DNA of 64,000 nt from contig JAGHZR010000008.1 of assembly GCA_017745295.1 (NCBI GenBank), forward strand, positions 62,001 to 126,000, written 5' to 3'. Within the stretch, counting starts at the first letter, position 1. Every line of letters begins with the position of its first letter. Under the pieces are notes generated by a model. That model saw only the letters and a program-made list of their open reading frames with translations. It was not told the DNA's origin and did not search any database. Below, piece after piece: positions 1 through 64,000 of the stretch. The position numbers and the translations under genes were made by a program. The DNA is from Novosphingobium sp. (lineage in GTDB: Bacteria > Pseudomonadota > Alphaproteobacteria > Sphingomonadales > Sphingomonadaceae).

Positions 1-1
1 C

Positions 2-91
2 GTGGGCCTGCTGCTGGCGATCACGCGGCGCAACCCGTTCATCAAGCGCGAGAAGTTCTCGCTCCGCGCCGTTGGAGACTTTTCTTCATGA
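2..91 (+). CDS. ftsW: FtsW-like cell division protein, C-terminal fragment (truncated by window start)
   Basis: Frame-2 translation [29 protein letters not shown], stop overlaps the murG start; dcw position immediately before murG. Confidence 0.6.
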   Translation: MGLLLAITRRNPFIKREKFSLRAVGDFSS

Positions 92-1299
92 GTTCGGCCG
101 AAAAAGGCTCGGTAAGCCGCCATTACGTCCTCGCCGCGGGCGGGACCGGCGGACACCTCATTCCCGCTTTCGCGCTCGCCGCCGAACTGGACCGGCGCGG
201 CCACCACGTCGCGCTCATCACCGACGAGCGCGGCGCGGCGATTCCCGGCAAGCCCGACTATCTGCCCGCCCATGTCCTGCCGCAGGGCCGCATCGCGGGG
301 AAGAACCCGCTGAACTGGCTCAAGGGCCTCAAGGGCATCCTGTCGGGCCGCGCCATGGCGCTGCGCCTGTTCGAGAGCTTCCAGCCGACCGCCGTGGTCG
401 GCTTCGGCGGCTATCCCGCGCTGCCGACGATGCTGGCGGCGAATTCCGCGAAGATCCCGACGATCCTGCATGAGCAGAACTCGGTGCTCGGCCGCGTGAA
501 CCGCTATTTCGCGGGCAAGGTGAACGCCATCGCCACGGCCTTTGCGCAAGTGGACCGGCTCGATGCGAAGTATGCCGACAAGGTCACGCTCGTCGGCAAT
601 CCGGTGCGTGACGAAGTCCTGGCCCTGCGCGAGGCGCCGTTCCCCGAATTCGGCGAGGACAGCCTGCTGCGCATCCTCGTGACCGGCGGCAGCCAGGGCG
701 CGCGGGTGCTTTCGGAAGTCGTGCCGGACGGTCTCGCCATGCTGCCCCCGGCGCTGCGTTCGCGGCTTCAGGTGATCCAGCAGTGCCGGGCGGAGGATAT
801 CGAAGCCGTCCGCGCGCGCTATGCCGGTCACGGCATCCCCGCCGAACTCGCGACTTATTTCGAGGACATGGCGGAGCGGCTTGCCGGTGCGCACTTGTTC
901 ATCGGCCGCTCGGGCGCTTCGACGATCGCGGAACTCACCGCCGTCGGTCGTCCCGCGATCCTGATTCCGCTGCCGATCGCCACCGACGACCACCAGGCCG
1001 CCAACACCCGCGAGATCGTCGCGGCAGGCGGCGCCCGTGCGATCCGTCAGGAAAACTTCACCGCGAGCACACTCGCGAAACAGATACAGGCCATGGCCCA
1101 GCATCCCGAAACCCTTGCCAATGCCGCCCACGCCTCGTGGAACTGCGGTTATCCCAATGCCGCCAGCGATCTGGCCGACCTCGTCGAGAGCTTCGGCGCC
1201 GCGCCGATCATGGACGTGATCCGCATGGAGAAGGCCATGCCCGCCAAGAGCGGTGAGGCCCTCGCGAAAAGCAAGCTCGCGAAGGAGTCCGTGCAGTGA
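88..1299 (+). CDS. murG: UDP-N-acetylglucosamine--N-acetylmuramyl-(pentapeptide) pyrophosphoryl-undecaprenol N-acetylglucosamine transferase
   Basis: [11 protein letters not shown]-terminal motif, [25 protein letters not shown]; dcw gene order. Confidence 0.97.
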
Positions 1300-2717
1300 G
1301 GGGCGTCGGCACCGACATCGGCACGATCCACTTCGTCGGCATCGGCGGCATCGGCATGTCCGGCATTGCCGAAGTGATGCACAACCTCGGCTATTCGGTG
1401 CAAGGCTCCGACATTGCCGAGGGCTATGTGGTCGAAGGCCTGCGCGGGCGCGGGATCAAGGTCATGATCGGCCAGTCGGCCGAGAACGTCGAGGGCGTGG
1501 CCGTCGTCGTCACTTCCACCGCCGTGAAGCGCGACAATCCCGAAGTCGTCTATGCGCTCGAAAACCGCATTCCCGTGGTCCGCCGCGCCGAGATGCTGGC
1601 CGAGCTGATGCGGCTCAAGAACACCGTGGCCGTGGCCGGTACGCACGGCAAGACCACCACGACCTCGATGGTCGCGGCGCTGCTCGATGCGGGCGGGATC
1701 GATCCCACCGTCATCAATGGCGGCATCATCAATTCCTACGGTTCGAACGCGCGGCTCGGCGCTTCGGACTGGATGGTGGTGGAAGCCGACGAGAGCGACG
1801 GCTCGTTCCTGCGTCTCGACGGCACGATCGCCGTCGTCACCAACATCGATCCCGAGCACCTCGATCACTACGGCTCGTTCGACAGGGTGAAGGACTCCTT
1901 CGTCGAATTCATCGAGAACGTACCGTTCTACGGCGCGGCGATGCTCTGCATCGATCACCCGGAAGTGCAGGCGATCATCCCCAAGGTGCGCGACCGCCGC
2001 GTGGTGACTTACGGCTTCTCGGCCCAGGCCGACATTCGCGGCGAGAACGTCACCCCGATTCCCGGCGGCAACCGCTTCGACGTGGCCCTGCGCCAGCGCG
2101 ACGGCTCGTTCCGCCGGATCGAGGGCATCGAACTGCCGATGCCGGGACGCCACAACGTCCAGAACGCACTCGCCGCCGTGGGCGTGGCGGTGGAGATGGG
2201 CTGCTCGGATGAGTGTATCCAGACCGGTTTCTCGAAGTTCGGCGGGGTGAAGCGCCGGTTCACCAAAGTCGGTGAAGTCGAAGTCGAGGGCGGTGTCGTG
2301 ACCGTGATCGACGACTATGGCCACCACCCGGTCGAAATCCGCGCCGTGCTCGCTGCCGCGCGCGAGGGCGTGCGCAATCGCGTCATCGCCGTGGTCCAGC
2401 CGCACCGCTTCACCCGCCTGCGCGACCACATGGAAGACTTCGAAGGCGCCTTCAACGACGCCGACGTGGTCTATGCCGCGCCGGTCTACGCAGCGGGCGA
2501 GCAGCCGATCGAAGGCGTCGATTCTGAGCACATGGTCTCGGGCATGAAGGCGCGCGGCCACCGCTCGGCGCAAGTCGTCTCCGGGCCGGATGCGCTGGCG
2601 GACGTGCTGGCAGGTTCGATCCAGCCGGGCGACATGGTGGTCTGCCTCGGCGCGGGCGATATCACCAAGTGGGCGGCAGGGCTGGCCGACGCGATCCGGG
2701 CACGGAGGGCAGGGTGA
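1296..2717 (+). CDS. murC: UDP-N-acetylmuramate--L-alanine ligase
   Basis: [34 protein letters not shown]; overlaps the murG stop. Confidence 0.97.
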
Positions 2718-2747
2718 GCGGCATCGTCACGCCTCGTCCATGTGCTT

Positions 2748-2858
2748 CGACCCTTCGACAGGCTCAGGGCTCAGCACGAGCGGGTTTTTACGTGTCTCGT
2801 GAAAGCTCGCTCATCCTGAGCCTGTCGAAGGATCATCCTGAGCCTGTCGAAGGATGAT
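2748..2858. repeat. REP-like repeat cluster (CCTTCGACAGGCTCAGG / CCTGAGCCTGTCGAAGG, two direct copies plus one inverted copy) between murC and murB
   Basis: Direct reading: cccttcgacaggctcaggg ... atcctgagcctgtcgaaggatcatcctgagcctgtcgaaggatgatgg. Confidence 0.85.
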
Positions 2859-3768
2859 GGACGTGGCGCAACCTCACCTCCCGGACGTGCAGGGCAAGTT
2901 GAAGGCCGACGCGCCGCTGGCGCCGCTCGTCTGGTTCAAGTCGGGCGGGACGGCCGAGTGGCTGTTCGAACCGAAGAATCTGGCCGACCTGCAAGGCTTC
3001 CTGCGCGATCTCGATCCCTCGGTCCCGGTCATGGCACTGGGCCTCGGCTCGAACATGATCGTGCGCGACGGCGGCGTTCCCGGCGTGGTGATCCGCCTCG
3101 GCAAGGCTTTCGCCAAAGTCTCCCGCGTCGATGAGGTCACGCTGGAATGCGGCGGCGGCGCCAGCGGCATTCTCGTCTCTTCGACCGCGCGCGACAACGG
3201 CATTGCCGGGGTCGAATTCCTGCGCTCGATCCCCGGCACCGTCGGCGGTTTCGTGCGGATGAACGGCGGCGCTTATGGCGGCGAGGTCAAGGATGTGCTG
3301 ATCGACTGCGATGTGGTCCTGCGCGACGGTTCGCTGGTGACGCTGGGCAATGCGGACCTTGGCTATACCTATCGCCACTCCGAATTGCCCGACGGCGCCG
3401 TGGTCGTTGCCGCGCGCTTCAAGGGCCGCGCGGGCGAGCCTGACGCGATCCAGGCCGAGATGGACCGCATTTCCGCCAGCCGCGAGGCCAGCCAGCCGCT
3501 GCGCAGCAAGACCGGCGGCTCCACCTTCAAAAACCCCGAAGGCCACAAGGCCTGGCAGCTCGTCGATGAAGCCGGATGCCGCGGCCTGACCCTCGGCGGC
3601 GCGCAAGTGAGCGAGAAGCACACCAACTTCCTGCTCAACGTCGCCGACGCCACCAGCAGCGATATCGAGGCCCTGGGCGAAGAAGTCCGCCGCCGGGTCA
3701 AGGAACAGTCGGGCGTGACGCTCGAATGGGAAATCCAGCGGGTCGGACGATCCGCAGAGAAGAAGTGA
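2854..3768 (+). CDS. murB: UDP-N-acetylmuramate dehydrogenase
   Basis: ALGLGSNMIVRDGGVPGVVIRL, GTVGGFVRMNGGAYGGE, TGGSTFKNPEG. Confidence 0.95.
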   Translation: MMDVAQPHLPDVQGKLKADAPLAPLVWFKSGGTAEWLFEPKNLADLQGFLRDLDPSVPVMALGLGSNMIVRDGGVPGVVIRLGKAFAKVSRVDEVTLECGGGASGILVSSTARDNGIAGVEFLRSIPGTVGGFVRMNGGAYGGEVKDVLIDCDVVLRDGSLVTLGNADLGYTYRHSELPDGAVVVAARFKGRAGEPDAIQAEMDRISASREASQPLRSKTGGSTFKNPEGHKAWQLVDEAGCRGLTLGGAQVSEKHTNFLLNVADATSSDIEALGEEVRRRVKEQSGVTLEWEIQRVGRSAEKK

Positions 3769-3776
3769 GTGATCCA

Positions 3777-4733
3777 GTGACCCTCTCCAAACTCCACGTC
3801 GCGGTCCTGATGGGCGGTTGGTCGAACGAGCGGCCGGTCTCGCTGATGAGCGGCGAGGGCGTGGCCAAAGCGCTCGAGTCCAAGGGCCACAAGGTCACCC
3901 GCATCGACATGGACCGCGATGTCGCGCTGCGCCTGTCGGAGGCGAAGCCGGATGTCGTGTTCAACGCGCTCCACGGCGCGCCGGGCGAGGACGGCACGGT
4001 GCAGGGCATGATGGACCTGATGGGCCTCACTTACACCCATTCGGGCCTCGCCACTTCGGTCATCGCCATCGACAAGGAATTGACCAAGCAGGCGCTGGTC
4101 CCGCACGGCATCCCGATGCCCGGCGGGCGCATCGTCGAGAGCGCCGAAATCCACGAGCGCGATCCGCTGCCGCGTCCCTATGTGTTGAAGCCCGTCAACG
4201 AAGGCTCGTCGGTCGGCGTCGCCATCGTCACCGATGAGGGCAATTACGGCAATCCCGTGGCCAAGGACGCCAAGGGCCCGTGGCAGGAATTCGACCGCCT
4301 GCTCGCCGAGCCGTTCATCCGCGGCCGCGAACTGACCACCGCCGTGATCGGAGACCGCGCCCTGCTGGTCACCGAACTCAAGCCCAAGTCGGGCTTCTAC
4401 GACTTCGACGCCAAGTATACCGACGGCATGACCGAACACGTCTGCCCGGCGGAAATCCCCGACGAGATCACCGCGGCCTGCAAGGACCTCGCGCTGCGCT
4501 CCCACCAGTTGCTCGGCTGCAAGGGCACCAGCCGCGCCGACTTCCGCTGGGACGATACGCAGGGCGTCGAAGGCCTGTTCCTGCTGGAGGTCAACACCCA
4601 GCCGGGCATGACCCCGCTCAGCCTCGTCCCCGAACAGGCGCGTGCCTGCGGTATGGAATACCCCGATCTCGTGGAGGCGATTATCGCTGAAGCGCTTGCC
4701 GACGCCGGAAAGGTCGCCAAGGGGGGCAAATGA
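3777..4733 (+). CDS. ddl: D-alanine--D-alanine ligase
   Basis: In-frame GTG start VTLSKLHVAVLMGGWSNERPVSLMSG; KPVNEGSSVGVAIV; LLEVNTQPGMTPLSLVPEQA. Confidence 0.95.
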   Translation: MTLSKLHVAVLMGGWSNERPVSLMSGEGVAKALESKGHKVTRIDMDRDVALRLSEAKPDVVFNALHGAPGEDGTVQGMMDLMGLTYTHSGLATSVIAIDKELTKQALVPHGIPMPGGRIVESAEIHERDPLPRPYVLKPVNEGSSVGVAIVTDEGNYGNPVAKDAKGPWQEFDRLLAEPFIRGRELTTAVIGDRALLVTELKPKSGFYDFDAKYTDGMTEHVCPAEIPDEITAACKDLALRSHQLLGCKGTSRADFRWDDTQGVEGLFLLEVNTQPGMTPLSLVPEQARACGMEYPDLVEAIIAEALADAGKVAKGGK

Positions 4734-5707
4734 GCCAGACGATCCGGCGCAAGCCGAAGACAGCGCGAAAGGCCGCAGCGGCCCGGAACACCAAGGCCAA
4801 GGTGCGCCAGGCCAAGGCGACGAGCGGCACGGCCGTCGACACGGTGATGAGCTGGCTGCCCTTCACCGAGGAGCAGCTTCACAAGATCTTCCTCGTCGCC
4901 ATTCTCGGCGGTGCGGGGCTGCTCATCTGGGTCGTCGCCAATGCGGCGGGCGTGCCGATGCTGGCGGGCAAGCAGTTCGCGCAAGTGGCTGCCGATGCCG
5001 GGTTCGAGGTCAAGCGCGTCGAAGTGCGCGGGGTGAAGAACCTCAATGAGTTGAAAGTCTACGAAAAGGCGCTGGCCGAGCGCGACCGGGCGATGACCCA
5101 GGTCGATCTCGACGGGCTGCGCGGCGAATTGATGGGCCTCTCGTGGGTCAAGGACGCGCGCGTCTCGCGCCAGCTGCCCGACACGCTGGTGATCGACATC
5201 GTCGAGCGCGCGCCCCATGCGGTGCTGCGCAAGGCCGACCGCTTCGTGCTGATCGACGAGACCGGGCAGGAGCTTGAGGCGATCAACCGCAAGGACGCCA
5301 AGGGCAAGCTGATCGTCTCCGGTCCCGGCGCCGGGCAGCAGGTGACGCAGCTCGGGCACTTGCTGGAAGCCGCGCCCGCGCTCCAGCCGAAAGTGCAGGA
5401 AGCCGAATGGATCGGCAACCGCCGCTGGAATCTGACGTTTCAGACCGGGCAGGTGCTGGCCCTGCCGGAAGGCGACACCGAATCGGCGAGCGCGCTCGTC
5501 ACGTTCGCAAGGCTGGACGGTACCAATCGGCTGATCGGCGGCAAAGTGACGGCGATCGACATGCGCGCGAAGGACCGCATCTACTTGCGGGTGCCCGACG
5601 GCGAAGGACAGGAATTGGCGATGAAGGCGGGGGCAGTGCCGCATACGGGTGCAGAAGCGAGCGGGGCCACGGCGCCCACGACCGCCGTTGCGGCGGAGGA
5701 ACAGTAA
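4730..5707 (+). CDS. ftsQ: Cell division protein FtsQ
   Basis: POTRA-type FEVKRVEVRGVKNLNE, position between ddl and ftsA, single N-terminal TM segment. Confidence 0.9.
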   Translation: MSQTIRRKPKTARKAAAARNTKAKVRQAKATSGTAVDTVMSWLPFTEEQLHKIFLVAILGGAGLLIWVVANAAGVPMLAGKQFAQVAADAGFEVKRVEVRGVKNLNELKVYEKALAERDRAMTQVDLDGLRGELMGLSWVKDARVSRQLPDTLVIDIVERAPHAVLRKADRFVLIDETGQELEAINRKDAKGKLIVSGPGAGQQVTQLGHLLEAAPALQPKVQEAEWIGNRRWNLTFQTGQVLALPEGDTESASALVTFARLDGTNRLIGGKVTAIDMRAKDRIYLRVPDGEGQELAMKAGAVPHTGAEASGATAPTTAVAAEEQ

Positions 5708-6987
5708 TGGCGCCCCCTCGCATCACCCGCGTGTTCGGCGCGGTCAATATCGGCTCCTTCCGCATTTCCGCGATCGTCGCGGGCATGTCGGAAATGGGCG
5801 ACATGATCGTGCTCGGCTCCGGCCACCGCGCCAGCCAGGGCATCAAGCGCGGCTATGTCACCGACATGGCCGCGGCGACCTATGCGGTGCGCGACGCCAT
5901 CGACCGCGCCGAGAAGATGGCCGACACCAGTGTGTCGAAAGTCTGGATCGGCTGCTCGGGAGCGGGCCTTGCCAGCCGCATCGACCAGTTCGATGCCGAG
6001 ATCGGCGGTCGCCGCATCGAGCAGGAGGATATCGACCAGCTGCTGATCTCGGCGCGCGAGGTGATCCAGCCGGACGGGCGCATGGTGCTCCATGCCCAGC
6101 CCGCGCAATATCGCCTCGATGGCGCCCACGGTGTCGGTAATCCCACCGGGCTTCATGCCGAGCGGCTCGGCGTCGATATCCATATCGTGCTGGCGGACGG
6201 CGCCCCGATCCGCAACCTGACCGAGGCGGTGCAGTGCGCGCATCTGGAGGTCGAGGCGGTGGTCGGCTCCCCGATTGCGGCGGGGCAGGCCTGCCTCTCG
6301 CCCGAGGAGCGCGATCTCGGCGTGGCGCTCGTCGAATTCGGAGCGGAAGTCACCAATGTCGCGGTCTATTCGCATGGGCTGCTGATCGACATGATCTCGA
6401 TCCCGATGGGCTCGGCGGATATCACCGATGCCGTCGCCTCGGCCTTCGGCATCCGCCGCTTCCAGGCCGAGCGTCTGAAGTGCGTGAACGGCTCGGCCAT
6501 CGCCAGCCCGCACGACCACCGCGAGATGATTCCCGTCAATGCCCCCGGCGAGGAGGGCACCGGCCCGATCGCCCGTCATGCCGACGACAAGAACCGCATT
6601 CCCCGCGCCGAACTGATCGGTGTCATCACCGGCCAGCTCGGCATCCTGATGGAAGAGATCAACAAGGCGCTCAAGCTGATGCGCTTCAACGCCCAGCGCG
6701 GCAAGCAGGTGGTCTTCACCGGCGGCGGCGCGGAACTGGTGGGACTGGCCGACTATGCGCAGGCCGCGCTCGGCAAGCCGGTGCGGATCGGCCGGGTGCC
6801 GCATCTCTCCGGTCTGGCCGAAGCCCACGTAAAACCGGGCTTCTCGACGCTGGCGGGCCTCGTGCTCTATGCCGCCGCCGACCCCATCGATATCCGCACG
6901 TTCGGCAAGAACCGTCAGGGTACAGTACGTTACAGCGGGCTGGGCGTAGTCAATCGCGTCTATAGAGCCTTGAGGGAATACTTTTGA
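5707..6987 (+). CDS. ftsA: Cell division protein FtsA
   Basis: VFGAVNIGSFRISAIVAG; QVVFTGGGAELVGL; start overlaps ftsQ stop by 1 nt. Confidence 0.95.
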   Translation: MAPPRITRVFGAVNIGSFRISAIVAGMSEMGDMIVLGSGHRASQGIKRGYVTDMAAATYAVRDAIDRAEKMADTSVSKVWIGCSGAGLASRIDQFDAEIGGRRIEQEDIDQLLISAREVIQPDGRMVLHAQPAQYRLDGAHGVGNPTGLHAERLGVDIHIVLADGAPIRNLTEAVQCAHLEVEAVVGSPIAAGQACLSPEERDLGVALVEFGAEVTNVAVYSHGLLIDMISIPMGSADITDAVASAFGIRRFQAERLKCVNGSAIASPHDHREMIPVNAPGEEGTGPIARHADDKNRIPRAELIGVITGQLGILMEEINKALKLMRFNAQRGKQVVFTGGGAELVGLADYAQAALGKPVRIGRVPHLSGLAEAHVKPGFSTLAGLVLYAAADPIDIRTFGKNRQGTVRYSGLGVVNRVYRALREYF

Positions 6988-7083
6988 GCACTTTGGCAAG
7001 TCGTGCAATTCCTGCGACGCGAACGCCGCGATTGGCGGGAATTGGCGGTTTCGCCTGTGGACAACAGTACCGCGCGCTTTGCC

Positions 7084-7112
7084 TTGACAGAGGCAGCCGT
7101 GCAATCAGGCTA
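7084..7112 (+). promoter_or_regulatory. Possible ftsZ-proximal housekeeping promoter (TTGACA-N17-AGGCTA)
   Basis: TTGACA at 7084-7089 with 17-nt spacing in the ftsA-ftsZ intergenic gap; the -10 match is weak. Confidence 0.3.
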
Positions 7113-7156
7113 GTCAAGATAATTTTCTTCGCGCACGTGCCTGCCAGGAGAACGAA

Positions 7157-8704
7157 ATGAGCATCAACATCGGACCGCCGGCGATCGAAGAGCTTCGTCC
7201 GCGGATTGTCGTCATCGGCGTAGGCGGTGCGGGCGGCAACGCCATCGCCAACATGATCCAGGCCCAGATAGAGGGCGTGGACTTCGTCGTCGCCAATACC
7301 GACGCCCAGGCGCTCAACAACTCGATCGCGGAAACGCGCATCCAACTCGGTCCGGAAATCACCCAGGGTCTCGGCGCCGGTGCGCGTCCGGAAGTGGGCC
7401 GTGCCGCTGCAGAGGAAACCATCGAGGACATCGAGCGCCTGCTCGAAGGCGTCCACATGGTCTTCATCGCCGCCGGCATGGGCGGCGGCACCGGCACCGG
7501 CGCCGCACCGATCATCGCCCAGGCCGCGCGCGCCAAGGGCGTGCTGACGGTCGGCGTGGTTTCCAAGCCGTTCATGTTCGAAGGCACGCGCCGCATGCGC
7601 TCGGCCGACGCCGGTATCGAGGAGCTGCAGAAGCACGTCGATACGCTGATCGTCATCCCGAACCAGAACCTGTTCCTGGTCGCCAAGGCGGACACCACCT
7701 TCAAGGAAGCCTTCTCGCTTGCCGACGAAGTGCTCCAGCAAGGCGTGCGCTCGATCACCGACCTGATGATCATGCCGGGCCTCATCAACCTCGACTTCGC
7801 CGACGTCCGCTCGGTCATGGGCGAGATGGGCAAGGCGATGATGGGCACGGGCGAGGGCGAAGGCCCGAACCGCGCGCTCGAAGCCGCCGAACGCGCCATA
7901 GCCAACCCGCTGCTCGACGGCGTTTCGATGCAGGGCGCCAAGGGCGTCATCATCTCGATCATCGGCGGCGACGACATGAAGCTGCTCGAAGTCGACGAAG
8001 CCGCGAACCATATCCGCGAACTGGTCGATCCCGATGCGAACATCATCTGGGGCTCGGCGTTCAACCCGGACCTCCAGGGCAAGATCCGCGTCTCGGTGGT
8101 TGCCACCGGCATCGAACAGACCACCGAAATGGCCGAGATCGCGGCGCGTCCGCTGAACCTCAGCGCCTCGCGCGGCCCGGTCCGCCCGATGGTATCGCGT
8201 CCGGTGCCCAGCGCGCCCGCGCCGCTCGTCACCCCGGCTCCGGCCGTGGCGATCCCGCAGGCGCCTGCTGCTTCGGTCTCCGAGCCGTTCGAACTCTCGA
8301 CCCCCGCTTCCGAGGCGGCCGAGCAGCCGTTCGAACTCGAACTCGGCGCCAGCGAGGAAGTCGAGCCGGAAGCGCCGGTCGCCTACGCCGGTCTGCGCAG
8401 CAGCCAGCCGCTCGATCTCGGTGCGCCCCAGCAACCGGCTGCACGCCCGCAGGACGAACTGCTGCTGAACGGCAACCAGCACGCCGAGCCGGAAGCGCCG
8501 ATGCGCGCGCCTGCGCCCAGCCAGCCTGCAATCAGCCAGCCTGCCCCCGCTCCGGCCCGCCCGGTCGGCGGCGGCTCCACGCTGTTCGAGCGCATGACCA
8601 GCCTCTCGCGCCCCAAGCCCGCTCCGGCGGAGCCTGCCGGTGACGAGGACGACAGCGCGTCGATCAGCATCCCGCGCTTCCTCGGGCGGCAGAACAATCA
8701 GTAA
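7157..8704 (+). CDS. ftsZ: Cell division protein FtsZ
   Basis: [29 protein letters not shown]-terminal conserved peptide SIPRFLGRQ. Confidence 0.98.
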
Positions 8705-8792
8705 GCGGGACGGGTGGTGATGCGCGCATTGCTGCCCGTTTTCGCAAGGTTCAGGATCGGCGCGCCATAGGCGCGACCGGTCGATTTCCAGC

Positions 8793-8817
8793 AAAGGCCC
8801 GATCCCGTCGGGCCTTT
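8793..8817 (+). terminator. Rho-independent terminator downstream of ftsZ
   Basis: AAAGGCCCGA-tcccg-TCGGGCCTTT perfect 10-bp stem followed by T-rich sequence. Confidence 0.75.
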
Positions 8818-8843
8818 GTCTGTTTGAAGAGGTTTTTCGGTTC

Positions 8844-10961
8844 GTGCGGCTACGTCAGAGGGTTTCGAGCAAGTGGCTGGCTTCGGCAGCTGCCCATGTT
8901 GCGCTCGCCGTTCCCGCCGCAAGTTTCGCGGTCGCTTTCGTGGCGACACCGGCCTCAGCCGCGCCCGTGGTTCAGGCGCTGCCCAGCGCGGACCAGACGA
9001 AGCTGAATGCGGCGCTGGCCCGTCTCGGCCGCGACCCGCGCGACGTTTCCGCCCTGATCGATGCCGGCGATGCGGCCCGCAGGCTCGGCGATTTCGATGC
9101 CGCGATCGGCTTCTATCGCCGCGCCGACGAGATTTCCGCCGGGAATGCCCGCGTGAAGGCGGGGCTCGCGGCCTCGCTGGCGCAGAGCGGCGATCCGGTG
9201 GCGGCGCTGCCGCTCTTCGCCGAAGCCGAGCGGGCCGGGGCCAGCCCCACCAGTCTGGCCGCCGATCGCGGCCTTGCCTACGACCTCGTTGGGGATAACG
9301 CGACGGCGCAGCGCTATTATGCGATGGCGCTCGGCGGTGCGAGCGACGAGGACGTGCGCATGCGGCTGTCGATCAGCCAGGCGATTGCCGGGGATGCCCA
9401 AGCCGCCGAAACCACGATCATGCCGCTGCTCCGCAAGCAGGACAAGCCGGGCTGGCGCACGCGCGCCTTCGCGCTGGCGATCGCGGGGGATACCAAGCAG
9501 GCGGTCGAGGTGTCCAACACGATCCTGCCGCCGCAGCTTGCCCAGAACATCGCCCCCTACTTGCGTTACATGCCGCGCCTGACCCGTGCGCAGCAGGCGG
9601 CGGCGGCGAATCTCGGCAAGTTCCCGCGTGCCTCTGAAATCGGTCACGACGATGCCCGCATCGCCGCCTACAAGCCGGTGCAGGTCGCGAGCGCGGATGC
9701 CAATCTCGTTCCGCGCGGCGAGGCGCTGGGCAGCGGCAAGGCACCGGAGCGGCCTGCGCGCACCACGCGGACCGGCAGCGGAAGCAAGGCAGGTGCGAAG
9801 ACAGGCCCAAAGACAGGCCCAAAGACAGGCGGGGCGTCGCTCGCGGCGGCCGATCCCTATCGCCTTGGCGGCACGCGCACGACGCGCTCCACGTCCAGCG
9901 CCGCGAAGGCACCGGAACCGGCCCGCGTCGCCCCGCCCGAGCCGAAGCCGACCATCGAGCGTGATGGCACGACCGGCGAACTGCCGCCGCTCGCGAGCGC
10001 GGCTCCGACCACGACGCCTGCATCGTCCCCGGTTCCAGTCTCGACTTCGGCGCTTGTCGCGGCCAAGCCTGCGACCACGTCGCCGGCCGCAGCCTCGTCG
10101 CTGCCGCCGGGCTTCGATCCGAAAGCCGTCGGTGCGGCGCCGGTTCACACGGCGGCTGCGTCGCCTCTGAGCAGTGGCGCTGCACCGGGCTTCGATCTGG
10201 CCCGTTCCGTTCCGACTCAAGGCGCTCAGGCAACGCCTGCTTCGGCTTCGGCGGCGGTGACGCCCACCCCCACGCCCACGCCCGCGCCCGTCCCGGCGGC
10301 GATCGTGCCCGCCGAAAAGCCGCCCGAGCCAGGCGCGCAGCAGCTTTCGCTGGCGCAGATCTTCGCCGATATCGGCAAGCCGACGATGCAGAGCATGCCT
10401 GCCTCCGGCGCCGTCGATATTCGCCAGATCGAACCGGCCCGTCCCGCACCGCCGAAGATCGTCCTGCCCAAGCCGGAACCGGAAGCACCCAAGCCGGCCG
10501 ACTCCAAGACGAAGCCGGACCCCAAGGCCAAGGCCGGCACCAAGGCAGAGGCCGACGACGAGGACAAGCCCGCCGGAAAGGCTGCTCCCAAGACCAGGGC
10601 GGAAATCGCCAAGGCCAAGGCGGAAGCCGCCAAGGCAGAGGCGGCCAAGGCGGCCAAGGCCAAGAAGCCCGCGCCCCCCTCGCACCCCAGCCGGATCTGG
10701 GTGCAGATCGGCGTCGGGCGCGACAAGGCCGCGATCGCCTTCGACTGGCGCCGCTACAACAAGCAGGCTCCGGCCCTTTTCAAGGGGCGCGAGCCTTACG
10801 TCAGCGAGATGGGGCGGACCAACCGCATCCTGATCGGTCCTTTCGCGACGCAGAAGGCGGCCAGCAGCTTCATGGCCGATGCCAAGAAGCAGGGCTTTTC
10901 CGATGCCCTGCCGTGGACCAGCCCCGCCGGGCAGGTCGTGGACGCGCTTTCCGCAAAGTAG
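8844..10961 (+). CDS. Secreted TPR and SPOR domain-containing protein with a low-complexity Pro/Ala/Lys linker
   Basis: GTG start, signal peptide (VPAASFAVAFVATPASAAP), N-terminal TPR-like repeats, C-terminal SPOR-like IWVQIGVGRDKAAIAFDWRRYNK...LIGPFATQKAASSF. Confidence 0.8.
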   Translation: MRLRQRVSSKWLASAAAHVALAVPAASFAVAFVATPASAAPVVQALPSADQTKLNAALARLGRDPRDVSALIDAGDAARRLGDFDAAIGFYRRADEISAGNARVKAGLAASLAQSGDPVAALPLFAEAERAGASPTSLAADRGLAYDLVGDNATAQRYYAMALGGASDEDVRMRLSISQAIAGDAQAAETTIMPLLRKQDKPGWRTRAFALAIAGDTKQAVEVSNTILPPQLAQNIAPYLRYMPRLTRAQQAAAANLGKFPRASEIGHDDARIAAYKPVQVASADANLVPRGEALGSGKAPERPARTTRTGSGSKAGAKTGPKTGPKTGGASLAAADPYRLGGTRTTRSTSSAAKAPEPARVAPPEPKPTIERDGTTGELPPLASAAPTTTPASSPVPVSTSALVAAKPATTSPAAASSLPPGFDPKAVGAAPVHTAAASPLSSGAAPGFDLARSVPTQGAQATPASASAAVTPTPTPTPAPVPAAIVPAEKPPEPGAQQLSLAQIFADIGKPTMQSMPASGAVDIRQIEPARPAPPKIVLPKPEPEAPKPADSKTKPDPKAKAGTKAEADDEDKPAGKAAPKTRAEIAKAKAEAAKAEAAKAAKAKKPAPPSHPSRIWVQIGVGRDKAAIAFDWRRYNKQAPALFKGREPYVSEMGRTNRILIGPFATQKAASSFMADAKKQGFSDALPWTSPAGQVVDALSAK

Positions 10962-11130
10962 ACTGGCCGCGAAGTAAGGCAGGCTCGGTTCGCCCCGACT
11001 GCCTGTCGTCCGGCCTTATCCACATCCTGTTAACAGGCTAGTGGAGTTTTGCGCAGGCGATCGCGTGTCCCGGATTGTGCTTGCCCCCCTTGGCAAAGCA
11101 TCCATGCCTCCGTCGCGTCGCGGAGGGCAA

Positions 11131-11649
11131 ATGTCGGAAATCATGAGAACGGTACAGGACGACATTGGCCGAGAGGACGAATCCGCTCCGATCGAGATGC
11201 TGGCGTCGCTGTTCGAAGCGCGCGACTGGGCCTTCGAATATGCGGGCGAGGACGAGATCTCGGCCGAAGTGAAGGGCGCCTGGGCGACCTACCAGATCCA
11301 GGCGATCTGGCGGGTTGAGGACCGGGTCCTGCAACTGCTCTGCCTGCCCGACATTCGCATCGCCGACAGCAAGCGGCAGGCGATGTTCGAGGCGCTGGCG
11401 CTCATCAACGAGCAGATCTGGGTCGGCCACTTCGACACCTGGTCCAGCAGCGGCGTGGTGCTCTATCGCCACGGGCTGATGCTTGGCGAGGACGGACTGC
11501 TCGGCCCCGGCCAGGCGCAGACCGTGGTCGAGGCCGCGATCGAGGAATGCGACCGCTTCTACCCGGTGTTCCAGTTCATCCTCTGGGGCGACAAGACCCC
11601 GACCGAGGCGCTGGCCGCCGCCATGATCGACGCTGCCGGAGAGGCCTGA
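11131..11649 (+). CDS. YbjN domain-containing protein
   Basis: ORF 11041-11649 with likely start MSEIMRTVQDD; family resemblance IEMLASLFEARDWAFEYAGEDEISAEVKGAW... Confidence 0.7.
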   Translation: MSEIMRTVQDDIGREDESAPIEMLASLFEARDWAFEYAGEDEISAEVKGAWATYQIQAIWRVEDRVLQLLCLPDIRIADSKRQAMFEALALINEQIWVGHFDTWSSSGVVLYRHGLMLGEDGLLGPGQAQTVVEAAIEECDRFYPVFQFILWGDKTPTEALAAAMIDAAGEA

Positions 11650-11745
11650 ACTGGTCCCCTCACGGCCGGTCCCATTGGGTCTTGGCAGCCTTCGGGCGCT
11701 CGCCTAAGCGCGTGATCGCATACGAATTCGCGCAAGGGGAATGAC

Positions 11746-12555
11746 ATGAACCGCTTTGGAAACATCCTTCTGGTCGGTTGCGGCAACATGGCCGGTGCCA
11801 TGCTCGAAGGCTGGCTGAAGGGCGGCATGTCGCCTTCGGCATTCACCGTCGTCGATCCCCGCCGCGAAAGCGTGCCGGAAGGCGTCACCCTGCTGCGTGA
11901 ACTGCCGCGGGAAGGGCGCTTCGATGCCGTCATGCTTGGCATCAAGCCGCAGGGTCTGGACGAGGCGGCGCCCGCCATCGCCCCGTTGGTCGGCCCGGGC
12001 ACGGCGCTGTTCTCGATCCTTGCAGGCGTCGAGTTCGACAGCCTGGCCGCGCGCTTCCCCGAAGCTGGGGCCATCGTGCGGATCATGCCCAATCTCGCCG
12101 CTGCCATCGGCAAGTCGCCGATCGCGCTCGATGCGCGGGGGCTCGACGAGACCGGCCGCGCGGCGGTCACGGCGATGATGGCGCATCTCGGCACGCCCGA
12201 GTGGCTGGCGCGCGAGGACCTGTTCGATTCCGTGACTGCGCTTGCGGGCTGCGGCCCGGCGTTCGTCTACCGCTTCATCGATGCGCTGGCAGCGGGCGGG
12301 GTCGCGCTTGGTCTGGAAGAAGGGCAGTCGCAGCGCCTTGCCGTGGCGATGGTGGAAGGCGCGGTGCAGCTGGCCTCGGCCTCGCCGTTCTCGCCGGGCG
12401 AACTGGCCGACAAGGTCGCCAGCCCCGGCGGCTCGACCCGCGCGGGCATGAACGTACTCGATGCGGGCGAAGCGCTCGCCCGTCTGATCGCCGCGACGAT
12501 GGCCGCCTCGCGCGACCGCAATGCCGAAATGGCGGCCGAAGCGCGGAAGGCCTGA
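11746..12555 (+). CDS. proC: Pyrroline-5-carboxylate reductase
   Basis: ILLVGCGNMAGAMLEGWL; MPNLAAAIGKSPIAL; SPGGSTRAGMNVLD. Confidence 0.93.
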   Translation: MNRFGNILLVGCGNMAGAMLEGWLKGGMSPSAFTVVDPRRESVPEGVTLLRELPREGRFDAVMLGIKPQGLDEAAPAIAPLVGPGTALFSILAGVEFDSLAARFPEAGAIVRIMPNLAAAIGKSPIALDARGLDETGRAAVTAMMAHLGTPEWLAREDLFDSVTALAGCGPAFVYRFIDALAAGGVALGLEEGQSQRLAVAMVEGAVQLASASPFSPGELADKVASPGGSTRAGMNVLDAGEALARLIAATMAASRDRNAEMAAEARKA

Positions 12556-12697
12556 AGCAGGTCGCTGCGTTTTTCGGCATTTTTACATTTTGACACAAAG
12601 TCTAGCCTGCGGTTTTTCTTGAAATCGCGGGCTTGCGAGACGATATTCCTCCTGTCCGGGCACCGCATTTCGCTGGTGCCCGCCAAAGGAGTTTGAA

Positions 12698-13438
12698 ATG
12701 GCGAATTGGAACGACCCCCAGCCCCGCACGGGCTTCGGTGCGTCTCCGAGCCTTGACGGACGCGAAGCCGGCCGGGCCACGTATGACGCGGGTCTGCGCA
12801 GCTACATGCTGTCCATCTACAACTACATGGCCTCGGGCGTGCTGCTGTCGGGCATCGTGGCGGTGCTCTTCGCGAATTCTGGCATGGCGGTGCAGGTGCT
12901 CAGCACCCCGCTGCGCTGGGTGATCATGCTGGCGCCGCTCGGCTTCGTGCTGGCGATGAACTTCGGCCTGAACCGGATGAAGACCTCGACCGTCCAGATG
13001 CTCTACTGGGGCTTCTGCGTGGTCATGGGCCTGTCGCTCTCGGCGATCTTCCTGGTCTTCACCGCGACGTCGATCGCGACGACGTTCTTCGCGACCGCTG
13101 CCGCCTTCGCAGGCCTCAGCCTCTACGGCTACACCACGAAGAAGGATCTGTCGGGCTTCGGCACCTTCCTGATCATGGGCCTGGTCGGTATCCTTGTGGC
13201 GATGGTCGTCAACATCTTCGTCGGTTCGACGGTGCTCCAGCTGGCCATCTCGGTGCTCGGCGTGCTGATCTTCGCGGGCCTTACCGCCTACGACACGCAG
13301 ATGCTCAAGAACCAGTACGCGCAGCTTCGCGGCACCGAATTCCTCGGCAAGGCCGTGGTGATGGGTGCGCTCAGCCTCTACCTGGACTTCATCAACATGT
13401 TCCAGTTCCTGCTGAGCTTCCTGGGCGATCGCCGTTAA
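12698..13438 (+). CDS. Bax inhibitor-1/YccA family membrane protein
   Basis: Seven-TM-type profile, AYDTQMLKNQY, SLYLDFINMFQFLLSFLGDRR C-terminus. Confidence 0.9.
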   Translation: MANWNDPQPRTGFGASPSLDGREAGRATYDAGLRSYMLSIYNYMASGVLLSGIVAVLFANSGMAVQVLSTPLRWVIMLAPLGFVLAMNFGLNRMKTSTVQMLYWGFCVVMGLSLSAIFLVFTATSIATTFFATAAAFAGLSLYGYTTKKDLSGFGTFLIMGLVGILVAMVVNIFVGSTVLQLAISVLGVLIFAGLTAYDTQMLKNQYAQLRGTEFLGKAVVMGALSLYLDFINMFQFLLSFLGDRR

Positions 13439-13467
13439 TCCACGGTTTTTTGATCGGGAAACAGGAT

Positions 13468-13500
13468 ATGCCCGGTGCGATTCGTCGCACCGGGCATTTT
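13468..13500 (+). terminator. Rho-independent terminator with a TTCG loop
   Basis: ATGCCCGGTGCGA-TTCG-TCGCACCGGGCAT followed by TTTT. Confidence 0.8.
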
Positions 13501-13579
13501 CATTGGAGTCGAGTCGCGATAGAATCCCGGCCATTGTAAGAACTGGGCTGAAATCGGCCTGAGCACTGGAGTTCCCGGG

Positions 13580-14320
13580 GTGGTAAACCTGAAGAATAGA
13601 GGCCTGCTGCGCGGTCTCTCGCTGATGACGGGCTCGCTCGTTGCACTGCTCTCGGGCTGCGGTCCCAAGGAAGTCGCTGTGGCACCGCCGCCGCCGCCGC
13701 CCGTCGTGGTGATCCCGCCCCGGCCGATGCCGCCGCTCGGCGCCTCGCCCAACATGGTGGTTCCGGCGCTGGCGGTTGACGGTTCGCGCCGCACGGTCAA
13801 CACCGGCGTTTCCTCGGCCCAGACGGTCTGGAACCTGCGTTCGGCCTACAATGTGGCGGCGCTGAACTGCGTCGGCCCGCAGTACGAGCCGATCCTGGCG
13901 GGCTACAAGGACTTCCTGAAGAAGCACCTGAAGTCGCTGACCGCGGCGAACAAGGCCTTGGATAAGGAATTCAAGACCCGTTACGGCGCCAAGTCCGTGC
14001 GCGAGCGGGAATCCTACCAGACCCAGGTCTACAACTTCTTCGCGCTGCCGCCGGTCGTTCCGGCGCTCTGCAACGCGGCGATGGGGCTTTCGGTCGATCT
14101 TCAGGCGGTGCCTGCCGGTCAGCTCGATGGTTTTGCCGTGACCGGTCTCGCCAAGGCGGAGGCTCCGTTCAAGGAGTTCTTTAACAGCTACGACCAGTAC
14201 CGCGCCGACCTCGCCGCCTGGGAATCCCGCTACGGTGCCGGTGCCACGGCGGGTGCACCTGCCCCGACCACGCCGGTGGCCGTCGCTCCCAGCCTCGGCC
14301 AGCAGGCCTCTTCGCGCTGA
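13580..14320 (+). CDS. Hypothetical lipoprotein with a proline-rich N-terminal linker
   Basis: Lipobox-like LVALLSGC, APPPPPPVVVIPPRPMPP; no confidently recognised domain. Confidence 0.6.
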   Translation: MVNLKNRGLLRGLSLMTGSLVALLSGCGPKEVAVAPPPPPPVVVIPPRPMPPLGASPNMVVPALAVDGSRRTVNTGVSSAQTVWNLRSAYNVAALNCVGPQYEPILAGYKDFLKKHLKSLTAANKALDKEFKTRYGAKSVRERESYQTQVYNFFALPPVVPALCNAAMGLSVDLQAVPAGQLDGFAVTGLAKAEAPFKEFFNSYDQYRADLAAWESRYGAGATAGAPAPTTPVAVAPSLGQQASSR

Positions 14321-14467
14321 GCCGTCGCCCGCGGGAAGGCTCGCCCCAAGCACTCCCGCGAGGTCCGCGAATTTGCGGGCACTTCATTTTTGCTCTTTCA
14401 TGGGGAAGAGCACTTCGCTAAGGGAGCGCCTCGCAGAGCGCCTTGCGCCTTGCGAAAATACTGGAAC

Positions 14468-14543
<76 letters not shown>

Positions 14544-14586
14544 GTATATAAGGATTGATGTATGTCCGGCCCCGCGCCGGGCATCA

Positions 14587-14614
14587 CCCGGCCCGAGACA
14601 TGGCCGGGTTTTTT
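14587..14614 (+). terminator. Terminator downstream of tRNA-Ala
   Basis: CCCGGCC...GGCCGGG followed by TTTTTT. Confidence 0.75.
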
Positions 14615-14732
14615 GTTTATCTGCGATGCGCCGCTTTTCCCGCGGCGCAAGGCACTGGAAGAGAGCCGGTGCCGCCGCGGCGATGCCATCGCCAGCCCAT
14701 TTCAGCTCTCAGGATTGCCGGAAGCCAGACAC

Positions 14733-15788
14733 ATGCATTTTCTCGACCAGGCCAAGATCTACATCCGTTCGGGCGGCGGCGGTCCGGGTGCGGTATCCTT
14801 CCGGCGCGAGAAGTACGTCGAGTACGGCGGCCCCGACGGCGGCAACGGCGGCAAGGGCGGTGACGTGGTGTTCGAGGCCGTGGCCGGTCTCAACACGCTG
14901 ATCGACTTCCGCTACACCCAGCACTTCAAGGCCCCGCGCGGCGGCCACGGCATGGGCAAAAACCGCAACGGGGCGGCGGGCAAGGATCTTGTCATCAAGG
15001 TCCCCGTCGGCACCCAGATCATCGACGACGAGGACCGCGAGACCGTCCTGGCCGACCTTACCGAGGCGGGTCAGCGGGTCGTGCTGCTCGAAGGCGGCAT
15101 GGGCGGACGCGGCAATGCCAGCTACAAGACCAGCACCAACCGCGCCCCGCGCCAGCACCAGCCGGGCATCGCCCCGCAGGAGCTGTGGGTCTGGCTGCGC
15201 CTCAAGCTGCTGGCCGACGTCGGCCTCGTCGGCATGCCGAATGCGGGGAAGTCGACCTTCATCAACAAGCTGTCGAACACCAAGGCCAAAGTCGGCGACT
15301 ACGCCTTCACCACGCTGCGCCCGCAGCTTGGCGTCGTCACCCACAAGAACCGCGAATTCGTGCTGGCCGACATTCCCGGCCTGATCGCGGGCGCTGCCGA
15401 CGGCGCGGGCATCGGCGACCGCTTCCTCGGCCATATCGAGCGCTGCCGCGTGCTCGTCCATCTCATCGACATCTCCAGCACCGACCCGGTCGAGGCGATG
15501 CAGATCGTCGAGGAAGAGCTGGAGGCCTATGGCGAGGGGCTTGAGGACAAGCCGCGTCTCGTCGCGCTCAACAAGATCGACCTCGTGGACGATGCCCTGG
15601 CGGCGGACTACGCGAAGGAACTGCTCAAGGCCGGTGCCGACGAAGTGTTCCCGATCTCGGGCGCGACCGGCAAGGGCATGTCGAAACTGCTCGACGCGGT
15701 GATCGACTATCTCCCCGCCGCCACCGTGACCGAGCGTCCCGAAGGCGAGCGCGAGGAAGCCGACGACAAACCCTGGTCGCCGATCTGA
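14733..15788 (+). CDS. obgE: GTPase ObgE/CgtA
   Basis: MHFLDQAKIYIRSGGGGPGAVSFRREK; GMPNAGKSTFINKLS; ADIPGLIAGAADGAGIGDRFLGHIERC. Confidence 0.97.
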   Translation: MHFLDQAKIYIRSGGGGPGAVSFRREKYVEYGGPDGGNGGKGGDVVFEAVAGLNTLIDFRYTQHFKAPRGGHGMGKNRNGAAGKDLVIKVPVGTQIIDDEDRETVLADLTEAGQRVVLLEGGMGGRGNASYKTSTNRAPRQHQPGIAPQELWVWLRLKLLADVGLVGMPNAGKSTFINKLSNTKAKVGDYAFTTLRPQLGVVTHKNREFVLADIPGLIAGAADGAGIGDRFLGHIERCRVLVHLIDISSTDPVEAMQIVEEELEAYGEGLEDKPRLVALNKIDLVDDALAADYAKELLKAGADEVFPISGATGKGMSKLLDAVIDYLPAATVTERPEGEREEADDKPWSPI

Positions 15789-15800
15789 GCTGATACGTAA

Positions 15801-15833
15801 GCGCGGGCGGCGCAAGCCGCCGCTCGCCTTTAT
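15801..15833 (+). terminator. Likely terminator downstream of obgE
   Basis: GGCGGC-GCAA-GCCGCC hairpin followed by tttatt. Confidence 0.5.
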
Positions 15834-15884
15834 TCGGTTGCGTTTCAAAGCCATGTTGGCAGGCCCGGTGGTCCTCGCTAGACC

Positions 15885-16787
15885 ATGGCGATGACGCTCA
15901 TGAAGACGCTTCTTGCCGCCGCGCTGTTCCTGTCGCCAACCGCCGCTTTCGCGCAGGAGACGCCGCAGGAGGTTTCCAGCAAGCCCATCGCGCTCGGCAC
16001 CAGCTACCAGCTTCATTCCGCCGTGCTGGATGACACCCGCGAACTGAACGTCTGGCTGCCGACCGGCTACGAGAAATCGCAGGATCGATATCCCGTCGTC
16101 TATCTGCTGGACGGCGGGCTGGATCAGGACTTCGTCCATATCGCCGGCCTCGGCAATCTCGCCTCGCTCAGCTGGACTTACGGCCCGATGATCGTGGTCG
16201 GGGTGCAGACGAAGAACCGCCGCGCCGAACTGACCGCGCGGCCCACCGATCCGCGCTACCTTTCCGCCTTCCCCGAGAGCGGGGGCGCCGACAGGTTCCG
16301 CCGGTTCCTGCGGCAGGAAGTCGTGCCTTTCGTCGAAGCGCGCTTCCGCACCGGAGATCGCCGCGCGATCATGGGCGAATCGCTGGCCGGGCTGTTCGTC
16401 GTCGATACCCTGCTCAAGGACCCGACGCTGTTCGGCGACTATATCGCGATTAGTCCCAGCCTCTGGTGGGACGACCGCCGCCCGCTCGCCGATCTCGCCC
16501 GCACCGCCCGCGTGAAGGACATGACCAAGGCGCGGCTCTATCTCGCGGTGGGCGACGAGGGCGGCACCATGCAGGACGGGATCGACCGCCTTCGCACTTT
16601 CCTCGAAGCGCAGCCGCCCGAGCGCGTCAGCTTGCGCTACGACGATTTCAGCAAGAGCGCCTCGCACGCCACCGTCTATCACCAGGCGGCGGAAGACGCG
16701 CTGCGCTGGCTCTATCCGGCCCCGCCCTACGAAGGCGAGGGCACCCCGTGGTTCATGATCGAGGGCGCCCAGCCGCCGCAGAAATAG
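15885..16787 (+). CDS. Secreted alpha/beta hydrolase (Fes/IroE-type esterase family)
   Basis: Signal peptide; YPVVYLLDGG, IMGESLAGLFVVDTLL nucleophile elbow (GESLAG). Confidence 0.75.
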   Translation: MAMTLMKTLLAAALFLSPTAAFAQETPQEVSSKPIALGTSYQLHSAVLDDTRELNVWLPTGYEKSQDRYPVVYLLDGGLDQDFVHIAGLGNLASLSWTYGPMIVVGVQTKNRRAELTARPTDPRYLSAFPESGGADRFRRFLRQEVVPFVEARFRTGDRRAIMGESLAGLFVVDTLLKDPTLFGDYIAISPSLWWDDRRPLADLARTARVKDMTKARLYLAVGDEGGTMQDGIDRLRTFLEAQPPERVSLRYDDFSKSASHATVYHQAAEDALRWLYPAPPYEGEGTPWFMIEGAQPPQK

Positions 16788-16839
16788 GGGCGCAAAAAAC
16801 TACTGCCGCGTCCACGCCGGCGAAGCTATGGGGCGGCGC

Positions 16840-17781
16840 ATGAACACTATCGCTCCCCGCAAACCGGTCGACGGCAAGGCCGCGCTGCTCATGCTCGGCC
16901 TTTGCGCGATCTGGGGCATGCAGCAGACCGCGATCAAGGCCGCCGCCGCGGACATGGCGCCGGTCCTCCAGATCAGCCTGCGCTCCGGGATCGCGGCGCT
17001 GTTCATCGCCGCGCTGGTCTTCATACGGAGCGAGGGCCATGCGCTGCGCGGCGGCACCTGGAAGCCGGGCGCGGCGATCGGCGCGCTTTTCGCGCTCGAA
17101 TATCTGTTCATGGGCGAGGGGCTGCGCTTCACCAATGCCTCGCACATGGGCATCTTCCTCTACACCGCGCCGATCTTCACCGCGCTGGGCCTCCATTTCG
17201 GCCTGGCCGAAGAGCGCCTGAGTCCGCTGCAATGGCTGGGCATTGTCACTGCGTTCGGCGGGGTGGCGGTCTCGTTCCTTGGCGGCGCGGGAAGCGGGCC
17301 TGCACGCGGCACCGCCTGGATCGGCGACCTCATGGGCATCGGCGCCGGCGCGGCCTGGGGCGCGACGACGCTGACCTTGCGTTTCTCCCGCCTCTCGCAG
17401 GCGCCGAGCAGCGTGACGACGCTCTACCAGCTGCTCGGCGCCTTCGTGCTGCTGGGCCTGCTCGCGCTCGCCACCGGGCAGACCGGGGTGACGATGACGC
17501 CGCTGCTGGGGCTGAGCATGACCTTCCAGATCGTCTTCGTCTCGCTGATCAGCCTGCTGGTCTGGTTCGGCATGCTGCGGGTCTATCTCGCCTCGCGGCT
17601 CGGCGTGCTCTCGTTCATGACGCCGCTGTTCGGCGTGGTCTTCGGCGTGGTGCTGCTGGACGAGCGGCTCGAACCGGCCTTCATCGGCGGCGCGATCATG
17701 GTGATAGCGGGCATCCTGCTGGTCAGCGGCCACGAGATGTTTCGCGCCCGGCAGGCGCGGCGCATCGCTTCGGCGCCCTAG
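16840..17781 (+). CDS. DMT-family (EamA) transporter
   Basis: Repeated EamA units, e.g. LCAIWGMQQTAIKAAAADMAP and FVSLISLLVWFGMLRVYLASRLGVLSFMTPLFGVVFGVVLLDE. Confidence 0.85.
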   Translation: MNTIAPRKPVDGKAALLMLGLCAIWGMQQTAIKAAAADMAPVLQISLRSGIAALFIAALVFIRSEGHALRGGTWKPGAAIGALFALEYLFMGEGLRFTNASHMGIFLYTAPIFTALGLHFGLAEERLSPLQWLGIVTAFGGVAVSFLGGAGSGPARGTAWIGDLMGIGAGAAWGATTLTLRFSRLSQAPSSVTTLYQLLGAFVLLGLLALATGQTGVTMTPLLGLSMTFQIVFVSLISLLVWFGMLRVYLASRLGVLSFMTPLFGVVFGVVLLDERLEPAFIGGAIMVIAGILLVSGHEMFRARQARRIASAP

Positions 17782-17843
17782 GATGCGCTTTCGCAAGCGA
17801 ATGCTTTCCCCGAATCGGCAACTGTCCTAGAGGCTCGGCTTCC

Positions 17844-18974
17844 ATGCCTGTATCGCGCCTTTCCGATCTCTCCGACAGAACCCTCGCACCCCGCCTCGTC
17901 ATCAAGGTCGGCTCGGCGCTGCTCGTCGGCAAGGAGGGCGTGCGGCGCGCCTGGCTGACCGCGCTGGTCGCCGAGATCGCCGCAGCCCGCGCGCGCGGGC
18001 AGGACGTGATCGTCGTCTCCTCGGGCGCCATCGCGCTGGGCGCGGCGACGCTGGGGCTGGAAAAGGGCGGGCGCGGCTCGCTGGCCGATGCGCAGGCCGC
18101 CGCCGCCGTCGGCCAGATCGCGCTGTCCGGGCTCTGGGCCGAACTGCTCGGCAGCCATGGCCTCACCGCCGCGCAGATGCTGCTGACGCTGGACGACCTC
18201 GAGGATCGCCGCCGCTACCTCAATGTTACCGCCACGCTGACCCGCCTGCTCGATGCGGGCGCGGTGCCGGTCATCAACGAGAACGATTCGGTCGCGACCC
18301 AGGAAATCCGCTTCGGCGACAACGACCGCCTCGCCGCCCGCGTCGCCCAGGCCGCGCAGGCGAGCGCCGTGCTGCTGCTCTCCGATATCGACGGCCTCTA
18401 CGATCGCCACCCCAAGGAGCCGGGCGCCCGGATGATCCCGGTGGTTGAGGGTGTCACCCCGGAAGTCCACGCCATGGCCAGCACCGAATCGAACTCCGGC
18501 ATGGGGTCGGGCGGCATGGTCTCGAAATTGCAGGCCGCCGAGATCGCCGAACTCGCGGGCATCTGCCTCGTCATCGGCAACGGCCAGCACGAGCGCCCGG
18601 TGGCGCGGATCATCGGCGAAGGCATCGGCACGCTGTTCCTGCCGCGCCGCCGCGCAGGCGCGCGCAAGGCCTGGCTCGGCGGACGGCTGCGGCTCAAGGG
18701 CAGCATCCATGTCGACGCCGGTGCCGCCGCCGCCCTCATGCGCGGATCGAGCCTGCTCGCCAAGGGCGTGACCGGGGTGGAAGGCCATTTCGAGCGCGGC
18801 GATCCCGTCGCCATCGTCGATGCCGAGGCCCGCGTCGTCGCCCACGGCCTTTCCGAATACCACGCGGGCGAGTGCGCCGCGATCCGGGGCCTGCACTCCA
18901 GCGAGCAGGCCGAAGTGCTCGGTTATTCGCCCCGTTCATCCGTGGTGCATCGCGATCAGCTTGTTCTGAAATGA
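17844..18974 (+). CDS. proB: Glutamate 5-kinase
   Basis: LVIKVGSALLVGKEGVRRAWL, VVSSGAIALGAATLGL, PVINENDSVATQEIRFGDNDRLAARVA, C-terminal PUA-like domain. Confidence 0.95.
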   Translation: MPVSRLSDLSDRTLAPRLVIKVGSALLVGKEGVRRAWLTALVAEIAAARARGQDVIVVSSGAIALGAATLGLEKGGRGSLADAQAAAAVGQIALSGLWAELLGSHGLTAAQMLLTLDDLEDRRRYLNVTATLTRLLDAGAVPVINENDSVATQEIRFGDNDRLAARVAQAAQASAVLLLSDIDGLYDRHPKEPGARMIPVVEGVTPEVHAMASTESNSGMGSGGMVSKLQAAEIAELAGICLVIGNGQHERPVARIIGEGIGTLFLPRRRAGARKAWLGGRLRLKGSIHVDAGAAAALMRGSSLLAKGVTGVEGHFERGDPVAIVDAEARVVAHGLSEYHAGECAAIRGLHSSEQAEVLGYSPRSSVVHRDQLVLK

Positions 18975-19894
18975 TGGAATTCGATTACCCCACCATCGCG
19001 CTGACCGGAGCCACCGGCTTCGTCGGCCAGTCGCTGCTCGATGAAGCCGTCGCCGCCGGATACAATGTCCGCGCGCTCACCCGCCGCGAGCAGGAACCGC
19101 GCGAGAACGTCACCTGGGTCCGCGGCGAACTGCGCGACACCGCCTCGCTTTCCGAACTGACGCGCGGGGCCGAGGCGATCCTGCACGTCGCGGGCGTCGT
19201 CAGCGCGCCCGACGCCGCCGGATACGAGGCGGGCAACGTCACCGGCACGCTCAACGTGATCGAGACGGCAGTGGCCAAGGGCATCCGCCGCCTCGTCTTC
19301 GTCTCCTCGCTCTCCGCCCGCGAGCCGGGGCTGTCGGCTTACGGCGCCTCCAAGGCCAAGGCCGAGAAACTCCTGCGCGCCAGCCCGCTCGACTGGACCA
19401 TCGTGCGCCCGCCGGCGATCTACGGCCCGCGCGACCGGGAGATGTTCGAACTGTTCCGCGCCGCGCGCTGGGGTCTGGTGCCGGTGCCGAAAGGCGCGGC
19501 CTCTATGATCCACGTCGAGGACCTCGCGCGCCTGCTCGTGGCGCTGATTCCGGGCGGCGAGGACGTGACCGGCAAACTCTTCGAACCCGACGACGGCAAG
19601 CCGCTCGGCTGGGACAATGCCGAGATGGCCCGCGCCATCGGCACCGCCGTCGGCCGCCGCGTGCGGGTGTTCACCCTCTCGCCGGGGGCGCTGGACAAGG
19701 CGGCGAAAGTGGACCGGTTCCTGCGCGGCGACGGGGCGAAGATGACCGCCGACCGCGCCGGGTATCTCAGCCATCCGGACTGGGTGGTCGGCGCGGAGGC
19801 GGCGGTGCCCGCCTCGATCTGGGAACCGCGCATCGATACGCGCGATGGGCTGCGGGCTACCGCCGAGTGGTATCGGGCTAGCGGGTGGCTTTGA
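18971..19894 (+). CDS. NAD(P)-dependent epimerase/dehydratase (extended SDR)
   Basis: IALTGATGFVGQSLLDEAVAAGYNVRALTR; overlaps proB stop. Confidence 0.85.
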   Translation: MMEFDYPTIALTGATGFVGQSLLDEAVAAGYNVRALTRREQEPRENVTWVRGELRDTASLSELTRGAEAILHVAGVVSAPDAAGYEAGNVTGTLNVIETAVAKGIRRLVFVSSLSAREPGLSAYGASKAKAEKLLRASPLDWTIVRPPAIYGPRDREMFELFRAARWGLVPVPKGAASMIHVEDLARLLVALIPGGEDVTGKLFEPDDGKPLGWDNAEMARAIGTAVGRRVRVFTLSPGALDKAAKVDRFLRGDGAKMTADRAGYLSHPDWVVGAEAAVPASIWEPRIDTRDGLRATAEWYRASGWL

Positions 19895-19900
19895 AGAAGT

Positions 19901-20090
19901 AGGAAGTCCTGGGGGATGATCCCCCAGACCCTCGGAATTTCGACTTTGTGCGCTACCTATCCGTAGTGCGCTCCTTGCGGCGCAGCCAATAAGTCTCCCG
20001 ACACAGCCATGGGTGCGCTACCGAGTTGGCCCGCGTGACCTAGACGGTATTGGGGGTGCAGGGGGGCTAAGCTCCCCTGCTTTTCTTTTT
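19901..20090 (+). repeat. Dispersed intergenic element, copy A (terminal hairpins, conserved core)
   Basis: CTGGGGGATGATCCCCCAG hairpin at 19909-19927; GCAGGGGGGCTAAGCTCCCCTGC hairpin at 20058-20080 followed by a T tract; core matches copies at ~28.2 kb (inverted) and ~56.7 kb. Confidence 0.9.
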
Positions 20091-21407
20091 CTACTTCAAG
20101 GAAACCGCTGCCTGCACCACCCCTGCGCAGGGCCCGAACCCGATCGAAACCGCGCCCTCGGCCACGAACCGGCCCGAGAGCGTGAGTTCGTCACCATCCT
20201 CCAGGAACGTGCGCGTCTCGCCGGTCGGCAGCGTCACCTTTTCGCGGCCCGAGCGGGTGATCTCCATCAGGCTGCCTTGCGAACCGTCCTCGGAGCCGGA
20301 GATCGTGCCGGTGCCGAGCAGGTCGCCGGGGTTCATCTCACAGCCGTTGGAGGCGTGGTGCGCCACCATCTGCGCGATCGTCCAGTACATGTTGCCCGCC
20401 GGACCATGGCTGAGGCGCTGGGCGGGGACACCTTCGCCGCGCATCCTTGCGGTGCTGAGGCTGACTTCGAGGTCGAGCGAGAGCGCACCTTGGCGCTGGT
20501 CGGTCTCGTCCCAGAGGTAGGGCAGGGGGCGGGGATCGCCTGCGGGGCGCGGGGCCTGCGCCATGCGGAACGGTGCGAGCGCCTCCATCGTCACGATCCA
20601 GGGCGAGACGGTGGTGAGGAAGTTCTTGGCAAGGAACGGCCCGAGCGGCTGATATTCCCAGGCCTGCACGTCGCGAGCCGACCAGTCGTTGAGCAGCGTC
20701 ACGCCCGCGATGTGATCGAGCGCCTTGTCGATGGGGATCGGTTGGCCGAGCTGGTTGCCCTGCGCCATCCACACGCCGAGTTCCAGTTCGTAGTCCAGTC
20801 TTCCGATCGGGCCGAACGAGGGCGCGTCCGCGTCGGGGGCCTTGGTCTGGCCGTTCGGGCGGATCACCGGGGCGCCGCTAGGGCGCACGGTCGAGGCGCG
20901 GCCGTGGTAGCCGATGGGGACGTGCTTGTAGTTGGGCAGCAGCGGATTGTCGGGGCGGAACAGCTTGCCGATATTGGTAGCGTGGTGGATGCCGACGTAG
21001 AAGTCGGTGTAATCCGCGATCCGCGCGGGCAGGTGGAGCGTCGCCTCGGCCATCGGTACGAGCAGCGGTTCGACTTGCGCACGCTCGGCGGCGCCTTCGA
21101 CCAGCAGCGCGGAGACGCGGCGGCGCAGGGCGCGGCGCGGACCGGAACCGAGGGCAAGCAGCGGGTTGAGCGTCTCACCCGAACCGGCGCGAGCGGCATC
21201 CAGTGCCTCTCCTTCGAGCAGCCCGGATGCGGCAAGCGCGGCGAGGTCGAGGATATGATCCCCGATGGCCACGCCGCCGCGCGCGGTTTCGCCGGGGCGG
21301 GAGAACACGCCGAGCGGCAGGTTCTGGATCGGGAAATCGCCGTGGCCATTCGCACTTTCCACCCAGGATCGCAGCGCGGCGTCATGGGTTTCGTCGATCA
21401 GGGCCAT
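20091..21407 (-). CDS. fahA: Fumarylacetoacetase
   Basis: DYTDFYVGIHHATNIGKLFRPDNPLLPNYKHVPIGYHGRASTV; RLDYELELGVW; GDLLGTGTISGSEDGSQGSLMEIT. Confidence 0.95.
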   Translation of the reverse strand: MALIDETHDAALRSWVESANGHGDFPIQNLPLGVFSRPGETARGGVAIGDHILDLAALAASGLLEGEALDAARAGSGETLNPLLALGSGPRRALRRRVSALLVEGAAERAQVEPLLVPMAEATLHLPARIADYTDFYVGIHHATNIGKLFRPDNPLLPNYKHVPIGYHGRASTVRPSGAPVIRPNGQTKAPDADAPSFGPIGRLDYELELGVWMAQGNQLGQPIPIDKALDHIAGVTLLNDWSARDVQAWEYQPLGPFLAKNFLTTVSPWIVTMEALAPFRMAQAPRPAGDPRPLPYLWDETDQRQGALSLDLEVSLSTARMRGEGVPAQRLSHGPAGNMYWTIAQMVAHHASNGCEMNPGDLLGTGTISGSEDGSQGSLMEITRSGREKVTLPTGETRTFLEDGDELTLSGRFVAEGAVSIGFGPCAGVVQAAVSLK

Positions 21408-21478
21408 GGGGTTCTCCTCTTCCATTCGTGCTTGGCGTTATGCCTGGAGCGCATCTCTAGCCGCTTGAAATGGCGGCG

Positions 21479-22216
21479 TCACGGCTCCTCTTGCACATCG
21501 TCCCAGCCTTGCGTTTCGGTCATGACGAAAGGCACGGGATCGCCGCGCGCATCGCGGGCGGGGCGGAAACGGAAGCGTTCGGTGATGGCCCGACAGGTCT
21601 CGCCGTCCACGTCCGGCCTGCCGCTGGAGGTGATGACGGTGCAGCCGCTGACCCGGCCGTCCACGCCGATGCGGTAGCGCACGGTGATCTGCGCGCCGCG
21701 GCGCGCCTTGCGCAAGTCTGCCGGAAGGTCGGAGAAGCGGATGCGTCCGGCGGTCTGGCGCGGGTAGGCGGCGACACCGGCATTGCGACCAGTTCCATCT
21801 CCCATACCTCCGCCGCCGGTTCCTTCGCCGTCACCGCCCGCGCCGCTGCCGGTCCCCGCCGCGCCCGCGCCTTGCGCCGATTGCGCGCCCTCGCCGGGGC
21901 GCGGCGCGGCGAGGATCGGGGACGTGACCGGCAGGACGATGCGCGGCGGCGGCGCGACGATGGGGGAGGCCTCGGCCTTGCGGCCTTCCGGCGCGGCACG
22001 GTCCTTGGGCGCCGGCGCGGATTTTTCCGGAAGGGGCCGCTCGGGAGGGGCGGGCGGTGGCCGGTCCGGTTTTGTCGTGACGGCGGTCAGCACCGCGCGG
22101 GCGGGGAGGAACGGCAGGTTCACGCGCAGCCCCAATCCCAGCGCGACCAAGCCGCCGCCGACGATAGCCGCCGAAGCGAGGGCGGACAGCAGCCGGTCTC
22201 GTCGCGGCACTTGCAA
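21479..22216 (-). CDS. Energy transducer TonB-like protein (start uncertain; open frame extends to 22402)
   Basis: Single TM, Pro-rich linker, C-terminal ARRGAQITVRYRIGVDGRVSGCTVITSSGRPDVDGETCRAITERFRFRPARDARGDPV. Confidence 0.75.
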   Translation of the reverse strand: MQVPRRDRLLSALASAAIVGGGLVALGLGLRVNLPFLPARAVLTAVTTKPDRPPPAPPERPLPEKSAPAPKDRAAPEGRKAEASPIVAPPPRIVLPVTSPILAAPRPGEGAQSAQGAGAAGTGSGAGGDGEGTGGGGMGDGTGRNAGVAAYPRQTAGRIRFSDLPADLRKARRGAQITVRYRIGVDGRVSGCTVITSSGRPDVDGETCRAITERFRFRPARDARGDPVPFVMTETQGWDDVQEEP

Positions 22217-22341
22217 GCCTGTGTTCTCCTGTACCGTATCCGGACCTCTTCGGAAAAAAACAAGTGGAGACCATGAAGGCTCCCGCCCGGCTCGAAGGCG
22301 GGCGGCTGCGGCACGCTGCGATAAATGGTTAGCCGCAGGGC

Positions 22342-22366
22342 GGAACCTTGAGTTCACAACGTCGTT
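22342..22366 (+). promoter_or_regulatory. EcfG-type promoter GGAAC-N16-CGTT upstream of the GlsB/YeaQ gene
   Basis: GGAAC(22342-22346)-16 nt-CGTT(22363-22366), 36 nt before the ATG. Confidence 0.7.
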
Positions 22367-22401
22367 ACTCTGCCAACGACACATTTTGCGGAGAAACGGC
22401 A

Positions 22402-22671
22402 ATGACTCTACTTCTCATTCTCCTCGTCGGCGGCGTCATCGGCTGGCTCGCTTCGATCGTGATGCGGACCGATGCGCAGCAGGGTATTTTCCTGAACGTG
22501 GTCGTCGGCGTGGTCGGCGCACTGATCGCGGGCCTGCTCATCACCCCGCTGATCGGCGGTGCGCCCATCACCAGCGGCGCTTTCGACATCATGTCGCTGT
22601 TCGCCTCGTTCCTGGGCGCGGTGGTGCTGCTGGCGATCGTCAACCTGTTCCGTCGCGGTTCGATCCGGTAA
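22402..22671 (+). CDS. GlsB/YeaQ/YmgE family stress-response membrane protein
   Basis: LLILLVGGVIGWLASIVMRTDAQQGIFLNVVVGVVGALIAGLL. Confidence 0.85.
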   Translation: MTLLLILLVGGVIGWLASIVMRTDAQQGIFLNVVVGVVGALIAGLLITPLIGGAPITSGAFDIMSLFASFLGAVVLLAIVNLFRRGSIR

Positions 22672-22766
22672 AAGGACGGCTCGCGGCTCCGGTCGGGGTC
22701 GCCAAGGAGGCTGGCGCGTCCTCCAAACCCGAACGCGCCCTTTTAACAGGGATAAGGAAGCCTGAC

Positions 22767-23054
22767 ATGAAAGCCATGAACACTTCGCGTCTTGCCATGA
22801 TCGCTGTCGTCGCCGCCGGTTCGCTGGGCCTTGCGGCCTGCAACAACAAGGCCGACGACGCCACCGAGAAGCAGGCGGACGCCGTCGAGCAATCGTCCGA
22901 TGCCGCTGCCGATGCCATGCGCGACCAGGCGGACATGATGACCGGCGCGGCTTCCGAGGCCGTGGACGAGAAGGCCGATGCCGTCGAGGCGGCGGGCAAG
23001 GCCAAGTCGGACGCCCTGGAAAACAAGGCGGACGAGATCAAGAAGCAGAACTGA
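22767..23054 (+). CDS. Small Ala/Asp/Lys-rich putative lipoprotein
   Basis: MKAMNTSRLAMIAVVAAGSLGLAACNNKADDATEKQADAVEQ lipobox, then a charged repeat-like helix. Confidence 0.65.
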   Translation: MKAMNTSRLAMIAVVAAGSLGLAACNNKADDATEKQADAVEQSSDAAADAMRDQADMMTGAASEAVDEKADAVEAAGKAKSDALENKADEIKKQN

Positions 23055-23090
23055 TCGTTCGCCTGCAATCCCCTTGCAGCGAAACCCGGA

Positions 23091-23120
23091 AGGATGGCGG
23101 TCTCCGCCATCCTTCTTGCG
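23091..23120 (+). terminator. Terminator after the small lipoprotein
   Basis: AAGGATGGCGG-TCT-CCGCCATCCTT perfect 11-bp stem. Confidence 0.65.
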
Positions 23121-23346
23121 TTGTGGGCAGGCTTCGGGGCAACGAGGCGGCCTACCGCACCGGCCGATGGGACGGGCAAGCCGCGCTATCGCATTTACAA
23201 TCAAAATCCCGCCAATAGATGCTTGAATTGTCGGGCAAGAGGGCAGACATAGCCCCGGAAACAAGATGCCCCAGTTCGATGCGCGCCCCGTCTTCCCGCG
23301 GGGTGCGTGGTCCAAACCTTCGATAACCTGAAACAGGAAGACAGCC

Positions 23347-23949
<603 letters not shown>

Positions 23950-24059
23950 TCCTTCAGTCGCCGCAAGGCTGACATGACCCGCTGAACGGGCCGGGTCGCG
24001 CTGCAAGGCGCGATCCGGCCCTCGGCATTTCCGGCATCTTCTTTTTCAGGACATTCACT

Positions 24060-24926
24060 ATGGATATCGGCTTCATCGGTCTCGGCGCGATGGGCAGCGC
24101 CATGGCGCGCAATCTCGCGGCGGCGGGGCATCGGGTACGGGCATGGAACCGCTCGGGCGGCGCGGTGGAAGGCGTCGAGATGGTCGCCACCCCCGCCGAG
24201 GCCTTCGCCGGCGACGCGGTGTTGACGATGCTTTCTGAAGACGGCGCGATCCGCGAAGTCCTGCTGGACAGCGGCGTGCTCGATGGGGCGCCGGAGGGCG
24301 TGGTTCATCTCGTCTGCTCGACGATCTCGGTCGCCTTCGCCCGCGAACTGGTGGAGCGCCACGAAGCCGCCGGCGTAGGCTATCTCTCGACCCCGGTGCT
24401 GGGTCGTCCGGACGTGGCGGCGGCGGGCCAGCTCAACGTGATTCTCGGCGGTCCGGCCGAACATGCGGCGCGGCTGGAGCCGGTCTTCGCCGCGATCGCC
24501 GGCAAGGTCTGGGACATGGGCGAGGACGCTACCGTCGCCAATGCCGCCAAGATCGCCTGCAACATGATGATCACCATGGCTATCGAGGGCATGGCCGAGG
24601 CGGTCGTGCTGACCGAGGGCAAGGGCCTCCCGCGCGAGAAGTTCTTCGAGCTGATGCTGGGCACCCTGTTCGGCAGCCGCGTCTATCAGAACTATTCGGG
24701 CATCATTGCCGAACGCACGTACGAGCCGGGCTTCAAGGCCGTGCTCGGTCTCAAGGACCTGCGCCTCGCGCGCGAACTGGCGGCGGAGACCGCGACGGGC
24801 ACGCAAGGCAGCCTGCCGATGCTTGACGCAGTCCACGCCCGCATGGGCGAGGCGATCGCCGCAGGCCATGCCGACCGCGATTGGGGTGTGATGGCGGAAT
24901 ATACCATCGACACGGCGCGGGGCTGA
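24060..24926 (+). CDS. NAD(P)-dependent beta-hydroxyacid dehydrogenase family protein (3-hydroxyisobutyrate dehydrogenase/GarR-like)
   Basis: IGFIGLGAMGSAMARNLAAAGHRVRAWNRS; STPVLGRPDVAAAGQLNVI. Confidence 0.88.
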   Translation: MDIGFIGLGAMGSAMARNLAAAGHRVRAWNRSGGAVEGVEMVATPAEAFAGDAVLTMLSEDGAIREVLLDSGVLDGAPEGVVHLVCSTISVAFARELVERHEAAGVGYLSTPVLGRPDVAAAGQLNVILGGPAEHAARLEPVFAAIAGKVWDMGEDATVANAAKIACNMMITMAIEGMAEAVVLTEGKGLPREKFFELMLGTLFGSRVYQNYSGIIAERTYEPGFKAVLGLKDLRLARELAAETATGTQGSLPMLDAVHARMGEAIAAGHADRDWGVMAEYTIDTARG

Positions 24927-24931
24927 GTGGG

Positions 24932-24966
24932 AAGCGGGGCCTCCGCCTTGGCGAAGCCCCGCTTGT
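24932..24966. terminator. Hairpin between convergent GarR-like and ecfG genes (probable bidirectional terminator)
   Basis: AAGCGGGGC...GCCCCGCTT inverted repeat. Confidence 0.6.
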
Positions 24967-24993
24967 TCTTGCGGCCAAACGAAACCCCGGCAC

Positions 24994-25596
24994 TCAGCCC
25001 GGACGGTGTTCGCTCACTTCCAGCAATTCCGCCTCGCCGTTGAGCATCCGTGCCAGGTCGGCGCGGGCGCGGGCGACCCTGCTTTTCATCGTCCCGATCG
25101 GACAACCGGCGATATCCGCCGCTTCCTCGTAGCTGAAGCCCGAGGCGCCCACGAGCAGAACGGCCTCGCGCCGCTCGGGCGCCAGCTTCTGCAGGGCCGT
25201 TTCCATGTCGCCGAGGTGCAGGGGGCCTTCCTGGTCCGCCTCCATCACCAGCATCCGTTCCACCGCGCCTTCGTCGAGGTCGGTCTGGCGCCTGCTCTTG
25301 CGCAGTTCGGACAAGTAATGATTGCGCAGAATCGCGAAAGTCCAGGCGCGCATGTTGGTGCCCGCCGTGTAGCGGTCCCGCGCGGTCCAGGCCTTGATCG
25401 CGGCTTCCTGCACGAGATCGTCGGCGAAATCCGGTCGGCCCGAAAGCCCGCGGGCGAAAGCGCGCAAATGGGGAAGCACCGTCAGCAATTCGCGGCGGAA
25501 CGATTCGTCCTCGGGGCGCGGGATTCTGGGGTCGGGGCGCCGGTCGGCTGCGGATGGCCGGTCCGTGCCGGGGGCGGAAGCCTTGGCGTCAGGCAT
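24994..25596 (-). CDS. ecfG: RNA polymerase ECF sigma factor, EcfG (general stress response) type
   Basis: PHLRAFARGLSGRPDFADDLVQEAAIKAWTARDRYTAGTNMRAWTFAILRNHYLSELRKSRR; sigma4 GFSYEEAADIAGCPIGTMKSRVARAR; overlaps nepR. Confidence 0.92.
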   Translation of the reverse strand: MPDAKASAPGTDRPSAADRRPDPRIPRPEDESFRRELLTVLPHLRAFARGLSGRPDFADDLVQEAAIKAWTARDRYTAGTNMRAWTFAILRNHYLSELRKSRRQTDLDEGAVERMLVMEADQEGPLHLGDMETALQKLAPERREAVLLVGASGFSYEEAADIAGCPIGTMKSRVARARADLARMLNGEAELLEVSEHRPG

Positions 25597-25813
25597 CGTC
25601 CGCCCCGTCCAGCTTCTTGAGAAGATCCCTGAAGCTGTCCGGAAGCGGTTCGTCCACCACGGAGTTGTAGAGCTTCCTCAATCCCCCGGCCCAACCCGGT
25701 TCGCCGTCCCTGCGCACTTCGGGCGGCAGGCCTGGATTCGCCGAATCGCCCCCTCCCTGGGCGCTCAGGCGTTCCCCGCCATGTCCTTTGGATTGATTCA
25801 ACTTAGACTCCAT
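25589..25813 (-). CDS. nepR: NepR-type anti-sigma factor
   Basis: Conserved core GGLRKLYNSVVDEPLPDSFRDLLKKLD; translationally coupled to ecfG. Confidence 0.9.
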   Translation of the reverse strand: MESKLNQSKGHGGERLSAQGGGDSANPGLPPEVRRDGEPGWAGGLRKLYNSVVDEPLPDSFRDLLKKLDGADDA

Positions 25814-25943
25814 CGCAACCTGGACACTTGCTTGCTGGCCGGGAGCGGGTCAAGAGTCATGCTGCAACCGCGTTGCAGCGCCGTCGAAGGCAGACCGATC
25901 CACTGTCCTATCGCCGGCCAGGCAACCGAACGTCGTTTTCGTT

Positions 25944-25970
25944 GGAACAATTGAGGTCGGTCTTGGTTCC
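25944..25970. promoter_or_regulatory. Divergent EcfG-type promoter, GGAAC-N17-GTT on both strands (GGAACaattgaggtcggtcttgGTTCC)
   Basis: Read directly; lies between nepR (minus) and the kinase gene (plus). Confidence 0.75.
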
Positions 25971-26030
25971 CTCAGCTACAAAGTCTTGTCCCGGCCTGCC
26001 TCGCAATCTGCCTCGCGAAGGGTTCGGAGC

Positions 26031-27746
26031 ATGGCGATGCTCCTGAGAAAAGATGCGGTTCGGCTGAAATGGCGTGGATTTCCGGTGATTGACCAGGCTC
26101 TGCTCGACAGGGTGCAGAAGCAGGCGTGGTTCCACAAGTATCCGCGCGGCTGGCCATTCCTGCTGTTCATCATCGCGTCCATCACCACGGCCGTCTCGGT
26201 CATGGCGATCGAGCGGGCGGACCGGCAGACCCGTCAGGTCGAACTGGACCGCAACCTCACGGAAATCTCTTCGGCATTGCAGCGCCGCGCAACCGAGAAC
26301 ATCGCGTTGCTGCGCGCCGGCGCCGCGCTCTTCGCCACGCAGGAGCAGGTGAGCGCCGCACAGTTCCGCTCCTTTGCCGAGGATCTTCAGGGCAAGGGTG
26401 ATCTCTACGGCTCGCTCGGCATGGGCTGGGCGCCACTGGTACAGGTCGACCGTGTGACCAGTCTGGAACTGTCGATCCAGGGCACAGAGCGCCCCGATTT
26501 CCTGATCTATCCGCGCCCCGACTATTCCCGGCGCTATCTGGCGCCGATCGTCTACCTCGAACCCGACGACGGCACCAACCGGGCGGCGATCGGCTACGAC
26601 ATGCTGTCGGAAGATGTCCGCCGTGCCGCGATGGAGCGGGCGATGAAGGTCGGCAAGCCGGTCGCCTCGGGCAAGGTCCATCTCGTGCAGGACGTGGGCA
26701 ACAAGCAGCAGACGCCGGGCTTCCTGATCTACATGCCGGTGATCGCGCCGCGTTCGGGCGGGCAGGTGAAGGGCTTCGTGTTCAGCCCGTTCCGCGCCGA
26801 GACCTTCCTGGAATCGGCCAGCGAACTCTATCGCAACAACAATATCGACGTCGCGGTCTACGACGGTTCGGTGGAGCCGGACCGGCTTCTGGCCGAGCGC
26901 CGCGCCGAAGGCTCCGCCGGGCCGCAGATGGAGCGGCGAATCGACCTCGGCAGCCATACCTGGGTCGTCGTCATCAGCGACCGCAAGAGCGGGGTGCTCT
27001 CTACCGCCTCGCGAATCACCCTGTTCTTCGGCGCGCTCGCCTCGCTGATGGTCATGGCGATCGGACGGCTCATCACCCGCCGCGCCGCCGAGGACCGCAT
27101 GGTGCTGGAATGGCTCCAGAGCCAGTCGGCGATCCGCAACTCGCTCACTCGCGAGCTGAACCACCGCGTCAAGAACACCCTGGCCAACGTGCTGTCGATC
27201 GCCGCGCTCACCCGCCGCCGCGCCACCGATATCGACGATTTCACCGAGAGCCTCACCGCCCGCATCCGCGCGCTTTCCGCCACCCACGACCTGTTGTCCC
27301 AGTCGGACTGGACCCACGCGATTCTCGGCGATGTCGTGCGCTCGGAACTGGCGCCCTACATGGAGGGCAACGAGAGCCACGTGGAACTCTCCGGTCCGGA
27401 GATCCGGCTGGCGCCCAACGATGCCATGTCACTGGGCCTCGCGATCCACGAACTGGCCACCAATGCCGCGAAATACGGCGCGCTGAGCGCCAGCGGCGGA
27501 TGCATCCACGTCAACTGGACGCTGGTCCGCCCCGACCTTGCCGAGCTCGACTGGCGCGAGGAAGGCGGCCCGCCGGTGCGCGAACCCACCAAGCGAGGCT
27601 TCGGCCGCGACCTGATCGAGAAGATTGTGGCGCACGAGCTGAAGTCCGAAGTCGATCTCCGGTTCAAGCCGGAAGGCGTCGAATGCCGCCTCAAGGTTCC
27701 GGTACGCGCCAGCCGCGAATTTGCGCTGCGCACGGAGCGCCGATAA
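26031..27746 (+). CDS. CHASE-domain HWE/HisKA_2 sensor histidine kinase, putative PhyR kinase
   Basis: Two TM segments flanking a CHASE-like region (YGSLGMGWAPLVQVDRV...FLIYPRPDYSRRYLAPIVYLEP); LTRELNHRVKNTLANVLSIAALTRRR; IHELATNAAKYGALS. Confidence 0.88.
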   Translation: MAMLLRKDAVRLKWRGFPVIDQALLDRVQKQAWFHKYPRGWPFLLFIIASITTAVSVMAIERADRQTRQVELDRNLTEISSALQRRATENIALLRAGAALFATQEQVSAAQFRSFAEDLQGKGDLYGSLGMGWAPLVQVDRVTSLELSIQGTERPDFLIYPRPDYSRRYLAPIVYLEPDDGTNRAAIGYDMLSEDVRRAAMERAMKVGKPVASGKVHLVQDVGNKQQTPGFLIYMPVIAPRSGGQVKGFVFSPFRAETFLESASELYRNNNIDVAVYDGSVEPDRLLAERRAEGSAGPQMERRIDLGSHTWVVVISDRKSGVLSTASRITLFFGALASLMVMAIGRLITRRAAEDRMVLEWLQSQSAIRNSLTRELNHRVKNTLANVLSIAALTRRRATDIDDFTESLTARIRALSATHDLLSQSDWTHAILGDVVRSELAPYMEGNESHVELSGPEIRLAPNDAMSLGLAIHELATNAAKYGALSASGGCIHVNWTLVRPDLAELDWREEGGPPVREPTKRGFGRDLIEKIVAHELKSEVDLRFKPEGVECRLKVPVRASREFALRTERR

Positions 27747-27807
27747 CGAAAACTTAGGTGATTCGCCCTTAGAGATGAACGATTGTTCATCCGGGAGGGG
27801 TGGGTAA

Positions 27808-28176
27808 GTGGAATCACGAGGCTGGGATCGGCGCATCGTCGACAAGAAAATCGAATGCCGGGAGGCGGGACTTAACGGTCCGGTCTTCCTCTACGACCTG
27901 TCGGCCGGAGGCTGCATGGTCGAATTCGCCGGGGACGCCCCGGCTATCGGCGCACAGATCGAACTGGAACTCTGCCGCGAACAGCGGGCGAAAGGGGAAG
28001 TGGTCTGGCAGGCTGCCGGCTGCGCAGGCGTGCGCTTCCTCGCCCCGGTCCACGACGCCGTGGTGCGCTATCTGGGCTTCCAGCCGCCGCCGTCAGAGGA
28101 AATGCCGCGCGACCACTTCGGTCGTCTGCTGCCGCCTATCGATGCCGGGGAGCGGCGGTTGGGGCGTCGGCATTGA
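27808..28176 (+). CDS. PilZ domain-containing protein
   Basis: DRRIVDKKIECREAGLNGPVFLYDLSAGGCMVEFAGDAPAIGAQIELEL PilZ-like arrangement. Confidence 0.7.
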   Translation: MESRGWDRRIVDKKIECREAGLNGPVFLYDLSAGGCMVEFAGDAPAIGAQIELELCREQRAKGEVVWQAAGCAGVRFLAPVHDAVVRYLGFQPPPSEEMPRDHFGRLLPPIDAGERRLGRRH

Positions 28177-28189
28177 AGGGTGGAAGATG

Positions 28190-28359
28190 GTAAAACAGGG
28201 GGTCAACACCCCCTGCACCCCCGATACCGTCCAGGTCACGCCTCGCCTATCCGTAGCGCGCCCATGGCTGCGCCGCGAGGTGCGCGCTACGGATAGGTAG
28301 CGCGCGAGGTAGGCATTCCGAGGGTCCGGGGGATCATCCCCCGAAATCTACTTCTTCCT
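28190..28359 (-). repeat. Dispersed intergenic element, copy B (inverted relative to copies A and C)
   Basis: ACAGGGGGTCAACACCCCCTGC hairpin at 28195-28216; CGGGGGATCATCCCCCG at 28327-28343; central perfect 16-bp inverted repeat CCTATCCGTAGCGCGC/GCGCGCTACGGATAGG at 28246-28261/28282-28297. Confidence 0.9.
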
Positions 28360-28361
28360 TG

Positions 28362-29156
28362 TTACCCGAGCGGCTTGCTCGACCCAAAGAACAACGCCTG
28401 ACTGATCGCCGCCCGCACGGTGGCTTCCTGGAACGGCTTGGTGACGAGGTAGGTCGGTTCGGGCCGTTCGCCGGTGAGCAGGCGTTCGGGGTAGGCGGTG
28501 ATGAAGATCACCGGCACGTCGCCGAACTTCAGCAGGTCTTCCACCGCTTCGATGCCCGAGCTGCCGTCGGCCAGCTGGATGTCGGCGAGGACGAGTCCGG
28601 CGGGGGAGCGTTCGAAGATGTCGAGCGCCTGGGCGTGGGTGGCGGCGGTGCCGACGACGCGGTGGCCGAGGTCGCTGACGAGGCCTTCGAGCTGCATCGA
28701 GATCAGCGGTTCGTCCTCGATGATAAGCACGTCGGTCGTGCTCTCGCCTTCGATTTCGAGCACGGCCTGGGTCACCAGCGCATCGACGTCCTCGGGCGAG
28801 ACGGCGAGGATCTGGGCGGTATCCTCGCGCGAGAATTCCTCCACGGTGGTCAGCAGCAGGGCCTGGCGGTGCGTGGGGGCGATCGTGGCGAGGCGCGTCT
28901 GCGCCGCCTGTTCGTGGCGGCCGCCTTCGCTGTTCAGGCCCGGTTCCTCGATATGGCCGGTCGCCCAGATGCGGGTGAAGGCGGCATAGAGGGCGGCGCG
29001 GCTGCGAGCGATATCGTCGCGCAGCACCTTGTCGGCCAGGGCGGCTTCCAGCGTGGCGCGCACATACGTGTCGCCGGACTGCTGGGAGCCGGTGAGCGCG
29101 CGCGCGTAGCGGCGAAGGTAGGGCAGTTGGATGGCGATCTGGTCGGAGACGGACAT
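28362..29156 (-). CDS. phyR: PhyR: sigma-like domain plus receiver domain, general stress response regulator
   Basis: N-terminal sigma-like MSVSDQIAIQLPYLRRYARALTGSQQSGD...; C-terminal receiver VLIIEDEPLISMQLEGLVSDLGHRVVGTA...VLADIQLADGSSG...VTKPFQEATVRAAI. Confidence 0.95.
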   Translation of the reverse strand: MSVSDQIAIQLPYLRRYARALTGSQQSGDTYVRATLEAALADKVLRDDIARSRAALYAAFTRIWATGHIEEPGLNSEGGRHEQAAQTRLATIAPTHRQALLLTTVEEFSREDTAQILAVSPEDVDALVTQAVLEIEGESTTDVLIIEDEPLISMQLEGLVSDLGHRVVGTAATHAQALDIFERSPAGLVLADIQLADGSSGIEAVEDLLKFGDVPVIFITAYPERLLTGERPEPTYLVTKPFQEATVRAAISQALFFGSSKPLG

Positions 29157-29303
29157 CGAAATTCCTTGGATCGTGGGAAGTCTGGCTTCCCGTGTTTTCA
29201 TCGCATCGGTGGCCCGCGCCCCCATCCGACCGGTCATCGATTTCTGACGCCGCAGGAAGGGCAGGGCAACCTCAAAATTTTTCGCCAGCCGCCGGTTGTT
29301 CCG

Positions 29304-29328
29304 GGAACCAACGCGGGAGGCCCACGTT
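29304..29328 (+). promoter_or_regulatory. EcfG-type promoter candidate GGAAC-N16-CGTT (distal, phyR/second sigma intergenic region)
   Basis: GGAAC 29304-29308, CGTT 29325-29328. Confidence 0.5.
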
Positions 29329-29618
29329 TGCTCCATGTCACCACTGGCTCCCCCACCCCCCGCAAACCGGTGGTGACCCGATCCCGGAGGCCTCCGTTCA
29401 CCGCAGAGTGGACGGAGGCCTCAAAGTTTACGGACGGGGGTTGTTCCCACGATGAACGGAAAAAAGTTTCTCCGCATTTTTGACCCGCACCTTGGTCATG
29501 ACGCCGGATGATCGCGCGCAGGCCTCGTTCTGTCTTGTATTGAACGCACGGAATCGCTGAAAACTGCGGCAAACCGTTGGAACATTTTCAGGTAAGGCAC
29601 TGCGCCGGAGCGGTTTGG

Positions 29619-29644
29619 GGAACTTTGTGTGCATTAGTCGCGTT
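29619..29644 (+). promoter_or_regulatory. EcfG-type promoter candidate GGAAC-N17-CGTT upstream of the second EcfG-like sigma factor
   Basis: GGAAC 29619-29623, CGTT 29641-29644; 49 nt before the start codon. Confidence 0.6.
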
Positions 29645-29692
29645 TGCCAATTCGACGGGTCCTGGAACGGGATCAGCCAAGGAGGGAACGCA

Positions 29693-30382
29693 ATGACCGC
29701 AGCAACCGAAACCAGCGCCGGTGCCATCGCAGCAACCGGAATGCAGCAGGGTGCGGCACAGGCCGGGGAAGTGGCAACTCTCAGCGACCGGGATTTCAAG
29801 CGCGCACTCGCCGATGTGGCGCCGCACCTTCGCGCTTTCGCGCGCGGCCTGTGCGGCTGCCGCGATCGTGCCGACGATCTTGCGCAGGAAGCGATGCTCC
29901 GCGCCTGGGCCGCGCGCGGCCGTTATGCCGCCGGGACCAACTTCAAGGCCTGGACTTTCACGATCCTGCGCAACCACTTCTACAGCGAGGCCCGCCGCGC
30001 CCGCTTCCACGGCGAGTACGACGAACTGGCCGCCGAACGCATTTTGCGCGCGGAAGCGAGCCAGGAGAGCGCCATCGAGCTGGCCGACGTGCTCCGCGCG
30101 CTAACGGCCATTCCCGAAACCTACCGCGAGGCTCTGATTCTTGTGGCGGCGGGGAACCTGTCCTACGAGGAAATCGCCCGGATCTGCGGCATCGCCCTCG
30201 GCACGGTGAAGAGCCGCATCTGCCGCGCTCGCGCGATGCTGTCCAAGGTCATCGAATCCGGCCAGCTTCCGGATTTCCGTCACAACTTCGTGCTGTCCGG
30301 AGACGCCATCGACGCGTTCTTCGCGGAACTGGTCAAGATCGCCAATGTTACCGACGAGCAGGACGATGCCGTCGCGGCGTGA
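29693..30382 (+). CDS. Second ECF sigma factor, EcfG-like, with a C-terminal extension
   Basis: APHLRAFARGLCGCRDRADDLAQEAMLRAWAARGRYAAGTNFKAWTFTILRNHFYSEARRARF; NLSYEEIARICGIALGTVKSRICRAR. Confidence 0.9.
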   Translation: MTAATETSAGAIAATGMQQGAAQAGEVATLSDRDFKRALADVAPHLRAFARGLCGCRDRADDLAQEAMLRAWAARGRYAAGTNFKAWTFTILRNHFYSEARRARFHGEYDELAAERILRAEASQESAIELADVLRALTAIPETYREALILVAAGNLSYEEIARICGIALGTVKSRICRARAMLSKVIESGQLPDFRHNFVLSGDAIDAFFAELVKIANVTDEQDDAVAA

Positions 30383-30435
30383 TGCAACAGGGCGCCCTCG
30401 CCTGAGGCGGGGCGCATGACAGGGACGGATGTGTC

Positions 30436-30870
30436 TTGGGTGCGATGACGGCAAATTCCTCTCGTGGTGCGGCCAAAGTCCTCATCGTCGAGGACGAATT
30501 CCTGGTGGCGCTACAACTCGAAGACATTCTTTCCGACGGCGGACATGCGGTGCTCGGCACTTTCCCCGATGCGGCTTCTCTGGCCGCCTTGGGGGAAGCG
30601 CCGGATGTCGCGCTTGTCGATCTCAACTTGCGGGACGGGCTGACCGGTCCCGCAGTCGCGCGCGATCTCGCAGGACGCTTCGGCGCGCGGGTCATCTACG
30701 TCACCGCCAATCCCGGCCAGATCGACAAGCCTGCGGCGACGGCAGTGGGGATCGTGCAAAAGCCGTTCTCGCGCCAGGCGATCCTTTCGGCCATCGCCTA
30801 TGTTCTGGCGGGCTGCCCGGACAGTGCGCGCCCGGCCGAGCTGGAACCGGTGGCAGTCTCCGGCGCCTGA
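30436..30870 (+). CDS. Single-domain response regulator
   Basis: VLIVEDEFLVALQLEDILSDGGHAVLGTF, DVALVDLNLRDG, VIYVTANPGQ, IVQKPFSRQAIL. Confidence 0.88.
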   Translation: MGAMTANSSRGAAKVLIVEDEFLVALQLEDILSDGGHAVLGTFPDAASLAALGEAPDVALVDLNLRDGLTGPAVARDLAGRFGARVIYVTANPGQIDKPAATAVGIVQKPFSRQAILSAIAYVLAGCPDSARPAELEPVAVSGA

Positions 30871-30932
30871 CCTTTTTCTCTCAAGGCTTTTTAGGGTGCC
30901 CCTGCGTTCCGGGTTTCGTCCAGAGACTCAAA

Positions 30933-30962
30933 GGGGCGCGAAGGGGCTGGCCTTCGCGCCCC
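30933..30962. terminator. Hairpin between convergent response-regulator and stress-protein genes
   Basis: GGGGCGCGAAGG-ggctgg-CCTTCGCGCCCC perfect 12-bp stem. Confidence 0.5.
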
Positions 30963-30995
30963 CCGGGAGCACGGTTCGCGCGGTCGACGAGGGAT

Positions 30996-31460
30996 TCAGA
31001 CCGCGCCCAGTTCGTGCTCGCCAGCTTTTGACGGATCGATCGTGCCACCGGTCGCCAGCTTGAACAGGCCGGTGATGCCCACGTCCGATGTCCAGACTTC
31101 GGCATCGTCGATCTCGAAGCGCAGCATGACGATGGCGGGATCGGCCTTGCCCTTGGGGAACCACGCCTCGACGGCGTTGCTCCAGTGCTTCTCGCGCACC
31201 GCAAGGTCGGTTTCCTCGACCAGGGTTCCGGCGAGGCAGGCGAAGACGTCGTGACCCTTGGTCATGACCTGTCCCATCGCCCGGCCGCCGCCGCCGATGC
31301 GGTTGTCCCGCTTGCAGAAGAACCACACGGCATGGTGCGCGTCGCGGTCGAGCAGGGCCGTCATCGGCTCGGCATGGCCATGCGCGGCATCGAGCTTGAT
31401 CATCATGAACGGACTGGCGGCGAAAGCTTTCCAGAACCTATCGCGTACGTGGCTTTCCAT
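30996..31460 (-). CDS. Pyridoxamine 5'-phosphate oxidase-family general stress protein
   Basis: FMMIKLDAAHGHAEPMTALLDRDAHHAVWFFCKRDNRI...WFPKGKADPAIVMLRFEIDDAEVW, as in general stress protein 26-like proteins. Confidence 0.8.
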   Translation of the reverse strand: MESHVRDRFWKAFAASPFMMIKLDAAHGHAEPMTALLDRDAHHAVWFFCKRDNRIGGGGRAMGQVMTKGHDVFACLAGTLVEETDLAVREKHWSNAVEAWFPKGKADPAIVMLRFEIDDAEVWTSDVGITGLFKLATGGTIDPSKAGEHELGAV

Positions 31461-31490
31461 GGCAGGTCTCCTCCTGATCGTTAACCAAGC

Positions 31491-31516
31491 AACGCCGCCG
31501 GACATGCGGATGTTCC
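31491..31516 (-). promoter_or_regulatory. EcfG-type promoter GGAAC-N17-CGTT upstream of the stress protein
   Basis: Minus-strand GGAACATCCGCATGTCCGGCGGCGTT, 31 nt before the start codon. Confidence 0.7.
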
Positions 31517-31532
31517 CGGATGCGATCAGCGG

Positions 31533-32015
31533 TTAGTCCCGTTCGTCGCCGGGCTTCTGCTCGGCCGCCAATGCCAGTTCCTTGGGCTTGCGCTTCTCGA
31601 AGGTCCTGGCGATCTCGCGCTCGGCCTCGGCCGAAAGCGACTTCGCGGCGGTAGGGAACATCTCCTCTTCCTCCTCGTCGATATGGTGGAGGTAGCGGTG
31701 GCGCATGTCCTTGAATTTCATCAGCCAAGCGCCCGAACCCATGTCGATGTCGAGCAGTTCGCCGAGGAAGTCGTCGATCTCCTTGTGTTCGGAGACGGAA
31801 TGGCGCGCCTCGTCACGCAAGTCCGGATCGGCGAGCATCGTCGCATAGAGCGCTTCTTCCTCCGCCGCCGCATGGGCCTGGAGTTCGCGGCGCAGCGCCT
31901 CGAACAGTTCGCGGCGTTCGGGACTGTCGCCCTGCGTCTCGCCCAAGCGGGCAAGCATGTCGCGGTGGCGGTCGTGGTCGGCCTTGAGGTCCTTGAAGAT
32001 ACGGGCATCTGCCAT
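31533..32015 (-). CDS. Hemerythrin HHE-domain protein
   Basis: DHDRHRDMLARL, HAAAEEEALYATML, SEHKEIDDFLGELL, HRYLHHIDEEEEEMFP metal-ligand pattern. Confidence 0.85.
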   Translation of the reverse strand: MADARIFKDLKADHDRHRDMLARLGETQGDSPERRELFEALRRELQAHAAAEEEALYATMLADPDLRDEARHSVSEHKEIDDFLGELLDIDMGSGAWLMKFKDMRHRYLHHIDEEEEEMFPTAAKSLSAEAEREIARTFEKRKPKELALAAEQKPGDERD

Positions 32016-32052
32016 GGTGTCGCTCCTGTCTGGGGCTGTTCTATGCACAAGC

Positions 32053-32078
32053 AACGGCTGCCCCGGCGCGCCGGTTCC
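32053..32078 (-). promoter_or_regulatory. EcfG-type promoter GGAAC-N17-CGTT upstream of the hemerythrin-like gene
   Basis: Minus-strand GGAACCGGCGCGCCGGGGCAGCCGTT, 38 nt before the start codon. Confidence 0.7.
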
Positions 32079-32147
32079 ATTCGGTCGCCTGCCCGCCACA
32101 ACTTCGCGCCGGATCGTGCGTTTCCATCGGACAGATGTTTTGGAGCC

Positions 32148-33179
32148 ATGATGCCGCGCCTCACTTTCACCGAAGCAAACGAACCGGGGATCACCCGCAA
32201 GGCGATCCGGCGCGGCGGGGCACGCCCAGGCAAAGTGACGCCCGTGAAATGGGCCTACTTCGATCCGGACGGCGACCGCATCAAGGACCGCGACGAGATC
32301 GACCGGCTCAATCGCATCGCCCTGCCGCCCGCCTATGTCGACTGCTGGTTCTCGCCTGATCCCGAGGCGCACCTGCTGGCCACCGGCTTCGATGCGCGCG
32401 GGCGCAAGCAGTACCGCTATCACCCCGACTGGCGTGCCGACCGCGATGCCCGCAAGTTCGACCGCTGCGCCGCCTTCGGCCATGCCCTGCCTGGCCTGCG
32501 CCAGCGCGTGGCCGAGGACCTCGCGCTGTCGCGCCTGTGCCGCGAGCGGGCGGTGGCCTCGGTGGTCGCCCTGCTGGACAGCGCGGCGATGCGCATCGGC
32601 AACGAGCGTTATGCCCAGCAGAACCGCAGCTTCGGCGCCACCACCCTTCGCGGCCGCCATGCGACGCTCAAGGGCCGCACCCTGAAGCTGCGTTTCCGCG
32701 CCAAGCACGGCAAGCTGCGCGAGGTCCTGTCGAGCGACCGCGCCCTCGTCGCCTGCGTCCGCAAGATGCAGGACCTGCCGGGGCAGCACCTGTTCCAGTA
32801 CCTCGATGAGGATGGCTGTGCCTGCCCGGTCGGCTCGCAGGAAGTGAACGACTACCTTCACGAGACGATGGGCGAGGACTTTTCGGCCAAGGATTTCCGT
32901 ACCTTTGCGGCGAGCGCCCTGGCTTTTGCGCGGATATGGCGGGAGCCGGAGGTGACGCTGAAGGCGATGCTGGAGGATGTCGCCGAGCATCTCGGCAATA
33001 CGCCGGCGATCGCGCGCAAGTCCTACGTTCACCCGGCGCTGATCGCCTTCGTGCGAGGGACCGAGCCGGTGCCCGATCTGCCGGAAAGCCTGCCGCGCCG
33101 CACCCGTTGGCTGGCGGGTGAGGAGCGGGGACTGATCGCCTTTCTGGAAGCCGCGCCGCCTGCGGCGAGTTGGGGGTGA
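32148..33179 (+). CDS. DNA topoisomerase IB (eukaryotic/poxvirus-like)
   Basis: GRKQYRYHPDWRADRDARKFDR; LLDSAAMRIGNERYAQQNRSFGATTLRGRHA; active-site region NTPAIARKSYVHP. Confidence 0.92.
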   Translation: MMPRLTFTEANEPGITRKAIRRGGARPGKVTPVKWAYFDPDGDRIKDRDEIDRLNRIALPPAYVDCWFSPDPEAHLLATGFDARGRKQYRYHPDWRADRDARKFDRCAAFGHALPGLRQRVAEDLALSRLCRERAVASVVALLDSAAMRIGNERYAQQNRSFGATTLRGRHATLKGRTLKLRFRAKHGKLREVLSSDRALVACVRKMQDLPGQHLFQYLDEDGCACPVGSQEVNDYLHETMGEDFSAKDFRTFAASALAFARIWREPEVTLKAMLEDVAEHLGNTPAIARKSYVHPALIAFVRGTEPVPDLPESLPRRTRWLAGEERGLIAFLEAAPPAASWG

Positions 33180-33246
33180 AAGGGCGGGGGCGACGGGCTA
33201 TTGGTCGGCGGGCAGGGGGCCGTTTCCATTTGTCATCGTGCTTCGC

Positions 33247-35808
33247 TCAACCCCGCTTGAGCCGCCCGATCGCCGCGCGCACCTCGCGTTCGCCGTAAGG
33301 CTTGGTCACGACCGGTACGCCCTTGAACGCGCCGGACATCAGCGAGCGTTCGCCATAGCCGCTGGCGAAGATGAACGGCACGCCGCGCGCCAGCAGGGCC
33401 TGTGCCACCGGCTCGCTGGTATCCTTGCCGAGATTGACGTCGAGCATCGCGAAGGACACCCCGCCGCTCTCGACGAGGGCCATGGCGGAAGCGACCGCGC
33501 CTTCGATCCGGCAGTCGTTGAAGCCGAGGCCGCGCAGCACGTCTTCGGCCTCCATGGCGATGATGACGTTGTCCTCGACGATCAGCGCGATCCCGTCCTG
33601 GAGCGTTCCGGCCAGATCCGCCGCTTCCGGCACCGGGGGCGCGGGGCGGTCCTCGGAAGGGCTGGGCGTCTCGAAGCTGGCGATATGGTCCGCCGGGATC
33701 AGGAACAGCGCCTTCATGCCCTCCGGCGGATAGATCACCGAGGCCGAGCCGCCGAGTTCGTGGGGGATCGTGCGCTCGATGATGGTGGAGCCGAAGCCAC
33801 GCCGGGTCGGGGTCTTCACCGGAGGACCGTCCGACTCGCGCCAGTCGATCTCCAGCGAGCCGTCGTCGCCGCGATCGAGCGTGACCGTCACCGTTCCGCG
33901 CGAGTCCGAAAGGGCGCCGTACTTGCAGGAATTGGTCATCAGCTCGTGGAACACCAGCGCCAGCGTGGTGAAGGCGCTGGGGGCGACGAGCGCGTCGGGA
34001 CCGTCGATCACCACCCGCTCGGCACTGTCGCTGACATAGGCGGCGGTCTCGGTGCGGATCAGGTCGTAGAGCGAGGACGGCGTCCAGTCCTTCTGCGTCA
34101 CCTGGTCGTGGGCGCGGGCGAGGGCATGGATGCGGCTGCCGACGATCTCGGCGAATTCGTCGATCGTGCTGGCGCCTTCCTTGCTCTGGGTGACGAGGCC
34201 GCGGATCAGGTTGAGGATGTTGCGCACGCGGTGGTTGAGTTCCGCGATCAGCATGTCCTGCTGGCGCGTCGCCTGCTCGCGCTCGACATGGGCGGCATCG
34301 GCCAGGCGCAGGACGACTTCGAGCAGGGTGACGCGCAAGGCATCGGCGGCGAGCGTCTCTTCCTCGGTCCAGGGGCGGGACTGGCCGCGCCGCTCTTCCT
34401 TCCAGATCTCGAAGCTCTTGCGCGGGGTCAGGCGCGGGCCGTTGGGGCCGAGTTCGATGGCCTTTTCCGGATTGCCGGCCCAGTTCACCTCGCGCAGCTG
34501 CTCGCGGCGGAACAGCACGATATAGTCGCGCGGGCTGCGGCTGACCGGCAGCGCGAGCAGGCCCGCGGCGCGGTCCGCCCATTCGGCGGCCGGGGCGTAG
34601 ACCGCCGCGATCGTGTCGGTGGACCAGACGGTGCTGGCGCCCGCAGTGTTGAGGAAACGGGCCAACTCGGAGAATTGCGCCTCGCTGGGCGTCGAGCCGT
34701 GGCTGACGAAGCGCCCATCGACCCAGCCGATGATCCCGTCGAAGGGAATGACGCGCCCGATCGATTCCGAGAAGTCCTCGAAGGCCTCCAGCAGCGAACC
34801 CCCGGCGGCAACGCGCGACATCATCTCGTCGTGAAGACGCATCGAGGCCGAGCGCTGCTCCAGCGCGAAGTCGGTTTCCTTCTGCTCCAGCAGATAGGCG
34901 AAGAACTCGCCGAACAGCTCGCTGGCGGTGCGCACGGAATAGGAGAGCGTCAGCGGCGAATAGTGGTGGCAGGCCATCAGCCCCCAGAGCTTGCCGCGCC
35001 GCATGATCGAGACCGACATCGACGCCTTCACGCCCATGTTGCGCAAGTATTCGACGTGGATCGGCGAAACCGCGCGCAGGCCCGACATAGACAGGTCCAG
35101 CGGATCGCCGTTGGGATCGGTGACCGGATGGATCGGCACCGTCGGGTCGTTCACGTCGCTGATGATGCGCAGCATGTTGCGGGTGTAGAGCCGCCGCGCC
35201 TGGGCGGGAATGTCGGAGGCGGGGAAGTGCATGCCCTTGAAGCTGTCCACCATGCCGTTGAGGCTCTCGGCCACGACTTCCCCGGCGCCGTCGCCTTCGA
35301 AGCGGTAGACCATGACCCGGTCGAACCCGGTCAGCCCGCGCAAGTGGCGAGCGGCGCTGGCGCAGAGCTGCTCGATCGAGGTGGACTGGCGCAGCCGGTC
35401 GATCATCGGACGCACGTAGCTGACGAAATCGCGGCGACGCCCGCCTTCGTGCGGTTCGATCTCCAGCACGTAGGAGCGGCCGGAGACGTGGATCGCCATG
35501 TCGAACAGGCGCCCGTCGCCGCGCAGGTCCACTTCGAACACGCGCTCCACCGTGCTGGCGCCGCCCAGCACCTGCAGGCGGGTGCGCACGTCGTGCATGG
35601 CGTCGGGCGAGAGGAACTGCATGGCAGGCAGGCCCACCATGTCGCGTGCGGGGGCGCCGAACAGTTCCTCGCAATTGAGCGAGACGTGGTTGATGATCCA
35701 GTCGCTGGAGAACGAGAGCAGCCAGCCGAAGCTCTGGATGCGGCCGATGATGTGGATCGGCTCGAGATCGCAGGTGCTGAGGTCTACCTGGTGCACGCCG
35801 TCAGCCAC
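33247..35808 (-). CDS. Bacteriophytochrome hybrid: PAS-GAF-PHY, HWE kinase, C-terminal receiver
   Basis: STCDLEPIHIIGRIQSFGWLL; FPASDIPAQARRLYTRN; LWGLMACHHYSP; ELNHRVRNILNLIRGLV; receiver ALIVEDNVIIAMEAEDVL. Confidence 0.93.
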   Translation of the reverse strand: MADGVHQVDLSTCDLEPIHIIGRIQSFGWLLSFSSDWIINHVSLNCEELFGAPARDMVGLPAMQFLSPDAMHDVRTRLQVLGGASTVERVFEVDLRGDGRLFDMAIHVSGRSYVLEIEPHEGGRRRDFVSYVRPMIDRLRQSTSIEQLCASAARHLRGLTGFDRVMVYRFEGDGAGEVVAESLNGMVDSFKGMHFPASDIPAQARRLYTRNMLRIISDVNDPTVPIHPVTDPNGDPLDLSMSGLRAVSPIHVEYLRNMGVKASMSVSIMRRGKLWGLMACHHYSPLTLSYSVRTASELFGEFFAYLLEQKETDFALEQRSASMRLHDEMMSRVAAGGSLLEAFEDFSESIGRVIPFDGIIGWVDGRFVSHGSTPSEAQFSELARFLNTAGASTVWSTDTIAAVYAPAAEWADRAAGLLALPVSRSPRDYIVLFRREQLREVNWAGNPEKAIELGPNGPRLTPRKSFEIWKEERRGQSRPWTEEETLAADALRVTLLEVVLRLADAAHVEREQATRQQDMLIAELNHRVRNILNLIRGLVTQSKEGASTIDEFAEIVGSRIHALARAHDQVTQKDWTPSSLYDLIRTETAAYVSDSAERVVIDGPDALVAPSAFTTLALVFHELMTNSCKYGALSDSRGTVTVTLDRGDDGSLEIDWRESDGPPVKTPTRRGFGSTIIERTIPHELGGSASVIYPPEGMKALFLIPADHIASFETPSPSEDRPAPPVPEAADLAGTLQDGIALIVEDNVIIAMEAEDVLRGLGFNDCRIEGAVASAMALVESGGVSFAMLDVNLGKDTSEPVAQALLARGVPFIFASGYGERSLMSGAFKGVPVVTKPYGEREVRAAIGRLKRG

Positions 35809-35960
35809 GCAGGGCGCTTTCCGTCCGAAGCATGGCCGGGTTGGCTTTCAGGGCAGTCAGGTCCTCGGTCCGCATCGCTCGTTTCGCCTAGAATTGGGAA
35901 TAACTACAGGCGGTTGGACGCGCTCGCCGTAACGCGCAAGCCCCCCGCTCAAGGGACCAC

Positions 35961-35985
35961 AACTCCGGCGCCAGAGAAATGTTCC
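35961..35985 (-). promoter_or_regulatory. Candidate EcfG-type promoter GGAAC-N17-GTT upstream of the bacteriophytochrome gene
   Basis: Minus-strand GGAACATTTCTCTGGCGCCGGAGTT; the base before GTT is A, not C. Confidence 0.45.
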
Positions 35986-36159
35986 TGAGGAACGCTTTAG
36001 CAACCTCGCGCCCTTGCGTCTGTTCACTTCTGTACGCTGACGACGGGAACCGCAAGCGGTCTGCCGCATTGTTGGCGTTGCGGCGCCGTTTCGGCGTGGG
36101 AGAATGGCGCCGGTCCGGCGCGGGAGAATTCGGTGCGGAATTTCAGGGAGCCGGTGAAG

Positions 36160-36888
36160 ATGGCGTCACAGACCAGCCAGGAGCAAAGCGATCTGCTCGC
36201 GGTGTTGCGTCCGGGCGACTTCGCCCTGCTCGAACCCCATCTGAGCGAAGTGCAATTGCGTTCCGGCGAGGTGATCTATCATCCGGGCGACCAGGTGGAC
36301 TACTGCTACCTGCCGCGCGGTGCGTCGATCTGCTCGTTCTTCGTCGAGCTCGACAGCGGCATTTCGGTGGAGACGATCCTGGTCGGGCGCGAGGGCGCGC
36401 TGGGCGGCGTGGTCAGCCAGGGCAGCCTGCCCGCCTATGCCCGCGCCAATGTGCTGCACGGCGGCCTGTTCTGGCGCATTCCCACCCGCCAGCTGGATGA
36501 GGTGAAGGAGGGGGTGCCGACGATCGCCGGGCTGTTCGCCCGCTATGCCGACTGCATGATGGCCCAGGTGTTCCAGTCGATTGCCTGCAACGCCGTCCAC
36601 ACGATCGAGGAGCGCGCGGCCAAGTGGCTGGTCGCGGCGGTCGACCGGATCGGGCGCAACGACGTGACGATGACGCAGGAGCAACTCGCCTCGATGATGG
36701 GCATCGGCCGCAGCTATGCCAGCCGCGTGCTCCAGCGCTTCAAGCGCGACGGACTGGTGCGCACCCGGCGCGGCGGCATCGCCGTGGTCGATCGCGGGAG
36801 CCTCAAGGCCAAGGCCTGTTCGTGCAACGATCACGTCGCCGCGCATTTCGAAAAGGTCCTGGCCGGGGTCTATCCCGAGGTAGGCTGA
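36160..36888 (+). CDS. Crp/Fnr family transcriptional regulator
   Basis: cNMP-binding-type GEVIYHPGDQVDYCYLPRGASIC; HTH MTQEQLASMMGIGRSYASRVLQRFKRDGLVRTRRGGIAV. Confidence 0.85.
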   Translation: MASQTSQEQSDLLAVLRPGDFALLEPHLSEVQLRSGEVIYHPGDQVDYCYLPRGASICSFFVELDSGISVETILVGREGALGGVVSQGSLPAYARANVLHGGLFWRIPTRQLDEVKEGVPTIAGLFARYADCMMAQVFQSIACNAVHTIEERAAKWLVAAVDRIGRNDVTMTQEQLASMMGIGRSYASRVLQRFKRDGLVRTRRGGIAVVDRGSLKAKACSCNDHVAAHFEKVLAGVYPEVG

Positions 36889-36902
36889 ACTTCCCCAAAT
36901 TT

Positions 36903-36981
36903 CGTCACTGCGAGCGTAGCGAAGCAATCCGGAGCGTCGTGGGCCGGACTCTGGATTGCGTCGCTGCGCTCGCAATGACGA
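36903..36981. repeat. REP-like palindrome (CACTGCGAGCGTAGCGAAGCAATCC ... GGATTGCGTCGCTGCGCTCGCAATGACG)
   Basis: Imperfect inverted repeat in the intergenic gap before the PhoX gene. Confidence 0.75.
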
Positions 36982-37159
36982 AGGGGAGGGGCAAGGCTGG
37001 AAGCGCGAACAGTGCCTGTCGGGGAGGGGGTGGAGACCTTCATCCCCTACGACATCATTGTCGTGAAACCGCCATCGAACTGACGCGGAAATTGCGCTCA
37101 GTTGCCATGAAGCGCTTTTAGCAACGCCCCTGCGATTGTCGAAAGAACAGGGGCACACC

Positions 37160-39628
37160 ATGACTGAAGGGCTTCCCGCCAACGGCTATACCGATGGCGA
37201 TGTCGATACCAATTCCACCACCGAACGCTCGCTGGAAAGCATGGCGGCGGAGCGCTATTCGCGCCGTCAGGCCCTGTTCCGGGGCGCCGGTGCCACGACC
37301 ATGGCCTTCATGGGCACGGCCCTGCTGGCGGCCTGCGGCGACGACGACGATCAGGAAGGCGTGTCCGTCAGCGCCGGTGCCAATGCCGCGACCAGCGCGG
37401 GCCGCGTCGTCACCCTGACCGGCAGCCCGGAGAACGGCTACGGCGGCTACCGGACCGGCTGGGCGCAGACTTCGGGCACGACCGTCGAACTGATTGGCTC
37501 CGGCTCGAAAGTGACGTTCATCGCGCCCGCGGTTGCCGCGGCGACCGATCTGGTCTTCACCTTCACCGCCACCGACAGCCTCGGCAAGGCACGCACCGGC
37601 ACCACGACGATACGCGTCTCGCCGGGCGTGCTGGGCTTCACCGCCGTCGCCCATAGCCTGGCGGACGTGGTCAAGGTGCCGACCGGCTATTCGGTGACGG
37701 TGATGACCCGCCTCGGCGATCCGCTCGCCACCGGGGTTTCGGCTTATGTCAACGACGGTTCGGACACGAACTTCGCCCAGCGCATTGGCGACCACGGCGA
37801 CGGGCTGCACTTCTTCGGCCTTGCTGCGGCGGGCGGCCGTGACGACAACAGCTCCACGCGCGGCCTCATGGTGCAGAACCACGAGAACCTGAACGTCCAG
37901 TATCTCCACCCGAACGGCCCGACCAACGTCTCCACCGGCCCGCGTCCCGCCGCAGAGGCGATCAAGGAGATCGAGGCGCACGGCGTTTCGGTGTCGGAAT
38001 ACGTGGATGCGGGCAGCCGCAAGTGGTCCTACGTGCCCACCAGCAGCTACAACCGCCGCATCACCCCGAACACGCCGATGAGCTTCCACGGCCCGGCTGC
38101 CGGATCGGCGATGCTCGTCACTGCCTATTCCACGAACGGCACCGCCGGTCGCGGCACGATCAACAACTGCGCCAACGGCATGACCCCCTGGGCCACCAAC
38201 CTCACCTGCGAGGAAAACTGGGCCGGTTACTTCCGCCGCGATGCCGCCGACGATGCCAAGCGCAGCGTTCGCGAGATGACCGCGCTCGCCCGTTTCGGCG
38301 TGACCAGCCGCACCGGCAACTATGCCTGGTCCTTCGCGGATTCCACCGACTCGACCTACACCAAGTGGAACGCGACGATCACCGGCGCCACGGCGGCGGA
38401 CGACTATCGCAACGAGCCGAACCAGTACGGCTGGGTGGTCGAGATCGACCCCTACGATCGCGCCTCGGCCCCGCGCAAGCGCACCGCGCTGGGTCGCATG
38501 GGCCATGAGGGCGCCTTCGTGCGCGCCGTGAACGGCCAGAAGCTGGGCGTCTACATGGGCGACGACTCGCGCCGCGAATATCTCTACAAGTTCGTGTCCT
38601 CGGCCACGTATGCCGCTGCCGACGCGGCTTCGACCAGCCGTCTCGCCATGGGCGACAAGTACCTCGACACCGGCACGCTCTACGTGGCGAAGTTCAATGC
38701 CGACGGCAGCGGCCAGTGGCTGCCGCTGGTGTTCGGCTCGGTGCCGAACCGTCCGGCAAACGGCTCGACGCCCGAATATGTCTTCGCCGACCAGGCCGAC
38801 ATTCTCGTCAACACCCGCCTTGCCGCCGATGCCGTGGGCGCGACGCCGATGGACCGTCCGGAATGGACGGCAGGCAACCCGGTGACCGGCGAGATCTATC
38901 TCACCCTCACCAACAACAACGCCGCCGGACGCCCGCTGAACGGCACCGATGCCGCCAACCCGCGCCACTACAACGATCCGAAGGGCGCCTCGAAGACCGC
39001 GCAATACGGCAACCCGAACGGCCACATCGTCCGCCTGCGCGAGAACGGCGACACCACCGCCGCCACGACCTTCAAGTGGGACATCTACCTGTTCGGCGCC
39101 GATGCCGCCGATGCCGGGGCCGACGTCAACATCTCGGGCTTGACCGCCGACAACGACTTCTCCAGCCCGGACGGCGCCTACTTCTCGCGCGCCACCAACC
39201 CGGCGGGGCAGTTCAACCCGGTGCTCTGGATCGAGACCGACGACGGCGCCCTGACCGATCGCACCAACTGCATGCTGCTGGCGGCGATCCCGGGGCGTGT
39301 CGGCGACGGCGGTGCGAAGACGATCACCAATACCGGCTCGAACGGGGCCACTGCCACCCAGGCGACCGTGGTCGGCGCTCCGGCGACGGCGGCGAACCTG
39401 CGGCGCTTCCTGGTCGGCCCGGTCCAGTGCGAGATCACCGGCATCGACTCGACCCCGGACGGTCGCACGCTCTTTGTCGGCATCCAGCATCCCGGTGAGG
39501 ACGGCACTCCGACGGCGCCGTCGAGCCACTGGCCCGACAGCCAGACCGGCACGCCCGCCGCGTCCGTGCGCCCGCGTTCGGCAGTCATCGCGATCACCAA
39601 GGATGACGGGGGTGTTGTCGCTCTGTGA
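37160..39628 (+). CDS. PhoX (DUF839) family phosphatase-like protein, Tat-type leader, N-terminal PKD-like domain
   Basis: YSRRQALFRGAGATTMAFMGTALLAACG leader; NHENLNVQYLHPNG; LTCEENWAGYFRRD; GRMGHEGAFVRAVNGQKLGVYMGDDSRREYLYKFVS. Confidence 0.88.
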   Translation: MTEGLPANGYTDGDVDTNSTTERSLESMAAERYSRRQALFRGAGATTMAFMGTALLAACGDDDDQEGVSVSAGANAATSAGRVVTLTGSPENGYGGYRTGWAQTSGTTVELIGSGSKVTFIAPAVAAATDLVFTFTATDSLGKARTGTTTIRVSPGVLGFTAVAHSLADVVKVPTGYSVTVMTRLGDPLATGVSAYVNDGSDTNFAQRIGDHGDGLHFFGLAAAGGRDDNSSTRGLMVQNHENLNVQYLHPNGPTNVSTGPRPAAEAIKEIEAHGVSVSEYVDAGSRKWSYVPTSSYNRRITPNTPMSFHGPAAGSAMLVTAYSTNGTAGRGTINNCANGMTPWATNLTCEENWAGYFRRDAADDAKRSVREMTALARFGVTSRTGNYAWSFADSTDSTYTKWNATITGATAADDYRNEPNQYGWVVEIDPYDRASAPRKRTALGRMGHEGAFVRAVNGQKLGVYMGDDSRREYLYKFVSSATYAAADAASTSRLAMGDKYLDTGTLYVAKFNADGSGQWLPLVFGSVPNRPANGSTPEYVFADQADILVNTRLAADAVGATPMDRPEWTAGNPVTGEIYLTLTNNNAAGRPLNGTDAANPRHYNDPKGASKTAQYGNPNGHIVRLRENGDTTAATTFKWDIYLFGADAADAGADVNISGLTADNDFSSPDGAYFSRATNPAGQFNPVLWIETDDGALTDRTNCMLLAAIPGRVGDGGAKTITNTGSNGATATQATVVGAPATAANLRRFLVGPVQCEITGIDSTPDGRTLFVGIQHPGEDGTPTAPSSHWPDSQTGTPAASVRPRSAVIAITKDDGGVVAL

Positions 39629-39686
39629 GCGACGGCGGCGATGTTGTCGCTCTATGAGCGACGGCGGGGGCGTCATCGCGCTCTGA
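39600..39686 (+). repeat. 29-bp tandem repeat, 3 degenerate copies, spanning the phoX stop codon
   Basis: aggatgacgggggtgttgtcgctctgtga / gcgacggcggcgatgttgtcgctctatga / gcgacggcgggggcgtcatcgcgctctga. Confidence 0.85.
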
Positions 39687-39836
39687 TCGCAAGACCGGAT
39701 GAAAGGGAAAGGGCGCGCCTGCGGGTACGCCCTTTTCCATTTGTATCGCAGGGGCGTTGCGGCGGCCCGGTTCTGCGGTGGAACTGGTTCCCACGATGGC
39801 TTAATGAACAGTCCTGTTGATAACAGGAGAGGCCAT

Positions 39837-41264
39837 GTGAACGAGACGGGCACCAAGGCAGGCTTGACCGCGCAGGACATGGACGAGGAACGCCTCGCCA
39901 CCTACCCCACCGCCGCCTTCCTTTCGAGGGACTACCTTCAGGCGGAAAAGCAGCTGCTCTGGCCCAAAGTCTGGCAGATGGTGGAGCGCGAGAGCGACCT
40001 GCCCGATCCCGGCGACTGGATGACCTACGACGTCGCCGACGAATCGATCATCGTCCTGCGCAAGGACGACGGCACGCTGAAGGCCTTCCACAACGTCTGC
40101 CCGCATCGCGGCCGCCAGCTCGTCTCGGTGCCGGACATGCTGCCGGGCCCCAAAAATCCAAATGGGGTGCACGACGTGCGCGGCAACAACCGGCGCAATT
40201 TCATCTGCGGCTTCCACGGCTGGACGTTCGACCTCGACGGAAACAACACCTACATCCTCGACCCGCAGGACTGGCATCACAAGCTGACGCCGGAGATGAC
40301 CTGCCTCTCGGAGGTGCAGGTCGATACCTGGGGCGGCTACATCTACATCACGATGGACCCCGATGCGGTGCCGCTGCAGGAATGGATGGGCCGCGCGGGT
40401 GAGATCCTCGATCACTTCGACCTTGCCGGCATGCACTACAAGTGGCGCCAGTGGGCGATCTACGACTGCAACTGGAAGACCGCGATCGAGGCGTTCCTGG
40501 AACCCTACCACGTCGCCGGCACCCACACGCAGCTGCTCGCCTATGGCGACTACTATGCACTGTCGAAGCAATACGGCCTCCACTCGGTGTCCAGCTACGA
40601 CACCCGCGACAGCAAGTTCCAGATGAGCGAAAGCGCGGGAACCACTCGCGCCGGCAAGGGGGACGACGCCCGCGTCTCTACTTACGAACTGATCCGCGAG
40701 AACTATGAGACGGTGAACTACTCCGCCTCCACCGAAACGCTGGTCAACGCCGCCAGCCGTCTGGTGGACGAACTGCCCGAAACCGCCACGCCGGGCGAGA
40801 TCATCGCCCACTGGCTCACGTCGGCCAAGGCCGACGATGCCGCGCGCGGGGTGGTCTGGCCCGAAGTTCCGCCGGAGATCAAGAAGGAGGGCGGCCTCGC
40901 CTGGGGTCTGTTCCCCAACCAGAACATCCTCCACGGCGAGACGTTCGCGCTCTGCTACCGCGTGCGCCCCTATGGCGACGATCCGGACAAGTGCATTTTC
41001 GAAAGCTATGCCCTCGAACGCTTCCCCGAGGGCGGGGCGCCACAGACCGAGTGGGTCTATGCCGATCCCATCGGCGAGCACTGGGGAGCGGTGCTGGCGC
41101 AGGACTTCTCGAACATGCAGTTCGTGCAGAAGGGCATGAAGTCCTCCGGCTTCCGCGGCCCGCTGCCCAATCCGCATCAGGAGCAGAAGGTCATCAACCT
41201 CCACCGCAACCTGGCGAATTTCATGGACGGCATGGGCGCGCCGACCCGGCTGGAAGTGGAGTGA
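39837..41264 (+). CDS. Aromatic-ring-hydroxylating (Rieske) oxygenase alpha subunit (alternative start at 39804)
   Basis: CPHRG...CGFHGW Rieske motif; DCNWKTAIEAFLEPYHVAGTHTQ mononuclear iron site. Confidence 0.88.
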   Translation: MNETGTKAGLTAQDMDEERLATYPTAAFLSRDYLQAEKQLLWPKVWQMVERESDLPDPGDWMTYDVADESIIVLRKDDGTLKAFHNVCPHRGRQLVSVPDMLPGPKNPNGVHDVRGNNRRNFICGFHGWTFDLDGNNTYILDPQDWHHKLTPEMTCLSEVQVDTWGGYIYITMDPDAVPLQEWMGRAGEILDHFDLAGMHYKWRQWAIYDCNWKTAIEAFLEPYHVAGTHTQLLAYGDYYALSKQYGLHSVSSYDTRDSKFQMSESAGTTRAGKGDDARVSTYELIRENYETVNYSASTETLVNAASRLVDELPETATPGEIIAHWLTSAKADDAARGVVWPEVPPEIKKEGGLAWGLFPNQNILHGETFALCYRVRPYGDDPDKCIFESYALERFPEGGAPQTEWVYADPIGEHWGAVLAQDFSNMQFVQKGMKSSGFRGPLPNPHQEQKVINLHRNLANFMDGMGAPTRLEVE

Positions 41265-41270
41265 GCGGAC

Positions 41271-42119
41271 TTACGCCGCGTTTCGCGCGGAGTTCTTCCA
41301 GCGGGAAAGGTCGAGACCGCAGATCGCCTCCAGCGTTTCCACGTCACGGGCGTAGAAGTCCTGGATCTGCTCGCGAAGACCGGGCGCCAGCGGCGGGTAG
41401 GTGATCTCGCGGGCGAGGAGGGAGCGGACGTTCTCGAACATCGCGGTGCCGCGCAGCGGGCGCACCGTGTCCTTGAGCGGGGCCAGCGCCTTGCGCAGCG
41501 GCAGCGGCAGAATGGCGGAACGACTGCTGTTCTCGGTCGCCTGCGCGCGCTCGGGGCGGAACACCGGGGCGACGCCGATATGGTCCGACACCGCTTCGAC
41601 GATCCGCTGCGGCTGCACGGTCACGTCGTCGTAGAGGTAGATCAGGATCTGCTCGCGCGGGAACAGGTCGTACCAGCGGGCGAGATGGCGCGCGTAGAGG
41701 CCGTCCTGCAGGAAGCGCGGATAGGCACTGTCGAGCGAGCGCAGATATTCCTCCGGCGGGCCTTTCACGGTGCCGCGCCGGTAGAACATCTTGTAGTCGG
41801 AATAGGCGCGCTCCACCGGGTTGCGCAGTTGCAGGACCAGCCGGGTCTGCGGCAGGGCGCGGGCGATGCGCTGGGCGGCGAGGGGGTGGGCGAGATAGTC
41901 CGCAGATTTCTCCCCGATCAGCTCCACGCCTTCCGGGCGTTTCGCGAAGAACCTGCCGTACCAGTCCTCGCCGCGATCGAACTGGGCGCTGAAGTAGTGC
42001 GGCTCCGGATCGGGCATGTAGATCGCCGGGTTGTCCTGAAGCCGCGCCTGGATCCAGGTCGTGGCGGCCTTGACCGCGCCGATGACGATGAAGCGGGGTT
42101 GCCAGTCGGGAGCCATCAT
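41271..42119 (-). CDS. Sulfotransferase domain protein
   Basis: FIVIGAVKAATTWIQARLQDNPAIYMP (PAPS 5'-loop-type); RLVLQLRNPVERAYSDYKM (3'-PSB-type). Confidence 0.88.
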   Translation of the reverse strand: MMAPDWQPRFIVIGAVKAATTWIQARLQDNPAIYMPDPEPHYFSAQFDRGEDWYGRFFAKRPEGVELIGEKSADYLAHPLAAQRIARALPQTRLVLQLRNPVERAYSDYKMFYRRGTVKGPPEEYLRSLDSAYPRFLQDGLYARHLARWYDLFPREQILIYLYDDVTVQPQRIVEAVSDHIGVAPVFRPERAQATENSSRSAILPLPLRKALAPLKDTVRPLRGTAMFENVRSLLAREITYPPLAPGLREQIQDFYARDVETLEAICGLDLSRWKNSARNAA

Positions 42120-43387
42120 TGCGCGCGTGTCTCCATCATCGTCTCTTTCAGAGCGTCGGCCATGCGCAACATGTCCTGTTCGTCCAGCGTATGATCGACC
42201 GGGAACAGCAGCGTCCGGCGGCCGAGATCGACCGCCTGTGCCAGTGCGCCGTCGCGGCGGATCGGCAGGCCGGAAAGGGCATGCTCGCGGCTCATGTCCG
42301 GGCAGGAGCCGCTGCCCGCCGGGATGCCGCGCGCGATCAGGCCCGCCAGCACCGTGCGGCGGCGTTCCTCCACCCGGTCCGCGGGGCCTTCGAGGCGCAA
42401 GGTGAACTTGTACCAGGCATGGCCGATTTCGGCGGGAGGCCGCGGCAGCAGCAGGCCGGGCACTCCGGCGAGGGCTTCACGCAGCGCCCCGGCATTGCGG
42501 CGGCGCGCCTCCAGCCAGCGCGGCAGCTTGCCGAGCTGGCAGCGCCCGAGCGCGGCCTGCATCTCGGTCATGCGGTAGTTCGAGCCGGGGGTGTCGTGGA
42601 TGTAGCGGAACGCGCCCGGCGTACCGGCACCGTCGGTGACTTTGCGGTAGCTCTTGCCGTGGTCCTTGAACGACCAGCCACGCAGCCAGACCTCGTGGTC
42701 GCGCAGCAGCAGCAGCCCGCCTTCGCCGCCGGTCGACAGGATCTTGTCGGTGCAGAACGAGAAGGACGAGGCCGCCCCGAACGAGCCGACCTGCCGCCCG
42801 CGCCAGGTGGCGCCGTGGGCCTGCGCGCAGTCCTCGATCAGGTGCAGGTCGTGATCGTCGCAGATCCGGCCGAGCGCATCCATGTCGCAGGGCCAGCCGC
42901 CGAGATGGACGCAGATCACCGCACGGGTGGCGGGCGTCACCATGCGCGCCACCGAGGCGGGGTCGATGTTCTGGCTGACCGGATCGACATCGGCGAAGAC
43001 CGGCAAGGCGCCGACCGCCAGCACGCAGCTCGCCGTCGCGAAGAAGCTGCGCGCGGGGACGATCACTTCATGCCCCGGCCCGACCCCGAGCGCCCGCAGC
43101 GCCACTTCCAGCGTCAGCGTGCCGTTGGCGAGACACATCCCTTCAGGCATGCCGACGAAACGCGCGAAGTCCGCCGCGAAGGCCCGGTTCTGCTCGCCGT
43201 GGACCAGGGCGTTGACCTTGCCCGATCGCAGGACATGGGCGACCGCCTCGATCTCGTCCGGCTCGTGCCGGGGCCAGAGCGAGCGCACGGCGCGGGGAGC
43301 GGGTTCGCTGCGGAAGGTCTCCGGCGCCGGGGACGAATCCTCGATTCCGGGAAGGCTTGCCAGGTTCACGGATGGTTTCTCCCTCAA
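42116..43387 (-). CDS. DegT/DnrJ/EryC1/StrS-family sugar aminotransferase
   Basis: CLANGTLTLEVALRALGVGPGHEVIVPARSFFATASC; LIEDCAQAHGATWRGRQVGSFG; SFSFCTDKILSTGGEGGLLL (PLP Lys). Confidence 0.9.
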   Translation of the reverse strand: MREKPSVNLASLPGIEDSSPAPETFRSEPAPRAVRSLWPRHEPDEIEAVAHVLRSGKVNALVHGEQNRAFAADFARFVGMPEGMCLANGTLTLEVALRALGVGPGHEVIVPARSFFATASCVLAVGALPVFADVDPVSQNIDPASVARMVTPATRAVICVHLGGWPCDMDALGRICDDHDLHLIEDCAQAHGATWRGRQVGSFGAASSFSFCTDKILSTGGEGGLLLLRDHEVWLRGWSFKDHGKSYRKVTDGAGTPGAFRYIHDTPGSNYRMTEMQAALGRCQLGKLPRWLEARRRNAGALREALAGVPGLLLPRPPAEIGHAWYKFTLRLEGPADRVEERRRTVLAGLIARGIPAGSGSCPDMSREHALSGLPIRRDGALAQAVDLGRRTLLFPVDHTLDEQDMLRMADALKETMMETRAQ

Positions 43388-43409
43388 GGCCCCCTGTCGG
43401 GCTTTCTTG

Positions 43410-45713
43410 TCAGGCTTTCACGGGTTCGCCGGTGCCCTGCGGGCGGTTCAGGCCGGCGTTCTCGACCACCTCGAAACCGGCACTGCCGCTCGGCACCTTG
43501 ACCAGGGTATGGGTGATCCGCCGCGCCTCGACATGGTCGCCGAGTTCCACCGCGCGGGCGAGCCGGTCGATGCTGCGCGAGATGAAGGGCAGGGGGATCG
43601 GCTTGGACTGCGCCTCGAAGATGCCCTTGATGCCGGAGGGGAGCTGCTCCTCGCAGATGTCGAACAGCTCCTCGTAGAGCTTCTCTCCGGGGCGCAGGCC
43701 GACGAATTCCACCGGCACGTCGATCTCCGGCTGGAGGCCGTAAAGGCGGATCATCCGGTAGGCGAGGTCGACGATGCGCACCGCCTTGCCCATGTCGAGC
43801 ACGAAGATCGTGCCGCGCTGGGAGTTCTGGCTGAGCGCCGCCGAACTGCTCTGGAGGATCAGCTGCACCGCCTCGCGCACGGTCATGAAGAAGCGTTCGA
43901 TATCGGGGTGCGTCACCGTCAGCGCGCGGCCTTCGCGCAGCTGGCGGTGGAACAGCGGGACGATCGAGCCGCTCGATCCCAGCACGTTGCCGAAGCGCAC
44001 GGTCATGAAGCGCGGGGCCTCGGGATCGTCCACCCCGCACATGTCGAGCGCCTGGCTGTAGAGTTCGCCCACGCGCTTGGTCGCGCCCATCATGCCCACC
44101 GGGTTCACCGCCTTGTCGGTGGAGACCTGGACCATGGCCTTGGCCGAGAACTCGCAGACCGCGTCGGCGACGATCCGGGTGCCGAGGATATTGGTATGGA
44201 CCCCGGCGCAGGGATTGGCCTCGACGATCGGCACATGCTTGAGCGCGGCGGCGTGGTAGACGATCACCGGGCGGTGCTTCTCGAACACCCGGCGCACGTC
44301 GTCGCGCTCGCGGATGTTGCAAAGCTCGGGCTGGACGTCGAGGTCGGGGTACTGCTCGCGCAGCTTCATCTCGATGGCGTAGAGGTGGTATTCGCTATGC
44401 TCCACCAGAACCAGCCGCGAGGGGCGGAAGCTGGCGAGCTGCCAGCACAGTTCGCCGCCGATCGTGCCGCCCGCGCCGGTGACGAGCACGCACTTGCCGG
44501 TGATCTGGCTGGTGATCTGCTCGCCTTCCAGCGTGAACTCGCTGCGGCCGAGCAGGTCCTTCACCGAAAGCTCGTCGGGCGAGGCGCCGTGGTTGCGCTG
44601 GAGGATATGGCTCCAGCCATCGCGGATGCGCGAGAGTTCGAGGCCGAGATTGCGCGCGCGCGAGGTCAGCCGCGCCATCTCGCGGTTGGACAGGTCGGTG
44701 CCGTCGTCGCAGGCGATCACCAGCGAGGGGCGGCGGCCTTGCAGTTCCAGCGTCTCGACCGCGTGGGCGAGGTCGTCGTGGCTGCCGAGCACCGGCACGC
44801 TGGCGATCTGTTGCAAGGTGTCGTTGTCGGCCGGGAGCAGGATGCCGGTGACGAAGAAGCTGGGCGTGGTCTCGCGCTTGAGCATCTCGATGATCGAGAG
44901 CACCCAGTCGGGCGAGCCGACCAGGAGGGCGCCGCGCAAGTTCTTGCTGTCGACATGGGCGGGCAGGACCTTGGCGGTATGGGTCAGCTTCTCGCGGAGC
45001 GCACGGCGGGCGCCGCGCACGAAGAACAGCGCGGTCATCGCGAAGAGCCACTGGGCCAGCGCGATGTCGACGAGCTGGCCGCGCTCGGCCCGCACGCCCG
45101 GCACGATCATGATCGCCACCCAGGCGAGCGCGAAGGCCGGAACCGTCAGCATCGCCAGCTGGATCGCGTGGGAAAAGCTGAAGAAGCGCCACGAGCGGCG
45201 ATAGAGTCCGGCGGTGTAGAACACCCCGATCACCACCAGCGCGAAGGACAGGATCGCGCCGAGATGGCCGTCCGACTTGGGGAAGCCGGTCTTGCCGATC
45301 AGCTCGAACGCCAGCGCCAGCGTCAGCGAGAGCACCAGGAAGTCGATCGTCATCAGCACGGTGTTGCGGAAGGTGCGGCGCAAGCTGAACTGCGCCGAGC
45401 CGCCCCGGGAACGCCCGCTCGAACGGCCATTCGCCGATCCCAGCTTGCGCACCCGCAGGAAGCGGTTCCCGGCCCCTGCGGCAACCGTCGCGGTACTGCT
45501 TGGCGTAGCGGCATGGCTCATTGCGTCGACCTTCTCGGCTTTTGTCTGGTCAGGTCCCGGATAGCGCTTCGCCGCCATGCTCTCGTTGCTTCCGGTTTTT
45601 CGGACCGACCCTTGCGGGACCTGGTCGTCGGGGCCGGAAAACAAGCACGGGGCCGCACCCGGCCTCATGGATTCATGATCTATTGACCATTTCCGGGGCA
45701 CGCACTTGTGCAT
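43410..45713 (-). CDS. CapD/FlaA1/WbpM-like polysaccharide biosynthesis protein (NDP-sugar 4,6-dehydratase), membrane N-terminus; true start may be 45578 or 45521
   Basis: GKCVLVTGAGGTIGGELCWQLASFRPSRLVLVEHSEYHLYAIEMKLRE; VYHAAALKHVPIVEANP; VSTDKAVNPVGMMGATKRVGE. Confidence 0.92.
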   Translation of the reverse strand: MHKCVPRKWSIDHESMRPGAAPCLFSGPDDQVPQGSVRKTGSNESMAAKRYPGPDQTKAEKVDAMSHAATPSSTATVAAGAGNRFLRVRKLGSANGRSSGRSRGGSAQFSLRRTFRNTVLMTIDFLVLSLTLALAFELIGKTGFPKSDGHLGAILSFALVVIGVFYTAGLYRRSWRFFSFSHAIQLAMLTVPAFALAWVAIMIVPGVRAERGQLVDIALAQWLFAMTALFFVRGARRALREKLTHTAKVLPAHVDSKNLRGALLVGSPDWVLSIIEMLKRETTPSFFVTGILLPADNDTLQQIASVPVLGSHDDLAHAVETLELQGRRPSLVIACDDGTDLSNREMARLTSRARNLGLELSRIRDGWSHILQRNHGASPDELSVKDLLGRSEFTLEGEQITSQITGKCVLVTGAGGTIGGELCWQLASFRPSRLVLVEHSEYHLYAIEMKLREQYPDLDVQPELCNIRERDDVRRVFEKHRPVIVYHAAALKHVPIVEANPCAGVHTNILGTRIVADAVCEFSAKAMVQVSTDKAVNPVGMMGATKRVGELYSQALDMCGVDDPEAPRFMTVRFGNVLGSSGSIVPLFHRQLREGRALTVTHPDIERFFMTVREAVQLILQSSSAALSQNSQRGTIFVLDMGKAVRIVDLAYRMIRLYGLQPEIDVPVEFVGLRPGEKLYEELFDICEEQLPSGIKGIFEAQSKPIPLPFISRSIDRLARAVELGDHVEARRITHTLVKVPSGSAGFEVVENAGLNRPQGTGEPVKA

Positions 45714-46006
45714 GAAGCCATCAGCCGTAATTGCCGCTCTCCTTGCGAAGGGGGCGCGATTTCGACTGTCGGACAGGGGCCTGATCCAAAGGGAGCGGGC
45801 CGGGCGGCGGCTATCCCGCCCTTAATCGCCGCAAGTCATCTCGAAGGGCTATCAGCCGATTAGTCGGCTTGCGGTCGGCGGTTCGAGGGCCATCATTCAG
45901 GGCGAAGGGATGGGGGCACTTACGCGGGGGCGTGGTGGCTGCCTCACGGCACACCATCCGCACGTCAGGCCGTAAGTCTGGCCGTCAGCCTGGGGCTCGA
46001 TCACGC

Positions 46007-47242
46007 ATGAAAATACTCGTCCTTTCCAGCCTGGCCTATTCGCTCACCAATTTCCGGGGCGCGCTGCTGCGGGAGCTGAAAGCGAACGGGCACGAGGTCG
46101 TCGCCATCGCGCCCGACCGGAATGCCGCCGTGGAGCAGGACCTCGCCGCCTGGGGCGTCGCCTTCCGCCTCGTGCCGATGGCGCGCACCGGCACCAATCC
46201 GCTGAAGGACGCGGCGCTGCTCTCCGCTTATGTGAAGCTGATGATGGCGGAAAAGCCGGACCTCGTGCTGGCCTATACGCAAAAGCCGATCATCTACGGC
46301 GGGATTGCCGCGCGGATGCTCTGCGTGCCGCGCTTCTTCGCGCTGATGTCGGGCCTCGGCTATGTCTTCAGCGAGGACAGCAAGGCGCGCAAGGGCCTGC
46401 GCTGGGCGGTGACGCGGCTCTACCGCGAATCGGTGCGCCGGGCGCGCGGGGTCTTCGTGTTCAATGCCGATGACCGGCAGGACATGATCGACCTCGGCAT
46501 CGTCACGCCGCGCCAGAACGTGATCCAGGTGCCCGGCTCGGGCGTCGATCTCGACCGCTTCCGCCTCGAACCGTTGCCGCGCGGACGCCTGCGCTTCCTG
46601 CTGGTCGGCCGCCTGATGCGCGACAAGGGCATCTACGAATTCGTCGAGGCGGCGCGGCAGCTCAAGCTCGATCATCCGGAGGTCGAATTCTGCGTGCTTG
46701 GCCATTACGAGCGCGCCAATCCTACCGGGATCGACGAAGTGGAATGCGCCCGGCTGGCACGCCAGTTCCCGGTGCAGTTCATTCCCGGCACCAGCGACGT
46801 GCGGCCCTATCTGGCCAGCAGTTCGGTCTTCGTGCTGCCGTCCTACTACCGCGAGGGCCTGCCGCGCACGATCCTCGAAGCGATGGCGACCGGCCGCCCG
46901 ATCATCACCACCGACATGCCCGGCTGCCGCGAGCCGGTGATCGAGGGCGAGAACGGCTTCCTGGTGGCCCCGCGCGACGTGTCCGCGCTCAAGGCGGCGA
47001 TGCAGCGCTTCATCGAGGCGCCGTCGCTGGTCACGAGCATGGCCGCCCGTTCGCGCGACCTGGCCGAGAAGATCTACGACGTGCGCAAGGTGAACCACCA
47101 GCTGCTCGACGAGATGGACCTCCTGCGCGAACCCTGGAACGAACCGGCGACGATCCGCGCGCAGCCTTCGCCGGAGGGCGGCCTTCCGCCCGAAACCGCC
47201 CCCGTGCGCCGTGCCGGGCCTTCGCGGGCCGTGGCGGGCTGA
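46007..47242 (+). CDS. Glycosyltransferase family 4
   Basis: LRFLLVGRLMRDKGIYEFVEAARQL; YYREGLPRTILEAMATGRPIITTDMPGCREPVIEGENGFLV. Confidence 0.9.
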   Translation: MKILVLSSLAYSLTNFRGALLRELKANGHEVVAIAPDRNAAVEQDLAAWGVAFRLVPMARTGTNPLKDAALLSAYVKLMMAEKPDLVLAYTQKPIIYGGIAARMLCVPRFFALMSGLGYVFSEDSKARKGLRWAVTRLYRESVRRARGVFVFNADDRQDMIDLGIVTPRQNVIQVPGSGVDLDRFRLEPLPRGRLRFLLVGRLMRDKGIYEFVEAARQLKLDHPEVEFCVLGHYERANPTGIDEVECARLARQFPVQFIPGTSDVRPYLASSSVFVLPSYYREGLPRTILEAMATGRPIITTDMPGCREPVIEGENGFLVAPRDVSALKAAMQRFIEAPSLVTSMAARSRDLAEKIYDVRKVNHQLLDEMDLLREPWNEPATIRAQPSPEGGLPPETAPVRRAGPSRAVAG

Positions 47243-47259
47243 GAAGCGGGAGCGGGGCA

Positions 47260-48165
47260 ATGCGGGCTGTCGTGATCGGGGCCGTGGGGAGCACCCAGGT
47301 CCTCGTGGAAGAACTCACCGCCGCGGCGGACTGGGACCTGACCATGGTCGGAACCCTGCCACCCGAACTCCACGGGCGCCATTCCGACCTCGTGGACATG
47401 GCGCCGTTCGCCGAGCGGGCCGGGGCGCAGTTGTTTGCCATCGCCCGGACCAACGATGCCGACGTGCTCGAACGGGTCCGCGCCGAGCGGCCGGACTATG
47501 TCTTCGTGGTCGGCTGGTCGCAGATCGTCGGGCCGGAGTTCCTGTCGATCGCCGCGAAAGGGGCGATCGGCTATCACCCGGCGCCGCTGCCGCGCCTGCG
47601 CGGGCGGGCGGCGATCCCCTGGACGATCCTGCTGGACGAGCCGATCTCGGCCTCCAGCCTGTTCTGGATCGCCGAAGGCACCGACGACGGCGACATCCTC
47701 GCCCAGCAGTATTTCCACCTCGCCCGCGACGAAACCGCGCAGGGCCTCTACGACAAGCACATGGACGCCCTGCGCGCGATGCTGCGCACGGTGCTGCCCC
47801 GGCTGGCATCGGGCGAGCAGCCGCGCGCGGTGCAGGACGAGCGCTACGCCACCTGGGCGACCAAGCGCACCCCCGCCGACGGCCTGATCGACTGGCGCGA
47901 TCCGGCAGTCGCCATCGACCGTCTCGTCCGCGCGGTGGGGCGGCCCTATCCGGGCGCCTTCACCCATGTCTCCGGGCGCAAGCTGACGGTCTGGGCCACC
48001 CGCCCGGTCGGCGGCGGCGAGCGGCATCACGCTATTCCGGGGCAGATCATGGCCAGCCGCGACGGCATCCTGACCGTGCAGACCGGCGCGGGCCTTCTCG
48101 AACTGACCGACTGGGAGCTTGCCGAGGGCAAGCCTCCGGCCCTCCATGCCGTGCTGAAAGGATAA
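47260..48165 (+). CDS. Formyltransferase (Fmt-like, probable sugar N-formyltransferase)
   Basis: GAIGYHPAPLPRLRGRAAIPWTIL (HxxxLP...RG catalytic region); ISASSLFWIAEGTDDGDILAQ. Confidence 0.8.
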   Translation: MRAVVIGAVGSTQVLVEELTAAADWDLTMVGTLPPELHGRHSDLVDMAPFAERAGAQLFAIARTNDADVLERVRAERPDYVFVVGWSQIVGPEFLSIAAKGAIGYHPAPLPRLRGRAAIPWTILLDEPISASSLFWIAEGTDDGDILAQQYFHLARDETAQGLYDKHMDALRAMLRTVLPRLASGEQPRAVQDERYATWATKRTPADGLIDWRDPAVAIDRLVRAVGRPYPGAFTHVSGRKLTVWATRPVGGGERHHAIPGQIMASRDGILTVQTGAGLLELTDWELAEGKPPALHAVLKG

Positions 48166-48168
48166 CCG

Positions 48169-48852
48169 GTGCCTCTCGATCACTATGGAAAGGTGCTGGT
48201 CGTCGCGCCGCATCCCGATGACGAGATCCTCGGCTGCGGCGGCACGATGGCGCGCATGGCGGCGGCGGGGATGGACGTGCAGGTCGTGGTCGTCACCAGC
48301 GGACGGCCTCCGGCGTTCTCGGAAGAGGGCGTGGCCAAGGTCCAGGCGGAGATGCGCCGGGCGCACGCGCATATCGGCGTCAGCGAGGTGCACATGCTGG
48401 ATTTTCCGGCGGCCTCGCTCGATATCGTGCCTGCCGCCGAACTCAATGCCGCGCTGGGCCGGGTGGTGCGCGCGGTGCAGCCGGACACGCTCTTCGTGCC
48501 GTTCCTGGGGGACATCCACCAGGACCATCAGCTGGCGTTCCTCGCCGCGATGGTCGCCGCCCGCCCGCGTGACCGCACGGTGCCGACGCGGGTGCTCGCC
48601 TACGAGACGCTGTCCGAGACCAACTGGTACGCGGCGCCGCTGACCCCGCCGTTCGTGCCGAACGTCCACATCGACATTGCCGCAACCCTGCAACGCAAGC
48701 TCGATGCCTTCGCGATGTTCGAAAGCCAGCTCCGCGACTTTCCCGACGAGCGCTCGCTCATCACCATCGAGGCGCTGGCCCGCCTGCGCGGATCGACGGT
48801 GTTTTCCGAAGCCGCCGAGGGCTTCGTGCTGGTCCGCGCGATCGAGCGCTGA
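48169..48852 (+). CDS. PIG-L family deacetylase
   Basis: GKVLVVAPHPDDEILGCGGTMARM; LFVPFLGDIHQDHQLAF. Confidence 0.92.
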   Translation: MPLDHYGKVLVVAPHPDDEILGCGGTMARMAAAGMDVQVVVVTSGRPPAFSEEGVAKVQAEMRRAHAHIGVSEVHMLDFPAASLDIVPAAELNAALGRVVRAVQPDTLFVPFLGDIHQDHQLAFLAAMVAARPRDRTVPTRVLAYETLSETNWYAAPLTPPFVPNVHIDIAATLQRKLDAFAMFESQLRDFPDERSLITIEALARLRGSTVFSEAAEGFVLVRAIER

Positions 48853-49827
48853 AGTCCGCCCGGCGCAACGGATTTCCGTCCGAAAACGCGGTGTCGCCTA
48901 AATAACGCCCGGCTACTCCCCGGCTTCCGGCAAGCATAACTCCGGATTATTCGGGAGGTATTTCCCTGTATAGTGGGTGAATACTTTTCCTGAGATATCG
49001 CGGACGCTTCACCGTTGGTCGCATAGGCGGCCTTTCGCTGCGCCGTGAACGGGAACAGCCGTGTCACAAATGGCAGTCAGGTTAGCTTACTAAATAAGCG
49101 AAGCTGTTCGGCGCGTTTGCCCCATACCGCAGTGCCGCATAATCCGGCGATCGAATCCCGATGCCCGCTGCGGATCTGCTCGAATCGACTGTAATGGAGA
49201 CATGAATTTCCTCGCGCCGGCCCGCCTGTAGCGGGCGGCGCAGTCGATTGCAGGGAAACGGCGAGTCGCACCGCGGAAATCCTCGCTTTGCAGGGAATCG
49301 GGCAGTGCCGATGGCTGGGGGAAAGTTGAAGCCGATTCACCTTGCCGGACGGTGTCTCACAAGGGGGTAGCTAACTTCCGTAAGTTAACCGTTTGAAAAA
49401 CGATAACTTAATCCGGTAACTACCTCTTTCGAGGTAGAGTGTACCAGAATTATACGTTCGACTCCCGCAAGCCGAGAATGAAAATTTGGAAACCCTGGTT
49501 ATCTCACTGATCATAGGGGGAATTCGGAAAGCTCGTAATGACTGTTTCGGGGCTCAATTGCACCAAGGCGCCCCCTCGACTTGAAGACGAGGATATGTTC
49601 TAAGATGATCTACCTAAGGAGTGGGTGGAAATAGGGGGCATACAAAGGGGGCTCGCCATTTCTGGCACGGTCATCCGGCGATTGTCGTTGATTTTCTGAT
49701 ATGGGATTTCCTTAGGTGAAATCCTTGGCCGATCCGTCCTGCGCATCCGCACGACGAACTCTGCCCTAAAAAAATGAAAAAAAGAAAATGGGTCGTCCGT
49801 ATTTCCGTTATTCAGGAGAGAAAGACG

Positions 49828-50568
49828 ATGTCGACTTTTGATGAAGTGTCCGTGAGCATTGTCGGTTTCAACTCCCTCGTCAGGGAAGGGATCTGCAAGA
49901 TCCTCGACAAGTGTGAATTCAAGTGCACCCGGTTCTTCAAGGACTGTGACGCGGTGCTCAGCGACAGTGACATGCCGCCGGTGGGCCTCACGGTTTTCGA
50001 CATGGGAACCTGCGGCGACCTGCTCGAATGCCTTCCCGCCATGAAGGAACGCCATCCGCAGATGCGGGCGGTGCTGCTGACCGACGAATTCGACTTCGGC
50101 CAGATGGTGGAAGCCTTCCAGCTCGGCGCCCATGCCTTCCTGCTGAAGGAAATCGGCTCCGAACCGCTGATCGAGTCGCTGCGATTGGTTAACCAGGGCG
50201 AAAAGGTATTGCCGAGCGCGCTGCTGCAGCACCTGCCGCAGAAGCAGATCATCGCCGAGGGCAAGGCGGAAGTGCAAGTCCAGCTCAGCGAACTGCTCTC
50301 CGAACGCGAGATCGACACGCTGCGCTGCCTGGTCATGGGCTATCCCAACAAGGTGATCGCCTATCGCCTCGATATCAGCGAGGCGACCGTGAAGGTCCAC
50401 GTCAAGGCGATCCTGCGCAAGCTGATGGTGCAGAACCGCACCCAGGCGGCGATCTGGGCGGTCAACCAGGGTCTCATCACCCATGGCGGCGAGTTCCGCG
50501 AGACCGCGGACTACGTGCCGGTCGAGGAAACCGTCCGCGCACCGGTGGCGCTGGCGATCGCCCGCTGA
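49828..50568 (+). CDS. LuxR/NarL-type regulator with a degenerate receiver
   Basis: C-terminal LSEREIDTLRCLVMGYPNKVIAYRLDISEATVKVHVKAILRKLMVQNRTQAAIWA; N-terminal receiver-like fold lacks the usual acidic pair. Confidence 0.85.
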   Translation: MSTFDEVSVSIVGFNSLVREGICKILDKCEFKCTRFFKDCDAVLSDSDMPPVGLTVFDMGTCGDLLECLPAMKERHPQMRAVLLTDEFDFGQMVEAFQLGAHAFLLKEIGSEPLIESLRLVNQGEKVLPSALLQHLPQKQIIAEGKAEVQVQLSELLSEREIDTLRCLVMGYPNKVIAYRLDISEATVKVHVKAILRKLMVQNRTQAAIWAVNQGLITHGGEFRETADYVPVEETVRAPVALAIAR

Positions 50569-50632
50569 AACGGGCGACGGGGCAAGAAACAGGGGGCCGG
50601 CCGATATCTCGGCCGGCCACTGGAACAGGGTT

Positions 50633-51613
50633 CTACTTTTCCCGCACGACGCAGCGGAAACCGATATGCGTCGTAGCCGTGTCGATCATTTCGGGATGGC
50701 GCGCGGCAGGGCGATAGCGCTGGCAATAGTTCGCCGCGCAAAGATGCGATCCGCCCTTGATGACCTTGCGGCCGATCTTCACCAGCGGCTGGGACGGGTC
50801 GAAGCTCTCCTTCAGCTTGGCGCCCTTCGGATTGCTGATCGCGCAGCACGAACTTCCGGACTTCTTCGGCGCCTCGGGACGCTCGGACCACCAGTCCCGC
50901 GTCCATTCCCAGGTATTGCCGATCATGTCGTAGAGGCCGTAGCCGTTGGCCGGGAAGCTGCGCACCGGCGACGTGCGTTCCCATCCGTCGAGGCACTGGT
51001 TGGCGAAGGGGAACAGCCCCTGCCAGTAGTTCGCCATCATCCGCCCCTCGGGCGCGAGTTCGTCGCCCCAGGCATAGTCCGCGTCATCGAGGCCGCCCTT
51101 GGCCGCGAATTCGAACTCGGCTTCGGTCGGCAGGTCCTTGCCCGCCCATCTGGCATAGGCCTCGGTATCGGCGTAGGCGACGTGGACGACGGGATGATCC
51201 CAGAGATCGAGCGCCTCGACATCGCTGTCCGGGCCCAGCGGATGGCGCCAGTCCGCGCCGAATTCGAAGTTCCACCAATTGGCGGGATTGGCGGTATCCA
51301 CCGGGGTCGCGGTCTTGCGGAACACCAGCGATCCGGCCTGTGCCATCTCCGGCGGCATGCCGGGATAGTCCTTGGGGTCGGGCGCGATCTCGGCCACGGT
51401 CGTATAGCCGGTCGCTGCGACGAAGCGGGCGAAGTCGCGGTTGGTGATGGGCGCTTCGTCGATCCAGAAGGCATCGACCGAGACGCGCCGCAGCGGCGCT
51501 TCCTCCGGGTAGAAGTTTTCCGATCCCATCGAAAAAGTGCCGCCCGGCACGCGGATCATGCCGCGCAGGCGTTCGCTGCCTTCGGCCGAAGTCGGGGGCA
51601 GGGTCTCGGTCAT
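50633..51613 (-). CDS. Formylglycine-generating enzyme (SUMF1/FGE-sulfatase) family protein
   Basis: IRVPGGTFSMGSENFYPEEAPLRRVSVDAFWIDEAPITN; GGSHLCAANYCQRYRPAARHPE with both catalytic-type Cys. Confidence 0.9.
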   Translation of the reverse strand: MTETLPPTSAEGSERLRGMIRVPGGTFSMGSENFYPEEAPLRRVSVDAFWIDEAPITNRDFARFVAATGYTTVAEIAPDPKDYPGMPPEMAQAGSLVFRKTATPVDTANPANWWNFEFGADWRHPLGPDSDVEALDLWDHPVVHVAYADTEAYARWAGKDLPTEAEFEFAAKGGLDDADYAWGDELAPEGRMMANYWQGLFPFANQCLDGWERTSPVRSFPANGYGLYDMIGNTWEWTRDWWSERPEAPKKSGSSCCAISNPKGAKLKESFDPSQPLVKIGRKVIKGGSHLCAANYCQRYRPAARHPEMIDTATTHIGFRCVVREK

Positions 51614-51706
51614 TCCAGGTCCTCTCAGTGGATCTCCGCCCTCTCTAGGGTCGCTTCGATCCCGCGCCAAATGCGTAATTCGAAAGCAAGGGGATCGGCC
51701 TGAACC

Positions 51707-53023
51707 TTACCCGAGTTCCTTTTCCTTCTCCGCATAGAGACGCTCCAGTTCGGCGCGGCTCTTCTTCTCGGCGGCGGTCTTGAGCTGGCCGCAGGCCGCA
51801 TCGATGTCGCGCCCGCGCGGGGTGCGTACCGGGGCCGAGATACCGCCCTTGAACACGATGTCCGAGAAGGCCCTGATCCGCTCCGGTGTCGAGCATTCGT
51901 ACTGCGCGCCCGGCCAGGGGTTGAACGGGATCAGGTTTACCTTGGCGGGAAGGTCGTACTTCTTCAGCAGGCGGACGAGTTCGTGCGCGTCGGCGTCGCT
52001 GTCGTTCTTGTCCTTGAGCATCACGTATTCGAACGTGATGCGTCGCGCGTTCGAGGCACCCGGATAGTCGGCGCAGGCCTGGAGCAGGTCCTCGATGCCG
52101 TACTTCTTGTTGACCGGCACGATCTCGTCGCGGACGTCCTTGGTCACCGCGTGGAGCGAGACCGCCAGGTTCACGCCGATTTCCTCGCCGCAGCGGGCCA
52201 TCTGCGGGATCACGCCCGAGGTCGAAAGGGTAATGCGGCGCTTCGACAGGGCCAGGCCGTCACCGTCCATGACCAGCTTCAGCGCATCGCGCACATTGTC
52301 GAAATTGTAGAGCGGCTCGCCCATGCCCATCATCACGATGTTGGTGAGCAGGCGGCCGTCCGACGAGTAACCGCCTTCCTCGTCGTCGCTGTCGGCGCCA
52401 TCCACGCCGTCCCCGAAGGCGAAGTCCATGCGGCCCTTGGGCCATTCGCCCAGCGTATCGCGCGCCAGCATGACCTGGCCGACGATCTCGCCCACCGTCA
52501 GGTTGCGCACGAGGCGCATCGTGCCGGTGTGGCAGAAGCGGCAGTTGAGCGTGCAGCCGACTTGCGAGGAGACGCAAAGCGTGCCGCGATCCGCATCGGG
52601 GATGAACACCATCTCGAAGTCGTGCGCGTCCGCCGTGCGCAGCAGCCACTTGCGGGTGCCGTCGCTGGAATGCTGGGCCTCGACGATTTCCGGGCGGCCG
52701 ATCACGAAGCGCTCGGCGAGCCAGGGGCGCATGGTCTTGGCGATGTCGGTCATCGCCTCGAACTCGGTGACGCCGCGGTGGTAGAGCCAGTGGTAGACCT
52801 GCTTGGCGCGCAGCTTGGCGGCCTTGGCGTCGAGACCGGCGCTTTCGAACAGTTCCGCGATCCGCTTCTTCGGCAGGCCGATCAGGTCCAGCCGGCCGTC
52901 CTCGCGCGGGGTCACGCCCTCCACGAGGTTCGGGCGGGGCACCGGCACGGGGTCGATATGGCCCGGGATCGGCATCGGGGCAGCGCCGTTGGCGCCGGGA
53001 AGGGTCTGGGTCGCGTCTGTCAT
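51707..53023 (-). CDS. rlmN: 23S rRNA/tRNA adenine C2-methyltransferase RlmN (radical SAM)
   Basis: [69 protein letters not shown]. Confidence 0.96.
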
Positions 53024-53290
53024 GATTGGGCGGCCATATAGTGCATTCGCGGCCAAAACGGAAGATGCGCGCGCAGAGGTGCCCGCGCGAACCCCGCGAC
53101 AGCCCTTGGAGTTCCCGCCGCCGGGCGCTCGCCGGGGGCGCTCCGTCGATCAAGTGTGACAGAAAAACATCAGCATTTTCGTTGTGTTAGGTTCAGGAAA
53201 CCGACCACGTATGACGAACATTTGACCAGTCCGGACGGGCCGGTCGCCGAAACGGATGCCCGCCGAAAAGAACAAGGAATGGAGCATCAC

Positions 53291-53959
53291 ATGAAGAACA
53301 TTCTCGTCTGCCTCGCCGCCGGTTCGGCACTCGCCTCGGTCCCCGTCATGGCGCAGGACACCGGCCCCGCGCAGCCTTTCTCGGGCTTCCACGTCGAGGC
53401 GCTTGCCGGTTACGACGTGACCAAGGCCGGCAGCAGCGTCGATGACGACGTCAATGTCGACAACGACCAGTCGATCGACGGCTTCGCCTACGGTGTCGGC
53501 GCGGGCTACGACTTCCGCTCGGGCAACCTGGTCTTCGGTCCCGAGGCCGAAGTGACCTGGTCCACCGCCAAGACCAAGTTCAACAATGGCGATTTCGAGG
53601 GCTTCGGCATCGGCAACGTCAAGACCAACCGCGACCTCTACGTCGGCGCCCGCCTCGGCTATGTCGTCACGCCGACCACGATGGTCTACGCCAAGGGCGG
53701 CTACACCAATGCCAAGTTCGACGTGCGCAGCACTTTCGGCACCGTCGAGACCAACCGCGACATCGACGCCGACGGCTGGCGCATCGGCGCGGGCGTGGAG
53801 CAGGCAGTCACCAACAACGCCTTCGTGAAGCTCGAATATCGCTACTCGAACTACAGCAAGGGTGAGATCGACTACACCGGCGACATTCCGGACGGCACCC
53901 GCTTCAACCTCGACACCGACCGTCACCAGGTCATGGTCGGCGCTGGCGTGCGCTTCTGA
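53291..53959 (+). CDS. Outer-membrane beta-barrel protein (OmpA/Omp25-like porin family)
   Basis: Signal peptide MKNILVCLAAGSALASVPVMAQ; GFHVEALAGYDVTKAG; C-terminal HQVMVGAGVRF. Confidence 0.85.
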   Translation: MKNILVCLAAGSALASVPVMAQDTGPAQPFSGFHVEALAGYDVTKAGSSVDDDVNVDNDQSIDGFAYGVGAGYDFRSGNLVFGPEAEVTWSTAKTKFNNGDFEGFGIGNVKTNRDLYVGARLGYVVTPTTMVYAKGGYTNAKFDVRSTFGTVETNRDIDADGWRIGAGVEQAVTNNAFVKLEYRYSNYSKGEIDYTGDIPDGTRFNLDTDRHQVMVGAGVRF

Positions 53960-53979
53960 GCGAGCGACGAATGCGGAAG

Positions 53980-54009
53980 AGGGCGGGGACGAAAGTTCCC
54001 GCCCTTTTT
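53980..54009 (+). terminator. Terminator downstream of the OMP gene
   Basis: AGGGCGGG...CCCGCCCTTTTT. Confidence 0.65.
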
Positions 54010-54076
54010 CGTGGGCGCGCAAGGGCGGCTGCCAGACCAATCACTGTCCCTACGTCCAACCCCTAAGCGCCCACCT

Positions 54077-54167
54077 CCCACTCCGCTCAGGCTGAGCTTG
54101 TCGAAGCCCCCCGCGGCGTGGCGCTGTGGCTCCCATCCTTCGACAAGCTCAGGATGAGCGGAGTGGG
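54077..54167. repeat. Large REP-like palindrome (arms CCCACTCCGCTCA(gg/tc)CTGAGCTTGTCGAAG)
   Basis: Two ~30-bp near-perfect inverted arms between convergent genes. Confidence 0.8.
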
Positions 54168-54212
54168 AGGCCGAGAGCGGGAAACTGCGGAACGGACACC
54201 CGCGACCGTGCG

Positions 54213-54722
54213 CTATTGCAGCTTGGCGCAGCCGATCAACGCGGCATCCATCGCCGAGGCAGCGCCCGAGAGCGCCCAGGCATTGACGAAGCGCCGCCCC
54301 TGCCGGTCCCGCGCGGTGACGGTCATGCGGGGAGCCGAGCGCATGGCGGCGACGATGGCGGCATTGTCCTTCTCGTCCCGCCCCCAGGCATCGCCTTCGC
54401 CCGCTGCAAGAACGAAGCGCTGCCCGCTCAGCGAAAGCGTGACTTGCGCCCCCTGCGCCAAGCGCCGCGAAAGCCGGAAATGCACCTGCCCCCGCGCCCC
54501 GCGCCGGGGCCAGGTGCCTATCGCCGCGAAAGGTTGATACTCGCGCGCCGCCGTGTTGGGCTCGGCCATGGCGATGGCATAGCAGCGCGGGATCACCGGA
54601 TCGCGAAACGCGCCCCAGCCTGCGTAGATACCCAGACTCTCGCGGGCGAGCGCGGGTGCAGCGGGCAGCGCAATGAGGCAGCCCGCAATCGTCAGGGCAA
54701 GTGCAGGGAATCGGAAAGTCAC
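54213..54722 (-). CDS. Hypothetical secreted protein, translationally coupled to greB (possibly IalB-like)
   Basis: GTG start overlaps the greB TGA (GTGA); signal peptide VTFRFPALALTIAGCLIALPAAPALA. Confidence 0.6.
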   Translation of the reverse strand: MTFRFPALALTIAGCLIALPAAPALARESLGIYAGWGAFRDPVIPRCYAIAMAEPNTAAREYQPFAAIGTWPRRGARGQVHFRLSRRLAQGAQVTLSLSGQRFVLAAGEGDAWGRDEKDNAAIVAAMRSAPRMTVTARDRQGRRFVNAWALSGAASAMDAALIGCAKLQ

Positions 54723-55204
54723 CGGACCGGGTACTCGATCTCCATGACTTCCCATTCCTTCTCGCCCGAGGGCAGGCGGACCATCTTGAGGTCGCCCACG
54801 GCGGCGCCGCGCAGGGCGCGGGCGAGGGGGGCGCTCCAGCCGATCAGGCCTTTCGCCGCGTCCTGCTCGTCGTCGCCGACGATGGTCAGCGTCTTGTGGA
54901 CGTCGTCCTCGTCGGCGATCGTCACGGTGGCGCCGAAGAAGACCTTGCCGCGCTCGGTCTGGTCGGCCGGGTTCACCACCCGCAGCGCCTTCATCCGGCG
55001 CGCGAGATAGCCGAGTTCGCGGTCGATCTCGCGCATGCGCTTGCGGCCGTAGAGATAGTCGCCGTTCTCCGAACGGTCGCCGTTGCCCGCCGCCCAGGAG
55101 ACGATCTCGACGATCTCCGGGCGCTCCTTGCCGAGCAGGTGGTCGTAGCGGGCGCGCAGTGCGGCCATGCCTGCGGGCGAAATCGGAGGACCGGACAGTT
55201 TCAT
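54719..55204 (-). CDS. greB: GreA/GreB-family transcription elongation factor, GreB-like
   Basis: ISPAGMAALRARYDHLLGKERPEIVEIVSWAAGNGDRSENGDYLYGRKRMREIDRELGYL. Confidence 0.92.
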   Translation of the reverse strand: MKLSGPPISPAGMAALRARYDHLLGKERPEIVEIVSWAAGNGDRSENGDYLYGRKRMREIDRELGYLARRMKALRVVNPADQTERGKVFFGATVTIADEDDVHKTLTIVGDDEQDAAKGLIGWSAPLARALRGAAVGDLKMVRLPSGEKEWEVMEIEYPVR

Positions 55205-55337
55205 GGCCTGATCCTTATAAAGCATTTCCCCAGACGCAAAGCCCCGGCCAAGTCCTCCGCCACCTTCTCCACCACCTTGCACCGGCGCTATTAGTCCGAC
55301 AAAAGAGCGGCCTAAGAATTGGGAGCAAGGACAGATC

Positions 55338-56711
55338 ATGGAATTTTCACGCCGTATCGCGTTGCTCGCCGCCGCTTCCGCGCCGCTGGCCGGGTTCGCC
55401 GCAAGGGTGGGTGCGCAAGTCGCTGGTCCTTCGGCTGCCCTCGAACCCGCCCCCGGCGCCGCGCTTGCGCCGCGCCCGCCGATGGGCTGGAACAGCTGGA
55501 ACAGCTTTGCCGGGACCATCACCGAAACACAGGCCCTCGAAACCGCCGCGATCATGCGCGAGAAGCTGCTGCCCTTCGGCTACGACGTCTTCACCGTCGA
55601 TATCCAGTGGTACGAGCCGGAGGCCAAGAGCTACACCTACAACGCCAACCCGGTCCCGGCGCTCGACGCCCATGGCCGGGTGATCCCCGCCCCGAACCGC
55701 TTCCCTTCGTCGAAAGGCGGGAAGGGCTTCGCGCCGCTCGCCGCCAAAGTCCACGCCATGGGCATGAAGTTCGGCATCCACGTCATGCGCGGCATCCCGC
55801 GCCACGCCGTGAAGCTCAACCTCCCCGTGCTGGGCACCAGGCTGCGCGCGCAGGACATCGCCGATACCTCCAGCGTGTGCTCCTGGAACCCCGACATGTA
55901 CGGCGTCGACATGAGCAAGCCCGGCGCCCAGGAATACTACGACAGCGTGTTCCAGCTCTACGCCTCCTGGGGCGTCGATTTCGTCAAGATGGATGACATG
56001 AGCCGTCCCTACGACGCCCACGCGCCGGAGATCGAGGCCGCCGCCAAGGCCATCGCCCGCTGCGGCCGCCCCATGGTGCTGAGCCTCTCCCCCGGCGAAA
56101 CCCCCGTCCTTCGCGGCGCCCACGTCCGCCAGCACGCGCAGATGTGGCGCATCTCCGACGACTTCTGGGACGAGTGGGCGCAACTCCACGCCCAATTCAC
56201 GCGCCTCGAAAACTGGACGCCGTTCCGCGGCCCCGGCTCCTGGCCCGACGCCGACATGCTCCCCCTCGGCCGCCTCGCGCTGGGCGACCGCGACACCCGC
56301 TTCAACCCCGACGAACAGCGCACGCTGATGACGCTCTGGTCGATCGCCCGCTCGCCGCTCATCATGGGCGGCGACCTGCGCCACCTCGACGCACCGACAC
56401 TGGCGCTGCTGACCAACCGCGAAGTGCTGGCGGTGAACCAGTCGAGCACCGACAATACGCCGCTGTTCCTTGACGACGGCACCAAGGTCTGGACGGCGCG
56501 GGCCGAGGGCAGCACGGATCGCTACGTGGCGCTGTTTAACGTGTCCGACCAGCCGCGGGAGGTGAGCGTGGCGCTCTCGTTGCTTGGTCTCGGTGGCAAG
56601 GCGTCGGTGCGCGATTTGTGGGAAGGAAAGGACCTTGGCGTCGTCGAAGGGCGCGTTTCGGTGCGGCTTGCTTCGCATGGGGCAGGGTTGTTCAGGGTGA
56701 AGAGCATTTAA
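55338..56711 (+). CDS. Glycoside hydrolase family 27 protein (alpha-galactosidase-like)
   Basis: RPPMGWNSWNSFAGTITE; VDFVKMDDMSRPY; GPGSWPDADMLPLG. Confidence 0.92.
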   Translation: MEFSRRIALLAAASAPLAGFAARVGAQVAGPSAALEPAPGAALAPRPPMGWNSWNSFAGTITETQALETAAIMREKLLPFGYDVFTVDIQWYEPEAKSYTYNANPVPALDAHGRVIPAPNRFPSSKGGKGFAPLAAKVHAMGMKFGIHVMRGIPRHAVKLNLPVLGTRLRAQDIADTSSVCSWNPDMYGVDMSKPGAQEYYDSVFQLYASWGVDFVKMDDMSRPYDAHAPEIEAAAKAIARCGRPMVLSLSPGETPVLRGAHVRQHAQMWRISDDFWDEWAQLHAQFTRLENWTPFRGPGSWPDADMLPLGRLALGDRDTRFNPDEQRTLMTLWSIARSPLIMGGDLRHLDAPTLALLTNREVLAVNQSSTDNTPLFLDDGTKVWTARAEGSTDRYVALFNVSDQPREVSVALSLLGLGGKASVRDLWEGKDLGVVEGRVSVRLASHGAGLFRVKSI

Positions 56712-56713
56712 GG

Positions 56714-56898
56714 AGGAAGTCCTGGGGGATGATCCCCCAGACCCTCAAAATGTCAGCGTCGCGCGCGGCTTGACGTTCTGCGCTCTCTGCGGCGCAGCCA
56801 ATAAGTCTCCCGACGCGACCATGGGCGCGCAACGGATAGGCTGGGCGTGACCTGGACGGTATTGGGGTGCAGGGGTGTTAACCCCTGCTTCTTCCCTT
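56714..56898 (+). repeat. Dispersed intergenic element, copy C
   Basis: CTGGGGGATGATCCCCCAG at 56722-56740 and GCAGGGGTGTTAACCCCTGC at 56869-56888; core shared with copies A and B. Confidence 0.9.
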
Positions 56899-56912
56899 AA
56901 CCTTCCAAACCT

Positions 56913-58889
56913 TCACCCCGGCGCCCGCTTCCCGATCAACTGCGTAAGCGGCGTACTCCCGCGATAGCCCGACTGGGTCGGATACATCGACTCATAGACC
57001 ACGGCGTTCTCCAGCACGCGCTGGATATAGTTCTTGGTCTCGTAGATCGGGATCTGCTCCAGCCAGTCGATCCAGTCGACTGCGCCGGTGCGGGGGTCGC
57101 CGTTGGCCGCCAGCCACTTGTTCACATTGCCTGCGCCTGCGTTGTAGGCGCCCACCGCCAGCGGCAGCGAGCCGCCGAAGTAGTTGCGCATGCGGGTGAA
57201 GTAGGCGTCGCCGAGGCGGATGTTGTAGGTGGCGTCGCTGACCAGCTGGTTCTGGTCGTAGGCGAGGCCGAGCTTGCCCGCCTGTTCGCGCGCGGTGGCG
57301 GGCATGAGCTGCATCAGGCCGCGAGCTCCGGCGTGGCTGAGTGCGTTCTGGGCGAACTGGCTCTCCTGCCGGGTGAGGGCGTGGACCATGGCGAAGTCGG
57401 CGCCCGGCGGCATGGGGATCAGCGGGTAGGCGATCTGGCCGAAGTCCTGGTAGCCGTCGCCGTGGGCGCTCTGGCCGAGGATCACGGCAAGGTCGCGGCG
57501 GCCGATGTCGCGGGCGAGTTCGGCGACGAGGACGTGGTCGCTCTCGCTCTGGGCCTGGTCGGAGATTTCGCGGAAGAACTGGACGGTGGTGCGCCAGTCG
57601 CCGTCGCGGGCGACGTCACGCACGGCATTGGTCAGCGGCTTGGCGAAGAAGGCGCTGCGTTCGGCCTGTGTCGGCACGCCGCGTGGGCGGGTGTCGAGGT
57701 CGGGCAGGGGGCGGCCCAGCCGTTCGAGCGCGAGCTGGCCGTAGAAGTAGTGCGGATAGGCGGCGGCCATCTGGAAGTAGCGGTTGGCGCCCGCAGTGTC
57801 CCCGGCCTTGGCGAGCGCGCGGCCTGCCCAGTAGAAGCCCTTGGAGCGGGTGCCCGGCGTTTGCGCGGCGGCGCCGTAGCGGTAGAACAGCGGCGCGGCG
57901 CGGCGGGCGTCGCCCAGTTGCCAGAGCGCCTTGGTGCCGCCCAGCCAGACGAGCGTGGTATAGTCGTCGCGCAGGCGGAACGAGAGCTGGCTGATGTCGG
58001 TGCCGGGGGCGAAGGCGTCGTCGATGCCGCCGGCGATCCGCACCGCCGAATCCGCGCCCGCGCCCTTGGCGGCGGTGAGCAGTTCGCGCACCCACTTCTC
58101 CGGCTCGGGCACCGGCGTCGTCAGGGTGGGGCGATTGGACAGGAGGGCGATCTCGGCGGGCAGGTTGCCGCTCTTGCGGGCCTGCACGGCGCGGGCGTAG
58201 ATATAGCCCGCGTCGGCGTTCATCTGCGGGGTCAAGGTCAGGCCCAGCGTGCCGGGGGGCGAGCCTTGCAGCATCGTCAGCCGCTCCATGAACAAGGCGC
58301 GGCGCTCGGCGGAGACGAAGGAGATCTGCCGCTCGGCTTGCGCGGTCTCGCCCTGCCAGAGCAGGCGGTCCATGCGGGTGTCGTGGTCGGCTGTGGTGAG
58401 GGCGCCGCGATATGTCGCGAGGATCGCTGCCTCATCGCTCGGCGCCAGAGTGCCGCCGCGCCAGGCGGCGAGGGCGCGCTGTTGGGCTTCGGGGCGGCGT
58501 AAGGTGGTCAGCGCCGTGGCATAGCGCCCGGCGGCCTGGTTCGAGAGCGGCGGATAGCGGGTGAAGAACGCGACCACGGAATTGGCGTCGGGCGACTGGC
58601 TCACCAGCGCGCGCTCGGCCGAACCGCGAATCTTGTCGGCCTGCGGATAGCCGGGATAGGTCAGCAGAAAGCTGGAATAGCTGCCGAAATCGAACCCGTC
58701 CGAGGCCACGAGCTGGCGCCAGCGGTCGATCGACTGGTGGACGGCCATGTCGTGCGACTGCATGGAACGCGCCTTCGCAAGGTCCCATTCGCGGCCGTCC
58801 TGAGCGGCTGCGGGGGTCCCGAAAGCGATGCCGAATGCGGCGGTCGAAGCAAGCAAGACGAGGGGGGCAACACGCTGCATGCTGGACAT
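56913..58889 (-). CDS. Soluble lytic murein transglycosylase-like protein
   Basis: Signal peptide; SLT motif ALTRQESQFAQNALSHAGARGLMQLMPATAREQA; LAVGAYNAGAGNVNKWL. Confidence 0.92.
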   Translation of the reverse strand: MSSMQRVAPLVLLASTAAFGIAFGTPAAAQDGREWDLAKARSMQSHDMAVHQSIDRWRQLVASDGFDFGSYSSFLLTYPGYPQADKIRGSAERALVSQSPDANSVVAFFTRYPPLSNQAAGRYATALTTLRRPEAQQRALAAWRGGTLAPSDEAAILATYRGALTTADHDTRMDRLLWQGETAQAERQISFVSAERRALFMERLTMLQGSPPGTLGLTLTPQMNADAGYIYARAVQARKSGNLPAEIALLSNRPTLTTPVPEPEKWVRELLTAAKGAGADSAVRIAGGIDDAFAPGTDISQLSFRLRDDYTTLVWLGGTKALWQLGDARRAAPLFYRYGAAAQTPGTRSKGFYWAGRALAKAGDTAGANRYFQMAAAYPHYFYGQLALERLGRPLPDLDTRPRGVPTQAERSAFFAKPLTNAVRDVARDGDWRTTVQFFREISDQAQSESDHVLVAELARDIGRRDLAVILGQSAHGDGYQDFGQIAYPLIPMPPGADFAMVHALTRQESQFAQNALSHAGARGLMQLMPATAREQAGKLGLAYDQNQLVSDATYNIRLGDAYFTRMRNYFGGSLPLAVGAYNAGAGNVNKWLAANGDPRTGAVDWIDWLEQIPIYETKNYIQRVLENAVVYESMYPTQSGYRGSTPLTQLIGKRAPG

Positions 58890-58969
58890 TTTGGGAAAAG
58901 GCTCCTTATCAGGCGCTGAACATCGGGTCCGTCGGGCTCGATCATTGAACATCCGGTGAGGTAAAGTCC

Positions 58970-59851
58970 ATGTTCTCGGGTTCCATTCCAGCGCTTGTTA
59001 CACCGTTTCGCGACGGAGCGTTCGATGAACAGGCCTTTCGGCGACTCGTGGACTGGCAGATCGAATCGGGGTCCTCGGCGCTCGTTCCCTGCGGCACGAC
59101 CGGCGAAAATTCGACGCTTTCGAACGCCGAGCACCACCGCGTCATCGAACTCTGCGTCGAGCAGGCGGCGGGCCGAGTGCCAGTGATCGCCGGCTGCGGC
59201 AGCAACGATACGATGAATGCGCTGCTGCACATGAATTTCTCCAAGAAGTGCGGCGCCTCCGCCGCGCTGCTGGTGGCGCCGTATTACAACCGGCCGAGCC
59301 AGGAAGGGTTGCTGGCGCATTTCACTTATCTGGCGGAAAACAACGACCTGCCGATCGTGCTCTACAATGTGCCCGGCCGTACCGTCACCGACCTGCTGCC
59401 GGAAACCGTCTGCGAACTGGCACGCCGCTTCCCCGATCGCTTCATCGCCATCAAGGACGCCAGCGGCGATCTCAGCCGCGTGACCGACCACCGCATGGGC
59501 ATTGGCAAGCATTTCGTGCAGCTCTGCGGCGACGACGAGCTGGCGCTGCCGTTCAACGCGGCGGGCGGCGTCGGCTGCATCTCGGTGACGGCCAATGTCG
59601 CGCCGAAGCTCTGCGCCGAGTTCCAGGCGGCCTGCGCCGCCAACGATCTGGAGGAAGCGCGCCGCCTCAACGACCTGCTCTATCCGCTGCACTACGCGAT
59701 GTTCGAGGACAGCTCGCCGGGACCGTGCAAGTACGCGCTGGCGCAAGTCCACGACTGGATCGAGAACGAACTTCGCCTGCCGCTGGTGCCGTGCAGCGAC
59801 AAAGCCCGCACCGCCGTGGACGAAGCGCTGGTCCACGCCGGACTGGTCTGA
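58970..59851 (+). CDS. dapA: 4-hydroxy-tetrahydrodipicolinate synthase
   Basis: SGSIPALVTPFRDGAFDEQAFRRLVDWQIESGSSALVPCGTTGENSTLS; YYNRPSQEG; VLYNVPGRTVTDL. Confidence 0.96.
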   Translation: MFSGSIPALVTPFRDGAFDEQAFRRLVDWQIESGSSALVPCGTTGENSTLSNAEHHRVIELCVEQAAGRVPVIAGCGSNDTMNALLHMNFSKKCGASAALLVAPYYNRPSQEGLLAHFTYLAENNDLPIVLYNVPGRTVTDLLPETVCELARRFPDRFIAIKDASGDLSRVTDHRMGIGKHFVQLCGDDELALPFNAAGGVGCISVTANVAPKLCAEFQAACAANDLEEARRLNDLLYPLHYAMFEDSSPGPCKYALAQVHDWIENELRLPLVPCSDKARTAVDEALVHAGLV

Positions 59852-59863
59852 AAGTGAATATGC

Positions 59864-59895
59864 CGTCGTCCCGGACCTGATCCGGGACGACGTTT
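59864..59895. terminator. Perfect hairpin between convergent dapA and S9 peptidase genes
   Basis: CGTCGTCCCGGA-CCTGA-TCCGGGACGACG followed by TTT. Confidence 0.6.
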
Positions 59896-59907
59896 ATAGG
59901 CCGGCCC

Positions 59908-61878
59908 TCACTCCGCCGGATTGTTCTTTTCTACGAAGCGCACGGCCTCAGACAGCATGCGCTTGCGCGTTTCCTCGCGCGACAGCCAGTGGTCTTCGCC
60001 CGCCAGCGTGACGAATTCGTAGGGCTTGCGGGCGTCCTTTAGCGCATCGGCCATGACCTGGCTCTGCTTGTAGCCGACGACCGTATCGTCCTTGCCGTGG
60101 ATCAGCAGCACCGGCGCATCGGCGCGCGCGGCGAAGCGGCGCGGTGACACGTCGTCGTAGGCCTTGGGATCGCCGAGCTGCTCGCGCAGCGCCTTGGTGA
60201 GCATCTTCGAATCGCCGCTTTCGCGGATGTCGGTGGAATACATCAGCCTGAGATCGGCGACGCCCGCCACCGAAACCGCGCAGCGGTAGAGCCCCTGTTG
60301 CAGGGTGACACCGGCCAGCGCCGCATAGCCGCCATAGCTCGCGCCGACGATGCAGGCGCGCTTCGGATCGACGATGCCCTGCTTGGCCAGTTCGGCGAGA
60401 CCGTCCGAAATGTCGGTTTGCATCTTGCGGCCCCACTGGCCGTCCCCGGCATGGCGGAAGGCATCGGTGCGTCCGGTCGAGCCGCGGAAGTTCGGCTGGA
60501 ACACCGCATAGCCGCGCGAGGCGAAAGCCTGCGCCCACCAGTCGAACTCGGCCTTGTCATGCGCGGCGGGGCCGCCGTGGGGCAGCAGGATCACCGGCAG
60601 GTTCTTCGCCTCGCGGCCGGGCGGCAGCGTCAGGATGCCGTCCATATCGAGGCCGTCCTGCGCCTTGTAGCCGACGACAGAGATCGACCCGACCTGGTCC
60701 GGCGGGATATCGGCGCGTTCGTAGCCGATCGGATCGGCACGCTTGGCGCGCACATCGACCAGATACCAGGTGCCGCTGTCCTTGTTGCCGGTGGTGCGCA
60801 CCAGCACTTTCGCAAAGTCCGGCGTCCAGTCGATCAGGTGCGCCTCGCGGCCGGAAAAGGCCTTGAAGATGCGGGTGATGGCGCTTTGATGGGCAGGATC
60901 GTCCATGACCGTCTGCGGCGTCTCGCCCTGCGTGCGATAGCCGACCATGTCGCCGCTGCTGCGATCGACGAAGAGGCGCTCGATGCCGGTGTCGTAGAGG
61001 ATTTCCCGGGCTTCCCCGCCCGCCAGTGGCACTTCGAACCAGCGCGATTCGCCGTCCTCGTCCTCGATCGCGTAGACCGCGGTGGCGCCGCCCTTGCCGA
61101 ACGCGATCAGGCTGACATTGCCGGTCGGATCGACCCCGCGCGCCAGTTCCGCCCCGCGCGGGACATTGATCTTCCAGGTGCCGGTCGCTTCCGAGATGTC
61201 GAGGGTCACCGCAACGTTGCCGCTGCGGTCGACCAGCCAGTCGCGGTAATGGTTTTCCGCTGGGGGCTGGGCGAGGACGCGGGCGCGGTTGGTCTTGAGG
61301 TCCACCGCATAGAGTGTGGAGCGGCCATGGCGCCAGCGCGGCTGGCTGCCTTCGACATCGAGCGCGATGCCGCCGAAATAGCCGACCGTGCGGCCGTCGA
61401 TCGTGCGAATGCCGTAGCGACCGCGCGTGGTCTTGGCGATGGCCTGGTTCTTCGCGAAGACCATGCCCGATTCGCCGCCCGGCTTCAGGGGCAGGATGAT
61501 CGTGCCGTTCATTTCGTACTTGGCGGCGGTGAAGCCGAACAGCGGCACCGTGGCGCTGTTGGTAAGCAGCACGGTGTCGTTGTCCGCCCATTCGATCGCG
61601 CGGACCTTGGTGGTTCCGGACGAGGCATTCAGCACGACTTCGTTGTTCCTGAGCACGATGACGCGCCGCTCGCCGCCCATGTGGGTGACGCTGGCGATCG
61701 AGGTGCCGTCCGGCGAAAGCGCGGCATCCTCGACTTGCGGCAGTTCGCCATAGGCATCGAGCGGCGGCGGCGGCGATAGTGGCGGCGAGGCCGGGCCGGG
61801 CGCGGCCATGGCGGCGGTCACGATGGATTCGGCAATCAGCAAGGCGGCCGGAAGAGCCGACCGAAGTTTCAGGCGCAC
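59908..61878 (-). CDS. S9 family prolyl oligopeptidase-type peptidase
   Basis: ACIVGASYGGYAALAG (GxSxGG); VLLIHGKDDTVVGYKQS; VTLAGEDHWLS. Confidence 0.9.
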   Translation of the reverse strand: MRLKLRSALPAALLIAESIVTAAMAAPGPASPPLSPPPPLDAYGELPQVEDAALSPDGTSIASVTHMGGERRVIVLRNNEVVLNASSGTTKVRAIEWADNDTVLLTNSATVPLFGFTAAKYEMNGTIILPLKPGGESGMVFAKNQAIAKTTRGRYGIRTIDGRTVGYFGGIALDVEGSQPRWRHGRSTLYAVDLKTNRARVLAQPPAENHYRDWLVDRSGNVAVTLDISEATGTWKINVPRGAELARGVDPTGNVSLIAFGKGGATAVYAIEDEDGESRWFEVPLAGGEAREILYDTGIERLFVDRSSGDMVGYRTQGETPQTVMDDPAHQSAITRIFKAFSGREAHLIDWTPDFAKVLVRTTGNKDSGTWYLVDVRAKRADPIGYERADIPPDQVGSISVVGYKAQDGLDMDGILTLPPGREAKNLPVILLPHGGPAAHDKAEFDWWAQAFASRGYAVFQPNFRGSTGRTDAFRHAGDGQWGRKMQTDISDGLAELAKQGIVDPKRACIVGASYGGYAALAGVTLQQGLYRCAVSVAGVADLRLMYSTDIRESGDSKMLTKALREQLGDPKAYDDVSPRRFAARADAPVLLIHGKDDTVVGYKQSQVMADALKDARKPYEFVTLAGEDHWLSREETRKRMLSEAVRFVEKNNPAE

Positions 61879-62067
61879 TGTAGATTTCCCCCGTTTGTTC
61901 CCGACTATTCAAATCGGCGGGGTGCTTTGGCAAGGGCAATCTCCGGCACCGTCGCGGTTAAAATCCTTTTATGCCGACGGTCCGACCACCGATCGTTCAC
62001 GGCATGACGAAATCGCGCAAACGGGGCGTTTCCTTTTTGCGCGCGAATCCCTACATGCCGGGACATC

Positions 62068-62550
62068 ATGGCACGTCCGCAGCACAAGACATTCGACAAG
62101 CACAAGAGCGTCGCGGAAAACCGCAGGGCCCGCTTCGAGTACCACATCGAGGAAACCTTCGAGGCCGGCATCGCGCTGACCGGCACCGAGGTGAAATCGC
62201 TGCGGTTCGGCGAAGGCTCGATCGCGGAGGCCTACGCCGAGGTCAGGAACGGCGAATGCTGGCTGGTGAACTCCAACGTACCGGAATTCAGCCACGGCAA
62301 CCGCTACAACCATGTGCCCAAGCGACCGCGCAAGCTGCTGCTGCATGAGCGGGAAATCTCCCGCCTCCAGGGTTCGGTGGAGCGCAAGGGCATGACCCTG
62401 GTGCCGCTGTCGATCTACTTCAACGGCCGGGGCCGCGCGAAAGTCGAACTGGCGCTGGCCAAGGGCAAGAACGCGGCGGACAAGCGCAGCACCATCAAGG
62501 AACGCGACTGGAAGCGGGAGCAGGGCCGCATCCTGCGCGAGCACAAGTGA
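62068..62550 (+). CDS. smpB: SsrA-binding protein
   Basis: [74 protein letters not shown]. Confidence 0.97.
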
Positions 62551-63143
62551 GCGCGCTGCTGCACCGGCTGGGTGCCTGGCTGCACGGCCAGATGCCCACC
62601 CATGCGCAGCTTGAGGCGAATCGCTTCACGGCGCCCTTCACGCGCCGCCCGGAACTGTTCCGCTTCACCCGCCGCTCGGTGCCGCGCGGCGTGGCGGTGG
62701 GCATGTTCATCGGCATCTTCGCGCTGATTCCCGGCGTCCAGATCGTCGGCGCGGCGCTCATGTGCGTGCCGTTTCGCGGCAATATCCCGCTCGCCGCCGC
62801 GATCACCTTCATTTCCAATCCGGTGACGACGCTGCTCATCATCCTGCCGCTGGCGGTCGCGATCGGCAACAGCTTCGGCTACCACGCCGACATCGCCACG
62901 GTGGAGGCCATGGTGCGTGAAGGCGCGGGGCTTGCGCAGTGGCGAAACTGGCTGCTGTCGGACACCGCGCCCGCCGTCGTCATCGGCCTGTTCATCCAGT
63001 CGGTCGTCGCCGCTTTCGTCAGCTATTTCCTGACGATCTGGTTCTGGCGCTACTGGATCGGGCGCAAGCACCGCGCCCGCCGCCACCGCGCGGCGGCGGC
63101 TGCAGTGGCGGCGAAACCCGCCGATACGGAAGGAATTGCATGA
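62547..63143 (+). CDS. DUF2062 domain-containing membrane protein
   Basis: [59 protein letters not shown]. Confidence 0.9.
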
Positions 63144-64000
63144 AGGCAGGCCAGCGGGAGCGGGAAGCGGGCGAGGTCATGGCGGCGGGTAAAATCGGCG
63201 GTCTTTCCGATACCGCCGTCGTCGGCATCGCGCTGGTGCTCAGCGCCGGGCTGGTCTGGCTGGTCAGCGGTGACGGACTGCTCACCGCGATCCTCACCGG
63301 CACGCTGCTGGTCTTCGCGGGTCTCGCCTGGATGGTCGCCAATCGCCGGACCGAGGCCGCCGACGTGGAATTCGCCCAGCCCGACTGGTCCGTCACCGTC
63401 GCCGCGATCGACCGCGCCGACAGTGCCATTGCCGTCACCGACCGCGCCGGGCGTCTCGCCTGCGCCAATGCCGGTTTCGAGCAGTGGTTCGGCACCGCCA
63501 GCCCGCCGCCGCGCCTGCCGGTGGGCGATGCCGCGATGGAACGCCTCACGGAAGCCGTCCGCGCCGCCTGGCGCGACGGCCATGCCCGCACCGAGTTGCG
63601 CACCGAAGGCGATATCCCGGCCGACTGGCGGGTGGAGATCCAACGCTCGGGCCGGGGCGACGACTTTCTCGTCTGGCGCTTCCAGCCGGTCAATTCGGTC
63701 GATCTCGTGGGCGAGATGGTCCGCCAGATCGACGGAAAACTCGGCAAGGGCCTCGCACGGGCCGGCATCTCGGCGGCGGTGGTCGATCCCGACGGCATGA
63801 TCCGCGCCGCCAGCGCCGGTTTCTCCCAGCGCGCCGCCGGCGATGCTCTCGCCGACATGACCGGCCTCGATTTCGTCTCGCTCATCAGCCAGGAGGAAGG
63901 CGAGCGCATCGGCTGGGCGCGCGACGCCGGGCGCGGCGGGCCGCTCGTACTCTATCACGTCCCGATTGCCGATCCCGATGCGCCGGGCGAACCCGATCCC
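63140..64000 (+). CDS. cckA: CckA-like hybrid sensor kinase, N-terminal part (two TM segments plus PAS-like region), truncated by window end
   Basis: [37 protein letters not shown]...; smpB-DUF2062-cckA gene order known from sphingomonads; no kinase domain visible in the window. Confidence 0.6.
   Translation, partial: MKAGQREREAGEVMAAGKIGGLSDTAVVGIALVLSAGLVWLVSGDGLLTAILTGTLLVFAGLAWMVANRRTEAADVEFAQPDWSVTVAAIDRADSAIAVTDRAGRLACANAGFEQWFGTASPPPRLPVGDAAMERLTEAVRAAWRDGHARTELRTEGDIPADWRVEIQRSGRGDDFLVWRFQPVNSVDLVGEMVRQIDGKLGKGLARAGISAAVVDPDGMIRAASAGFSQRAAGDALADMTGLDFVSLISQEEGERIGWARDAGRGGPLVLYHVPIADPDAPGEPDP

Follow-up and report, generated by a model that had tools for sequence, protein, structure and literature searches.

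The window analysed here, a stretch of 64,000 nucleotides from a Novosphingobium sp. contig, contains a GSR locus whose nearest named relatives are those of Novosphingobium panipatense and N. lindaniclasticum. The following genes were recognized in it:

24994..25596, minus strand: ecfG, ECF sigma factor, overlapping the end of nepR (Pfam Sigma70_r2/r4_2)
25589..25813, minus strand: nepR, anti-sigma factor, 74 aa (Pfam PF18557, E 3e-13)
26031..27746, plus strand: CHASE-HWE histidine kinase in the PhyP/PhyT position (Pfam CHASE 6.5e-45, HWE_HK 1.3e-26; HRVKN motif, alignment A1)
28362..29156, minus strand: phyR, sigma-like plus receiver anti-anti-sigma factor of the same locus (Pfam PhyR_sigma2, PhyR_sigma-like, Response_reg)
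29693..30382, plus strand: second EcfG-like ECF sigma factor, a paralogue (Pfam)

The Pfam assignments bear out the original prediction with respect to the divergent gene pair of interest, namely nepR-ecfG on the minus strand and a CHASE/HWE kinase on the plus strand. The likely start of the kinase is the ATG at 26031, which is preceded by GGAG. With PhyP and PhyT this protein shares its place at the phyR/nepR/ecfG locus and the HRxxN motif in the DHp region, which takes the form HRVKN and is invariant in alignment A1; furthermore, a CHASE sensor was found by Pfam. The HATPase domain gave no Pfam match even at E 10, and an N-box-like HELATNAAKYGAL and a GFG motif were seen by reading the sequence. 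In S. melonis Fr1, PhyT is essential and functions both as a negative regulator and as a phosphotransferase (PMC5898713). The window kinase may be an activator, a phosphotransferase or a repressor, and the feedback could accordingly have either sign.

Between nepR-ecfG on the left and the kinase on the right, positions 25944-25970 read GGAACAATTGAGGTCGGTCTTGGTTCC, that is, GGAAC-N17-GTTCC, a 27-bp element. A pattern search of the window recovers GGAAC-N17-GTT on both strands, at 25944-25968 on the plus strand and at 25946-25970 on the minus strand, exactly as originally described. The parts of the element are:

25944..25970, both strands: symmetric EcfG promoter element GGAAC-N17-GTTCC, predicted for both directions (sequence and conservation in 129/141 and 64/80 loci)
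25944..25948, plus strand: kinase-facing -35, GGAAC (sequence; tree counts)
25966..25968, plus strand: kinase-facing -10, GTT with a preceding G (sequence)
25966..25970, minus strand: nepR-ecfG-facing -35, GGAAC (sequence; kept in 80/80 named loci)
25946..25948, minus strand: nepR-ecfG-facing -10, GTT with a preceding T (sequence)
25973..25978, plus strand: zone predicted for the start of the kinase transcript, ~5-10 nt past GTT (scaled from the sigma-H open complex, PMC6411747)
25936..25941, minus strand: predicted start zone of nepR-ecfG (from PMC6411747)

The two directions share most of their determinants: the AAC of the kinase-facing -35 is the complement of the nepR -10 GTT, such that only its first two bases (GG, 25944-25945) are used by the kinase direction alone. 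Each strand combines the GGAAC -35 of EcfG-type promoters, an allowed spacing (17 of 16-17 nt) and the GTT of the (C/G)GTT -10, with the qualification that the canonical CGTT is absent from both -10 elements in the window. The kinase-side GGTT fits the published consensus C/G-GTT (PMC4814048), the nepR-side TGTT lacks the C/G, and in most Erythrobacteraceae relatives the nepR-side -10 is CGTT. The element also lies where an EcfG promoter is expected, upstream of nepR-ecfG and of a GSR-locus kinase, orthologues or analogues of which are EcfG-dependent in Fr1 (PMC6599016). A search against Rfam yielded no match near the element.

As a bare pattern, the symmetric element is not unusual. The window holds seven instances of GGAAC-N16/17-GTT compared to 1.9 expected, and genome-wide pattern searches place the symmetric GGAAC-N17-GTTCC at 11 sites, compared to 13 for the reversed pattern used as control. 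An ordinary EcfG promoter is just two bases short of this symmetry, GTT being already part of GGAAC as read on the opposite strand. Several of the other 10 symmetric sites lie inside genes, and a genome-wide use of symmetric EcfG promoters is accordingly unsupported. One site with CGTT on both strands (G000:C10:26825-26851), lying between genes that encode a PAP2 phosphatase and a DNA photolyase, was set aside as a supporting case given that it overlaps the likely photolyase start codon. Since the bare pattern is no more frequent than its control, conservation becomes the test, and it is position and conservation that set the element apart from chance.

NepR was searched in 150 family and 150 genus genomes, a few of which were taken twice, and the respective loci were retrieved. 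Among the 141 sampled Novosphingobium/Erythrobacteraceae loci in which nepR and a relative of this kinase are transcribed divergently, 129 carry the exact element with a spacing of 17. Over the 127 distinct copies, flanking and mid-spacer positions are near-random (~0-0.2 bits per position), and the positions adjoining the fixed boxes moderately favor WTCGTT towards nepR and WTGGTT towards the kinase. A set of 80 named loci drawn from GTDB, which partially overlaps the first sample and spans Novosphingobium, Croceicoccus, Croceibacterium, Altererythrobacter, Aurantiacibacter and Qipengyuania, has nepR divergent in all 80 cases and the exact element in 64. When changes were counted on the kinase tree, with the loci anchored on the nepR-facing boxes (which therefore show no change by construction) and the two kinase-only positions left free, these two positions underwent 2 and 2 changes outside one exceptional clade, compared to a mean of 27.8 and a minimum of 22 for the flanking columns. 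Thus, the dual use of one site, which the original prediction had only surmised, gains support from the conservation of precisely those bases that the kinase direction alone requires.

The exceptions are no less informative. In all 16 named exceptions the nepR-facing promoter is kept and only the kinase-facing GG is lost. Twelve of these form a single clade (SH-aLRT 99) of Qipengyuania and Erythrobacter, mostly the former; the other four are isolated Novosphingobium-like loci, all from metagenome assemblies. Within the clade the two kinase-only bases read GT, AA, TG, AC, CC, AT or GC, and the corresponding positions change 5 and 4 times compared to 4.5 for the flanks, i.e., neutrally, with the nepR half fixed. 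Moreover, the members of this clade possess a separate kinase GGAAC 12-41 bp further downstream, mostly as GGAAC-N17-ATAGTA. Across all distinct loci, a second kinase GGAAC is present in 17 of 20 broken versus 16 of 156 symmetric loci, where the broken loci are related and hence not independent draws; the exceptional clade probably reflects a single evolutionary event, so that the pattern of compensation does not amount to many independent replicates. Nevertheless, the kinase-only GG is constrained where no other EcfG box is available to the kinase, and unconstrained where one is, so the kinase-facing half appears to be a used promoter, which is the simplest reading of this natural experiment. 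The free drift of these bases just where the kinase gained its own GGAAC further favors the dual use that was originally proposed. As a separate observation, the kinase promoter of the Qipengyuania-type clade has an unusual -10, ATAGTA-like at a spacing of N17 from GGAAC instead of (C/G)GTT, which is conserved across species (L257, L262-L264, L268, L286, L288, L291, L295, L299, L019, L069 and L073).

A related arrangement is found in Sphingomonas-type loci (among them L309-L337 and L303-L308), in which nepR is divergent from phyR and the two share the element GGAAC-N17-GTTTC in 46/46 cases; given this ending, the phyR -35 would be GAAAC. The set includes six close relatives with the nepR promoter published for S. 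melonis Fr1 (GGAACCAACGAACGCGACTTTGGTT, gene #1444). RNA-seq of S. melonis Fr1 shows that NepR, PhyR and PhyT are EcfG-dependent (PMC6599016) and, by analogy, lends experimental support from a relative, based on expression as opposed to start mapping, to a pseudo-symmetric EcfG promoter whose flanking genes both depend on EcfG. This counterpart, in which both divergent genes depend on EcfG in Fr1, is a third line of evidence consistent with the originally suggested dual use.

Could the element serve nepR-ecfG only, with the CC that follows its -10 (the kinase-facing GG on the other strand) kept for the sake of nepR, for example as a discriminator or start-region preference? Such an account fits the stricter maintenance of the nepR-direction boxes relative to the kinase-facing GG and the canonical nepR promoter of most relatives, but we regard it as improbable: CC is free to vary in the Qipengyuania-type clade although the nepR promoter is intact, all 46 Sphingomonas nepR promoters have TC in this place rather than CC, CC follows only 22 of the 151 GGAAC-N17-GTT sites in the genome, and a role confined to nepR does not predict the linkage to a separate kinase GGAAC. 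Slightly less probable still is the notion that the dyad, rather than comprising two promoters, is the binding site of a dimeric regulator, with half-sites 22 bp apart, or two helical turns. A perfect inverted repeat with 5 bp arms at a fixed spacing is what such a regulator would call for; however, the arms coincide with the EcfG -35 already known and contain the -10 at EcfG spacing, the C/G before GTT is not predicted, the loss is one-sided and matched by a new kinase-facing GGAAC-N17 unit, and in loci from other families of the class the same genes have EcfG promoters that are separate and back to back.

Finally, the symmetry might be fortuitous, with CC standing by accident at the end of an ordinary nepR promoter, as the equivalence of the genome frequency with that of the reversed control (11 versus 13) would allow. 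Its conservation over ~150 loci with saturated flanks leaves this explanation a negligible probability; chance symmetry as a general explanation is thus ruled out by conservation, the lack of genome-wide enrichment notwithstanding.

With its sequence, gene setting and deep conservation directly established, together with a constraint on the kinase-only bases that vanishes in the presence of another kinase GGAAC, we consider it very likely that the element is a genuine, fully overlapping bidirectional EcfG promoter whose two orientations would be mutually exclusive. At exactly 17 bp of spacing one 27-bp site comprises two head-to-head promoters, because GGAAC reversed is GTTCC, which contains the -10 core GTT. 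EcfG-RNA polymerase would bind this site in either orientation, one leading to nepR-ecfG, and hence to autoregulation along with production of EcfG's own inhibitor, and the other to the sensor kinase. The structure of sigma-H indicates that a 17-bp spacer is optimal for ECF promoters with GGAAC and GTT and that, in the open complex, the -35 is held as duplex and the bubble extends from ~-9 to +2 (PMC6411747). On this model, a polymerase that opens the DNA in the kinase direction would do so at or beside the nepR -35, and one facing nepR would do likewise at the kinase -35. The two orientations are therefore expected to exclude each other, each open complex melting the -35 duplex of the other. 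Under stress, EcfG freed from NepR would use the site either way, raising nepR-ecfG and the kinase together, with both outputs drawn from one pool of binding events.

Competition between polymerases would follow from this geometry. In the case of bidirectional sigma-70 promoters of E. coli, interference occurs only when one direction is strongly active, and basal promoters often fire without competition (PMC12825309). Given that interference in E. coli requires strong transcription, the coupling of sigma/anti-sigma output to sensor level has the status of a prediction, and real competition at the element would depend on occupancy. Conceivably, although we put this forward only tentatively and lean against it, the overlap is kept as a device rather than for compactness: a single site used in one orientation at a time might fix the ratio, and cut the noise, between new sigma/anti-sigma and new kinase under stress, and a change of two bases would suffice to set or abandon the coupling, as Qipengyuania would have done.

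The same locus offers another EcfG promoter of the canonical form, GGAAC-N16-CGTT at 29304-29328 on the plus strand, which faces the gap between phyR and the second sigma factor gene. The predicted RNA at ~29335-29450 (plus strand) folds far better than its shuffles (-58 kcal/mol, z -4.1), with a 5' stem bearing a C-rich loop and a 3' terminator-like hairpin. Together with such a promoter it is kept in ~30 named relatives (Novosphingobium and relatives); 11 of its 24 base pairs show changes on both sides, and it matches no Rfam family. GsrN, an EcfG-controlled small RNA of Caulobacter, likewise has a C-rich 5' loop, and was not found by its authors in the sphingomonad relative Erythrobacter litoralis (PMC5869019). 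The predicted RNA resembles GsrN and is thus a candidate GsrN-like, EcfG-driven small RNA. In nine relatives (L225, L226, L228, L232-L235, L237 and L238, near 6700-7740), as distinct from the window, the promoter of this RNA also has the symmetric form GGAAC-N17-GTTCC, and phyR lies opposite the RNA across it.

The symmetric EcfG promoter offers a conserved example, replicated in nature, of one piece of DNA acting as two promoters of the same alternative sigma factor, and this at the very locus encoding that factor together with its inhibitor and a sensor. The competition of polymerase orientations as a regulatory device thereby becomes a testable question, with a natural control at hand in the one clade that separated the two promoters. 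Furthermore, the logic of the ECF -35 and -10 (GGAAC/GTT) implies that just two bases separate any ordinary EcfG promoter from a two-way one. In the papers searched for divergent, overlapping, bidirectional or palindromic EcfG promoters, the 2011 PNAS paper on the Fr1 cascade not being among them, we found no description of a symmetric one.

Several known systems are nevertheless comparable in part. Divergent phyR and nepR-ecfG promoters of other Alphaproteobacteria (PMC8103513, PMC4814048) likewise drive the two divergent GSR units of the core locus from promoters of the EcfG type; in the loci sampled from other families, however, the GGAAC boxes are typically back to back, ~9 bp apart (L094, L097, L098, L100, L102 and L103), and therefore the promoters do not fully overlap. 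One of these loci, L094, has a symmetric copy besides its back-to-back boxes. The GSR locus of S. melonis Fr1 (PMC6599016, PMC5898713) is similar in the EcfG dependence of nepR, phyR and phyT, in a nepR promoter of the form GGAAC-N17-GTT, and in encoding a PhyP/PhyT kinase-like protein. It differs in that the nepR promoter of its close relatives is common to phyR, with GGAAC-N17-GTTTC and a second -35 of GAAAC, and in that its PhyT has a different sensor part from that of the window kinase; it is the only case with expression data, which pertain to the pseudo-symmetric phyR version and not to a nepR/kinase pair. At the hrpJ-hrpL divergent region of Pseudomonas syringae (PMC5263251), HrpL, an ECF sigma factor, acting at one divergent promoter affects the neighbor that controls its own level, but there two different promoters (ECF and sigma-54) lie side by side instead of forming one symmetric site.

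The closest conceptual precedent comes from the bidirectional sigma-70 promoters that Warman, Grainger and colleagues described in E. coli and other prokaryotes (PMC12825309), in which pseudo-symmetric DNA similarly accepts polymerase in either orientation and mRNA can be produced both ways. In that class the symmetry resides in a common -10, and the starts are usually separated by 18, 10 or 23 bp (PMC12825309). The present element departs from that arrangement (a common -10 and divergent starts 10-23 bp apart), its -10 elements having no overlap: here the whole ECF promoter is symmetric, with the -35 of one strand over the -10 of the other, and the predicted starts would lie ~32-42 bp apart. 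It differs also in employing an alternative sigma factor made from its own site and in its site-specific conservation across genera. Thus, the bidirectional promoter as a class is already known, whereas, as far as can be told, novelty lies in the geometry, in the sigma factor involved, in the autoregulatory setting and in the conservation.
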